Source: a virus
IMG/VR virus record: IMGVR_UViG_3300045999_009418
Coordinates: 1-37,473 of that record
Reading direction: 5' to 3' (one strand)
DNA: 37,473 nt
Both the position numbers and the translations under genes were made by a program. Below, one piece after another: positions 1 to 37,473 of the stretch (within the stretch, counting starts at the first letter, position 1; every line of letters starts with the position of its first letter). The notes under the pieces are model-generated. The model made no database searches. It was given only the letters and a program-made list of their open reading frames with translations, and had not been told where the DNA came from.

Positions 1-1734
1 AGACCGGTGGCGGCCACGGCGCTGGTGGTGAACCAGGGCTACCGCATTGTGAGCCTCGGGAACACCAACTGGCAGACCGTGGGCGCGGGAGCGAGTGCCG
101 CGATCGGCACCGTGTTCAGCTGCGAAGCAGTGGGCACCGGCACTGGCACCGCCCAGCGGGTGGACTGCCGACGGGTCACAGCGCAGGCGCTGGCGGCCCT
201 GGCGGGGGTGGCTGCTGCGATCCTGGCGCACAGCCAGGCCGAGGACCCCCACCCCGGCTACACCACGGCGCAGGAGCTCTCCAACGCCCTGCAGGGCTAC
301 CTCACTGCCTCAGCAGCGGCGCAGGCCTACCAGCCGCTCGACCCGGATCTCACCGCCTTGGCCGCCGTGGCCGATCAGACCGCCTTCGGCCGGGCGTTCC
401 TCGCGCTGGTGGATCAGGCCGCCGCGCGCGATTGCATCGGCCTGGGGCCTGACGACTCGGCCACCCTCACTGGCCTCACCCTGTCCGGGCTGGCAAACTT
501 GCCGCACATTCACGGCAATCTGGCGGGCGGGCTCTATGCCCACGTCAAAAACCTCAGCGGTGGCGCACTGGCAGCCGGCACGCCCCTGCGCATCACGGGC
601 ACCGTGGGCGACACCACCACGCTCCAGGTGGTGGCCGCGAGCGCATCCTCGGCCGAGACGATGCCGGCCCTGTTCGTGCTGTCGGAAGCCCTGCCCAACA
701 ACAACGATGAGGGCCATGCAACCTTGCTCGGCGAGATCACTGGGTTGAACACCGCCGGCATGACACCAGGGGCGCCGCTGTTCGTTCCTTCTGGCGGAGG
801 CGTGCTGACCGCCACCCGGCCCGCTGCCAACGCCCAGCAGATGGCGACGGTCGGCCGGGTGCACGCCACCACCGGCAGCGTGCACGTCCTGCCCTGGCCG
901 GTGCTCGGGACTGCGGCGGCGGCGGCGATCGACGATTTTGCCACGGCGGCTCAGGGCCTCTTGGCCGGCTCTGCGGTTCAGCCGGGGGCTCTGGCGGTTT
1001 ATGCCCTGTTGAGCGATTCGCGCTTCACTGATGCCAGGGAGTGGTCTGCCGCGACAGTGGAGCAGGCCGAGGCTGAGGCCCGAACGGCCACCACTCGCAG
1101 GGCGTGGACTGCAGAGCGAGTTGGCCAGGCCATCGCGGCATGGTGGACCGCAACCACCTCAACAGTGGGGCGGGCAGTGGCAACAGCAGCAGATCAGGCC
1201 GCAGCGCGAACAGCGATCGGCGCAGGCACATCTAACCTGGCCCTTGGAAGTGCCACCCCAGCCAACCTCGCGGGCACGGCATCAGCTGGCACGGCATCGG
1301 CGGCCTCGCGGGAGGATCACGTTCACGCCCGCAGCACCTACGCAGAGCTGGGTGCAATCGGCGACGGCATCGTGTTCGTGATTAGCAACCGTGGCGAAAC
1401 CGCAACGCCAAGCACAAATTACGACGAATCTCTGCCATTATCGCTTCCGATAACGGTTGCAAAAATCACGTTTATTACGCATATTGATAACACCGGCAGC
1501 AGCACAACAACGCTAAGTGCATACAAGCGAACTGCGGCAGGAACAAAAACAGCCCTTCTATCCGCCAATGCAACATTGGCGTCTGGCGCTTCAGTCGCTA
1601 TCGGGTCGCTATCCAGCACGGCTGGCGTCCTGTCGCTGGCCGACGGCGATAGGCTAGGGGTCGATCTGATCGGCCTTGGCACTGGTGCATCCGGCATCAA
1701 GTGCATCATCGAGTACACCCGCTCTGCTGTCTGA
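1..1734 (+). CDS. Tail fibre/adhesin-like structural protein, 5' end outside window
   Basis: The frame is open from the first base; a GTG at 7 is the first in-window start but there is no stop upstream, so the gene is probably truncated on the left. Residues 100-145 and 390-412 carry Ala-rich segments of the type DPDLTALAAVAD and ADQAAARTAIGAG, a repeat style typical of phage tail fibres and head decorations. An ASREDHVHA segment near residue 433 is also common in fibre proteins. The last 130 codons (from about 1370) are poorer in GC and rich in Thr/Ser/Asn, as expected of a beta-rich host-contact domain. Role inferred from composition and context, not from a recognised catalytic domain. Confidence 0.7.
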   Translation, partial: RPVAATALVVNQGYRIVSLGNTNWQTVGAGASAAIGTVFSCEAVGTGTGTAQRVDCRRVTAQALAALAGVAAAILAHSQAEDPHPGYTTAQELSNALQGYLTASAAAQAYQPLDPDLTALAAVADQTAFGRAFLALVDQAAARDCIGLGPDDSATLTGLTLSGLANLPHIHGNLAGGLYAHVKNLSGGALAAGTPLRITGTVGDTTTLQVVAASASSAETMPALFVLSEALPNNNDEGHATLLGEITGLNTAGMTPGAPLFVPSGGGVLTATRPAANAQQMATVGRVHATTGSVHVLPWPVLGTAAAAAIDDFATAAQGLLAGSAVQPGALAVYALLSDSRFTDAREWSAATVEQAEAEARTATTRRAWTAERVGQAIAAWWTATTSTVGRAVATAADQAAARTAIGAGTSNLALGSATPANLAGTASAGTASAASREDHVHARSTYAELGAIGDGIVFVISNRGETATPSTNYDESLPLSLPITVAKITFITHIDNTGSSTTTLSAYKRTAAGTKTALLSANATLASGASVAIGSLSSTAGVLSLADGDRLGVDLIGLGTGASGIKCIIEYTRSAV

Positions 1735-1736
1735 CC

Positions 1737-2354
1737 ATGACCACCCCCAACATCACCACCAACCCTGGCACTGGCGTGCGCTTCTACGCCGACCCCGGCC
1801 CTCTGGAGGGTCAGAGCGTAGATCTGTTCGTGCCACTGCGAGGCGAAACGGCCACCAACCTCGGCGGCACCCGCTGGCCCAACCTGTTCGGCCTGCCCTA
1901 CGACGGCACCGACCTGAAGTTTTACCTAAAGACTGAGCCAAAGGTGCGCGAGTACGACCCACAGATCTTCTGCGAGGTGGCGAGCTGGGGCGCGGTGGAC
2001 TACACCAACCCTGAGCCCGGCGGCCCGGCCGGAACATGGGAGGAGACGCTGGAGGTGCAGCTCCGCCCCGTGGAGGAGCTGTTGAATCAGGTGGAGGCCA
2101 CAAGATTGCAGGCCAACGCTCGCTTATACCCGAGCAACGAAGACCCCATGCTGGGCGTGCTGCTGGCGGAGGCAATCCGCCGCGATACCGAAGGTACGGC
2201 GACCACTTTCATGCAGGAGCTGCTGACTCGACACCAGGCACTGGTAAACGCAGGCTTCGCAAACATGGAGCGAGCCGCTGAACTGCGACAGCAGATCCAG
2301 GCGGGCCAGCCGTTTGACCTGTCTGCCGGGTGGACCAATGAGCTTTCGTCGTGA
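1737..2354 (+). CDS. Phage structural protein, function unknown
   Basis: 205 aa. The ATG lies two bases after the TGA of the fibre gene, so translation is probably coupled. The N-terminus has a beta-strand-like pattern (GVRFYADPGP, then a VDLFVPLRG strand), and the C-terminal half (from about residue 110) is helical with many Glu, Gln and Leu. I do not recognise a family. Its position between two tail-fibre-type genes suggests a fibre accessory or assembly protein. It overlaps the next gene by 17 bp. Confidence 0.6.
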   Translation: MTTPNITTNPGTGVRFYADPGPLEGQSVDLFVPLRGETATNLGGTRWPNLFGLPYDGTDLKFYLKTEPKVREYDPQIFCEVASWGAVDYTNPEPGGPAGTWEETLEVQLRPVEELLNQVEATRLQANARLYPSNEDPMLGVLLAEAIRRDTEGTATTFMQELLTRHQALVNAGFANMERAAELRQQIQAGQPFDLSAGWTNELSS

Positions 2355-3207
2355 GTGGAGACGCGGGCCTTATGCGGGGGGCAACAGGATGCTGATCGTT
2401 ACGCGTCGGCGAGGCAGTTTGTTGCTTTACCCTGCCTATGTGCAGGACTACCTTGATCGAGTCACTGCCGCCGATGTTGCGGCCGGCAACACGCAGGGAC
2501 TGGAGCGCGGTGTCACGGATGCGTTTGACGTCGCGCTCCAAGGCCTGGTGGCAGATGAAATTCTTGGCATCAGCGGCGGCGTCATCGCGCAAGCCGCCAG
2601 CAAATGCAAGGCTATGTCGTTCTTGTGCGGCGCTCGCACGTTGAGCGGGTGCCTGGTGCCAGTGGTTGGGCCGGCCCCAACAAACTTCAACTTCTTAAGC
2701 GCAAACTACAACCGAAAGACGGGATTATTTGCAACCGCTGGCGCAAATATGCACCTAGACAGCAACCGCAATAATAACGCTGATCCGCAAAATAACAAGC
2801 ATGTAGCTGTATATACGTCAACAATCGTCGGCGGAGGCAGGTATCTTGGCACAGCATCCGGGTTAGGCGCCGTTGGGTCAACAACCCTAGCTAGTTTTGG
2901 TGGTGGGCAACTTTCGCCTTATATCAATGCATCAAGCTCATTCAGTGGGCCACAACTTTCTATTGGTTTCTATGGAGCCAGTCGAGCGACAAGCAGCACT
3001 GTTTCCTTTAGAAATAACGAAACGACCGCCAGTGGATCTTCACAAAGTCAAACTCCTGAAAACTCGTCAATTCTCTTGTTTAGGGGTGGCACAATTTATA
3101 CAAGCTGCCGAATGTCCTTCTACTCCATCGGTGAATTCATTGATCTTGCACTGCCTGATGCTCGTGCCACTACGCTGATGACTACCCTTAGCGCCGCGAT
3201 CCCGTGA
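2338..3207 (+). CDS. Putative tail/receptor-binding protein with cyanophage-type C-terminal beta domain
   Basis: 289 aa from ATG 2338; a TTG at 2314 is an alternative but lies deep in the previous gene. The N-terminal 100 residues are helical. The C-terminal part is rich in Asn/Ser/Thr/Gly and ends with YSIGEFIDLALPDARATTL, a signature I recognise from lectin-like C-terminal domains of cyanobacterial phage structural proteins (SFYSIG-x-ID). From 2690 to 3190 the DNA is clearly less GC-rich than its flanks, consistent with an exchanged receptor-binding module. Role inferred. Confidence 0.6.
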   Translation: MSFRREWRRGPYAGGNRMLIVTRRRGSLLLYPAYVQDYLDRVTAADVAAGNTQGLERGVTDAFDVALQGLVADEILGISGGVIAQAASKCKAMSFLCGARTLSGCLVPVVGPAPTNFNFLSANYNRKTGLFATAGANMHLDSNRNNNADPQNNKHVAVYTSTIVGGGRYLGTASGLGAVGSTTLASFGGGQLSPYINASSSFSGPQLSIGFYGASRATSSTVSFRNNETTASGSSQSQTPENSSILLFRGGTIYTSCRMSFYSIGEFIDLALPDARATTLMTTLSAAIP

Positions 3208-3266
3208 ACGACACGCCAGGCCCCACCTTCCTGCAGGCGTTACAGGCCGCCTTCAACGCCGATTAG
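3204..3266 (+). CDS. Possible 20-aa ORF (GTG start)
   Basis: A GTG overlapping the TGA of the previous gene (GTGA) opens a 20-codon frame that ends at TAG 3264-3266, just before the next ORF. The GTGA overlap matches the coupling style used throughout the window, but 20 codons is too short for a confident coding call. It may instead be a decayed start of a fibre-accessory gene. Confidence 0.2.
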   Translation: MNDTPGPTFLQALQAAFNAD

Positions 3267-3275
3267 AATCCCCCC

Positions 3276-3605
3276 ATGACCCCCACGCCCCCCAACCAGC
3301 CAGCCGGGCAGAGCCAGGCGCAGCCGCCGACGCAGGATGGGCGGCTTACCAATGGTCTGAGGTGGACTGCGGCTGTCTCTGGTACGTTGTGCGTAATGAT
3401 ATTGGCAGGCCTTTACGGTGACTTTAAGGAAACGCGAGACAATCAGCTCAGACTCGGAATTATCGTAGATAATCTTTCACAAGTAGTTTCAAAGATTCAA
3501 AACGATGAAGACAAGCGGGATTCTAATTATCAAAGAGTGCTTGAGAGGCAGCAAATGCACCACCTTGCGATCCAGGAACTTCAACGGCGTAGTGGGCTGC
3601 GATGA
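3276..3605 (+). CDS. Small membrane protein with C-terminal coiled coil (possible holin)
   Basis: 109 aa. A Pro/Gln-rich N-terminus (about 25 residues) precedes one predicted transmembrane helix at about 29-48 (TAAVSGTLCVMILAGLYG), then a charged helical tail (about 52-109) with heptad-like hydrophobics. One-TM proteins of this size paired with a second small membrane protein are typical of phage holin/antiholin or spanin pairs. The stop overlaps the ATG of the next gene (ATGA, 3602-3605). Function is inferred; an anchor for tail or DNA-ejection proteins is the alternative. Confidence 0.55.
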   Translation: MTPTPPNQPAGQSQAQPPTQDGRLTNGLRWTAAVSGTLCVMILAGLYGDFKETRDNQLRLGIIVDNLSQVVSKIQNDEDKRDSNYQRVLERQQMHHLAIQELQRRSGLR

Positions 3606-3811
3606 ACAACCACCTACCCACCATCCTCCTCCTGGCGGGCGTCGCTCTGTTCGCGGGCGCCACGATCCCCACCGTTCACTGGCTGCAGTGCACCTCGCAT
3701 GCTGGTGGCCTGGCGTGCTCCGGAGCCGCGTCAACCGCCCGTGAGAGCTGGCTGGGCGTGGCCTCCGCCCTGCTGGGGCTGGCCTGGCAGGACCGCAGGG
3801 GGCAGCGATGA
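3602..3811 (+). CDS. Small hydrophobic protein, two membrane segments (possible holin)
   Basis: 69 aa. The start is fixed by ATGA overlap with the preceding membrane protein. Hydrophobic helices at about 5-27 (LPTILLLAGVALFAGATI) and 50-62 (WLGVASALLGLAW) are separated by a short loop with two Cys, and the tail ends in a basic DRRGQR. Size, topology and basic C-terminus fit a class II holin. The peptidase at 15359-16099 would be the matching lytic enzyme, although it lies 11 kb away. It overlaps the next start by 4 bp. Confidence 0.5.
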   Translation: MNNHLPTILLLAGVALFAGATIPTVHWLQCTSHAGGLACSGAASTARESWLGVASALLGLAWQDRRGQR

Positions 3812-4245
3812 GCACGATCCACCTGCAGTTCAAGCAGGGCCTCGAAGCGCTGATTGCAGCGGCGCCAGGGATCGAGGCCTGCTACCTCAACCGCCCAGGG
3901 CCTGCCGGGGAAAACGAGCCGAAACCCGTGGTGATCATCCGGGAGGACGTCACCCGGGCGGACACGGACAATCAGCAGACGATGGCGCTGCTGATGCAGC
4001 TCAGGATCTCGCTCTACTTCAATGTGGTGGTGGGCGAAGAAAGCCTGGACGAACTGTCCGATCCGCACTGGATCACAATCAACAACATCATGCATGGCGG
4101 CGCTCGCGACCTGCCGGGGGTTCAGGCTGTGCAGCTCCTGGAGCACCAGCCGGAGGTTGAAGGTGATGCGGGAAGGCTCGATCTCGTTTATCTTGTAACA
4201 CAGAGAACCCGTCAACTGGACCTGACCTTTGTCCCGCCGACATGA
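3808..4245 (+). CDS. Tail terminator/tail completion-like protein
   Basis: 145 aa. Length, an early helical segment (FKQGLEALIAAAPG), central beta strands and the place directly upstream of the major tail protein match phage tail terminator (lambda gpU-like or HK97 gp10-like) proteins, which cap the tail tube and join it to the head. The assignment rests on position, size and secondary-structure pattern; I see no diagnostic motif. ATGA overlap with the upstream small membrane gene indicates one rightward transcript. Confidence 0.5.
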   Translation: MSTIHLQFKQGLEALIAAAPGIEACYLNRPGPAGENEPKPVVIIREDVTRADTDNQQTMALLMQLRISLYFNVVVGEESLDELSDPHWITINNIMHGGARDLPGVQAVQLLEHQPEVEGDAGRLDLVYLVTQRTRQLDLTFVPPT

Positions 4246-4267
4246 CCCTCCCGTGAAGAGCCCACGA

Positions 4268-4441
4268 ATGGAGACCCCGCCAGAGGACCACCCGCTGCCC
4301 ACGACGTGGATCCCTGGCGGGTGGATCTGGAGCCCTGAGGCGGGCGAGTTCGTGCCCGCCTCTCCCCAGCCCGAGCCCATAGCGCTGCTGGGCCCAGCGG
4401 ACACCACCACCACCGAGGAGATCACCAATGGCGAAGGCTGA
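4268..4441 (+). CDS. Small hypothetical protein between tail terminator and major tail protein
   Basis: 57 aa from ATG 4268, chosen because AAGAG lies 8 bases upstream; GTG 4253 and TTG 4229 are in-frame alternatives. Pro/Glu/Thr-rich, with a WIPGGWIWSPEAGEF segment and no recognised domain. It overlaps the major tail protein start by 14 bp, so coupled translation is likely. Confidence 0.45.
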   Translation: METPPEDHPLPTTWIPGGWIWSPEAGEFVPASPQPEPIALLGPADTTTTEEITNGEG

Positions 4442-5375
4442 TGCCGTACTGCTCTACGTCCAGCCGGGGACCGTCTACGGAGAGGCGCGACCAACCCTGC
4501 TGGGCAGTCATGCGTTGAACGTGTTCAACGTGGAGATCAACCCACTCGAAGCTGACTCCGCCGAGCGGGAGCAGGCCGACTCCGAGGGCGGTCGGGTCAC
4601 GAAGCCGCACGTTCACAACAAGCGGGCCAGTTTCTCATTCTCCACCTACCTGGTGGGCAGTGGTGTTGCGGGCACCGCGCCAGCCTGGGGCGCCTTGGCG
4701 CAGGCCTGTGGAGCGACCGTAACTACGGTTTCGGGAACATCCAACACTTACTCGCTGGTTTCACAGAATTCCGCGATAGGGTTCTGCCACCTCCTAGTGC
4801 AAATTGGCCCCGATAGGTTCTACTGCGATAACGCCAGGGGAACATGCGAAGAGACCTACGGGGGCGGGCTGCCCACCGCAAGGTGGACTTTCCAAGGCCT
4901 GGAAAGCACGCCCGTTACTGAAACGATTCTCGCCCCCGCCTACGCCAACACTGGCCTGGTTCGAGCCGTGGATGCGGTCAACACCCCAACCTTTGAGCTG
5001 GGCACGTCACTGGCGCCAGTTGCACGCGAGTTCTCCAGTTTCACCTATAACTGGGGCAACGAGCTGCAGCTCAGGAACAACGGTGGCGGTTCCCGTGAAG
5101 TGATGATCGTCACCGGCCTACCCACTGCCAGTGTGACAATCCGAGACACGGGCCTGTCGGATTACAACAACTTCAGCATTGCTGGAGATGAGACCGAACA
5201 GCGACTGCGGCTTGTTCACGGCCCGATCGGTTCCCGAATTTCGCGGGTAATCCCCCGCTGCACACTGGCGCCGGGTACCAGGGAGGCCGTGAGTAACGAG
5301 ACCTACATGACTCACCCCCTCAACATCATGCACGACCCCAACGTGCGCAATTACTCCACCCTGATCTGCTCCTGA
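4428..5375 (+). CDS. Major tail (tube) protein
   Basis: 315 aa. The segment around residues 74-92 (YLVGSGVAGTAPAWGALAQACG) is the type found in siphovirus major tail proteins, where it precedes the core strands; the rest alternates beta strands (SFSFSTYL, RWTFQGLES, ASVTIRDTG). Upstream of a chaperone pair and tape measure, this is the canonical position of the tail-tube subunit. It would polymerise around the tape measure protein to form the non-contractile tail. The start ATG follows the preceding gene with 14-bp overlap. Confidence 0.8.
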   Translation: MAKADAVLLYVQPGTVYGEARPTLLGSHALNVFNVEINPLEADSAEREQADSEGGRVTKPHVHNKRASFSFSTYLVGSGVAGTAPAWGALAQACGATVTTVSGTSNTYSLVSQNSAIGFCHLLVQIGPDRFYCDNARGTCEETYGGGLPTARWTFQGLESTPVTETILAPAYANTGLVRAVDAVNTPTFELGTSLAPVAREFSSFTYNWGNELQLRNNGGGSREVMIVTGLPTASVTIRDTGLSDYNNFSIAGDETEQRLRLVHGPIGSRISRVIPRCTLAPGTREAVSNETYMTHPLNIMHDPNVRNYSTLICS

Positions 5376-5378
5376 TCC

Positions 5379-5828
5379 ATGACATTCGATCTGTTAAGCA
5401 AAGCCGAAAGCTTCCATTGTGAAGTCCGGGGGCAATCACAGGGGACCCCTTTCTGCTTCCTTGCCGAATTTCGGGCCTACGAAACGGAGGCGGAAGTGGA
5501 AGCTGTCATGGAGCGAATCAACAGGATCCAGGAGGAAGGCGGCAGCACCAAGGAGCTGGCTGACAGCGTTCTGGCCATTGCAAAGGATCTCCTGATCCGC
5601 TGGGTCAATCATCCCGAGCAACCCCACCTGTGGATGCTCAGCGGGGGCGAACCCGTGGAGTGCACGCCTGAGCTGCTGGATGCCCTGCTGGGGCGTACCG
5701 GTGTGGCCTTCAGCGTGATGATGGCCTACCAAAAGCAGCGGTTCGAGGCGAAACCGGGAAACTCCGAGAGTTCGCGCGGGAATGGTTCCAAGGCCCCGCC
5801 CCGGCCGAGGAAGACCGCGCGGACATGA
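5379..5828 (+). CDS. Tail assembly chaperone (gpG-like), zero-frame product
   Basis: 149 aa if terminated in frame. Location between the major tail protein and the tape measure, size and an acidic helical N-terminus match lambda gpG-type chaperones. At codons 127-128 the message carries the slippery heptamer GGGAAAC in the correct phase, so a fraction of ribosomes should slip -1 and make a fusion with the downstream frame (288 aa in total). The zero-frame tail after the slip site is low-complexity (SSRGNGSKAPPRPRKT), unlike the well-formed -1 sequence. This matches lambda G/GT. Confidence 0.8.
   Translation: MTFDLLSKAESFHCEVRGQSQGTPFCFLAEFRAYETEAEVEAVMERINRIQEEGGSTKELADSVLAIAKDLLIRWVNHPEQPHLWMLSGGEPVECTPELLDALLGRTGVAFSVMMAYQKQRFEAKPGNSESSRGNGSKAPPRPRKTART
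5756..5762 (+). promoter_or_regulatory. -1 programmed ribosomal frameshift site GGGAAAC
   Basis: Read in the 5379 frame the heptamer is phased G GGA AAC, the X XXY YYZ form needed for tandem -1 slippage; lambda uses GGGAAAG at the same place in G/GT. After the slip the frame is open without a stop from 5762 through the downstream T-type gene to 6244. A GGCC...GGCC stem at 5792-5806 could act as the downstream stimulator. Confidence 0.85.
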
Positions 5829-6244
5829 GGGCGGAGCGGCTCAGCATGGCGCAGGAGCTGGGCGGCGACGAAACCGCCGAGTCCCTGCGGCGACAGTTCG
5901 AGGTGCTCGATCGACTGACCCGGGGGCCCGACGGCGGCCCACCACGCCCCCCCTGGCGGGGCCCGGCCAGCCTCTGCCGCAACGCACGGGGCGAGCTGCT
6001 TATCCTGCCGGAGAACCTGCCGGCTGTGCTCGTCTGGCTGCAATGCGGGAACCAGTGGCATTGGGTCGGCATGGAGGGGGAGCCCGTAGCGCATGATGCC
6101 CGTGCGGCGCTCGAATACGCCCGCGCACTCCAGGAGGAGGATCCCGCGGTCCGCCCCTGGCGGGTGGCGGCAGATGTCCAGGTGATCGCCGCTGAGGTGC
6201 TCGGCCTGATGAAGCTCCAGCGCTCACGACGGAGGCCCGCCTAA
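5825..6244 (+). CDS. Tail assembly chaperone second domain (T-like), expressed by -1 frameshift
   Basis: ATG 5825 would give 139 aa, but the frame is open upstream to the slippery site at 5756-5762, adding 21 residues (LREFAREWFQG...) that read as ordinary protein. I therefore infer that the main product is a fusion starting at 5379. The segment LVWLQCGNQWHWVGMEG followed by a helix ending AAEVLGLMK resembles the DUF1799-type chaperone that follows gpG in many lambdoid tail modules. It is expected to bind the tape measure protein during tube assembly. The stop overlaps the tape measure ATG by one base. Confidence 0.75.
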   Translation: MRAERLSMAQELGGDETAESLRRQFEVLDRLTRGPDGGPPRPPWRGPASLCRNARGELLILPENLPAVLVWLQCGNQWHWVGMEGEPVAHDARAALEYARALQEEDPAVRPWRVAADVQVIAAEVLGLMKLQRSRRRPA

Positions 6245-9200
6245 TGGCGAACGATCTCGATGCCCTGCTGAAGGTCCAGGCCCGGGTCACCGGCCAGCAG
6301 GACCTGAGGGAGGCTGATGCCCTGCTGAAACGCCTCGGCGTCAGCGCGGACAACTCAGCCGGCGGCATGAGGCGCATGGCCAGTGCCGGCAACGCCCTGC
6401 AGGGGGCCCTTGCCGCCATCGGCCTGGGAGCCGTCGTCGCGGGCCTCACCGCCTACGGACGGCAGGCGTTGACGGCTGGCGAGGATTCCCAGCTGCTGGC
6501 TCTGCGCGTCAAGGCGCTGGCGGAACCGCTCGGCGAGGTGGCGCGGCTGCAGGCGTTCACGGCGCGGGCGGCGGAGCAGTTCACCATCGGCCAGAACGAC
6601 GCCGGCCAAGCTGTTACGGACTTGTATGGCCGCCTCCGCCCGATGGGGGTCAGCCTGGATCAGATCGAGACGACCTTCATCGGCGTGTCAAAGGCGGCCC
6701 GGCTGTCGGGCTTGGGTGCATTCGACGCCAAGGAAGCGTTCCGCCAGCTGGGCCAGGCCATGGGCAGCGGGCGCCTCCAGGGCGATGAGCTCAGATCACT
6801 CATGGAGAGGATGCCTGCGATCGGCCAAGCGATCGTGGAAGTCTTCAACGACATCAGCCGCAGCCGTGGCCTTCAGCAGATCACCCGTCAGCGGGCGGAC
6901 GAGCTGGTGGCGGAGGTGAAGGCTGGCGAGAAGCGGCAGACCGAGGAACTGCAGGAGGGGATCAGGGACCGGCAGCGGGCGATGCAGCGAGACACGGATG
7001 ACCAACTCCGACTGATCGCCAGGCGTTACGACGCGCTGCGCACCGCGATGAACCAAGCGGAGGAGGATGGCGACACCAAGCGCGACCGGGCAACACGGGA
7101 CAGGCTGGATGTCGAAAAGAAAGCTATAGACGAGCGATATGAGATTGAGCGCGATGGAATAGAAGAGCGCGTCAAGTTACGACTCAAGGAGGTATCGGGA
7201 GACACCAGCTTAAGCGATGCGCAAAGAGAAGCGGTAGAGAAAAGAATATCGGATGAAAGGGACGCAATTCTTGATGGGATTCAGGAGCGCCAGAGTGAGG
7301 AGCTGAAGAAACTCTCTCGCGGCTACGAAGATCAGGCCAACCAATCCAGGCGGGCCAGGGAAGCGGATCGCAAGGAGAAGGAAATCGCCCTGCAGGACCA
7401 ACAGCGTGCCGAGGAGGATCAGTTGCGCGAATCCCTGCGTCGTCGGCAGGAGGATCTTCAGTCTGCAATGAACAAGGAGCTGGAGACACAGAAAGAGGCG
7501 AACAAGAAGGCCATTGTTGACATTCTACTCAGGTCAAAGGTAACAGTTGGCGACATCAAGAAGATGGGTGCCGAGGGGCTGATAACGACTGACATCATGC
7601 TCAAGGCGATGGATAAGCTCGCTCAGAAATCCATCCCGCCACCCACAGCGCTGATGGAGTTTAACAAGGCGATGAAAGACCTTACGAAGGTGATAGGTGA
7701 TGATCTGCTGCCTACGCTGACGCCTGCGATTCAGGGTATAACGTCGCTGATTGAGTCATTCATTGCCGCTCCTGACTGGGCGAAGCAACTCACGGTTGGC
7801 CTCGGCTTGTTGGTTGCTGCATTAGGCTCTCTTGCCCTGCTTGTTGCATCTGCAAAATTCATTGGAGTCAGTCTTGGAATTGTCAAGCTGATTAAGCACT
7901 TCAAGGATTTGTCGAGTGCTTCACGGCTGGCCCGTGACGCAACAAAAACCATAGGGGAAGCGCTTGTCCCTACGGCAACCATTAGCAAGCCCGTCACACC
8001 GCAACAGCTCGGACTAGATCTAAGTAAAAAATTCCAAGGCTACCAACTACCGCTAGAGCTCGATCTTGTCACGCCAAAAATTCCGCCAATCAAGGCGGAC
8101 CTTGTTCCAGAGGTGCCACCTAGCGCTATGTCCAGGCTGATGAGCAGCCTTGGCGGCATCGGGCGAGCACTGGGCGGGCTGATCGCTGACGTGGCACTGT
8201 TCGGCGTCAGGCTGCTGGGCCTGATCCCCGGCGCGGATCGCCTCGGCGCGGCGTTCGCGAGCCTGAGGATTGGCGCCACGATCGCGGGCTGGCTGGGCGC
8301 CTTGGGTCCATTCGCCGGCCAGGCAATCGCGGCCATGGCGCCGTTCCTCGCCTGGATCACCGGCACCCTGCTCCCAACCCTGGTGGGCGTGTTCTCCGGC
8401 CCCGTGGGCTGGATTGCCCTCGGTCTGGCCGCGCTGGTGGTGGGGATGGTCTACTTCCGTGAGCCAATCATGGACTTCCTGTCGTGGGCGCTGGAGGAGA
8501 TCGCGACATTCTGGGAAAACGTGTGGAACTTCATCTACGAAATGCAGCTTGAGCCCTGGGTTGATCTGTGGAATAGCGACCTCCTGAAACCCATAAGAGA
8601 TGCCGCTAAGTCCTGGCTGAATAGCATAGTTAAATTCTTCGGTGGCATTCTTGAGTTCATCGATAAGAATTGGCTGAAGCAGTGGGGGGCCTACTGGGAG
8701 AGCTTTGCCAATGATCCCTTTGCATTCATCGAAAAGGTAGAGAAACGCTTCGGCGATCTGTGGTCCAGCGTTGTAGAAACCTGGAAGCGAATCCCTGGCA
8801 TCCTGCAGAACGTGTGGGATTCTGTTCTCAACGGCATGGGCAGGACATGGCGCTGGATGGTTGGCGGCGCTGTTGACGCGTTGAATGGAATCATCAGGCT
8901 GTGGAATAGCGTTTCCCAGAATGTGAACAGAATGCCAACACCTATCAAGCTGCCAGTAATTCCTGAGATCATGACGGGCCAGATCCCTGGCTTCGCCCGT
9001 GGCGGCTGGGTGTCGCGGCCCACGATCGCCCAGCTCGGCGAGGGCGGCGATCCCGGCGGGGAGTACGCAATCCCAGCCGGCCGGATGGACGCCGCCATGG
9101 CCGCGTGGATGCAGGGCGTCCGAGGCCCCGCCCTGGTGCAGGCCTGGCAATCCTCCCCCTCTCCTGCAGGGGCTCCAGCGGCTGCCCCCCTGTCTGGCAG

Positions 9201-9393
9201 CTACGGCGCCGCGCCGCAGGTCACCCTCCAGGTGCAGCAGACTGGGCCGGTGATGCAGATGGCAGACGGCTCCCAGTGGATCCGCCGCGATGAGGCGATG
9301 GCCCTGTTGCAGTCCAACACCCGCGCCACCCTGGCAGCCGTTGATCAGATGAACCGCTCCGCGGTCAACCGCAACCGGTACAAACCCCGATGA
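6244..9393 (+). CDS. Tape measure protein
   Basis: 1049 aa, the longest gene in the window. Residues about 175-195 (GRLQGDELRSLMERMPAIG) carry the signature of the tape measure N-terminal domain. Residues about 220-410 are a long, highly charged coiled coil (Glu/Arg/Lys/Gln-rich), and hydrophobic stretches occur at about 515-555 and 690-745, as expected for a protein that inserts in the host membrane at DNA ejection. At roughly 0.15 nm per residue it would set a tail near 160 nm (estimate from the lambda rule). TAATG overlap with the chaperone gene. DNA inside the coiled-coil and hydrophobic parts is locally less GC-rich. Confidence 0.92.
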   Translation: MANDLDALLKVQARVTGQQDLREADALLKRLGVSADNSAGGMRRMASAGNALQGALAAIGLGAVVAGLTAYGRQALTAGEDSQLLALRVKALAEPLGEVARLQAFTARAAEQFTIGQNDAGQAVTDLYGRLRPMGVSLDQIETTFIGVSKAARLSGLGAFDAKEAFRQLGQAMGSGRLQGDELRSLMERMPAIGQAIVEVFNDISRSRGLQQITRQRADELVAEVKAGEKRQTEELQEGIRDRQRAMQRDTDDQLRLIARRYDALRTAMNQAEEDGDTKRDRATRDRLDVEKKAIDERYEIERDGIEERVKLRLKEVSGDTSLSDAQREAVEKRISDERDAILDGIQERQSEELKKLSRGYEDQANQSRRAREADRKEKEIALQDQQRAEEDQLRESLRRRQEDLQSAMNKELETQKEANKKAIVDILLRSKVTVGDIKKMGAEGLITTDIMLKAMDKLAQKSIPPPTALMEFNKAMKDLTKVIGDDLLPTLTPAIQGITSLIESFIAAPDWAKQLTVGLGLLVAALGSLALLVASAKFIGVSLGIVKLIKHFKDLSSASRLARDATKTIGEALVPTATISKPVTPQQLGLDLSKKFQGYQLPLELDLVTPKIPPIKADLVPEVPPSAMSRLMSSLGGIGRALGGLIADVALFGVRLLGLIPGADRLGAAFASLRIGATIAGWLGALGPFAGQAIAAMAPFLAWITGTLLPTLVGVFSGPVGWIALGLAALVVGMVYFREPIMDFLSWALEEIATFWENVWNFIYEMQLEPWVDLWNSDLLKPIRDAAKSWLNSIVKFFGGILEFIDKNWLKQWGAYWESFANDPFAFIEKVEKRFGDLWSSVVETWKRIPGILQNVWDSVLNGMGRTWRWMVGGAVDALNGIIRLWNSVSQNVNRMPTPIKLPVIPEIMTGQIPGFARGGWVSRPTIAQLGEGGDPGGEYAIPAGRMDAAMAAWMQGVRGPALVQAWQSSPSPAGAPAAAPLSGSYGAAPQVTLQVQQTGPVMQMADGSQWIRRDEAMALLQSNTRATLAAVDQMNRSAVNRNRYKPR

Positions 9394-9881
9394 CCAGCCC
9401 CAACCGCATCAGCGCCGCATTCCTGGACATCCGCACCCCTGGCGGGGTGATCATGCGCCGCTGGCAATCCCGCTGGCTTCACGCCGCTGTCACCTGGGAG
9501 GGCGCCGAGTGGGGCTATGCCCCGTTTGAGTGGTCGGGCGTCTCCTCCGGAGGCCTGATCGACGCCGCGACTGCTGCCCTGTCGTTCCCCCTGCTGCTCA
9601 GCCTTGAGCAGGATCTGCGCACCGCATCCGACGGCTACTGGATTGGGCGGCTGCGGGTCTACCACTATCCCGAGCCGGACGATGGCCCCCAGCCCCCTGC
9701 CGGCATGGTGCTCGTCGGTGGCCCGTTCCGCGGGCGTGTCGTGCTAGCTGGCGTCAGCGATTCGCGCCTGGAGGTGACGCTGGATGCGGGCCTGATCGCC
9801 GCGGGCGGCAGCCGGTTCCCTCCCCGCCAGACGACGACCGCCCTGATCGGTACGCCCTGTGAGCTGGGGGGTGGCCGCTGA
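9390..9881 (+). CDS. Minor tail/distal tail protein
   Basis: 163 aa. ATGA overlap with the tape measure gene. Mainly beta pattern (SRWLHAAVTW, IGRLRVYHYP, LEVTLDAGLI) with a GGPFRGRVVLAGVSDSRLEVTL segment resembling minor tail proteins that sit between tape measure and gpJ-type hubs (lambda gpM/gpL position, DUF1833-like). The exact family is unassigned. It ends exactly where the next gene begins, sharing one base. Confidence 0.55.
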   Translation: MTSPNRISAAFLDIRTPGGVIMRRWQSRWLHAAVTWEGAEWGYAPFEWSGVSSGGLIDAATAALSFPLLLSLEQDLRTASDGYWIGRLRVYHYPEPDDGPQPPAGMVLVGGPFRGRVVLAGVSDSRLEVTLDAGLIAAGGSRFPPRQTTTALIGTPCELGGGR

Positions 9882-12154
9882 TGCCAGGGAGCTCCATATA
9901 CCGGTGGCCGATGGTGCCATCGAGCCCCAAGGGGGACGACAGCCGGCAACCGGCAGCGCTCTACAACTACAGAATCCCGGGCTTCGAGTTTGAGGGGGTG
10001 ATCACCCCTCCGGATGAACTGTTTGCGCCCTGGGGGGGGCTTCAGGGCTGGATCAACCACCAGCTGGGCCAGCTCCAGATCAACAGCGCTGCAGCGGTTG
10101 CGGCGATGACCGCGCAGGACCGCACCGCCACCTCTGACGTGGACCTGCTCGCCCCCATCCAGGCGATGGCCCTGGGTGCTGCTGTGCCCGTGGTGTTCGC
10201 CCGGCGCCGCACCGCTGGTACCGGCGGGGTGATGGTGCAGCCACGAGCGACGGAATGCCAGTTCAGCAACACCACGAACACGATCACTGTCAGCTACCAC
10301 TGCGTGCTGGGTGATGGCCAGATGGGATCGGTTCAGGTGCGCGATGTGCGCAATGGCCTCGCCCGTCAAGGATCGTTCAGCCAGAACTACAACACCCGAG
10401 CGGGCACCTGGACACCCGGCAACCGGGCGGGGATTTTCTATGCTATTGGGGAGGAACTGCAGACGTTTCCATTCATCTGTGGCGGGGGCGGAAACTATAA
10501 AGGCCTCTCGACTATTGAGTTTTCCAACAGTTACCCGGTCGATTCTCAGAACTGGAAACAGGCATGGAACATCTTCATCAGATCCGGCCTGATCATTGAA
10601 CGCGGCCGGCTGATTGATTCAGTCGCTGGGCCGTCCGACAACATCTGCGACCTCCTGATCTGGGCGCTCACGAAATCGGGCCGACTGACGGAAGCAGAGA
10701 TTGATATGGATGCAATGCTGAAGGCGGCGCAATTCATCGAAGCGAACCAGCTCTATTGTAATGCTGAGTTTGTTGAGATAACGGATCTGCCGGACTTCAT
10801 CACGAACATTCTCCCTTCGTTCCTCCTGCGTGATGTAACGATTGGCGGAAAGTTTGCGGTTATCCCCCTGCTACCGACCAACGAGGACGGAACCCTCCTG
10901 ACCGGGGAAGTGACGATCGACTGGGACCTGACTGAGGAGGTGATCATCCCTGGCGGCTACAGCGAGCAGCAGGGCGAGGCGGCCACCCGGGGGGCGCTGG
11001 AGGTGATCGCCACCTGGCGCCAGCAGACCAGCGACATCCACCCCCCGCTCAACCGCACGCTCACCGTGGGCCAGGCGGGCGACGACAGCCCGGCGGTGGA
11101 GACCATGAGCATGAGGGGCTACTGCACCTCCGTGCGGCACGCGGCAATGGCGGCCGGCTACCGGCATGCGGTCCGCACGCTGGCGGGCGGCACGGCGACG
11201 GTGCGGCTGGCCCATGGCGATCACTCCGGCTATCTCCGGGCGGGCCAGATCATCCGCACAACCCTGCAGGTCGCGACCGAGTGGGAGCCGTCGGGGTTTC
11301 TGTCGTTCACCTGGCAGCTTGATTCGGCGGCGCTGGCCTCCGACGGATCCGAGACGCTGCAGCTGCGTGCGTTCCCCCTGTTGGCGGACGGCTCCGGCCT
11401 GCTCGCCCAGCGGGTGATCGCAGCCAGGGATGGCGCCCAGGATGTAGACCTGCCCTATCCGGCTACCGGGGGGCGGGACGAGCCAGGGCGAGCCGCGGAT
11501 ACCAGCTCGCCGGCGTCCAGCACATCTGGCGTGCCGTTCACCGATGGGGGCGGAATCCCTCCTGTTGGGAGGCCCGGCAACGTGGACCGGGTGGATATGC
11601 CCCCTGCGGGGCCACCAATCAGGAATGACACGGTGGCGCCGGGAATCGGTGCGCCCGTGTCGCGAGGTGGTGGGGCGCCGAGCACGGGGGATAGGACGCC
11701 GCGCGAGCGGCAGCGAGGAAACCAGCCTTACCTCTACATTCCAAACAATAAAATAACTGGACAAGCTGGACCATGGGAATGCAGATACGGCGCCGCGATT
11801 ATCAGAACACGGGTTAAGGGGCTAGAGATTGGCGGCGGCGGTTACTACCTTGGCCCAATAAATAGGGTCGAGGAAACTAAAACACCCCTACAAGCATTCA
11901 AAATCGATGAAGGATATAGCGGCTATTGGAATGCGTTCTTCACACACTATCGCGTGTTTTGCACTGATCTTAATGGCGCTGAAACTTCGTATGTTGTCTC
12001 AAGCTCGGCGGATACAATTTATGGTGCCGATGGACTGTTTCTAATGGAACCAATTGACTGGCGCTGTAAGTTGCAGGACGACACGCCAGGGCCGCTCAGG
12101 ACACCGGCCGATGAGATCATTTACACCGTGGGAGGGGGCTGGAGTTACCCATGA
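9881..12154 (+). CDS. Tail-tip hub/host-specificity protein (gpJ-like)
   Basis: 757 aa. Around residue 90 the motif LGAAVPVVFARRRTAGTGGVMV resembles the P-V-V-Y-G-R-R-R-x-G-G segment of gpJ-type central tail hub proteins. The order tape measure, minor tail protein, then this gene is the normal tail-tip order. Residues 520-610 form a Gly/Pro/Ser/Thr-rich linker. The last 140 residues (from about 11740) are encoded by DNA of lower GC and end in a beta-rich domain, probably a host-contact tip. Function inferred from order and motif. Confidence 0.65.
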   Translation: MPGSSIYRWPMVPSSPKGDDSRQPAALYNYRIPGFEFEGVITPPDELFAPWGGLQGWINHQLGQLQINSAAAVAAMTAQDRTATSDVDLLAPIQAMALGAAVPVVFARRRTAGTGGVMVQPRATECQFSNTTNTITVSYHCVLGDGQMGSVQVRDVRNGLARQGSFSQNYNTRAGTWTPGNRAGIFYAIGEELQTFPFICGGGGNYKGLSTIEFSNSYPVDSQNWKQAWNIFIRSGLIIERGRLIDSVAGPSDNICDLLIWALTKSGRLTEAEIDMDAMLKAAQFIEANQLYCNAEFVEITDLPDFITNILPSFLLRDVTIGGKFAVIPLLPTNEDGTLLTGEVTIDWDLTEEVIIPGGYSEQQGEAATRGALEVIATWRQQTSDIHPPLNRTLTVGQAGDDSPAVETMSMRGYCTSVRHAAMAAGYRHAVRTLAGGTATVRLAHGDHSGYLRAGQIIRTTLQVATEWEPSGFLSFTWQLDSAALASDGSETLQLRAFPLLADGSGLLAQRVIAARDGAQDVDLPYPATGGRDEPGRAADTSSPASSTSGVPFTDGGGIPPVGRPGNVDRVDMPPAGPPIRNDTVAPGIGAPVSRGGGAPSTGDRTPRERQRGNQPYLYIPNNKITGQAGPWECRYGAAIIRTRVKGLEIGGGGYYLGPINRVEETKTPLQAFKIDEGYSGYWNAFFTHYRVFCTDLNGAETSYVVSSSADTIYGADGLFLMEPIDWRCKLQDDTPGPLRTPADEIIYTVGGGWSYP

Positions 12155-13215
12155 TCCCCTTCCCCGCCCTTCGCCCCAAGGCCAACGACATAGACCACGG
12201 CGACTATCCGGCCTCCGTGCTGCAAACAATGAGCGGCCGGACCGCTATTCTGCAGCACTCAACAACAGAGACCGGGATCAGATTCCCCGCGCAATTCGTA
12301 GGGCTAACACAGGCGGAAGTGCTCGACGTTTTTGATCACTTCGAGTCGGTTGGCAACGTGATCGGCTTCACGTTCGATCCCGTCACCCTGCCGGCGACTG
12401 AAACCCCCTCCGGATACCGCTGGCGCTATGCACGCGAGCCGGTCAGTGTTCAGGACCTTGATTCTGAGTTTTTCTCGGTCTCCTGCCAGTTCATCGCGGA
12501 TCTCTACCCTGACTTCGCGCTGGATGGCGGCTGGGCGACGCTGTTCATCCGGGGCGACGAAGAAACGGTCAGCATCCCCCGCACGGTGGCGCCCAGCGCT
12601 CCCACGATCACCCTGGCGGGCCTGACGGCTGGCGTCACCTCTGACGGGTTCGTGGAGGTGTCGGGTCTGCGCGTGGGCAGCACCTGGCAGTTTTCTACGG
12701 ATGGTGGCAGCTCCTGGTCTGCCGGAACCTCGCCGGGCTTCACCCTGCCCGAGGGCACCTATGCGGCCGGGTCCGTCCGGGTGCGGCAGACCGATCCCGA
12801 CGGGCTCACCTCCACCGCCGCGCAGAATGCCTCCGCCATCACCGTGGCACCGCCCAGCTCGGTCGTGGTGGCGTTCACCGCAGCAGCTGGGGCGAGCACC
12901 ACGGGCACCGTTACCCTCCCCCTGCTGGGCCGGCTCGTGCGGTTCTCCATGAACCACCCCGGATGGTTCACGCTCTACGCATCCGTTGCCGCTCGATCGG
13001 CCGACAGCAGCAGGCCGGCCACGGTGATGCCCGCCAGGGGGGTGGGCGTCTGCGCCGATCCTCGCTTCGACGCTGGTGGGGTGATCAATTTGAACCCGTT
13101 TGCGGACATCAGGAACGAAGAATCGCCAGCGACAACTGCCTACCCGTGGAAACACCTCAACGAAGACACGGTAACCCGCGACTTTGTGATAATCTTAACC
13201 ATTATCACCCCGTAA
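12151..13215 (+). CDS. Minor tail protein with C-terminal Ig-like adhesion region
   Basis: 354 aa. The first 125 residues (FPALRPKAND..., RTAILQHSTTETGIRF, then EFFSVSCQFIAD) resemble the gpM-like fold of short minor tail proteins. Residues about 150-235 read as an immunoglobulin-like repeat with a WQFSTDGGSSWSAG strand pair and a VRVRQTDPDGLTS ending, a pattern seen in bacterial and phage Ig-like surface domains. The remainder is a beta-rich tip. ATGA overlap with the gpJ-like gene. Likely a tail-tip or side-fibre component. Confidence 0.55.
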   Translation: MIPFPALRPKANDIDHGDYPASVLQTMSGRTAILQHSTTETGIRFPAQFVGLTQAEVLDVFDHFESVGNVIGFTFDPVTLPATETPSGYRWRYAREPVSVQDLDSEFFSVSCQFIADLYPDFALDGGWATLFIRGDEETVSIPRTVAPSAPTITLAGLTAGVTSDGFVEVSGLRVGSTWQFSTDGGSSWSAGTSPGFTLPEGTYAAGSVRVRQTDPDGLTSTAAQNASAITVAPPSSVVVAFTAAAGASTTGTVTLPLLGRLVRFSMNHPGWFTLYASVAARSADSSRPATVMPARGVGVCADPRFDAGGVINLNPFADIRNEESPATTAYPWKHLNEDTVTRDFVIILTIITP

Positions 13216-13216
13216 A

Positions 13217-14290
13217 ATGGCAGTTACCACAGCTCCCTATAGCGTCGCGGCAAACTACACCCCAGCGCAGTTTGCGACACAGATCAGGTCGATGTTTATC
13301 GATGCGGGGCTGATGACTGATTGGTTTGCAAGCTTCGCCAATGGCGGGGTGGAGAACAGGGTACTAGAAATAACTTACGACGGCTCGAAAACATACGGAA
13401 AAACTTACTACTGGTTCCAGTTTCTCGGCGCGGATATGTTCGTGCATATCTCCACCGGCTGGAATACATCGACGAACATTCCGCAGGGCGTCGGCGGCGC
13501 TGTTGGCCTGCAGTATCTGGACTGGCTGAGCACGACCACAAGCGCAACGACCAACCACATGCGGGTGACCGCAAGCGGGGCGGCGGGCTTCAATTCCTCG
13601 CAGTCGATCAGTATTCAGCGGATCACCAGCAACGTGAGGACCAATTTCTCCGTCTTCCTGCTGGTGAACGGCTCGACTGCTCTGCATTTCGTTATCGACA
13701 AGACGGCGCCTATTGCGTCGCTGGCGGATCTTGACAAGGTTTGCTATACCTCAATGATGTGGTGCAAGTTATCAACTCCCAATAGGGTTGGGGAGGCGAG
13801 TTTCCAGTTGTTCCCCCCCCGGCTCCGGCGATCTCATCTTGGGCAAGCGCTTCGTGGTGATGCCAACGCCTTCAGGTATGGAGTGTCAAACACTGCGGTC
13901 TCGCCGTGGGATCTCCCGACTGGGGCTTTTAGACAGCTAGGTAATATAGTTTACGGCGCCATCGGAAATTCAAGCAATAACAGCGGCAACGATGGATTTT
14001 CGACCCAGGTATTCACGCTCCCGATTGCGTTCACAAATACAAACCCCGCCTACCCGGCTGACGAAAGGCCGGTGCTTGAGAACTACCTGCTCAACCTGTA
14101 CTCAGCAGCAACACTCCCGGAAGACTTTGCAATCATTGCGATTTACAATAACAACACAGTCGCGCTAGGCTCAACCCTTCAAATAACACCAGGCGTTGAG
14201 GAGTACATCGTCATCGCGGTAGCCAATGCCTCCACCTCCGTGCCCCTCGGCGAGGCCCCAACCATGGTGTTCGGGGGGCGCGTCATCTGA
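13217..14290 (+). CDS. Phage tail-tip structural protein, unknown family
   Basis: 357 aa, ATG two bases after the preceding stop. The composition is Asn/Ser/Thr-rich with many alternating strands and DNA of lower GC than the tape measure gene, as in the other tail-tip genes. Segments such as YGKTYYWFQFLGADMFVHISTGW look like a beta-sandwich. No motif assigns a specific function. It shares its last base with the next ATG. Confidence 0.55.
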   Translation: MAVTTAPYSVAANYTPAQFATQIRSMFIDAGLMTDWFASFANGGVENRVLEITYDGSKTYGKTYYWFQFLGADMFVHISTGWNTSTNIPQGVGGAVGLQYLDWLSTTTSATTNHMRVTASGAAGFNSSQSISIQRITSNVRTNFSVFLLVNGSTALHFVIDKTAPIASLADLDKVCYTSMMWCKLSTPNRVGEASFQLFPPRLRRSHLGQALRGDANAFRYGVSNTAVSPWDLPTGAFRQLGNIVYGAIGNSSNNSGNDGFSTQVFTLPIAFTNTNPAYPADERPVLENYLLNLYSAATLPEDFAIIAIYNNNTVALGSTLQITPGVEEYIVIAVANASTSVPLGEAPTMVFGGRVI

Positions 14291-14577
14291 TGGGCAAATC
14301 CCTCAACCTTCCCACGCTCGCCCTCACGCGGGGCGGCGTCAACCTTTCCCCCTCCTTGGTAGGGCCGCCGTTCAGCGGCGTCAGCGTGGGTGGCACCTCC
14401 GGTGCGACGCGGAGCCTGGCACTACCGACGCTGGCGCTCACCCGGGGCGGAGCCAATCTGAACCCGTCGTTCCTCTCGCTGCTTGAGATCGTCATCGGCG
14501 GCACCAACTGCCCGCCAGGGCGGCGCTATCCGCTCTACGGTCAGCGTGGGCCTGACGCCTGGGAGCTCGACGTATGA
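14290..14577 (+). CDS. Small structural protein with internal 17-residue repeat
   Basis: 95 aa. Two nearly identical segments, NLPTLALTRGGVNLSPS (about 6-22) and ALPTLALTRGGANLNPS (about 44-60), are separated by a Gly/Ser-rich stretch. The repeat suggests a small two-domain linker or cap protein. It ends GQRGPDAWELDV and overlaps the next start (ATGA). No family recognised; location in the tail-tip block is the only functional clue. Confidence 0.5.
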   Translation: MGKSLNLPTLALTRGGVNLSPSLVGPPFSGVSVGGTSGATRSLALPTLALTRGGANLNPSFLSLLEIVIGGTNCPPGRRYPLYGQRGPDAWELDV

Positions 14578-14984
14578 CCATCCTGATCCCTGACAGCCTG
14601 CCCGCTGATCTCTGGCGGTGCCGGCTCGATCTGACGGCGGCTTACCGGGTGTTGCTGCTGACCTCCGCCTACACCTGGCTCCCTGAGCACAACCGCCGCA
14701 ACGACCTCACCGGGGAGCACGCGGCGACGGGTGGCTATCCCACGGGAGGGGTCGCTATCACGCTCTCCGACAGTATCGACACCAACACCCATCAGCATCT
14801 GCTGGTGAGTTCCGCCGTGTCGATCGGGACCGGGCCGATCGTTGCCAGGTGGGCCGCCGTGGTCCGCTGGAGGGGTGGCGCGGCCTCGGATGATGACCTG
14901 GTGTTCGTGAAGGATTTCGGTGCAATGCTCACGGCCGACGGTGCGTACGTTATCCCCCCCATGACAATTCGCACATTCAAATAA
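14574..14984 (+). CDS. Hypothetical tail-associated protein
   Basis: 136 aa, started by ATGA overlap with the repeat protein. Contains LTAAYRVLLLTSAYTWLPEHNRRNDLTGEH and later VKDFGAMLTADGAYVIPPM, mainly beta pattern. The final FGAMLTADGAYVI style is frequent in phage proteins that follow fibre genes, so a fibre-associated or baseplate role is likely, but I cannot name the family. Shares one base with the next gene. Confidence 0.5.
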   Translation: MTILIPDSLPADLWRCRLDLTAAYRVLLLTSAYTWLPEHNRRNDLTGEHAATGGYPTGGVAITLSDSIDTNTHQHLLVSSAVSIGTGPIVARWAAVVRWRGGAASDDDLVFVKDFGAMLTADGAYVIPPMTIRTFK

Positions 14985-15355
14985 TGGCCACATTCCCCAG
15001 TATCTTCACCCAGCCACCCGAGCGTCAGTATCAACTGCCGACGGGAAGCTCATCAGAGACCGTTCTACTTACTGGTGTGAAGGTTATCTACAAGCGTGGA
15101 AGTCTGGTCAGCAATGCGCCATTTTCGTTTTTGTTCACGAATCTAACTCTCACCCGTGCACAGCTGATCAGCACGCACTACAGAGGAGAGAAAAAAAGAG
15201 GTTTTCAAATTCCCGTAGACCTATGGGCTAATCACGCCAGCCTATATGATGTAGTTCCTGCAATGCAGGAATACAGATACAACTCCCCGCCAAGTAGGCG
15301 ACAGAACGCGGCGGGACTTTATGACGTTACAGTGGAACTTGTTACGATGTTCTAG
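14984..15355 (+). CDS. Hypothetical protein of low-GC tail-tip block
   Basis: 123 aa. Encoded by noticeably AT-richer DNA (about 15030-15355) than its neighbours, with a beta-strand pattern (SETVLLTGVKVIYKRGS, PFSFLFTNLTLTRAQLISTHYRG) and a conserved-looking C-terminal DVTVELVTMF strand. Its composition resembles the other exchanged receptor-tip segments. No family recognised. Confidence 0.5.
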   Translation: MATFPSIFTQPPERQYQLPTGSSSETVLLTGVKVIYKRGSLVSNAPFSFLFTNLTLTRAQLISTHYRGEKKRGFQIPVDLWANHASLYDVVPAMQEYRYNSPPSRRQNAAGLYDVTVELVTMF

Positions 15356-15358
15356 GCA

Positions 15359-16099
15359 ATGGCGGAAGATCTGGCCTCAGTGCGTGATGCGGTAGAGCAC
15401 GCGGTGAAGGTGGGCCGGCTGGAGCCCCATCAGCTCGCGGCGCTCTCGAAGCATGACGAGGGCCTCACGCTGGCCCAGCGGCAGGAGTTCACCGAGGGCT
15501 GGCGGGCCAAGGGATCCCCTGCGGAGCCGGCGCACGCCAACCCGCTCAGGGTGCCCTATTACAGCCAGCGAGACAGTGGCACGCGGCACGCCAACAGGAT
15601 GTGTTTCAGCAGCGCTTGCGCGATGATGCTGGAGGGAATGAAGCCTGGCACCCTGCCAGGCCCCAACGGCGATGATGCCTACCTGGGCCGAGTGTTCCGC
15701 TATGGCGACACCATCAACTCCGAGAGCCAGGCAAAAGCGCTTGCCTCCTACGGCGTCACCGCAATACTGAAGAAAAATTGCACAGTTGACGATATCAAGG
15801 CACAGATTGACCGGGGCATCTCCGCGCCTTTAGGGTGCATTCATAAGGGTAACCTTCAGAACCTATATGGCGATGGTCACTGGATTAACGCTATTGGATA
15901 TGACAAGACCGGGTTTATAGTGCACGATCCGTTTGGGGAGATGGATGTGATCAATGGCGGTTATATCAACGGCAACGGCAAAGCTCTTCGTTATTCATTC
16001 AAGAATTTTTGCCGCCGCTGGGAGGTTGTGCAAGCTGGCAGCAGTTACCGCTATGCACCGGGCAATGGCTGGGCGATGATTGCCCAGCCTGTTGCCTAA
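15359..16099 (+). CDS. C39-like cysteine peptidase (candidate endolysin or tail-tip hydrolase)
   Basis: 246 aa. The N-terminal 60 residues are a helical cell-wall-type linker. Then a papain-like C39_2 fold: VPYYSQRDSG (65-74), MCFSSACAMML with Cys82 as nucleophile, GDGHWINAIGYD with His174, and IVHDPFGEMD with Asp190, in the order and spacing of peptidase C39-family domains. No signal peptide. The order after the tail tip suggests a peptidoglycan peptide-cleaving lysis enzyme or a tail-tip wall hydrolase. The gene ends by overlapping the opposite-strand gene at 16096 by four bases. Confidence 0.75.
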   Translation: MAEDLASVRDAVEHAVKVGRLEPHQLAALSKHDEGLTLAQRQEFTEGWRAKGSPAEPAHANPLRVPYYSQRDSGTRHANRMCFSSACAMMLEGMKPGTLPGPNGDDAYLGRVFRYGDTINSESQAKALASYGVTAILKKNCTVDDIKAQIDRGISAPLGCIHKGNLQNLYGDGHWINAIGYDKTGFIVHDPFGEMDVINGGYINGNGKALRYSFKNFCRRWEVVQAGSSYRYAPGNGWAMIAQPVA

Positions 16100-16290
16100 T
16101 CCCTGCGGCACCTGTCGGCGCGGGCAGGGCAACGGCGCCGGCGGTACTCCGCCCAGGCTTCCTCGTCAGCCACCAGCTGAGCCAGGGCCTCGGCCTTGGT
16201 CTTTGCCACCACGCACTGCCCCCGCGAGCACAGGCGCCAGCAGCAGCCACCCGGGCCGTCAACTGCTGACCACTCCAGATTGTCGGTCAC
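16096..16290 (-). CDS. Small hypothetical protein, last gene of long leftward operon
   Basis: 64 aa from GTG 16290, chosen because it forms a GTGA overlap with the upstream stop. Pattern: LEWSAVDGPGGCCWRLCSRGQCVVAKTKAEALAQL, a short beta segment with four Cys, then a helix. Cys-rich small phage proteins like this may bind metal, but no specific family is visible. The end overlaps the convergent peptidase gene by four bases, leaving no room for a terminator. Confidence 0.5.
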   Translation of the reverse strand: MTDNLEWSAVDGPGGCCWRLCSRGQCVVAKTKAEALAQLVADEEAWAEYRRRRCPARADRCRRD

Positions 16291-16571
16291 AGGGCCTCGA
16301 TCCAGCGGAGCTGGAAGACCGCTTCGATCCCCTTCCTGCCGGGGCGGTGGTGGCCCATGGCCTGGACTCGCTGCCCAGGCTGAAGGAGCTGGCAGATGTC
16401 AGCTATGCCCTTGCCCGTGCCAGTGCAGGGCACTCCGCCGCCGTTGGGTGTGCAAATGGCCAGGAAGACCACGAATCCGTTTTTGACTGACTCAAGCGGT
16501 GTGATCACGATGTTTGAGGCCTGTCCTTCCAGCGTGACCAGTCCTGGTGGGGCTTTCTTGGGGTGTTTCAT
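16287..16571 (-). CDS. Small beta-rich protein, possible OB-fold nucleic-acid binder
   Basis: 94 aa. Alternating strands (GLVTLEGQASNIVITPL, FVVFLAICTPNG, QRVQAMGHHRPGRKGIEAVFQLRWIEAL) and a basic RPGRKG loop before the last strand suggest an OB-type fold. This is inference from strand pattern only. It lies in the recombination/replication operon and is coupled to the next gene by GTGA. Confidence 0.4.
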   Translation of the reverse strand: MKHPKKAPPGLVTLEGQASNIVITPLESVKNGFVVFLAICTPNGGGVPCTGTGKGIADICQLLQPGQRVQAMGHHRPGRKGIEAVFQLRWIEAL

Positions 16572-16653
16572 GGGTGGGTATCAGATGAGCATGGGCGGCG
16601 GCGGTTTGATCCACCGCTGACGCGATTGGTCAGGGTGTGGCGGAGCTGTGCGC

Positions 16654-16764
16654 CTAAGGCAGGTTTTTGCAGTCTTCGCGCCATTCCATAAAGCCCTCGC
16701 CATTTTCTTCATAGCCATCGCCACGGCAACGCTCGACAACGTAGGGGAGGGATGGGGTGGTCAT
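16654..16764 (-). CDS. 36-aa small protein
   Basis: ATG 16764 overlaps the stop of the upstream nuclease gene (ATGA at 16761-16764) and opens a 36-codon frame ending at TAG 16654-16656. The sequence is acidic with two Cys (ERCRGDGYEENGEGFMEW) and shows normal codon use for the operon. The coupling pattern, identical to many neighbours, is the main reason to call it. Confidence 0.5.
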   Translation of the reverse strand: MTTPSLPYVVERCRGDGYEENGEGFMEWREDCKNLP

Positions 16765-17213
16765 TTTTGTTGTTTCAGCCTCCTGATAGAACTCAACAAA
16801 ATACGCTGCTCGCCTTGCCAGAAGTAATCGTCCAACACTTCTGCATCTTTTTCCACTTTAACCGATTTGCCATCAAAATACAGCAAACCCCAGCAAGGCG
16901 GTATTTCATTGGCAACGAGTAATCCAGTGGGACAGATGTAATACCTTAGCCGCCCCATTCCTGTTTCCGCATGAGTTCGGAAGGGCTTGTTCTGATCTTT
17001 GTGAAAATCTGCTCTACTGGTCTTTGCCTCCACAAGCAGAGAGCCATGAGCATGAAAGCCAATCACGTCTGGAATTTCAATCATGCAACTACACACTAAT
17101 TCAGTGACAACATGAGAGCAGCCAGGGTGGCCAACGGGTGAGCAGCTTTGATATGGCTTTTTCAGCCATTTGGCGGCAGCCTGCACAAGGTTAGCGTGGG
17201 ACGGGAAAATCAT
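16761..17213 (-). CDS. PD-(D/E)XK nuclease-like protein
   Basis: 150 aa. Residues 47-66 hold the motif IPDVIGF...SLLVEAKTSR: Asp49 then Glu62-x-Lys64, the catalytic core of PD-(D/E)XK nucleases. The downstream RADFHKDQNKPFR and RLRYYICPTG segments match a family of small phage/bacterial nucleases with the same E-A-K-T-S-R-x-D-F string. Likely cuts or processes DNA in recombination or host-DNA degradation. It sits in the leftward replication operon; its stop overlaps the 36-aa gene start. Confidence 0.65.
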   Translation of the reverse strand: MIFPSHANLVQAAAKWLKKPYQSCSPVGHPGCSHVVTELVCSCMIEIPDVIGFHAHGSLLVEAKTSRADFHKDQNKPFRTHAETGMGRLRYYICPTGLLVANEIPPCWGLLYFDGKSVKVEKDAEVLDDYFWQGEQRILLSSIRRLKQQK

Positions 17214-17256
17214 CAGATTGGGTGTTGAGTTGGTGTGAGATTGAATTGAGCGGATG

Positions 17257-17616
17257 TCAGATGATCATTGGCGGCGGCTGGCTGGCTTGGCGCTTTGGCG
17301 GGGGAGTCCAGCCCCACATCGTCAGCCATTCACGGAGGGCGGCTCCGGAGCCGCCATAGGCAGGGATCGGGGCCAGTGCTTCGAGCACCTGATCACCGTT
17401 CCCGGCGATGCAGGAGGCGCCTGAGCCCGCAGATCCCCGCCAGCAGACGAACTCGCCGGATGGCAGCCGTTCTACTCCGATCCCTTCGCACATGAACCGG
17501 GTAGGCCTTCCCTCTGGCGGGGCGGCCAGCGCCAGCAGGCGCAGGGCATTGCTGAGCTCGGGTGACCAGCAGACTTCGCGGGCGAACTGGCGCCAGTTGG
17601 GGGTGTCGGTGGTCAT
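17257..17616 (-). CDS. Hypothetical protein
   Basis: 119 aa from ATG 17616, which lies two bases after the stop of the upstream gene and has GGTGGA 10 bases before it; GTG 17631 is an in-frame alternative. Contains WRQFAREVCWSPELSNALRLLALAAPPEG, then a Cys/Gly region, then a LREWLTMWGW helix. No family recognised. Confidence 0.5.
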   Translation of the reverse strand: MTTDTPNWRQFAREVCWSPELSNALRLLALAAPPEGRPTRFMCEGIGVERLPSGEFVCWRGSAGSGASCIAGNGDQVLEALAPIPAYGGSGAALREWLTMWGWTPPPKRQASQPPPMII

Positions 17617-17618
17617 GG

Positions 17619-18077
17619 CTACAGCATCCACCAGCGGCGGGGTGCGGAGGGGGGTGGCTCGCTGCTGGAAACCAGCCGCCCGCCATGGGGCTGGGGCTTG
17701 GCTGGCGCAATGCCGTCATCCTTGCGGAACCGCTGTTCATCCGGCCCCCGGAACCGGTCATCCTTTCCCCAGCCATTGCGCTGATACTCCATCAGGAACA
17801 GCAGGCTGGCTCCGGCGTGCGCCAGGTGGCTCTTGCCGCTCTCGGGATCGCGATCCTCGCCGCGCCACCACGCCCACACGTGGCGCAGCAGTGCGGCGAA
17901 ATACCGCCCCCAGCGTGCCCCACTGGCCCAGTTATATGCGCCGTATTTGTTTGCACCAAAGGCTAACACTTCTGCGATTTCCTCCATTGCCGCCGGCGGC
18001 AACAAATCAAGGGGGGGTTTGCTGGCTGACTCGGAACTCTTTCGAGCTTCACCCGTGGGTTCGTCAAAGGTGGTCAT
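17619..18077 (-). CDS. dATP/dGTP diphosphohydrolase-domain protein (DUF5664, MazZ-like)
   Basis: 152 aa. Residues 20-50 (KPPLDLLPPAAMEEIAEVL then FGANKYGAYNW) and 62-90 (ALLRHVWAWWRGEDRDPESG then SHLAHAG) are the hallmark of the PF18909/DUF5664 family, named dATP/dGTP diphosphohydrolase after the S-2L cyanophage MazZ group. Acidic residues Glu33, Glu36, Glu74, Asp77, Glu79 and His84/His87 sit where an all-alpha NTP pyrophosphohydrolase binds metal. Such enzymes hydrolyse dNTPs to dNMP and PPi and remodel the nucleotide pool. No PurZ or DatZ is visible here. ATGA-coupled to the upstream gene. Confidence 0.75.
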   Translation of the reverse strand: MTTFDEPTGEARKSSESASKPPLDLLPPAAMEEIAEVLAFGANKYGAYNWASGARWGRYFAALLRHVWAWWRGEDRDPESGKSHLAHAGASLLFLMEYQRNGWGKDDRFRGPDEQRFRKDDGIAPAKPQPHGGRLVSSSEPPPSAPRRWWML

Positions 18078-18403
18078 GGTTGGGGTGGTGTTGGTGGTGG
18101 TGATTCAATGCGGCTTTCTTGCGCTAGATAATCCTTCATTAACTGTGACATGTTTCGAGTGTCAACAATCATCCCCTCGCGAAGGGCAGGATTGTAATCC
18201 TCTTCACGGCACCGACGGCACAAAACCTGTGACGGGTTGGCACGCTTTAGGACACCGGCGCTATGCGCGGCTAGTGCCAGGATATATCGCGCCTTTCCTG
18301 CGCTCCTGGCAAGCGTGACAGCCCTTCCAAAGTGATTGTCCCAGCCATGCAGCCAGACCGTGTAGGCGCGAAGGAGGGGCGGGCTGGTGGGATTGGGGAT
18401 CAT
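18074..18403 (-). CDS. Hypothetical protein with CxxC
   Basis: 109 aa, ATG 18403 overlapping the upstream stop and its own stop overlapping the next start. The N-terminal half is helical (LLRAYTVWLHGWDNHFGRAVTLARS), a QVLCRRCREED motif follows, and the C-terminus is Pro-rich. The single CxxC plus basic surroundings could be a half zinc site. No family recognised. Confidence 0.5.
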   Translation of the reverse strand: MIPNPTSPPLLRAYTVWLHGWDNHFGRAVTLARSAGKARYILALAAHSAGVLKRANPSQVLCRRCREEDYNPALREGMIVDTRNMSQLMKDYLAQESRIESPPPTPPQP

Positions 18404-18567
18404 GGCTTAGGTGGGGGTGGAGGTGTTGGCCTGTTGTTGGGCGGCGAGGGGCTGATGGAGTACCGATGGCGGAAGTCGTCATAGAAGCGTTGCCGCCGAC
18501 GGGTCAGCAGCCAGCCGGCCAACATGCCCAGGTTGAAGGCCAGGAAAAGCATGTCGAGACCGTTCAT
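18400..18567 (-). CDS. Small membrane protein
   Basis: 55 aa from ATG 18567; longer in-frame readings are low-complexity. One hydrophobic helix (MNGLDMLFLAFNLGMLAGWLLTRRR, residues 1-25) with a positive cap, then a Pro-rich tail. The ATG is preceded by a strong GGGGAGGGG Shine-Dalgarno that is repeated before the next upstream gene. Function unknown. Confidence 0.5.
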   Translation of the reverse strand: MNGLDMLFLAFNLGMLAGWLLTRRRQRFYDDFRHRYSISPSPPNNRPTPPPPPKP

Positions 18568-18758
18568 GGTTGCCCCTCCCCCGCCGCCGTGCCACTCGTC
18601 CCCAGCGCATCCGCTCGGTCGAGAGGGACCACCACCGCCCACCACATCCGGGCAGACTCGGCTTCCCAGCACTCCTGGCAGATGGTGCCGCCGTTGCCGT
18701 CGGGCCATTCCTCGGCGGGGTCTGGGATGGCGCTGGAGCAGGTGTTGCAGGTGGTCAT
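18564..18758 (-). CDS. Small zinc-ribbon-like protein
   Basis: 64 aa from ATG 18758. Two CxxC pairs (CNTC at residues 4-7 and CQEC about 25 residues later) suggest a zinc ribbon, with a Trp/acidic segment between and after. The upstream gene ends in the same AGEGQP peptide because both gene junctions share a 21-bp repeated ribosome-binding cassette. Role unknown; a regulator or DNA-binding accessory is possible. Confidence 0.55.
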   Translation of the reverse strand: MTTCNTCSSAIPDPAEEWPDGNGGTICQECWEAESARMWWAVVVPLDRADALGTSGTAAGEGQP

Positions 18759-19606
18759 GGTTGCCCCTCCCCCGCCATTTCCTTGGCGCCAGGCGTCGGC
18801 TTTATTGCAACGTTGGGCGGATACTTTGATAGCAAATCTGCAGATAGGGCTGGTAAGTAGACCGCAATCTGCCGTGCATATTCTCGCACGGCCACACGGC
18901 ACGCCTCAATCTGCCGGGGATCTTTTCCGCCATCATCGAGACGCAAAACAAAATACTCGGCATTCGGGTCTGATGGTGTTTTATCGGCTTTTAATACGAT
19001 GTACTTGCGCAATAATCCATCGCTTGACCTGTCGCACTGGATTTCCGTGGCGCCAGGCGAATCGCTGCCCGGCAGGGGGAATGCCCACCATGGAGCCCAT
19101 GCCAGAGCCTCAGCGGAGAGCCATTCCCGGCGCATCATTCGCCAGCAGCCGCTGTAGGGGATCGGGTCACGCTGCACCCATCCCCAACACCATCGCCCTA
19201 AGCCAGTGCGAGGGTTGGGGCAGCAGTCCTCAGGCCCCGGCAGCCGCTCAGAGACCGGGATGGGCTGGAAGGTGGGGCGGCCGTAGCGGGTAAGCACGGT
19301 GCGGGCAAAGGCACGGTGATCAAACGTCTCTTGCCGTTCAAGCACTTCCCGGCATCCTAGGCCTGGCTCGTACTCAACAACGCTGTCCAGTTTCCAGTGT
19401 TTTCGCTCTAAAGCGTCTAGGCCCGCATCTGTCGGCTCCACCCCTTCCTGTTGTGGCTGAAGCGCAGTGCAACCATGACGGGCCAGGGCAAACTGAGTCC
19501 ATTCGATGACGGCGTTAAACGGCTCGGACTCGGACCCATAGCGATCTTTCCACCAGTCCCGGAAGCTGGCTTCAATCTCGTCGGGTGTCAGGTTTGGAAA
19601 GGTCAT
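18755..19606 (-). CDS. DUF551-domain protein with C-terminal phage domain
   Basis: 283 aa from ATG 19606, chosen for the ATGA overlap with the upstream stop (ATG 19612 is in frame too). Residues about 115-180 (PIPVSERLPGPED...WWAFPLPG) match DUF551, a small domain common in phage proteins. The C-terminal third (KYIVLKADKTPSDPNAEYFVLRLDD then EACRVAVREYARQI) resembles another conserved phage domain with a Y-F-V-L-R-L-D core followed by an Ala-rich helix. The fusion of the two is notable. No enzymatic residues recognised. Confidence 0.6.
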   Translation of the reverse strand: MTFPNLTPDEIEASFRDWWKDRYGSESEPFNAVIEWTQFALARHGCTALQPQQEGVEPTDAGLDALERKHWKLDSVVEYEPGLGCREVLERQETFDHRAFARTVLTRYGRPTFQPIPVSERLPGPEDCCPNPRTGLGRWCWGWVQRDPIPYSGCWRMMRREWLSAEALAWAPWWAFPLPGSDSPGATEIQCDRSSDGLLRKYIVLKADKTPSDPNAEYFVLRLDDGGKDPRQIEACRVAVREYARQIAVYLPALSADLLSKYPPNVAIKPTPGAKEMAGEGQP

Positions 19607-19899
19607 ACCCATTTCGGTGTGTGGTTGTCGATAATGTATAAAACTTCGTTTACTTCTAGCCCATCGTTGAGATTAAGAATCTCATCCCGCAACGCGGTAA
19701 AGCATTCTTGTGCCTGTACTTCTTTGGGCGTTAGCTGGTCCACCTCAGCCGGCTGCGCCGTGGCGGCTTTTTCCAAAGCTTCAACTCTTTCGAGCAGATC
19801 CTGCAAAAGCTCATCGTGAAGAACTGGTAGGCCGATTTCGAGTCTTTTTTTTAGTCCTCCCCAAAGCAGGGAAAGAGCGAGGGAGTCAAGGCTGCTCAT
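19603..19899 (-). CDS. Hypothetical coiled-coil protein
   Basis: 98 aa. A leucine-rich helix (VLHDELLQDLLERVEALEKAATA) predicts a coiled coil, followed by a helical C-terminus with DEILNLNDGLEVNEVLYIIDNH. The start overlaps the upstream gene by 14 bp within a duplicated junction sequence. No known family. Confidence 0.5.
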   Translation of the reverse strand: MSSLDSLALSLLWGGLKKRLEIGLPVLHDELLQDLLERVEALEKAATAQPAEVDQLTPKEVQAQECFTALRDEILNLNDGLEVNEVLYIIDNHTPKWV

Positions 19900-20227
19900 T
19901 GGAATCCTTTGGTTGTGGTTGTGTGGTCTTTTCTGTGGCGGCCGGTTGTGGGCTGGCGGGCGCCACCTGTCCCCACAGCTCCAGTGCGCGGGTGATCAAC
20001 CTGGCTCCGTCGCCCTCGGGAAGCACGATGCCAAGCATCTCATCGGCCAGGTCGCTCATGTTCTCCTGTGTTGGGAGCAGCGCAGGCCTGGACGGCGCCA
20101 CCCCGGACAGGCGGTTCAGATGCTCGATTGAGCTGAGGCCACCGCTGAAGTCCGGGTCGTGGAGGGCGGCCAGGTCAACCGGGAAGGGTTCTGGCAAGGG
20201 GAGGTTGGTGGGATCAATGTTGCTCAT
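19886..20227 (-). CDS. Hypothetical protein, junction-duplicated
   Basis: 113 aa. Middle helix (SDLADEMLGIVLPEGDGARLITRALELW) and a C-terminal linker ending EKTTQPQPKDSNEQP, almost identical to the end of the next upstream protein (EKTTQPSPKDSNEQH). The ATG region at 20227 overlaps that gene by 14 bp. The shared tail comes from duplication of the gene junction, not of whole genes. No family recognised. Confidence 0.5.
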   Translation of the reverse strand: MSNIDPTNLPLPEPFPVDLAALHDPDFSGGLSSIEHLNRLSGVAPSRPALLPTQENMSDLADEMLGIVLPEGDGARLITRALELWGQVAPASPQPAATEKTTQPQPKDSNEQP

Positions 20228-20483
20228 TGGAATCCTTCGGTGATGGTTGTGTAGTCTTTTCTGCGATCTTGTTTAGCTTGCCCTTGATCTTGCCCTGATC
20301 ATCTACCGGCAAAGGTTGCAGGTCTTCGAGAATGTTGTCGTCGATGGCTGATGCCACAGCTTCAGCAGCATCCAGTAGGAGCAGTAGAGATCGAACAGGG
20401 CGATTGTTGCGATCGCGGTTTAGCGGCAGTCGAGAATACAGATACGCCAAATCAACCAGTAACGCGCAGGCATCTGCACTCAT
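20214..20483 (-). CDS. Hypothetical protein with helical core
   Basis: 89 aa from ATG 20483, preceded by a strong AGGAGGTG six bases upstream; the longer frame reads into low-complexity. Helices (MSADACALLVDLAYLYSRL, RSLLLLLDAAEAVASAI) then a basic linker and the shared EKTTQPSPKDSNEQH tail. Coupled to the upstream 38-aa gene by ATGA. Confidence 0.55.
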   Translation of the reverse strand: MSADACALLVDLAYLYSRLPLNRDRNNRPVRSLLLLLDAAEAVASAIDDNILEDLQPLPVDDQGKIKGKLNKIAEKTTQPSPKDSNEQH

Positions 20484-20596
20484 CTCTCCACCTCCTGGCG
20501 GGTGGCCATGATCCAACCGATGGGGGCGCCCAGTGCGACGCCCAGCAGGGTTCCGAGCGACAGGAACCACACGCAGAGAATCTCCGTGGTGCTCAT
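20480..20596 (-). CDS. 38-aa membrane protein
   Basis: ATG 20596 overlaps the stop of the upstream gene (20593) and the TGA at 20480-20482 overlaps the next start. One transmembrane helix (LCVWFLSLGTLLGVALGAPIGWIM) ends in a charged TRQEVER tail. The codons for QEVER supply the AGGAGG ribosome-binding site of the following gene. Small single-TM proteins recur in this operon. Confidence 0.6.
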   Translation of the reverse strand: MSTTEILCVWFLSLGTLLGVALGAPIGWIMATRQEVER

Positions 20597-20934
20597 CGCT
20601 GCCCCCTGCGCAGGGAGGGGGAGCGCTCCTCGGCGGTGGGCACTTCGCGGCTGTAGTCGTCGGCGAGGTCGTCGGCGAGGCTAGGGAGGAAAGGTGTGCT
20701 GGGCTCCAGCTCCATATCGAAAAAGCCCCAGCTGCGCAGCTCCACCTGCGTCAGGTAGGGCGTGCCAGGCTCCAGCGGCTCCACCTCCGGCCTGGTGGGC
20801 GGCCTCCACCCCAGCCCCGCCAGGATGAGGCTGATTCCGGGGACGAGCAGGTGTGTTGCAATGGCGGCGATGGCGTCACTGATCACAAGGATGGTTGCGA
20901 TGACCAACTCTTCTGTCGGGTTGATTGTTTTCAT
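20593..20934 (-). CDS. Small membrane protein
   Basis: 113 aa from ATG 20934; the upstream extension is not coding-like. A hydrophobic segment (ELVIATILVISDAIAAIATHLLVPGISLILAGLGW, residues 8-43) predicts one or two membrane helices, followed by an acidic hydrophilic C-terminal part. An inverted CCCTAG repeat lies just before the start (20950-20967). Function unknown. Confidence 0.5.
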   Translation of the reverse strand: MKTINPTEELVIATILVISDAIAAIATHLLVPGISLILAGLGWRPPTRPEVEPLEPGTPYLTQVELRSWGFFDMELEPSTPFLPSLADDLADDYSREVPTAEERSPSLRRGQR

Positions 20935-20959
20935 GTGGGTGCGGGTGAGCGAGAGAACC

Positions 20960-21226
20960 CTAGAATGCACTAGGGGAGGGATCTGTAGTGCTGTCGCCAT
21001 CTGTAACATTGGCGGCGAGCATTTCGCTGACAAGGGTTTGCAACAGAGGATCGCGGTATTCGCTGGGGGTGTTACGCCAGGCGTCAGAGTCGCGGATGTG
21101 CCTGATGACGATTACAAGATGCGCCCGCGCAATCAGCACATCTTCAGCGCTGTATGCCTTGGGTGGCTGGGCGCCCAGTGCGGCATCCGAGTAGTCCAAC
21201 ATCCGCTGCCAGAGTGGTTTCGTCAT
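20960..21226 (-). CDS. Hypothetical protein
   Basis: 88 aa from ATG 21226 (ATGA overlap with upstream gene 21223). Helical, with DVLIARAHLVIVIRHIRDSDAWRN and DPLLQTLVSEMLAAN segments. Its stop codon TAG lies inside the CCCTAG inverted repeat at 20950-20967. No family recognised. Confidence 0.5.
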   Translation of the reverse strand: MTKPLWQRMLDYSDAALGAQPPKAYSAEDVLIARAHLVIVIRHIRDSDAWRNTPSEYRDPLLQTLVSEMLAANVTDGDSTTDPSPSAF

Positions 21227-21477
21227 CGCGGCACCGCCCGGACCGTGGTGACCATGCCTTGCCGCCCCATGGCAGCCAGGACCGTGCGCCGCTCGTTGGC
21301 CACCTCCAGGGTGGGGGTCACCCAAGCGTCCTGAATCGAGCCGGACAGGGTGAGGCCTGGGAGCCATGTCACCTCTCCCAGGTGGTGAGGCAGCTTAGCG
21401 AGGCGGGCCTTGCTCACCTTGGCGGGGCGTGCGACCCACTGGCGGCCCCGGACGAGGCCGTAGAGAGGGGCGCTCAA
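21223..21477 (-). CDS. Hypothetical beta-rich protein (TTG start)
   Basis: 84 aa. The start is TTG 21477, in a TTGA overlap with the SSB stop, with a strong GAGGAGGTG six bases before it made by the end of ssb. Contains GLVRGRQWVARPAKVSKARLAKLPH and DAWVTPTLEVANERRTVL. The basic N-terminal half suggests nucleic-acid contact, but no family is recognised. Confidence 0.5.
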   Translation of the reverse strand: MSAPLYGLVRGRQWVARPAKVSKARLAKLPHHLGEVTWLPGLTLSGSIQDAWVTPTLEVANERRTVLAAMGRQGMVTTVRAVPR

Positions 21478-22121
21478 AATGGCACCTCCTCATTGCTGGG
21501 CTCTCCACCGCCGAAGCTCTCCGCGTCGCGCTTGCTGCCCAACAGCTCCAGGCGGTCCACGTGGACCACGGGCTTGCTGCGCTCCTCGCCGGTGGTGCGA
21601 TCGGTCCAGTGATCCAGCTCGAACCTGCCGATGATGCCCAGCTGCGATCCCTTGCGCACGTAATCGGCTGCAACCTGGGCCTGTTTGCCCCAGATCTCAA
21701 GGTTGAACCAATCGGGCTTCTCATCGCGGCCGATGCGGTTCACGGCGAGGCTCAGGCTGGCCACCACGCTGCCAGATTCGAAGTAGCGCACCTCGGGATC
21801 CCGCCCAGCGCGGCCCACCAGGGCGATGTGGTTGACGCCTGGCATGTCGATCGGTTGAACCTGGCTGAGGCCGCTGATGCGCAGCATGGGCGCCAAGTCC
21901 CGCTCCACATGCATGGAGCCCTCCAGGATCAGGTACTCGTCAGGCTCTATCTTCGCGAGGATGTCGGCCATTGATTCAGCCTTTTGGCCGACCCAGGCGA
22001 TGATCTGGGTTGGCCTGTCCGCTTCGTTGTACGGGGCGATCTCAAAGTCGCGGACTATGCGGGATCCGTCCTGCATGTTGCCGCCAATGATGGCCTTGGC
22101 CAGGACCGTGATGGTGTTCAT
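21474..22121 (-). CDS. ssb: Single-stranded DNA-binding protein, tandem OB-like
   Basis: 215 aa. Residues 95-200 form a canonical SSB OB fold (IALVGRAGRDPEVRYFESG, DWFNLEIWGKQAQVAADYV, DRLELLG) and the protein ends EEVPF, the SSB acidic tip that recruits host repair proteins. This half closely resembles the SSB of freshwater Synechococcus/Cyanobium, from memory. Residues 1-92 are an extra strand-rich domain that may be a second, diverged OB fold. It protects ssDNA during recombination and replication. Confidence 0.88.
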   Translation of the reverse strand: MNTITVLAKAIIGGNMQDGSRIVRDFEIAPYNEADRPTQIIAWVGQKAESMADILAKIEPDEYLILEGSMHVERDLAPMLRISGLSQVQPIDMPGVNHIALVGRAGRDPEVRYFESGSVVASLSLAVNRIGRDEKPDWFNLEIWGKQAQVAADYVRKGSQLGIIGRFELDHWTDRTTGEERSKPVVHVDRLELLGSKRDAESFGGGEPSNEEVPF

Positions 22122-22153
22122 GTGTTTCTGGTTGGGTGAATAGTTGGCGGGTG

Positions 22154-23176
22154 TCAGAGGAGGCTGGTGTCAACGCTGACGGCTGGGTGGAAGGTGCCAC
22201 TCAACAGCTCGGCAGCCACCTGGGGTCCTGTCTTGCCTCTGAGGCACGCCAGCAGCACCAGCCGGTACCGCGCCCTGATGGCCCCAGGATCCTCCAGTGC
22301 CTGGCTCCTGGCGGGGGGCTGGTAGACGCTCCGCCGCTGGAGGATGGCGCTGTGGTCTCGGTAGTCGCCCTCTGCGGGGACACCCTGCCGCAAGGGCTCC
22401 TCCTGTTCGGGCCCGGTTTCTGGCTGGCAATCCAGGACTGCCTGTTCCTGTTGTTCGGCGGCGAGGCGTGCTTCCTCCTGTTCGGCGGCGAGGCGTGCGG
22501 CGGCGCGTCGTTCCCCCTCCAGGCGCAGGGCCTCGGCAGCCTCCTCCGCTTCGCGGCGGGCCTTCTCCTGGCGGAGTTCTTCCAGCTCAGCCGCGTCGGC
22601 TTCTTGTTTCAGCAGCTGGGCATAGAGCTCCTGCAGCCGCTCGCTCTGCTCGGCGGCCCGGTTGGCGCCAGCGGTCGCGAACTCCTCCAGGGTGCTGGTG
22701 TCCACCTCCTGGAGGGCCTCCAGCCGTGCCAGGGCTTCGGCGGATGTCGTGATGCCAGCGGTGAGCCCGTCGATGTAGGCCAGAACGGAGCGGTGATCGG
22801 CGACACGCCTGGCCTCCCTTGCCTCAATCTCCTCAATCGCGTCTTTGTGTGGCTGGATTAGCGCGGCAACGGAACTTTTGAGGTCTTTGGCGGTCCTATC
22901 CACCTTTCGACCGCCTTCCACATAAAACCTCTTAGCGTCTTCCCGTGCGTCTTCAATTTGGCCATTCAGGCCGCGCAACTTGTAAAGCCAAGATCTGGCA
23001 TCCTTTAATTCTTTGGGATTGCTGTAGTCAAAGGTCTTGCCTTTGCTTTCCTTCTCGGCCTCTTCGATCTGATGCTTTAGACCTTCCCATGCGGCAAGGG
23101 CTTTAACCTCAAGCTCTTGCACGGGTGGGGCCAGTTGCCCCGCTTCTGATGCTGGTGCTGATGCGGTTGTCGTCAT
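22154..23176 (-). CDS. Coiled-coil protein of recombination cassette
   Basis: 340 aa. Long predicted coiled coil from about residue 20 to 250, with strongly charged heptads and a tandem repeat ARLAAEQ(E)EARLAAEQ near 230-245 encoded by an 18-bp DNA repeat. Its place between the recombination-associated protein and SSB matches DUF1351-type proteins of phage recombination modules, but identity is inferred from position and coiled coil. ATGA overlap with the upstream gene. Confidence 0.55.
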   Translation of the reverse strand: MTTTASAPASEAGQLAPPVQELEVKALAAWEGLKHQIEEAEKESKGKTFDYSNPKELKDARSWLYKLRGLNGQIEDAREDAKRFYVEGGRKVDRTAKDLKSSVAALIQPHKDAIEEIEAREARRVADHRSVLAYIDGLTAGITTSAEALARLEALQEVDTSTLEEFATAGANRAAEQSERLQELYAQLLKQEADAAELEELRQEKARREAEEAAEALRLEGERRAAARLAAEQEEARLAAEQQEQAVLDCQPETGPEQEEPLRQGVPAEGDYRDHSAILQRRSVYQPPARSQALEDPGAIRARYRLVLLACLRGKTGPQVAAELLSGTFHPAVSVDTSLL

Positions 23177-23793
23177 GGGGTGCTCTCGGGTGTGGTGATG
23201 GGGCGCCGCACGGGGGCGGCAGGTGCTGAGGTTCCGCTGGTGGGGATGATCCGCCGCCGAGCGGGCTCAGGAGGTGCGCCGGCCGGTGGAGGTGCCACCG
23301 GCGCGGGGATGGGCTGGGCAGGCGCTGGGGCGGTGCGTGGCTCGGAAGTGGGCGTGGGCGCCGATGGTGCTTCAACTGCCTTGGGCGGATCCATGCGGGT
23401 CAGTCGATACAGCTTGCGCTTGCCCTTGGTCGTGATAAGGCTGATCAGCAGCTCAGCCTGAGGAAGCGGGTAAGCATGACTGATTTGGATCCCGCCGACC
23501 TTGGTCGGACCCATTTTGATTTCGGGGTTTCGGAATAATCGCAGCCACTTGCCAGCCCACTGGCGGCGGTCGGTGCCCCAAGCTTCCGCGATGACGCGGC
23601 GCATGGAAACGTTGGGCAGGTAGGGCTTGCCGCCATCGCCTTCAAACGAGATAGCAAGCGGGCGTTTTTCGTCCACAATGCGCTCAACCTTGGTGATCTT
23701 GATATCTCGATGACCAGTCCTAAGGTCATCGGCGACAAGCTGATTTGTGTCTGGAATCAGCGTGTCGCTCACATCAAAGCTTGAATCTGTCAT
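23173..23793 (-). CDS. Recombination-module protein (SMRRV...WG...VGGI-ISH family)
   Basis: 206 aa. Residues 50-105 contain KPYLPNVSMRRVIAEAWG, WAGKWLRLFRNPEI and KVGGIQISH, a string I recognise from conserved phage proteins encoded beside YqaJ exonucleases. The family function is unproven, but the pairing with exonuclease and SSB suggests a single-strand annealing or ssDNA-handling role (functional slot of Erf/RecT). The C-terminal 70 residues are a Pro/Ala-rich tail ending in basic IIPTSGTSAPAAPVRRP. Confidence 0.6.
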   Translation of the reverse strand: MTDSSFDVSDTLIPDTNQLVADDLRTGHRDIKITKVERIVDEKRPLAISFEGDGGKPYLPNVSMRRVIAEAWGTDRRQWAGKWLRLFRNPEIKMGPTKVGGIQISHAYPLPQAELLISLITTKGKRKLYRLTRMDPPKAVEAPSAPTPTSEPRTAPAPAQPIPAPVAPPPAGAPPEPARRRIIPTSGTSAPAAPVRRPITTPESTP

Positions 23794-24476
23794 TGAATGA
23801 TGTCCTCATCAGTGAAAGATGATTGAATGAGTGGCTCGGTCGGCGGCATGGTTTCCGCCACGGATAGGTAGCGCTCCATCATTTCCTGCAACTGCTCTTC
23901 TGCGCGGGCGGCGGCGGCTTCAATGGCCGCGATCATGCCGCTGCATCTGTGTGCCCTGCAGATGTAGAGGGGGAGTCCTGGAGTGTACGAGGCGAAGTCA
24001 AGCCAAGACCTGCCAGTAACCAGCAAACCGGTTTGAATTTGAATTTCAAACTCCGAAGGAACTCCGCCGTCCAGAATGTTTTTGACGTGATGCTTCGCTA
24101 GGCGAGACTTAATCTCAAGCAAACCATCATCACCCACCACCCCATCAGGGCTGAAACCAATAGTAAAGTCTTCGTAATGCCGCTGAATGAAGCCGCACTC
24201 GTTAACGGGGAGGTAATGCTTGGCATACAGATCACGGGCGCAAGGCTCCAGCATGTGGCCTCGCAGCATGTCGTAGCTGCAGTAGGAAGAGTCGCTGGTG
24301 CCAGTTATTCTCTCGGCGAGGAGTTGAGCCAGGTAGGCGCGGCTGGTGTCGTTATTCGCCGGCTTCCCTGTTGGGGTGACCAACACCTTCATGGCGCTGG
24401 CTGTGATGACCCCTCGGCGGATGGCGTCCCATTCCGGGGTGCCCTGCGTGATGTCCCAGTGATAGGTGGGATCCAT
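23790..24476 (-). CDS. YqaJ/lambda exonuclease-type 5'-3' exonuclease
   Basis: 228 aa from ATG 24476; GTG 24521 is in frame but gives an unrelated N-terminus. Motifs: QGTPEWDAIRRGVITAS at the start, RGHMLEPCARDLY in the middle, then FSPDGVVGDDGLLEIKS with the Asp-x(n)-Glu-x-Lys catalytic core of the lambda-exo/YqaJ fold, and a final Gln/His region. It resects double-stranded ends for single-strand annealing recombination. The start lacks a clear Shine-Dalgarno. It heads the cassette with the 23173 gene. Confidence 0.85.
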   Translation of the reverse strand: MDPTYHWDITQGTPEWDAIRRGVITASAMKVLVTPTGKPANNDTSRAYLAQLLAERITGTSDSSYCSYDMLRGHMLEPCARDLYAKHYLPVNECGFIQRHYEDFTIGFSPDGVVGDDGLLEIKSRLAKHHVKNILDGGVPSEFEIQIQTGLLVTGRSWLDFASYTPGLPLYICRAHRCSGMIAAIEAAAARAEEQLQEMMERYLSVAETMPPTEPLIQSSFTDEDIIQ

Positions 24477-24533
24477 GGTTCGTTTTGGTGGGTTTCCGTT
24501 TGAACCCGCCAACCTTATCACAGTCCTAGGATT

Positions 24534-24941
24534 CTATGGCGCCAAGGTTGAGAGTTGTGTCAGGTTGCCCGCTGACAGGATCGCCTCGGCCTCCTCCGCA
24601 CTGTGCGCCACACCAGCCAGTCCACCAGCGGCGCGAACCTGCCCGATGAAGTTGAGCTGATCCTCGGTTGGTGTATCCAAGTCCTTCACTTCCACCGCAG
24701 CGAACACAGCGAGCCGCAGCCCCACCATTTCTGGGATGATCTCAACCGTGTGCCAGCCGATAAGGTCGGAAGTGCCGGGCAGGAGCTTGCCGCCGCTGGA
24801 GCCAAGGCCGAAGCTGACGAAACCGCCGTATGGCGTGCGGAGCTTCCCCACGTTGTTGCGCAGAAGCCTTACTTTTCCCCGGTTCAGCTTCGCCTGAATA
24901 TCCGCCTTTACGTGATCTTCCCTGCTGGGGCGGGAGGGCAT
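24534..24941 (-). CDS. VRR-NUC domain nuclease
   Basis: 135 aa. Pattern GTSDLIGWHTVEI...LAVFAAVEVKDLDTPTEDQLNFIGQVRAAGGLAGVAHS fits a VRR-NUC (PF08774) fold: Asp in SDLIG, Glu-x-Lys in AVEVK, then Gln-x(2)-Phe and the AGG-x-AGVA segment. Such nucleases cleave branched or flap DNA and often accompany an SF2 helicase, as here (helicase directly upstream). Confidence 0.75.
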   Translation of the reverse strand: MPSRPSREDHVKADIQAKLNRGKVRLLRNNVGKLRTPYGGFVSFGLGSSGGKLLPGTSDLIGWHTVEIIPEMVGLRLAVFAAVEVKDLDTPTEDQLNFIGQVRAAGGLAGVAHSAEEAEAILSAGNLTQLSTLAP

Positions 24942-24972
24942 GTGGGCGGCGCGGGTTGTTGCATTCTATTGC

Positions 24973-26433
24973 TCATGCTTTAACAATTCGTGCCCGTGGC
25001 GTCCCGCGCCGCCACTGCCGACGCAGCTTCATCTTCATGGCTGCCCATCCCTCAGGTGACTTGTACTGCCGCTGGTATCCCAGCCGCGTCAGCTCCTGCA
25101 GCGTCTTGCACGCCCGTTCTTCCTCCTCCCGCTTGCGCCGCTGATCCGCCAGCTCAGCCTTGATCGCCGCACGGGGATCAACCTCAATCAACTGCCCCGC
25201 GACGATCTTCGGCCCCCATGGCAGCCGAGTCTCGCGCACATGGCCGCACTCCTGGCAGGCCCCGTTCACCACGTCACAGGAATAGCAGCGCTCGCAGACG
25301 GTCACTGCCGGCGCGGGATCCCCCTTCCGCCGCTTCCGGCCGGCGTCCAGGTCCCACAAGTGCATCCTGCGCTGCAGGGGGCTGCCAATTCCAGGGCGGC
25401 GCAAGTTGCCCGCGTGATCAAGGATCAACAGGTCCGGCCACTGCGTCGCGATCCTCAGGCCGCGGCCACACATCTGCAGCCAGACCCTCAGGCTCTCCGT
25501 GCCTCGCTCACACAGCAACGCGGCTATCTCGCGGATATCCACGCCCGCCAACCACATGTCAGCGCTGGCCACCAGATCCAGCCCGCCGCCCTGCAGCCCT
25601 TCGCGGGCCCACCAACGGTCCCTTGGGTTGCTCTGGCCGCTGACCGACATGGCCCGGTAGCCGGCATCCCGCCAGCGCTGGGCCAGGGCCTCGGCAGAGC
25701 GGATATCGTGGCAGAAAGCAGCCGTGGGCCGGATGCGCCCGTCCGGCTCGATGCACAGCCGCTGCCAGTGCTCCAGTGAGTCGCCCATGATCTTGGGCCG
25801 GCTCATGATCCGCCCGGCCTCTGTCGGGTCCAGGTCACCGCCACGGCGGCGAACCTTCGCCAGATCGGGATCGACGGGGAATGACCACAGCCGCACTGGG
25901 GACAGGCGGCCGGCATCCACCAGATCCACGGCGTCCTGGGTGCGGATCAGGTGGTCAAAGCCTCCCTCACGCATGGGGCGGCCGTCGGCGCGAACGGGGG
26001 TTCCAGTAAGGCCGAGCACCAGCGGCCGGCCGAAGTGGTCAAGGAGCCGCTGGTAACTGGCGGCTATGGCCAGGTCACACTCATCGATGATGATCAGGTC
26101 CGGCCGGGGGAGGGCTTCCAGGCGCCGGACGGCAGTCTTCAGGCTCACCAGGTGAACCGGCAGCTCGTATCTGGTGGGCTGGTCCCTCCAGATCCAGCCG
26201 TAGGCGGTGTTCCTCGCGTCCAGTCGGTCGGCGGTGCTCAACAGGAGCTCTTCCAGGTGAGCGAGGAACCACACCCGCTTTCCCTCGGCAACCCTGCGGC
26301 GGATGAACTCGGCGGCGGCGTGAGTCTTTCCCCAGCCGGTCACCGCCACCAGGATCGGCGCCCGGAACCCGTCGGCATAGGCCTGCTCGACGTCGGCGAG
26401 GGCCCGCAGCTGATCGGGGTAGAGACCGCTCAT
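24973..26433 (-). CDS. SF2 DEAD-like helicase with zinc-ribbon insert
   Basis: 486 aa. Motif I TGWGKT at 32-37 (a P-loop variant), motif II DECD at 117-120, motif III TGTP at 143-146, and motif VI QMCGRGLR, all in order for a superfamily 2 helicase. Residues about 385-405 (CERCYSCDVVNGACQECG) form a Cys4-type metal-binding insert. The basic C-terminus (RRQWRRGTPRARIV) suits DNA contact. It probably unwinds DNA for phage replication or recombination together with the VRR-NUC and primase-helicase. Stop TGA overlaps the next start. Confidence 0.85.
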   Translation of the reverse strand: MSGLYPDQLRALADVEQAYADGFRAPILVAVTGWGKTHAAAEFIRRRVAEGKRVWFLAHLEELLLSTADRLDARNTAYGWIWRDQPTRYELPVHLVSLKTAVRRLEALPRPDLIIIDECDLAIAASYQRLLDHFGRPLVLGLTGTPVRADGRPMREGGFDHLIRTQDAVDLVDAGRLSPVRLWSFPVDPDLAKVRRRGGDLDPTEAGRIMSRPKIMGDSLEHWQRLCIEPDGRIRPTAAFCHDIRSAEALAQRWRDAGYRAMSVSGQSNPRDRWWAREGLQGGGLDLVASADMWLAGVDIREIAALLCERGTESLRVWLQMCGRGLRIATQWPDLLILDHAGNLRRPGIGSPLQRRMHLWDLDAGRKRRKGDPAPAVTVCERCYSCDVVNGACQECGHVRETRLPWGPKIVAGQLIEVDPRAAIKAELADQRRKREEEERACKTLQELTRLGYQRQYKSPEGWAAMKMKLRRQWRRGTPRARIVKA

Positions 26434-26873
26434 GCGGCTGACTCACTCCCGCCCTTGGCGCCCTGCTCCAGGTCGGTGGCCACATGCTGAACCGCCAGGC
26501 TGTCCAGGCGCAGGGCAGCCCTGAGGACCCTTGCCAGCCCCTGGCGGATGGCAGGGGAGTCACCCAGCTCCAGGGCCCCAACCATCAGCGCGGCGACGGA
26601 GGGTAGCTCTGGCATCGGCAGCCGCCCCTCGGCCGTCCAGTGGAAACCGCTCTGCTCCAGCCCATGGGCAATCTCCATCCTGGCGACTGGACCGATGCGA
26701 CGGCCATGTGTTGCGAAGTGCTCCCGGCCGAGGCGGAGAATGTCGCCGATGGTGTGGATCCCGGCGCGGCGAAGCGCGTTGTAGGTGCGCAGGGAGAGGT
26801 TGAGCTGGTCAAGGTCTGACGTGGAGTCGGTGAGTGCCGCCGAGGTGCTGCACAGCAGGGGGTTGTCAGACAT
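26430..26873 (-). CDS. RNA polymerase alpha C-terminal-domain-like protein
   Basis: 147 aa from ATG 26873, one base after the dcd stop. Residues 21-75 match the alpha-CTD fold: LDQLNLSLRTYNALRRAGIH, TIGDILRLG, GPVARMEIAHGLEQSGF. Arg29, Asn32, Gly61 and Glu67 align with E. coli Arg265, Asn268, Gly296 and Glu302; Cys269, Lys298 and Ser299 are Ala33, Val63 and Ala64. The remaining 70 residues are a helical domain without a match. It may bind UP-element-like DNA, regulate phage promoters or compete with host alpha. Confidence 0.7.
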   Translation of the reverse strand: MSDNPLLCSTSAALTDSTSDLDQLNLSLRTYNALRRAGIHTIGDILRLGREHFATHGRRIGPVARMEIAHGLEQSGFHWTAEGRLPMPELPSVAALMVGALELGDSPAIRQGLARVLRAALRLDSLAVQHVATDLEQGAKGGSESAA

Positions 26874-26874
26874 A

Positions 26875-27480
26875 TCAGCTCCGTGCGGTGACAATCTGAT
26901 GGGGCTGATCTTGATATTTCCCCGCCCGGTCGGCGTAGGTCACGTCGCAGGGATCGCCCTCGAAAAACAGTGCTTGCACGATGCCCTCGTTCGCGTAGAC
27001 ACGCGCATCTGCATCGGAACCGTTATACAGTTCAATGGTGAGATGGCCCCGCCACCCGGCTTCCCCTGGCGTCAGGTTGGCGATGATCCCGCACCGGGCG
27101 TAGGTGCTCTTGCCAATGAACAGGCAGGTGATGCCGTCAGGGATGATCAGATGGTTGAGGGCGACGCCGAGAGCGTATGTCTTGTGAGGGTGGATAAAAT
27201 AGCTTTCGCCGGTGTCCGGGTCGTGGTTAAGCTCTAAAGTCTCAAGGCAGCGAGGATCGAACCTTTTGGGATCAACAATCTTGCCAGGAATGTGGCGATA
27301 AATCTTAAATTCTTTCGGCGATAATTGCAGGTCGTAGCCGTATGAGCTGCAGCCAGAGGAGATCGCTGGGATCCTCACTCCTGGCGGCATGTGGTTAATC
27401 TGCCGCACACATGACGGCTCGAATGGGGAGATCATTCCCATGGCGGCCTGCTGTTTAATCCAGCGATCTGACTTCAGCAT
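26875..27480 (-). CDS. dcd: dCTP deaminase
   Basis: 201 aa. Deoxycytidine triphosphate deaminase-type motifs in order: SSYGYD at 45-50, GKSTYARCG at 123-131 (Lys124, Ser125, Arg129), TPGEAGWRGHLTIELYN at 137-153 with catalytic Glu150, and GKYQDQ at 177-182. It converts dCTP to dUTP, feeding dTTP synthesis or dU metabolism. It is the first gene of the long leftward operon; a 28-bp palindrome lies 27 bp upstream, so a repressor may control it. Confidence 0.92.
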   Translation of the reverse strand: MLKSDRWIKQQAAMGMISPFEPSCVRQINHMPPGVRIPAISSGCSSYGYDLQLSPKEFKIYRHIPGKIVDPKRFDPRCLETLELNHDPDTGESYFIHPHKTYALGVALNHLIIPDGITCLFIGKSTYARCGIIANLTPGEAGWRGHLTIELYNGSDADARVYANEGIVQALFFEGDPCDVTYADRAGKYQDQPHQIVTARS

Positions 27481-27507
27481 GTGCGCGTGATTGAGTGGTG
27501 TGAAATG

Positions 27508-27535
27508 AACCCTAGCATAAGCTTGTGCTAGGGTT
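27508..27535. promoter_or_regulatory. 28-bp palindromic operator candidate between dcd and RHH gene
   Basis: Arms AACCCTAGCA and TGCTAGGGTT are perfect inverted repeats around an AAGCTT core, with one T/G mismatch pair. It lies between the divergent dcd (leftward) and the RHH gene (rightward) and includes TATGCT on the minus strand, a plausible -10. A repressor dimer-of-dimers or a regulator of both genes is the simple reading. Confidence 0.65.
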
Positions 27536-27548
27536 TTGTGGCGTTCTG

Positions 27549-27767
27549 ATGTTTATGGAAACAGCCCAACTCAATGTCTGCCTCCCAAGGGAGATCCTTG
27601 AATGGATCGATGAACATCCGCCTGTTTCCAAGACCGGACTGGCTTCCCAAAGCGGGAAGCGCACGGCTGTGATTGTCCATCTGGTGAGACAGGCTATGCG
27701 GGGGTCAACCCGCCCCAGCGCGAGCAACCAGCACGACTGCCAGGGCAATGGCCCCGGCGAACCCTAG
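27549..27767 (+). CDS. Ribbon-helix-helix regulator
   Basis: 72 aa from ATG 27549 (ATG 27555 is an alternative). N-terminal TAQLNVCLPREILEWIDEHPP followed by KRTAVIVHLVRQAMRG fits the beta-strand plus two-helix RHH fold of CopG/Arc-type DNA-binding proteins. The palindrome at 27508-27535 directly upstream is a candidate autoregulatory operator also controlling dcd. The gene runs convergent into the small leftward gene ending at 27705. Confidence 0.7.
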   Translation: MFMETAQLNVCLPREILEWIDEHPPVSKTGLASQSGKRTAVIVHLVRQAMRGSTRPSASNQHDCQGNGPGEP

Positions 27768-27851
27768 GACGTACTCCCAGCGGATCCGTGGCGGTGGCCG
27801 ACGACGGCGGAGGTTGCGGCGCTGGCGGGTGGTCAGGTAATACCGGGTCAT
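27705..27851 (-). CDS. 48-aa basic membrane protein
   Basis: ATG 27851 overlaps the stop of the nucleotidyltransferase gene (ATGA). The sequence starts MTRYYLTTRQRRNLRRRRPPPR, then a single hydrophobic helix (WEYVLGFAGAIALAVVLVARAG). The strong positive cap predicts a cytoplasmic N-terminus. It overlaps the RHH gene by 63 bp at its 3' end. Function unknown. Confidence 0.55.
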   Translation of the reverse strand: MTRYYLTTRQRRNLRRRRPPPRIRWEYVLGFAGAIALAVVLVARAGAG

Positions 27852-28366
27852 GGGGTCACCTCCCGGTCCCGTGGATCCACCCAGCGCAGGCCGATCAACC
27901 TGAACAGCTCCGGCTCGGTCCTGGCGGGAACAACTGTTCCATCGGCGCGACGGAGTAGGCCGCCATCGGAGTGGAATCCTGCCCTCACCCAGGCAGCGGC
28001 GAGAACCCGACGGCTCCACTCGGCCGAGCCGGTGCGGATCGCGCACTGGAGACCGTAGCCGTCGGGATGAACCATGAAAAGATCCAGCTTCATCCCCTCA
28101 GGCAAGATCCGTTGGGTGTAGCGGCAGGGCAGCTCTCCGCGCACCTTTTCCCACTGGTTTACGACCGTGGCGAGGCCACTGGCAAACAGTGGTGTGGCGT
28201 CGTAAGCCTTGGGCACGCAGACGATCTCGATGTCACCAATCGTTGGGCGCTCGCGGAGGATACTGCCGCGCACGCTGATGACCTCGCAATGTGGCTTCAG
28301 CTGCTCCATCACACCAGCGGCGATGTGCTGGGCCTCTTTGAGGGGGATACGGGCGCCGGTGCTCAC
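27848..28366 (-). CDS. Minimal Pol X-type nucleotidyltransferase
   Basis: 172 aa from GTG 28366, which overlaps the upstream stop (GTGA) with GAGGGGGTG eight bases before. Motif VRGSILRERPTIGDIEIV gives Asp45 and Glu47 of the GD-x-(D/E) metal site; Asp95 in MKLDLFMV is the third carboxylate; TGS at 112-114 and a thumb-like EPELFRLIGLRWVDPRDRE follow. These match palm and thumb of family X polymerases (Pol beta-like), but the HhH/8-kDa domain is absent. Likely a small gap-filling or nucleotidyl-transfer enzyme. Confidence 0.7.
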   Translation of the reverse strand: MSTGARIPLKEAQHIAAGVMEQLKPHCEVISVRGSILRERPTIGDIEIVCVPKAYDATPLFASGLATVVNQWEKVRGELPCRYTQRILPEGMKLDLFMVHPDGYGLQCAIRTGSAEWSRRVLAAAWVRAGFHSDGGLLRRADGTVVPARTEPELFRLIGLRWVDPRDREVTP

Positions 28367-28983
28367 GGGGTCACCCCCTCTCGCACCATGCGGCCCTCGC
28401 GGTCCCAGCACAGACCGTGGCCTGGGCATTGCCGCACGCCGTGGCCCATGTCGCGGCCGGCGGAGAGGGGGATTTGGCGGTGAGGGCAGATGCCACATGC
28501 GGCGGTATGGTCTGCGTAGGCATCCTCTAGCTTGCGCTGGAAGCGGAGCTCAGGCCACTCTGCTGGCTCGCTGCGTCTGGCCCTGAGCTTGCGGACGCTT
28601 AGATCCGCGTTGATCCATTTTGAGGGGATTAAATAATCAGTGTCGCCATTATAAGGTTTTGATTCTCCTAGGCAAAGCGGTGCGCTTAAAATTCGCTGAT
28701 CATCGCGAATCTTGGTAACAAAAAACAAACTATGTGTTATAGTCAGAAACCTTGTATCAACATGAATATGCCAAGGGGGAAAGCCGATGTCTTTGTCTTG
28801 ATGAACTGTTCCGAGTAGCGGGATATGTTTCTGCCTGATACCGTACTCATAGCGCCATCGCTTACCCTCCAGCGTTGCGCATGGCACCCAGTAGGACCGG
28901 CCCTCCACCACCTCGGCGGGCGAAGGGTTGGCAGCGAGGAACTCGGCGAACCGGCGCAGTGCCGGGGGCATGGGGTAGATCAT
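28363..28983 (-). CDS. Rieske-motif protein (putative [2Fe-2S])
   Basis: 206 aa. The C-terminus holds Cys166-x-His168 then Cys186-x2-His189 in CPHRQIPLSAG...CPGHGLCWD, the full Rieske signature (C-x-H...C-x2-H with about 17 residues between). The N-terminal 130 residues contain HIHVDTRFLTITHSLFF and YLIPSKWINADLSVRKL, which I cannot assign to a Rieske oxygenase. So it is either an electron-transfer or redox-regulated phage protein. ATGA overlap with the next upstream gene; GTGA with the nucleotidyltransferase. Confidence 0.65.
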   Translation of the reverse strand: MIYPMPPALRRFAEFLAANPSPAEVVEGRSYWVPCATLEGKRWRYEYGIRQKHIPLLGTVHQDKDIGFPPWHIHVDTRFLTITHSLFFVTKIRDDQRILSAPLCLGESKPYNGDTDYLIPSKWINADLSVRKLRARRSEPAEWPELRFQRKLEDAYADHTAACGICPHRQIPLSAGRDMGHGVRQCPGHGLCWDREGRMVREGVTP

Positions 28984-29213
28984 GGCTTGTAGGGGCGGCT
29001 ACAGGCTCCGCCTTCCAAGTAGCTGGCGACATTAAGAAGAATTGAACGCGGGTCGTCAGCCTCCCAGTCTGCCCAATCTTCAAGCTTTCTAATGGCATCA
29101 GATAGATTTCTATTGGCTTCAAATGTTCGGCGCACTTGGTCGGCAGTTTCGCGTTGATTTCGCTCTGCGTGGTTGCGTTCGTCGAAGCCGGCGTGCTGGA
29201 TTGATGCTGTCAT
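28980..29213 (-). CDS. Small hypothetical helical protein
   Basis: 77 aa from ATG 29213; a TTG at 29267 is in frame. Helical and charged (ERNHAERNQRETADQVRRTFEANRNLSDAIRKLEDWADW). No Shine-Dalgarno is obvious, and translation may be coupled through the 14-codon frame at 29210-29254. No family recognised. Confidence 0.5.
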   Translation of the reverse strand: MTASIQHAGFDERNHAERNQRETADQVRRTFEANRNLSDAIRKLEDWADWEADDPRSILLNVASYLEGGACSRPYKP

Positions 29214-29254
29214 GGTTTTTGGCTGGAGATAGGGGGCACGGGGTGGGTTGTCAT
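29210..29254 (-). CDS. Possible 14-aa coupling ORF
   Basis: A 14-codon frame opens at ATG 29254 inside an ATGA overlap with the upstream stop and closes at TGA 29210-29212, overlapping the next ATG (29211-29213). It therefore bridges two genes exactly, which suggests translational coupling, though such a short frame could be chance. Confidence 0.25.
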   Translation of the reverse strand: MTTHPVPPISSQKP

Positions 29255-29475
29255 TGCAACTCTTCAACTATGTGAGCAACCAGCGGGTGCTGCAGGTTGA
29301 GTTGTCTCGCCAGCTGCCTGGCCTCGTCAAGGGGCAGTGGCTGACCACGCCCGGCCCTGTCGTTAGTGATAGATATCCAGTGGATAATTCCTTGTTTTTG
29401 GGCTTGCGGATCCATAATCCTTTTCCCGGACGGCAGCCATAGGACCGTGCCGCCGTCCGTGAGCAGACAATACAC
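29251..29475 (-). CDS. Small hypothetical protein, first gene of leftward operon 2
   Basis: 74 aa from GTG 29475; ATG 29415 is an alternative. Contains DGGTVLWLPSGKRIMDPQAQKQGIIHWISI and PLPLDEARQLARQLNLQHPL. The GTG lies seven bases inside from a 19-bp operator (29482-29500), so promoter control is likely by that operator. No family recognised. Confidence 0.5.
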   Translation of the reverse strand: MYCLLTDGGTVLWLPSGKRIMDPQAQKQGIIHWISITNDRAGRGQPLPLDEARQLARQLNLQHPLVAHIVEELQ

Positions 29476-29481
29476 CTACCG

Positions 29482-29500
29482 TGTGCCCAGCGTGGGCACA
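29482..29500. promoter_or_regulatory. Operator O1: TGTGCCCA-N3-TGGGCACA
   Basis: Perfect 8-bp inverted repeat with 3-bp spacer, in the divergent control region between leftward operon 2 and the rightward RHH-like/primase genes. Half-sites TGGGCACA also occur at 32652, 32663 and 32842. Confidence 0.7.
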
Positions 29501-29538
29501 GAGTCGCAAACTGAAACATTTGCCTCCTAGGCGTCTGA

Positions 29539-29557
29539 TGTGCCTAATATGGGCACC
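29539..29557. promoter_or_regulatory. Operator O2 overlapping a -10 box
   Basis: Reads TGTGCCTAATATGGGCACC, same length and arms as O1 with changes at the spacer. It includes TAATAT (29545-29550), a plausible -10 for the rightward gene at 29572, so a bound protein would block that promoter. Confidence 0.6.
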
Positions 29558-29571
29558 TCACGCAAGCATCT

Positions 29572-29766
29572 ATGACCCGTCCGAACCGGATCGTCCTGTA
29601 CCTGCGGCCGGCGCAGGCGGCGTGGCTGCGGGCCTCGGCGGTCATCGCAGGCTACGCCTCCACCAGCGAATGGGCTCGTGCCCTGCTGGAACGCGTCATC
29701 TCCGAGGAGCAGGCCCGCGACGCGCCGCCACCCGACCGCAGCCAGGCCCGCCAGGAGCAGGGCTGA
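29572..29766 (+). CDS. Small RHH-like regulator
   Basis: 64 aa. RIVLYLRPAQAAWLRASAVIAGYASTSEWARALLERVI fits one beta strand followed by two helices, as in short ribbon-helix-helix proteins. Its promoter overlaps operator O2, and O1 lies 72 bp upstream of the start, so autoregulation by this protein is the simplest hypothesis. The gene is followed after three bases by the primase-helicase gene. Confidence 0.55.
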   Translation: MTRPNRIVLYLRPAQAAWLRASAVIAGYASTSEWARALLERVISEEQARDAPPPDRSQARQEQG

Positions 29767-29769
29767 GCC

Positions 29770-32016
29770 ATGCGGCCAGCGGATGTCCTGACGGCCGCCT
29801 CAGGCAGGTGGCCGGAAATTCTCGTCGCCATTGGCGGCATCAGCTCTGATCAGCTCTGCCACCGGGAGGGCCCCTGCCCGCACTGCTCGGCCGGCGACCC
29901 TCAGAGCACCCGGTTTCGGTGGGACTCTGACGCGGGGGACGGCGAGTGGTTCTGCTCCCATTGCGGAGGGAAGGATGGCCAGGGCGGTGGAGGCAATGGC
30001 CTCGATCTGCTGGCCCGGCTGCTGGGCCATGGCTGGGGGCGGGGTGCCTTCGCTCCCACGACCGAAAGGGTGGCGGCATGGCTGGGAGGGGACTCCCCTC
30101 GATCGGGGCACAGCTCCCCTCGATCGGGGCAGGGCGCGCCGCCGCACCGCACTGAGCGGGCCTGCTTCGATCTGCTGGGCCTTGCGGGGCAACTGGCCGA
30201 TGGTGAGGGGTTCAGCCCGAACAGAGCCAAGGGCCGGGCCTATTCCAGGCGGTGGCTCCGGTGGTCTGAGGCGGAGGAGAACCGCGACGCCGTGGCACAG
30301 GTCCTCACCTGGGAGCGGGCCGCTGAGCTGGAGCGGGTCACTGCGGAGGGGATCATTGATCCGGCCGATGTGCCAGAGCTGGAGCAGCCCCGGACGCCGG
30401 GCACCAGCCCTGCCCCCGCCGCGCCTCCCTCGTCGCTGACGCTGGAGCAGGCCGCGACGGAGATCAGAGCGCTCGTCCTGGCGGGCACCTCCCGGCTGGC
30501 ACTGGAACAGCAGCTGGTGGCCCTGGCCGCCCGGGCAGATGTGCATCCCTCCCAGCTGCGGCCCCTGCTCGGCGCGATCGAGGCGGAGCAGGTGGCTGCA
30601 GCGCAGGTCGCCGCAGAGCAGCTGAGGATCTCTGCTGCGGCGGAGCGGTCGGCGGTGGCGGCGCGGATGCTGTCGCTGGAGGAGATTCTGCCGGCGTCAC
30701 TGGCGGATGCAATTCAGATCAGGACGCAGTATCTCCCGATTGATCCACTGGCGGCGGCGGCGCTGTTCGCCACCACGGCGGCGGGCGTGCTGAAGCTGGG
30801 CTCGAAGCTCGTGGCCAGCCGCAGATGCGACTTCAAGGTTCCGCTGAACCTGTTCTCCGCCTTGGTGGGGCGGTCCGGGATCAAGAAAAGCCCCGCCTGG
30901 AGCATGCTCGTCAGCGCACCCATGGCGCCGATCGAGGATGATCTGGCGCGCCAGGCCGCTCGCGCTCTGCGCTCCTGGGAGGATGACAACCGGGGGAAGA
31001 AGCCGGCGGAACGGACGGAGAAACCAAAGACTGCAAGAGCCCTCTGCAGCGAGTTCACCGGTGAAGCGCTGTCCAAGCAACTGGCAGTGCAGGAGCAGGC
31101 AGGCCTTGGCCTGGCCATCGCTCGGGAAGAGATTGATGGCCTTTTCAGCGGGCTCAACCAATACAAGCCAGGGGGGAGGGGATCGGAGGAACAGCAACTG
31201 CTGGAGCTGTATGACGGCCGGGGCAGCAGTGCATTGCGGGCCTCCTCCGAGGAGGGGGGCAGGTTTTACTCACGGTCTCAGGTTTCGATCACCGGGACAA
31301 TTCAGCCACGGGTTCTGCAGGACCTGGTACGGCAGGACAGGGGCTCAGGCCTGTGGGCCAGGTTCTTGTTCCTGCCGGTGCCGGATGTGGTCGTCCGACT
31401 CCCTGCGGAGGAGTGCGAGGCCGACGCGCTGGCCATGGAAGCCGCCGCCGCACTGTTGGCGCACACCATCGGCGACCTCTACCGGCTCCCTCCAGTGACA
31501 CTGGAGCTCTCAGACGAGGCCCGGCGTCAGTTCGTGGAATACGAGTTCCGATGCCAGAACGACGCCCGCCGATCGCTGTTGGACACCCAGTGCGCTGCAT
31601 GGTCCAAGGCACCCGGCAAGGCGCTCCGCATCGCCGGCGTCCTGCACCTCCTGCACCGCGTCGCGGTCGATGGTGAGCGGTCTGAGCAGGTGAGCGCTCG
31701 CGTCCTGCAGGTGGCCCAGAACATGGTGGACTCGCTCACGGAGTGGGCACTGGGCCTCCACGAAGCAGCTGAGGGCGGCCAGGCTGGTGGCGCGTCCGAT
31801 CTGATGGACCGGATCCACAAGCTCGCGCTCAGGCGCGGGGTGCCGATCGCCTGGGGGGATGTCGTCTCCAGCCTCTCGCCACGGGCCCGGAAGGAGGTTG
31901 ACGCCGGGGCTGCTGCTGCTGCGGTTGACGCGCTGGTGGCCCTCGGCGTGGGCAGGAGGACGGAGGCGCCGCGGGGCGGGTGGCGGTATGAGGCGACGGG
32001 GGATCTGCCGGGGTGA
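29770..32016 (+). CDS. Primase-helicase with zinc ribbon and DUF3987
   Basis: 748 aa. Residues 30-65 are a zinc ribbon (CPHC at 36-39, CSHC at 62-65) as in primase-helicases. A disordered Pro/Ala linker follows, including a short tandem SPRSGH/SPRSGQ repeat from a 21-bp DNA duplication (30094-30135). From about residue 315 a DUF3987 domain starts, with the P-loop GRSGIKKSP at about 367-375. It is expected to prime and unwind DNA at the phage fork. It has no linked polymerase in the window. Confidence 0.8.
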   Translation: MRPADVLTAASGRWPEILVAIGGISSDQLCHREGPCPHCSAGDPQSTRFRWDSDAGDGEWFCSHCGGKDGQGGGGNGLDLLARLLGHGWGRGAFAPTTERVAAWLGGDSPRSGHSSPRSGQGAPPHRTERACFDLLGLAGQLADGEGFSPNRAKGRAYSRRWLRWSEAEENRDAVAQVLTWERAAELERVTAEGIIDPADVPELEQPRTPGTSPAPAAPPSSLTLEQAATEIRALVLAGTSRLALEQQLVALAARADVHPSQLRPLLGAIEAEQVAAAQVAAEQLRISAAAERSAVAARMLSLEEILPASLADAIQIRTQYLPIDPLAAAALFATTAAGVLKLGSKLVASRRCDFKVPLNLFSALVGRSGIKKSPAWSMLVSAPMAPIEDDLARQAARALRSWEDDNRGKKPAERTEKPKTARALCSEFTGEALSKQLAVQEQAGLGLAIAREEIDGLFSGLNQYKPGGRGSEEQQLLELYDGRGSSALRASSEEGGRFYSRSQVSITGTIQPRVLQDLVRQDRGSGLWARFLFLPVPDVVVRLPAEECEADALAMEAAAALLAHTIGDLYRLPPVTLELSDEARRQFVEYEFRCQNDARRSLLDTQCAAWSKAPGKALRIAGVLHLLHRVAVDGERSEQVSARVLQVAQNMVDSLTEWALGLHEAAEGGQAGGASDLMDRIHKLALRRGVPIAWGDVVSSLSPRARKEVDAGAAAAAVDALVALGVGRRTEAPRGGWRYEATGDLPG

Positions 32017-32027
32017 CAAAGCGAAAG

Positions 32028-32059
32028 CCCCTGATCGGCGGTAGCACGCCGGTCAGGGG
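32028..32059 (-). terminator. Terminator-like hairpin (minus strand)
   Basis: A 13-bp stem (CCCCTGATCGGCG paired with CGCCGGTCAGGGG, one G-U-type pair) and a 6-base loop; on the minus strand it is followed by CTTTCGCTTTG. It would end leftward transcription from the 32611 gene and may also attenuate readthrough from the primase gene. Confidence 0.6.
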
Positions 32060-32187
32060 GAGGAGGGAAAAGACCTTTGGCGGGTCACTGGGTCACCACT
32101 TACGGAGAAGCGGTGAATTCATCATACAACGCAAGCGGTCACCCTACGCGACTTCCCACCGGATTCGTACGGGCCTCCAAAGAAAAG

Positions 32188-32213
32188 CCCCCACCGCTCA
32201 CAGACGGTGGGGG
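32188..32213 (-). terminator. Rho-independent terminator (minus strand)
   Basis: Perfect 9-bp stem (CCCCCACCG / CGGTGGGGG) with an 8-base loop; on the minus strand it is followed by CTTTTCTTT. It faces the leftward gene at 32417-32611. Confidence 0.75.
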
Positions 32214-32416
32214 CCAGGATCCCAAGCACACATGGGAATCATAGGGGGTGCCGGCCCAACCGGCGGAGGAGGCTTATTCAGGCCGCGTTGCTCTCGATTG
32301 TTACCCGGTCGTGTGAGCTGTTGCCGGGGGACGGTGTTTTGCAAGGTGTCCGGCCTTGTCGTTATTCTACCCTAGGAGTCGGCGGATGGTGCGGGGGCCG
32401 TCGGAATCCACCAGGG
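32214..32416. other. Non-coding stretch after the minus-strand terminator
   Basis: No credible gene on either strand. It holds a small GCCGG-CCCAA-CCGGC hairpin near 32252 and a CCCTAGG site near 32369. Together with 32017-32187 it forms an about 400-bp gene-free zone between the primase gene and the leftward gene at 32417. Confidence 0.4.
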
Positions 32417-32611
32417 TTACAGCTTCACCACCCCGTACCCGTTCGCCTCCAGCAGGCGGATGGCGGCCGTGATCTCGGCGGTTGGCGAGGCCTTCAACCG
32501 CCGCGTCGGTGGCGTCCCTGCCAGCTCCTGCGCAAGGCCTCTGTAGAGCCTGGCGTCGGATTCAGCCAGGTCCCGCAGGGTGGCTCTCAGTGTGTCTGCG
32601 ATTGCGCCCAT
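32417..32611 (-). CDS. Small hypothetical protein
   Basis: 64 aa from ATG 32611, preceded by CGGGAG six bases upstream; the longer reading uses a poor start. Helical, with DTLRATLRDLAESDARLYRGLAQELAG and TAEITAAIRLLEANGYGVVKL. Upstream, half-sites TGGGCACA at 32652 and 32663 (11 bp apart, same helical face) suggest control by the O1/O2 regulator. No family recognised. Confidence 0.5.
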   Translation of the reverse strand: MGAIADTLRATLRDLAESDARLYRGLAQELAGTPPTRRLKASPTAEITAAIRLLEANGYGVVKL

Positions 32612-32651
32612 GGGTGTCTCCCGTGTGGTGTGCGCTGATCCTAGGGGCAGA

Positions 32652-32670
32652 TGGGCACAGGTTGGGCACA
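32652..32670. promoter_or_regulatory. Tandem TGGGCACA half-sites
   Basis: Two direct copies at 32652-32659 and 32663-32670, matching the half-site of operators O1/O2. They sit directly upstream of the leftward 64-aa gene and the rightward cassette A. Confidence 0.55.
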
Positions 32671-32700
32671 GCATTAACAATCGGTTGCAGTCGCGGCGGT

Positions 32701-32790
32701 TGTGTCAGTTTATTGCGCTGGATGCGGGGCGGGTGCGTTAGTGATCGCTAGGGGTTATTGTTGGGTCATCGGGAGGCGAACACGCCTCTC
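32701..32790 (+). promoter_or_regulatory. Promoter-stem-loop cassette A
   Basis: Box TGTGTCAGTTTATTGCG starts at 32701, the -10-like GTTATTGT starts 53 bp later (32754-32761), and GTCATCGGGAGGCG forms a hairpin with CGCCTCTC at 32771-32790 (8 bp with one G-U). Geometry is the same as in cassettes B, C and D. It precedes the small genes at 32872 and 32957. Confidence 0.65.
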
Positions 32791-32871
32791 ACGGGGCTCA
32801 GACCCCTGGCCCGCCCAGAGCCTGCCAAGTCGTCGGCAATCTGGGCACAACATTCCATTGCACCTTTACTC

Positions 32872-32964
32872 ATGGCCGACGAAGCCGAACAGCGCAGGCA
32901 GCGAGGCCCCAGCATCGGCCGGAAGCGCCGCGCACGCAGGGCCAGGGGGCGGGGCGATGACTGA
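32872..32964 (+). CDS. 30-aa basic protein
   Basis: ATG 32872 opens a short, very basic frame (MADEAEQRRQRGPSIGRKRR then RARGRGDD) overlapping the next gene by 8 bp. Arg-rich peptides this small could bind RNA or DNA. Driven by cassette A. Confidence 0.4.
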   Translation: MADEAEQRRQRGPSIGRKRRARRARGRGDD

Positions 32965-33130
32965 CCCCACCCCACGCCCCTGGCGGGTCCTACTCGCCCT
33001 GGACGGCCGGTGCGAGACCCTGGAACTGCTCGCTCGCGACCGGGGCCATGCCCTGGCGTCTGCCTGGGAGCTGACGGCGTTAGGACGCGGCGCTGCTGTG
33101 GTCCGGTGCCAGCGGGTGGGTGAGTGGTGA
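32957..33130 (+). CDS. Small hypothetical protein
   Basis: 57 aa from ATG 32957, with an ATG-TGA type overlap into the preceding gene. RPWRVLLALDGRCETLELLARDRGHALASAWELTALG reads like a compact alpha/beta peptide. No family recognised. Confidence 0.5.
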   Translation: MTDPTPRPWRVLLALDGRCETLELLARDRGHALASAWELTALGRGAAVVRCQRVGEW

Positions 33131-33152
33131 GCCCTAGCGGTCGCTAACGCAC

Positions 33153-33239
33153 TGTGACAGATTGTGAACGGTGCCAGTGGGTTGGGTGCATGGCGTCACG
33201 GGTGCGTTACAGTGTGGTCATCGGGAGGGAAAGCCTCTC
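33153..33239 (+). promoter_or_regulatory. Promoter-stem-loop cassette B
   Basis: Box TGTGACAGATTGTGAACGG at 33153-33171, core GTCACGGGTGCGTTACAGT at 33195-33213, then a hairpin GGGAGG-gaaag-CCTCTC at 33223-33239. Box to core is 42 bp and core start to hairpin is 28 bp, exactly as in C and D. It drives the run of small genes from 33262. Confidence 0.75.
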
Positions 33240-33261
33240 GGATCCCATTGCACATCTGGTT

Positions 33262-33471
33262 ATGACCACCGCCGTTGGAACCCTAAAAGCAAAGACTAAA
33301 ATAAATTGCGATTGCTGTGGTGTTTCCTTGCCTCGCGTAAAGTCTTTTAAGGTTAGCGCAAAAGATAAAGAATCTGCAAAAGCTGAGGCCAGGAAATTAA
33401 TTGCTAAGTGGCAAGAAAGTCTTATCGGCCAAAACTGCAGAGTGTGTCAATCCATCATTTCCAGCGTTTGA
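33262..33471 (+). CDS. Small Cys-rich (zinc-binding-like) protein
   Basis: 69 aa from ATG 33262; the start follows cassette B with no Shine-Dalgarno. CDCC near residue 16 and CRVC near 61 make a two-pair Cys4 site. The middle is Lys/Ala-rich and helical, and its DNA is AT-richer than neighbours. A small DNA- or RNA-binding protein is plausible. Confidence 0.55.
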   Translation: MTTAVGTLKAKTKINCDCCGVSLPRVKSFKVSAKDKESAKAEARKLIAKWQESLIGQNCRVCQSIISSV

Positions 33472-33487
33472 CCCCGCCGCACACCCC

Positions 33488-33504
33488 GCCGGGGCCTATC
33501 CGGC
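33488..33504 (+). repeat. Intergenic hairpin (copy 1)
   Basis: GCCGG-ggcctat-CCGGC stem-loop; the 21-base element around it recurs at 33721 with one change, both just upstream of a small ORF. Confidence 0.5.
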
Positions 33505-33540
33505 AACCACCTCACCACTCACCACCGCCAACCGCCAGCC

Positions 33541-33708
33541 ATGAACGTCCACACCGCCACCGCCAAGCAGCTTGAGGCAGCCATCAGCCTCAATCGGAAA
33601 TGGATGCAAAATCACGCCAACGAAGAAGGTACACAGCGATTTCAAAAGACTCTTGAGTTTTCGCAACTGATGTCAGATCAACTACTTTCCCTGCGATTGA
33701 CCGCCTGA
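33541..33708 (+). CDS. 55-aa helical protein
   Basis: ATG 33541 gives a 55-codon frame to TGA 33706-33708: TAKQLEAAISLNRKWMQNHANEEG then FQKTLEFSQLMSDQLLSL. Helical and polar, regular codon use, preceded by an intergenic hairpin. No family recognised. Confidence 0.55.
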   Translation: MNVHTATAKQLEAAISLNRKWMQNHANEEGTQRFQKTLEFSQLMSDQLLSLRLTA

Positions 33709-33720
33709 CCCCCAAGGCCC

Positions 33721-33737
33721 GCCGGAGCCTATCCGGC
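33721..33737 (+). repeat. Intergenic hairpin (copy 2)
   Basis: GCCGG-agcctat-CCGGC stem-loop, one base different from the element at 33488. Confidence 0.5.
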
Positions 33738-33762
33738 AACCCATCCCACCGCACATCTAGTC

Positions 33763-33951
33763 ATGACCCTCTACGTCGTCTCCGCTGAAGGCCCCCAGCC
33801 CACCTGGATTCGCTGGAACACAAACACCAACCTGCCTTGCTTCACCTTTGCCTGCCCCGAAGGTGTCAGCCATGCCGATGCCGAAGCCCTCAAGGCGCGG
33901 GCTGACATCTGCTGTGGTGGCACGTTGAGCGTGGCTGAGGCCAGCGACTGA
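33763..33951 (+). CDS. Small hypothetical protein
   Basis: 62 aa from ATG 33763: TLYVVSAEGPQPTWIRWNTN then TNLPCFTFACPEG and ADAEALKARADICCGG. Alternating strands then helix with several Cys. No family recognised. Confidence 0.5.
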   Translation: MTLYVVSAEGPQPTWIRWNTNTNLPCFTFACPEGVSHADAEALKARADICCGGTLSVAEASD

Positions 33952-33967
33952 CAATCCGCCACACACC

Positions 33968-33990
33968 CCGCCAGGCGCCCTTCCTGGCGG
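33968..33990 (+). repeat. Intergenic hairpin (copy 3, different stem)
   Basis: CCGCCAGG-cgccctt-CCTGGCGG, an 8-bp stem at the same relative place before a small ORF. Confidence 0.5.
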
Positions 33991-34013
33991 CATTCACATC
34001 AACCACACCAGTC

Positions 34014-34253
34014 ATGAACAGCCACGTAATCATCATCGGCACGCACTGGCCCCCCATAGTCCGCTGCCTCCACTGCGGGCTCTCTCAGCCGCTGCCGAGG
34101 CTCGGGACGCACGACGGGCAGGAGGATTTGATGCGCCAGATCAACCGCGAACACAAGGCCTGCAAGCCGCCGCTGGAGCTGCCCTGGCGGCTTGAGAAGA
34201 GGCGCAGGGGCCGCGGCAATACTGCGAGGCTGGAGGCCGAAACCAATGACTGA
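34014..34253 (+). CDS. Small zinc-ribbon-like protein
   Basis: 79 aa from ATG 34014. IIIGTHWPPIVRCLHCGLSQPLPRLG with CLHC, then an H-x(2)-C pair (EHKACK), then a basic tail (EKRRRGRGNTARLEAET). Could be a small metal- and nucleic-acid-binding protein. Overlaps the next start by 8 bp. Confidence 0.5.
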   Translation: MNSHVIIIGTHWPPIVRCLHCGLSQPLPRLGTHDGQEDLMRQINREHKACKPPLELPWRLEKRRRGRGNTARLEAETND

Positions 34254-34488
34254 TCCCACCACCGCCGCCCGAAGCCGCCGCTACAGGCAGCGCAAGGCCG
34301 GTGAGCTGCCCCCTGTCGAGCGGCTCACCTGCAGGCTCTGCCCTCGGATCCACACCGGGGCCAGGGGTGACCTGTGCGCCCGGTGCTGGCAGTGCCACAC
34401 CCCCGAGGGGCGGAAGGATCAGGCGGATCGCGTGGCGTGGTTCAGGGCCGGGCGGAAGGCATCGCAGACCACCCCTAGGGGTGTGTGA
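34246..34488 (+). CDS. Small basic Cys-rich protein
   Basis: 80 aa from ATG 34246. AARSRRYRQRKAGELPPVERL, then CRLC and CARCWQC (four Cys), then GRKDQADRVAWFRAGRKAS. A small zinc-binding, nucleic-acid-contacting protein is plausible. Its stop lies within the upstream box of cassette C. Confidence 0.5.
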   Translation: MTDPTTAARSRRYRQRKAGELPPVERLTCRLCPRIHTGARGDLCARCWQCHTPEGRKDQADRVAWFRAGRKASQTTPRGV

Positions 34489-34568
34489 CGAATTGTCAAC
34501 AGGCTGGGTGTGGGGTGGGGTGTGCGTCACGGGTGCGTTACAGTATGTGCATCGGAGGGAAGACCTCC
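34484..34568 (+). promoter_or_regulatory. Promoter-stem-loop cassette C
   Basis: Box TGTGACGAATTGTCAACAG at 34484-34502, core GTCACGGGTGCGTTACAGT at 34526-34544 (identical to B and D), hairpin GGAGG-gaaga-CCTCC at 34554-34568. A perfect CACCCCTAGGGGTG palindrome precedes the box at about 34470. Drives the 34594 gene. Confidence 0.75.
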
Positions 34569-34593
34569 ACATCCCACGCACCACTTACTCCCA

Positions 34594-34746
34594 ATGGACA
34601 CCGAAACCGCCAACCTGCTTACAGCCCTCAAGGCTCTCCGCAACAGCTGCACCAACGACGAGTGGGACAAGCTCACTGAATCCGGCCCCCTCGCTGAATT
34701 GATCGACGCCTGCTGTGATCTCGAATATGCAGTGGAGGGGGAGTGA
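34594..34746 (+). CDS. 50-aa acidic helical protein
   Basis: ATG 34594 follows cassette C: TETANLLTALKALRNSCTND then EWDKLTESGPLAELIDACCD. Acidic and helical. A clear terminator follows. No family recognised; small acidic phage early proteins often target host enzymes. Confidence 0.55.
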   Translation: MDTETANLLTALKALRNSCTNDEWDKLTESGPLAELIDACCDLEYAVEGE

Positions 34747-34756
34747 GCACCCCACC

Positions 34757-34779
34757 GCCCCGGTCACGCCGGGGCTTTT
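34757..34779 (+). terminator. Rho-independent terminator
   Basis: GCCCCGG-TCACG-CCGGGGC followed by TTTT. Confidence 0.85.
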
Positions 34780-34806
34780 CTATGCCCTGGCGCAATTACA
34801 ACAGCC

Positions 34807-34876
34807 TGTAACAGTTGCGCAACGCTAGGACGTAATATGCTCTATGATCTGAACAAGAGGCGGCAAAGACAGCCTC
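34807..34876 (+). promoter_or_regulatory. Variant cassette E
   Basis: Box TGTAACAGTTGCGCAACG starts at 34807, TAATATGCT at 34833-34841 is a good -10, and a GAGGC...GCCTC hairpin lies at 34857-34876. Box to hairpin is 50 bp, 20 bp (two helical turns) shorter than in A-D. Confidence 0.5.
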
Positions 34877-34931
34877 AGCCGGTGCGGCCCTGAGTTGGCC
34901 CCGGCACTCACACCCGAACCACACCCTTCAC

Positions 34932-35241
34932 ATGAAATCTTTCCTTTCGCTGGTGGCCTTTGCCATCACCTGCGCTGAGCTGGCCTACTGGCTGGGGGGG
35001 CAGGCTCCGCCTGACGCTCGACACCCGCAACGATCAGCTGGCCCGCTGGTGGGTCTCTGTGCTGGGGGTGGGGCCGGTGGCTGCCCCTGCGCCAGTGGTT
35101 GCACCTGAGGCCCCGGTGGTCGCTCCTGTGGTGGCTCGCACGCCCCTGGTCAGGAAGGCCGCTGCTGCTGCTCCTGGTGGGGAGCCTCGGCCGGCCAGGA
35201 GGGCCAGGAAGGGCCGGGCGGTGGAGGTGGTCGCGGCGTGA
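34932..35241 (+). pseudogene. Membrane-anchored Ala/Pro-rich protein broken at a G7 tract
   Basis: ATG 34932 starts a hydrophobic helix (KSFLSLVAFAITCAELAYWL) then shifts frame at the G7 run 34994-35000. With six G the reading continues WLGGRLRLTLDTRNDQLARWW and then an Ala/Pro-rich tail ending in basic RRARKGRAVEVVAA, about 102 aa. As written, the two halves are in different frames. Either a mutation, phase variation at the homopolymer, or a sequencing slip. Driven by cassette E. Confidence 0.6.
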
Positions 35242-35256
35242 TGCGGGCGGGCATCT

Positions 35257-35329
35257 GGCGGTCTAGCAATCTGGAGAATGCACTGGCCTCATAAGCCGGG
35301 GAAGGCGGGTTCGATCCCCGCGATCGCCA
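35257..35329 (+). tRNA. tRNA with CAU anticodon (Met or Ile2)
   Basis: 73-nt cloverleaf: acceptor GGCGGTC/GATCGCC (one G-U), 3-bp D stem with GG in the loop, anticodon stem CTGGC/GCCGG with loop CTCATAA, five-base variable loop, T stem GCGGG/CCCGC with loop TTCGATC, discriminator A. CCA is not encoded. The G1-C72 pair argues against initiator tRNA. Elongator Met or lysidine-modified Ile2 cannot be separated by eye. Confidence 0.85.
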
Positions 35330-35357
35330 TCTGACACCCTGCCGACCCCTAGGAGTG

Positions 35358-35443
35358 TGTAACAGTTCGTGAACAGTCCGCCTGGTGCCGCCCCTTGCCG
35401 TCACGGGTGCGTTACAGTCAGGTCATCGGAGGCGAGAGCTTCC
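35358..35443 (+). promoter_or_regulatory. Promoter-stem-loop cassette D
   Basis: Box TGTAACAGTTCGTGAACAG at 35358-35376, core GTCACGGGTGCGTTACAGT at 35400-35418, hairpin GGAGG-cgagag-CTTCC at 35428-35443 with one G-U pair. Same 42-bp and 28-bp spacings as B and C. Confidence 0.75.
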
Positions 35444-35460
35444 ACCACCACCCGCCAAAA

Positions 35461-35616
35461 ATGAACACCATCCAGGAAATCGAAGCTTGTATCGAGCGCC
35501 AGCGCACCGCACTGGCAGGCATGGCAAGCGCTGAGGCGCGAATGGGGCAAACCCTGAAACGCGCCAAGCGCCTCTCAGGTGATGCACTGGCAATCCTGCA
35601 GGAAGCCGAGGGCTGA
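35461..35616 (+). CDS. 51-aa helical protein
   Basis: ATG 35461 after cassette D: NTIQEIEACIERQRTALAGM then ASAEARMGQTLKRAKRLSGDAL. A helical hairpin pattern with alternating charge. A terminator follows at 35640. No family recognised. Confidence 0.55.
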   Translation: MNTIQEIEACIERQRTALAGMASAEARMGQTLKRAKRLSGDALAILQEAEG

Positions 35617-35639
35617 TCCCCTGGCCCACCGATTCCCCC

Positions 35640-35663
35640 GCCCCGGTCATGCCGGGGCTTTTT
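35640..35663 (+). terminator. Rho-independent terminator
   Basis: GCCCCGG-TCATG-CCGGGGC then TTTTT, nearly identical to the terminator at 34757. Confidence 0.85.
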
Positions 35664-35854
35664 CATGGGCGGCACTGGAGGCACTGAACCGCGCAGAGGC
35701 CCCCTGCGGCGCTCCAGTGGCTCCCAGGGGCGCCGTGGTCGCGCTGGTGGCGTCCTGTGGCGCTGTGAAGGGCCGTGGTGAGCTCCGCTGCCCTCCTGGG
35801 GCGTGCTGGCCCCTCCAGGGGGCGTGTGGGGCCTCCTCTGGCCCGGTGGGTGGA
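35664..35854. other. GC-rich stretch without a supported gene
   Basis: Short frames occur on both strands but none has a convincing start, codon use or neighbour coupling. It separates the terminator from the GATC/iteron region. Confidence 0.4.
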
Positions 35855-35905
35855 GATCACCCGCCAGATCACCCGAGACATCCGCCAGCAGATCACTGGC
35901 AAGGA

Positions 35906-35986
35906 TCAACTGGCACACATCAACTGGCACACATCAGCGCTGATCAGTGATCAGGGATCAACTGGCACAGATTAACTGGCACACAT
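35906..35986. repeat. Two tandem pairs of a 14-bp repeat
   Basis: TCAACTGGCACACAT occurs at 35906 and 35920 overlapping by one base, and the near-copies TCAACTGGCACAGAT and TTAACTGGCACACAT at 35958 and 35972. Pairs are separated by a GATCAGT-rich spacer. Confidence 0.7.
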
Positions 35987-36318
35987 CGGAGATCGGTGAT
36001 CAGTGATCGCCAGTGATCTGCTGATCTGGCTCCAGTGGTCCAAAACCCTGTGCTGGCGCGGGTTCTGAGATCTGGCGGGGCTGGAGACGCCAGATGGGAG
36101 CACTGACTTCACTGATCGTTTACTGATCGTTTTACTGATCGGTCCCAGATCTCTAAAACGTAGTCATAGTAAGGGTTTATAGATAGATACTTACTGTTTA
36201 CTGATCTACTGACTGTTTTTCTGCTCCTCTCTCTCGATCTCTCTGTTTTGTATCAGGGGGAACCTTTTATTTTTTTCTCTGTCTGAAGCGATCAGTAAAT
36301 CAGTAAACCGGGCTGGTC

Positions 36319-36361
36319 TCACTGAGACTCACTGCGGCGCAACAGTTCTCAGTGATCAGTG
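36319..36361. repeat. 43-bp imperfect direct repeat, copy 1
   Basis: Copy 1 of a repeat found again at 36417-36459, starts 98 bp apart, with about 32 of 43 positions alike; each copy ends in a GATCAGTG iteron. Confidence 0.6.
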
Positions 36362-36416
36362 GCGATCAGTAAATGATCAGTAAACGATCAGTGGTTGTCA
36401 GTAAACATCTGGCATG

Positions 36417-36459
36417 TCGCTGAGATCGCTTGCGCTGCAACGGTTCTCAGGGATCAGTG
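36417..36459. repeat. 43-bp imperfect direct repeat, copy 2
   Basis: Copy 2 of the repeat at 36319-36361, ending GGGATCAGTG. Confidence 0.6.
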
Positions 36460-36507
36460 ATCTGTCAGTGATCTTCGCTAGCCTCAGTCTCATCCAGTGA
36501 TCAGCAG

Positions 36508-37350
36508 ATGCCGGCGTGGAACCTGGGAGTCGATGGCGCCGAGGTGACGCAGTTGGCGGCGGATCTGGCAGCGGCCATGGGGCAGGCCGAGTGGATCACG
36601 GCCCAGGCCATGACCAGGGCCGCCGCGAAGACCAGGCGCACGCTGGCGGGCCGGATCTACCCGCAGGTGGAGGGTGGGCCGAACACCTGGACACGGCGCG
36701 GGCTGATTGCGTCGATCGCGAAACCCAATGATCTCCGCGTCTTGGTGGGTTGGCAGTTCGGTGCTGGGCGGTTCGAGGACACGGAGAAGACGCGGGGCCC
36801 TGGGGGCACGCCAGCAGGGAGGTACATGACCACGAACGTCAGAGGCGGCACCCGGGGGCAGAAGGCCACAGAGCGGCTCCTGGCGGGTAGGGGCGTGGTA
36901 CGGGCAGGCACGGGGGCGCTGATCCCGAACGCCAATGACGCCAACCCTCAGGGGAACCTCTCAGGCGCGGCCTGGCGGGCGGTGGCCAAGGGAGTGGCTG
37001 CGTCTGGGGCCAAGGGTCTGCTGCCACCTGCTCAGGAGCCTGGCGGGAAGCGCGGGCGGAGGAAGAGGCAGCCTGCGTGGAAGACCGATTACTTTGTTAT
37101 GAAGACGCGGAATGATCAGATTGTTAATAGATATTCAACGGGCGGGACTAATGCTTTCATTGCTAAGCGTGAGGGGAAGAAAAAGCGGGGCTTTAAGGTA
37201 GTTATGTGGATCATTGATAAGCCATCCTATCGGCGTCGGTTTAATGTTGACAAGATTGCCATGCAGGAGTTTGCTAAGGGATTCAAGAAGGAATTTGAGG
37301 ATGGAGTGGTTAAGGAGATACGCAGGAGGAAGAGGAAGAAAAGCGGGTGA
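36508..37350 (+). CDS. Minor tail/gpZ-like virion protein
   Basis: 280 aa. The first 95 residues are helical (QLAADLAAAMGQAEWITAQAM, RAAAKTRRTLAGRIYP), then GGTPAGRYMTTNVRGG and a NANDANPQGNLSGAAWRAV segment near 137-157, a pattern seen in minor tail protein Z-type or head-tail connector proteins. The C-terminal third is Lys-rich and AT-richer in DNA, ending RRRKRKKSG. It stands apart from the other structural genes, directly after the iteron region. Confidence 0.55.
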   Translation: MPAWNLGVDGAEVTQLAADLAAAMGQAEWITAQAMTRAAAKTRRTLAGRIYPQVEGGPNTWTRRGLIASIAKPNDLRVLVGWQFGAGRFEDTEKTRGPGGTPAGRYMTTNVRGGTRGQKATERLLAGRGVVRAGTGALIPNANDANPQGNLSGAAWRAVAKGVAASGAKGLLPPAQEPGGKRGRRKRQPAWKTDYFVMKTRNDQIVNRYSTGGTNAFIAKREGKKKRGFKVVMWIIDKPSYRRRFNVDKIAMQEFAKGFKKEFEDGVVKEIRRRKRKKSG

Positions 37351-37473
37351 GTTAGATTAGCATTGCTATTAACAATCAATAATTAGTGGCTGTATAGCTG
37401 AATAGCTATGCAGAAAAATTTGTTGTGTATTCTAATTAATTTGGGTCCTTTCTACACTTATTGGCCGAGGGTA
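37351..37473. other. AT-rich non-coding tail to window end
   Basis: Marked drop in GC and no open frame. It includes TATAGCTGAATAGCTATG, a small inverted repeat (ATAGCT/AGCTAT), and ends at the window edge. It may be a regulatory gap or a boundary to other DNA. Confidence 0.4.

Follow-up and report, generated by a model that had tools for sequence, protein, structure and literature searches.

A free RNA polymerase alpha C-terminal domain encoded between dcd and a helicase gene in an apparent Synechococcus siphophage

The window analysed here is the whole 37,473-nt stretch of the IMG/VR virus record IMGVR_UViG_3300045999_009418, which is linear and possibly incomplete. The gene under study encodes a protein of 147 aa that includes a C-terminal domain of the RNA polymerase alpha subunit (aCTD), and its 147 codons are read on the minus strand, starting with the ATG at 26873 and followed by a TGA stop (26430-26432). 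Its start sits one base past the stop of the dCTP deaminase gene (dcd), its TGA overlaps the start of the helicase gene (ATGA), and the gene order is dcd-aCTD-helicase-VRR-NUC-like-YqaJ exonuclease. Codon statistics favoured this frame over the other five, both in the aCTD half and in the C-terminal half. The features are listed in Table 1. Between the head of the dcd operon and a divergent small ORF (27525-27767), which reads by eye as a ribbon-helix-helix protein and has no Pfam match, a palindrome (CCCTAGCATAAGCTTGTGCTAGGG) is located at 27510-27533.

Table 1 Features at the aCTD locus and in related contigs (window coordinates unless a contig is named)
Feature	Position	Strand	Basis or remark
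Stand-alone aCTD protein gene	26430..26873	-	ORF, ribosome-binding site, codon statistics, PF03118 at 37.1 bits; 147 aa
aCTD domain, residues 19-79	26637..26819	-	PF03118, NCBIfam, PDB matches, model
Helical C-terminal half, residues 80-147	26433..26636	-	Predicted models; no detectable relative
Ribosome-binding site GGAG	26879..26882	-	Inside the end of dcd; present in L002 too
27 nt shared exactly with the L002 slot gene at its 5' end (putative recombination joint)	26836..26862	-	Sequence comparison
dCTP deaminase (dcd), upstream neighbour	26875..27480	-	PF22769, phrog_1663
SF2 DNA helicase, downstream neighbour	24973..26433	-	phrog_16, PF04851
Three ~85-nt boxes	33153-33237, 34484-34568, 35358-35442		Highly similar; each shortly before a small ORF
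Sigma gene + aCTD + thyX + dcd neighbourhood	L010 2696-6582, L011 925-6582, L065 1077-5023		

The Pfam family PF03118 (RNA_pol_A_CTD) matched residues 19-50 of the protein well above its cut-off of 23.8 bits (37.1 bits, E=2.7e-9). At E up to 1 the only other Pfam match was a sub-threshold TfoX_C, and no generic helix-hairpin-helix (HhH) family was matched, so the search did not return the HhH-only result that had been named in the original prediction as evidence to the contrary. Residues 18-79 were matched by the C-terminal region of the NCBIfam rpoA models, out to the model ends, and every match at E < 0.5 in a PDB sequence search was RpoA. An AlphaFold model of the protein was built with 22 locus-derived sequences, and its block-mean pLDDT was 82-96 over residues 21-80 and 59 at the ends. 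In structure alignment of the aCTD model, the best match was 8hvr_K (Z 10.2) and ranks 1-43 were RpoA or plastid alpha throughout (Z 10.2 to 7.4); the first non-alpha structure followed at Z 7.3, and HhH domains of RAD51 paralogues scored about 7. Foldseek E-values were weak (best 0.014), as is expected for a domain of 60 residues. Judged by family and predicted fold, the protein thus carries a true RNA-polymerase aCTD. This domain is the sole part matched by Pfam and NCBIfam, and the alpha N-terminal domain (NTD) is absent. Because the NTD is the assembly domain, the protein is unable to replace the alpha subunit. Sequence families, the fold and the genomic setting all back the prediction of a phage-encoded aCTD-like protein lacking the NTD. 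The domain is not a recent copy of a host gene, since it shares only 31% of 61 residues with the Synechococcus aCTD.

The C-terminal half had been described as novel and helical. Helices were indeed predicted, namely three with moderate confidence in the full model, and one short and one long helix in a different arrangement when residues 80-147 were modelled alone. This half matched no Pfam or NCBIfam family, had no PDB sequence match and no detectable relative, and its model gave no usable match among PDB folds, which means "no match" rather than "new fold"; the word novel holds in that sense only.

A Synechococcus-type host is likely, because the 757-aa tail protein of the window matched only the Synechococcus siphophages S-LBS1, S-CBS1 and S-CBS3 and the best matches of dcd were cyanophages. 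By these matches the virus resembles a Synechococcus siphophage. A sigma-like gene is present in all three siphophages and PF03118 was found in none of them; in the window record, which may be incomplete, no sigma gene or sigma region 4 was matched. Elsewhere in the window (27848-28983), a polymerase-beta-like protein (27848-28498) partly overlaps a Rieske-domain protein (28363-28983), a pair that a small siphophage would not usually carry.

The nearest relative (L002/G001) has a dcd 96% identical and a helicase up to 81% identical to those of the window, and the slot between them holds an unrelated protein of 89 aa without a Pfam family. This slot protein is related to the 87-aa protein in the slot of L003 (z about 16), and the helicases of the slot relatives are 63-81% identical to that of the window. 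The ribosome site and the first codons are common to the aCTD gene and the L002 slot gene. The exact stretch of 27 bases covers codons 4-13 of the window gene, after which the sequences diverge until identity returns at the helicase start. The aCTD gene hence looks like the product of a chimeric cassette swap. In the simplest reading, recombination would have put an aCTD-plus-tail cassette in place of the resident gene body and left the old leader peptide. The unrelated protein in the slot of the relative shows that the operon can do without the aCTD protein.

In E. coli RpoA, we take R265, N268, C269, G296, K298, S299 and E302 to be DNA contacts and D259/E261 to be sigma contacts. Residue mapping agreed exactly with the predicted pattern of kept Arg265, Asn268, Gly296 and Glu302 and changed Cys269, Lys298 and Ser299: four of the seven DNA-contact positions are kept (R29=R265, N32=N268, G61=G296, E67=E302) and three are changed (A33=C269, V63=K298, A64=S299, that is C269A, K298V and S299A). 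In addition, the acidic sigma contacts D259/E261 are replaced by Q23/N25, a change absent from the original prediction. It has been reported that Arg265 of the host aCTD is crucial for contacts with the UP element and CRP and is a target of phage T4 (PMC2988021), and that the aCTD and sigma region 4 of the host touch at promoters (PMC4496709). From its residues, the window aCTD could keep the minor-groove arginine, while its binding of canonical UP elements is probably weak; the incomplete contact set (4/7) weakens the claim of UP binding and not the assignment of the domain. Without D259/E261, a sigma contact of the standard kind is less likely, and we infer that the usual one is missing.

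Full-length close relatives of the protein were not found by single-protein scans of viral contigs, genome contigs, phages and plasmids. The genome-contig matches comprised a Clostridium free-aCTD protein (L020) and, judged from its length, an ordinary RpoA (L021), besides Y-family polymerases, as read from L022 and L024. An aCTD profile scan gave 29 viral loci, at many of which a single protein combines sigma region 4, a linker and an aCTD. A sigma-region-4-like part, linker and aCTD were noted at L034, L037, L040, L043, L044, L046, L050, L052, L055, L058 and L061, the sigma part being confirmed by Pfam for L034 and L050 and assigned by eye at the other loci. DNA-contact residues are mostly complete in these fusions, although positions 265, 268 and 269 were partly set by the search pattern and are no independent evidence for the profile-scan loci. 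As in the window protein, the aCTD module of the fusions is detached from RpoA, but the window protein has no sigma part.

Three dcd-carrying viral contigs (L010, L011 and L065) encode a protein of roughly 200 aa with the aCTD in its middle and a helical tail; its gene immediately precedes thyX and follows a cyanobacterial-type sigma gene at a distance of 0.6-2.3 kb. These proteins resemble that of the window in the order of aCTD and helical tail, in the NALRRxGI signature and in lying near dcd, with thyX also near. They differ in an extra N-terminal part, in R265, which is lost (Leu or Ala), and in C-terminal halves that are not detectably related; when the window C-terminal half was compared with their tails and with the L002/L003 slot proteins, no signal rose above shuffles. 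Moreover, a sigma gene lies near their aCTD, whereas the window record has no sigma match. Their aCTD is under purifying selection (dN/dS, omega, 0.013-0.25), which, despite the loss of R265, suggests a protein-contact role.

Among named-phage proteins, the only sequence match at E < 0.1 was the "RNA polymerase subunit alpha" of Bacillus phage vB_BmeM-Goe8 (210 aa; two copies, one close to either genome end). This phage protein likewise has a free aCTD, with 40% identity over 52 residues, but its aCTD is C-terminal behind an unrelated N-terminal part, and its seven DNA-contact positions are RpoA-like save R for K298. Free aCTDs also occur in Mycobacterium phages Mithril and Zenteno07 and Microbacterium phage Atraxi. 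Short "RNA polymerase, alpha subunit, C-terminal" proteins of uncultured Caudovirales phages (such as A0A6J5L490), Mithril (gp57, 149 aa) and Atraxi (gp24) have, like the window protein, a stand-alone PF03118 and the aCTD fold without the NTD, and differ in their attached parts; BFVD holds uncultured-phage proteins of 105-139 aa, the majority bearing an alpha C-terminal annotation. Small phage aCTD proteins are thus already in databases and the kind is known by annotation, while a literature search on phage aCTD-like proteins returned no paper describing them or their function. Compared with bacterial RpoA, whose CTD has the same family and fold, the window protein lacks the NTD and is changed at three DNA-contact and two sigma-contact positions. 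Within this rare kind, what is new in the window gene is the unmatched helical tail to which its free aCTD is joined.

The reading that we prefer, at slightly less than even odds (about 0.45), is that the free aCTD module modulates transcription by the host RNA polymerase as a small adaptor between DNA and polymerase. It is favoured by the aCTD identity with the kept R265, N268, G296 and E302, and because other phages join the aCTD to sigma, either in the region 4 fusions or in the L010/L011/L065 neighbourhood. The aCTD part would bind DNA and/or a host transcription factor, with DNA binding probably weak because K298 and S299 are gone; the helical tail might dimerise the protein or bind a partner, which is a guess; and during infection polymerase or an activator would be guided to selected promoters or held away from them. 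A role as recruiter or decoy of the host polymerase, as originally proposed, is plausible. The adaptor reading is weakened because K298V, S299A, C269A and D259Q/E261N abolish contacts that RpoA makes, and because no sigma region 4 gene was found in the window and the aCTD gene lies in a DNA-metabolism operon.

That operon setting, with the ATGA overlap, would rather suit an aCTD-derived HhH accessory that keeps DNA in place for the helicase or nuclease beside it and has no part in transcription. The sigma-contact residues are lost, and the second hairpin of the window aCTD reads IGPVA, which the general HhH hairpin resembles. However, the relatives carry an unrelated protein beside a 63-81% identical helicase, so there is no fixed partnership, and the Pfam match is to the aCTD and to no HhH family, with generic HhH folds scoring clearly lower. 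We consider such an accessory possible, though on the unlikely side.

Alternatively, the protein could be a decoy of the host aCTD that occupies activators or UP elements, by which host promoters but not phage promoters would lose activation. The window protein has the surface of an aCTD and lacks the region required for assembly into polymerase, and phages are known to target the host alpha subunit, as by T4 Alt/ModA acting on the aCTD (PMC2988021) and, as reported, by Rac cleavage of alpha (PMC7552054). Nevertheless, with its low identity to the Synechococcus aCTD it would imitate host-specific activator surfaces poorly, and K298/S299 are missing for strong UP binding. We hold a decoy to be unlikely.

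Phages that are not related to one another (cyanophage-like, mycobacterial, Microbacterium and Bacillus phages, and other viral contigs) repeatedly carry free aCTD modules, which in some cases are fused to a sigma part or lie close to one. Should these modules act in trans on promoters, phages would have a so far overlooked route to redirect host RNA polymerase. The window protein and its relatives, some with the DNA-reading arginine and some without it, form a ready natural test set. A bolder extension, which we hold to be quite improbable, is that cyanobacterial siphophages reprogram host transcription by a detached aCTD that reads upstream promoter elements in trans, alone in the window phage or with a phage sigma factor in L010/L011/L065.

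The window's three ~85-nt boxes (33-35 kb) share a core that is exact in all three (chance 0.01) and contain TGTRAC-N-GTSAAC and an inverted GTCAC..GTTACA part. The original suggestion that the aCTD protein binds these boxes, those of cassettes A-D, was rejected and is highly improbable, because one copy is kept in the closest relative, G001, where the aCTD gene (PF03118) is absent, and because the boxes are G+C-rich TGTRAC/GTCAC dyads and not A-tract UP elements, A-tracts being the DNA preferred by the aCTD (PMC4496709). The boxes look like shared operator/promoter units. Dense ACTGATC/CAGTAAAC and ATCAACTGGCACAC repeats were also seen at 35886-36480 around an A+T-rich stretch; they are nearly unchanged in G001 (L072 5310-5850) and may mark an origin or a regulatory region.
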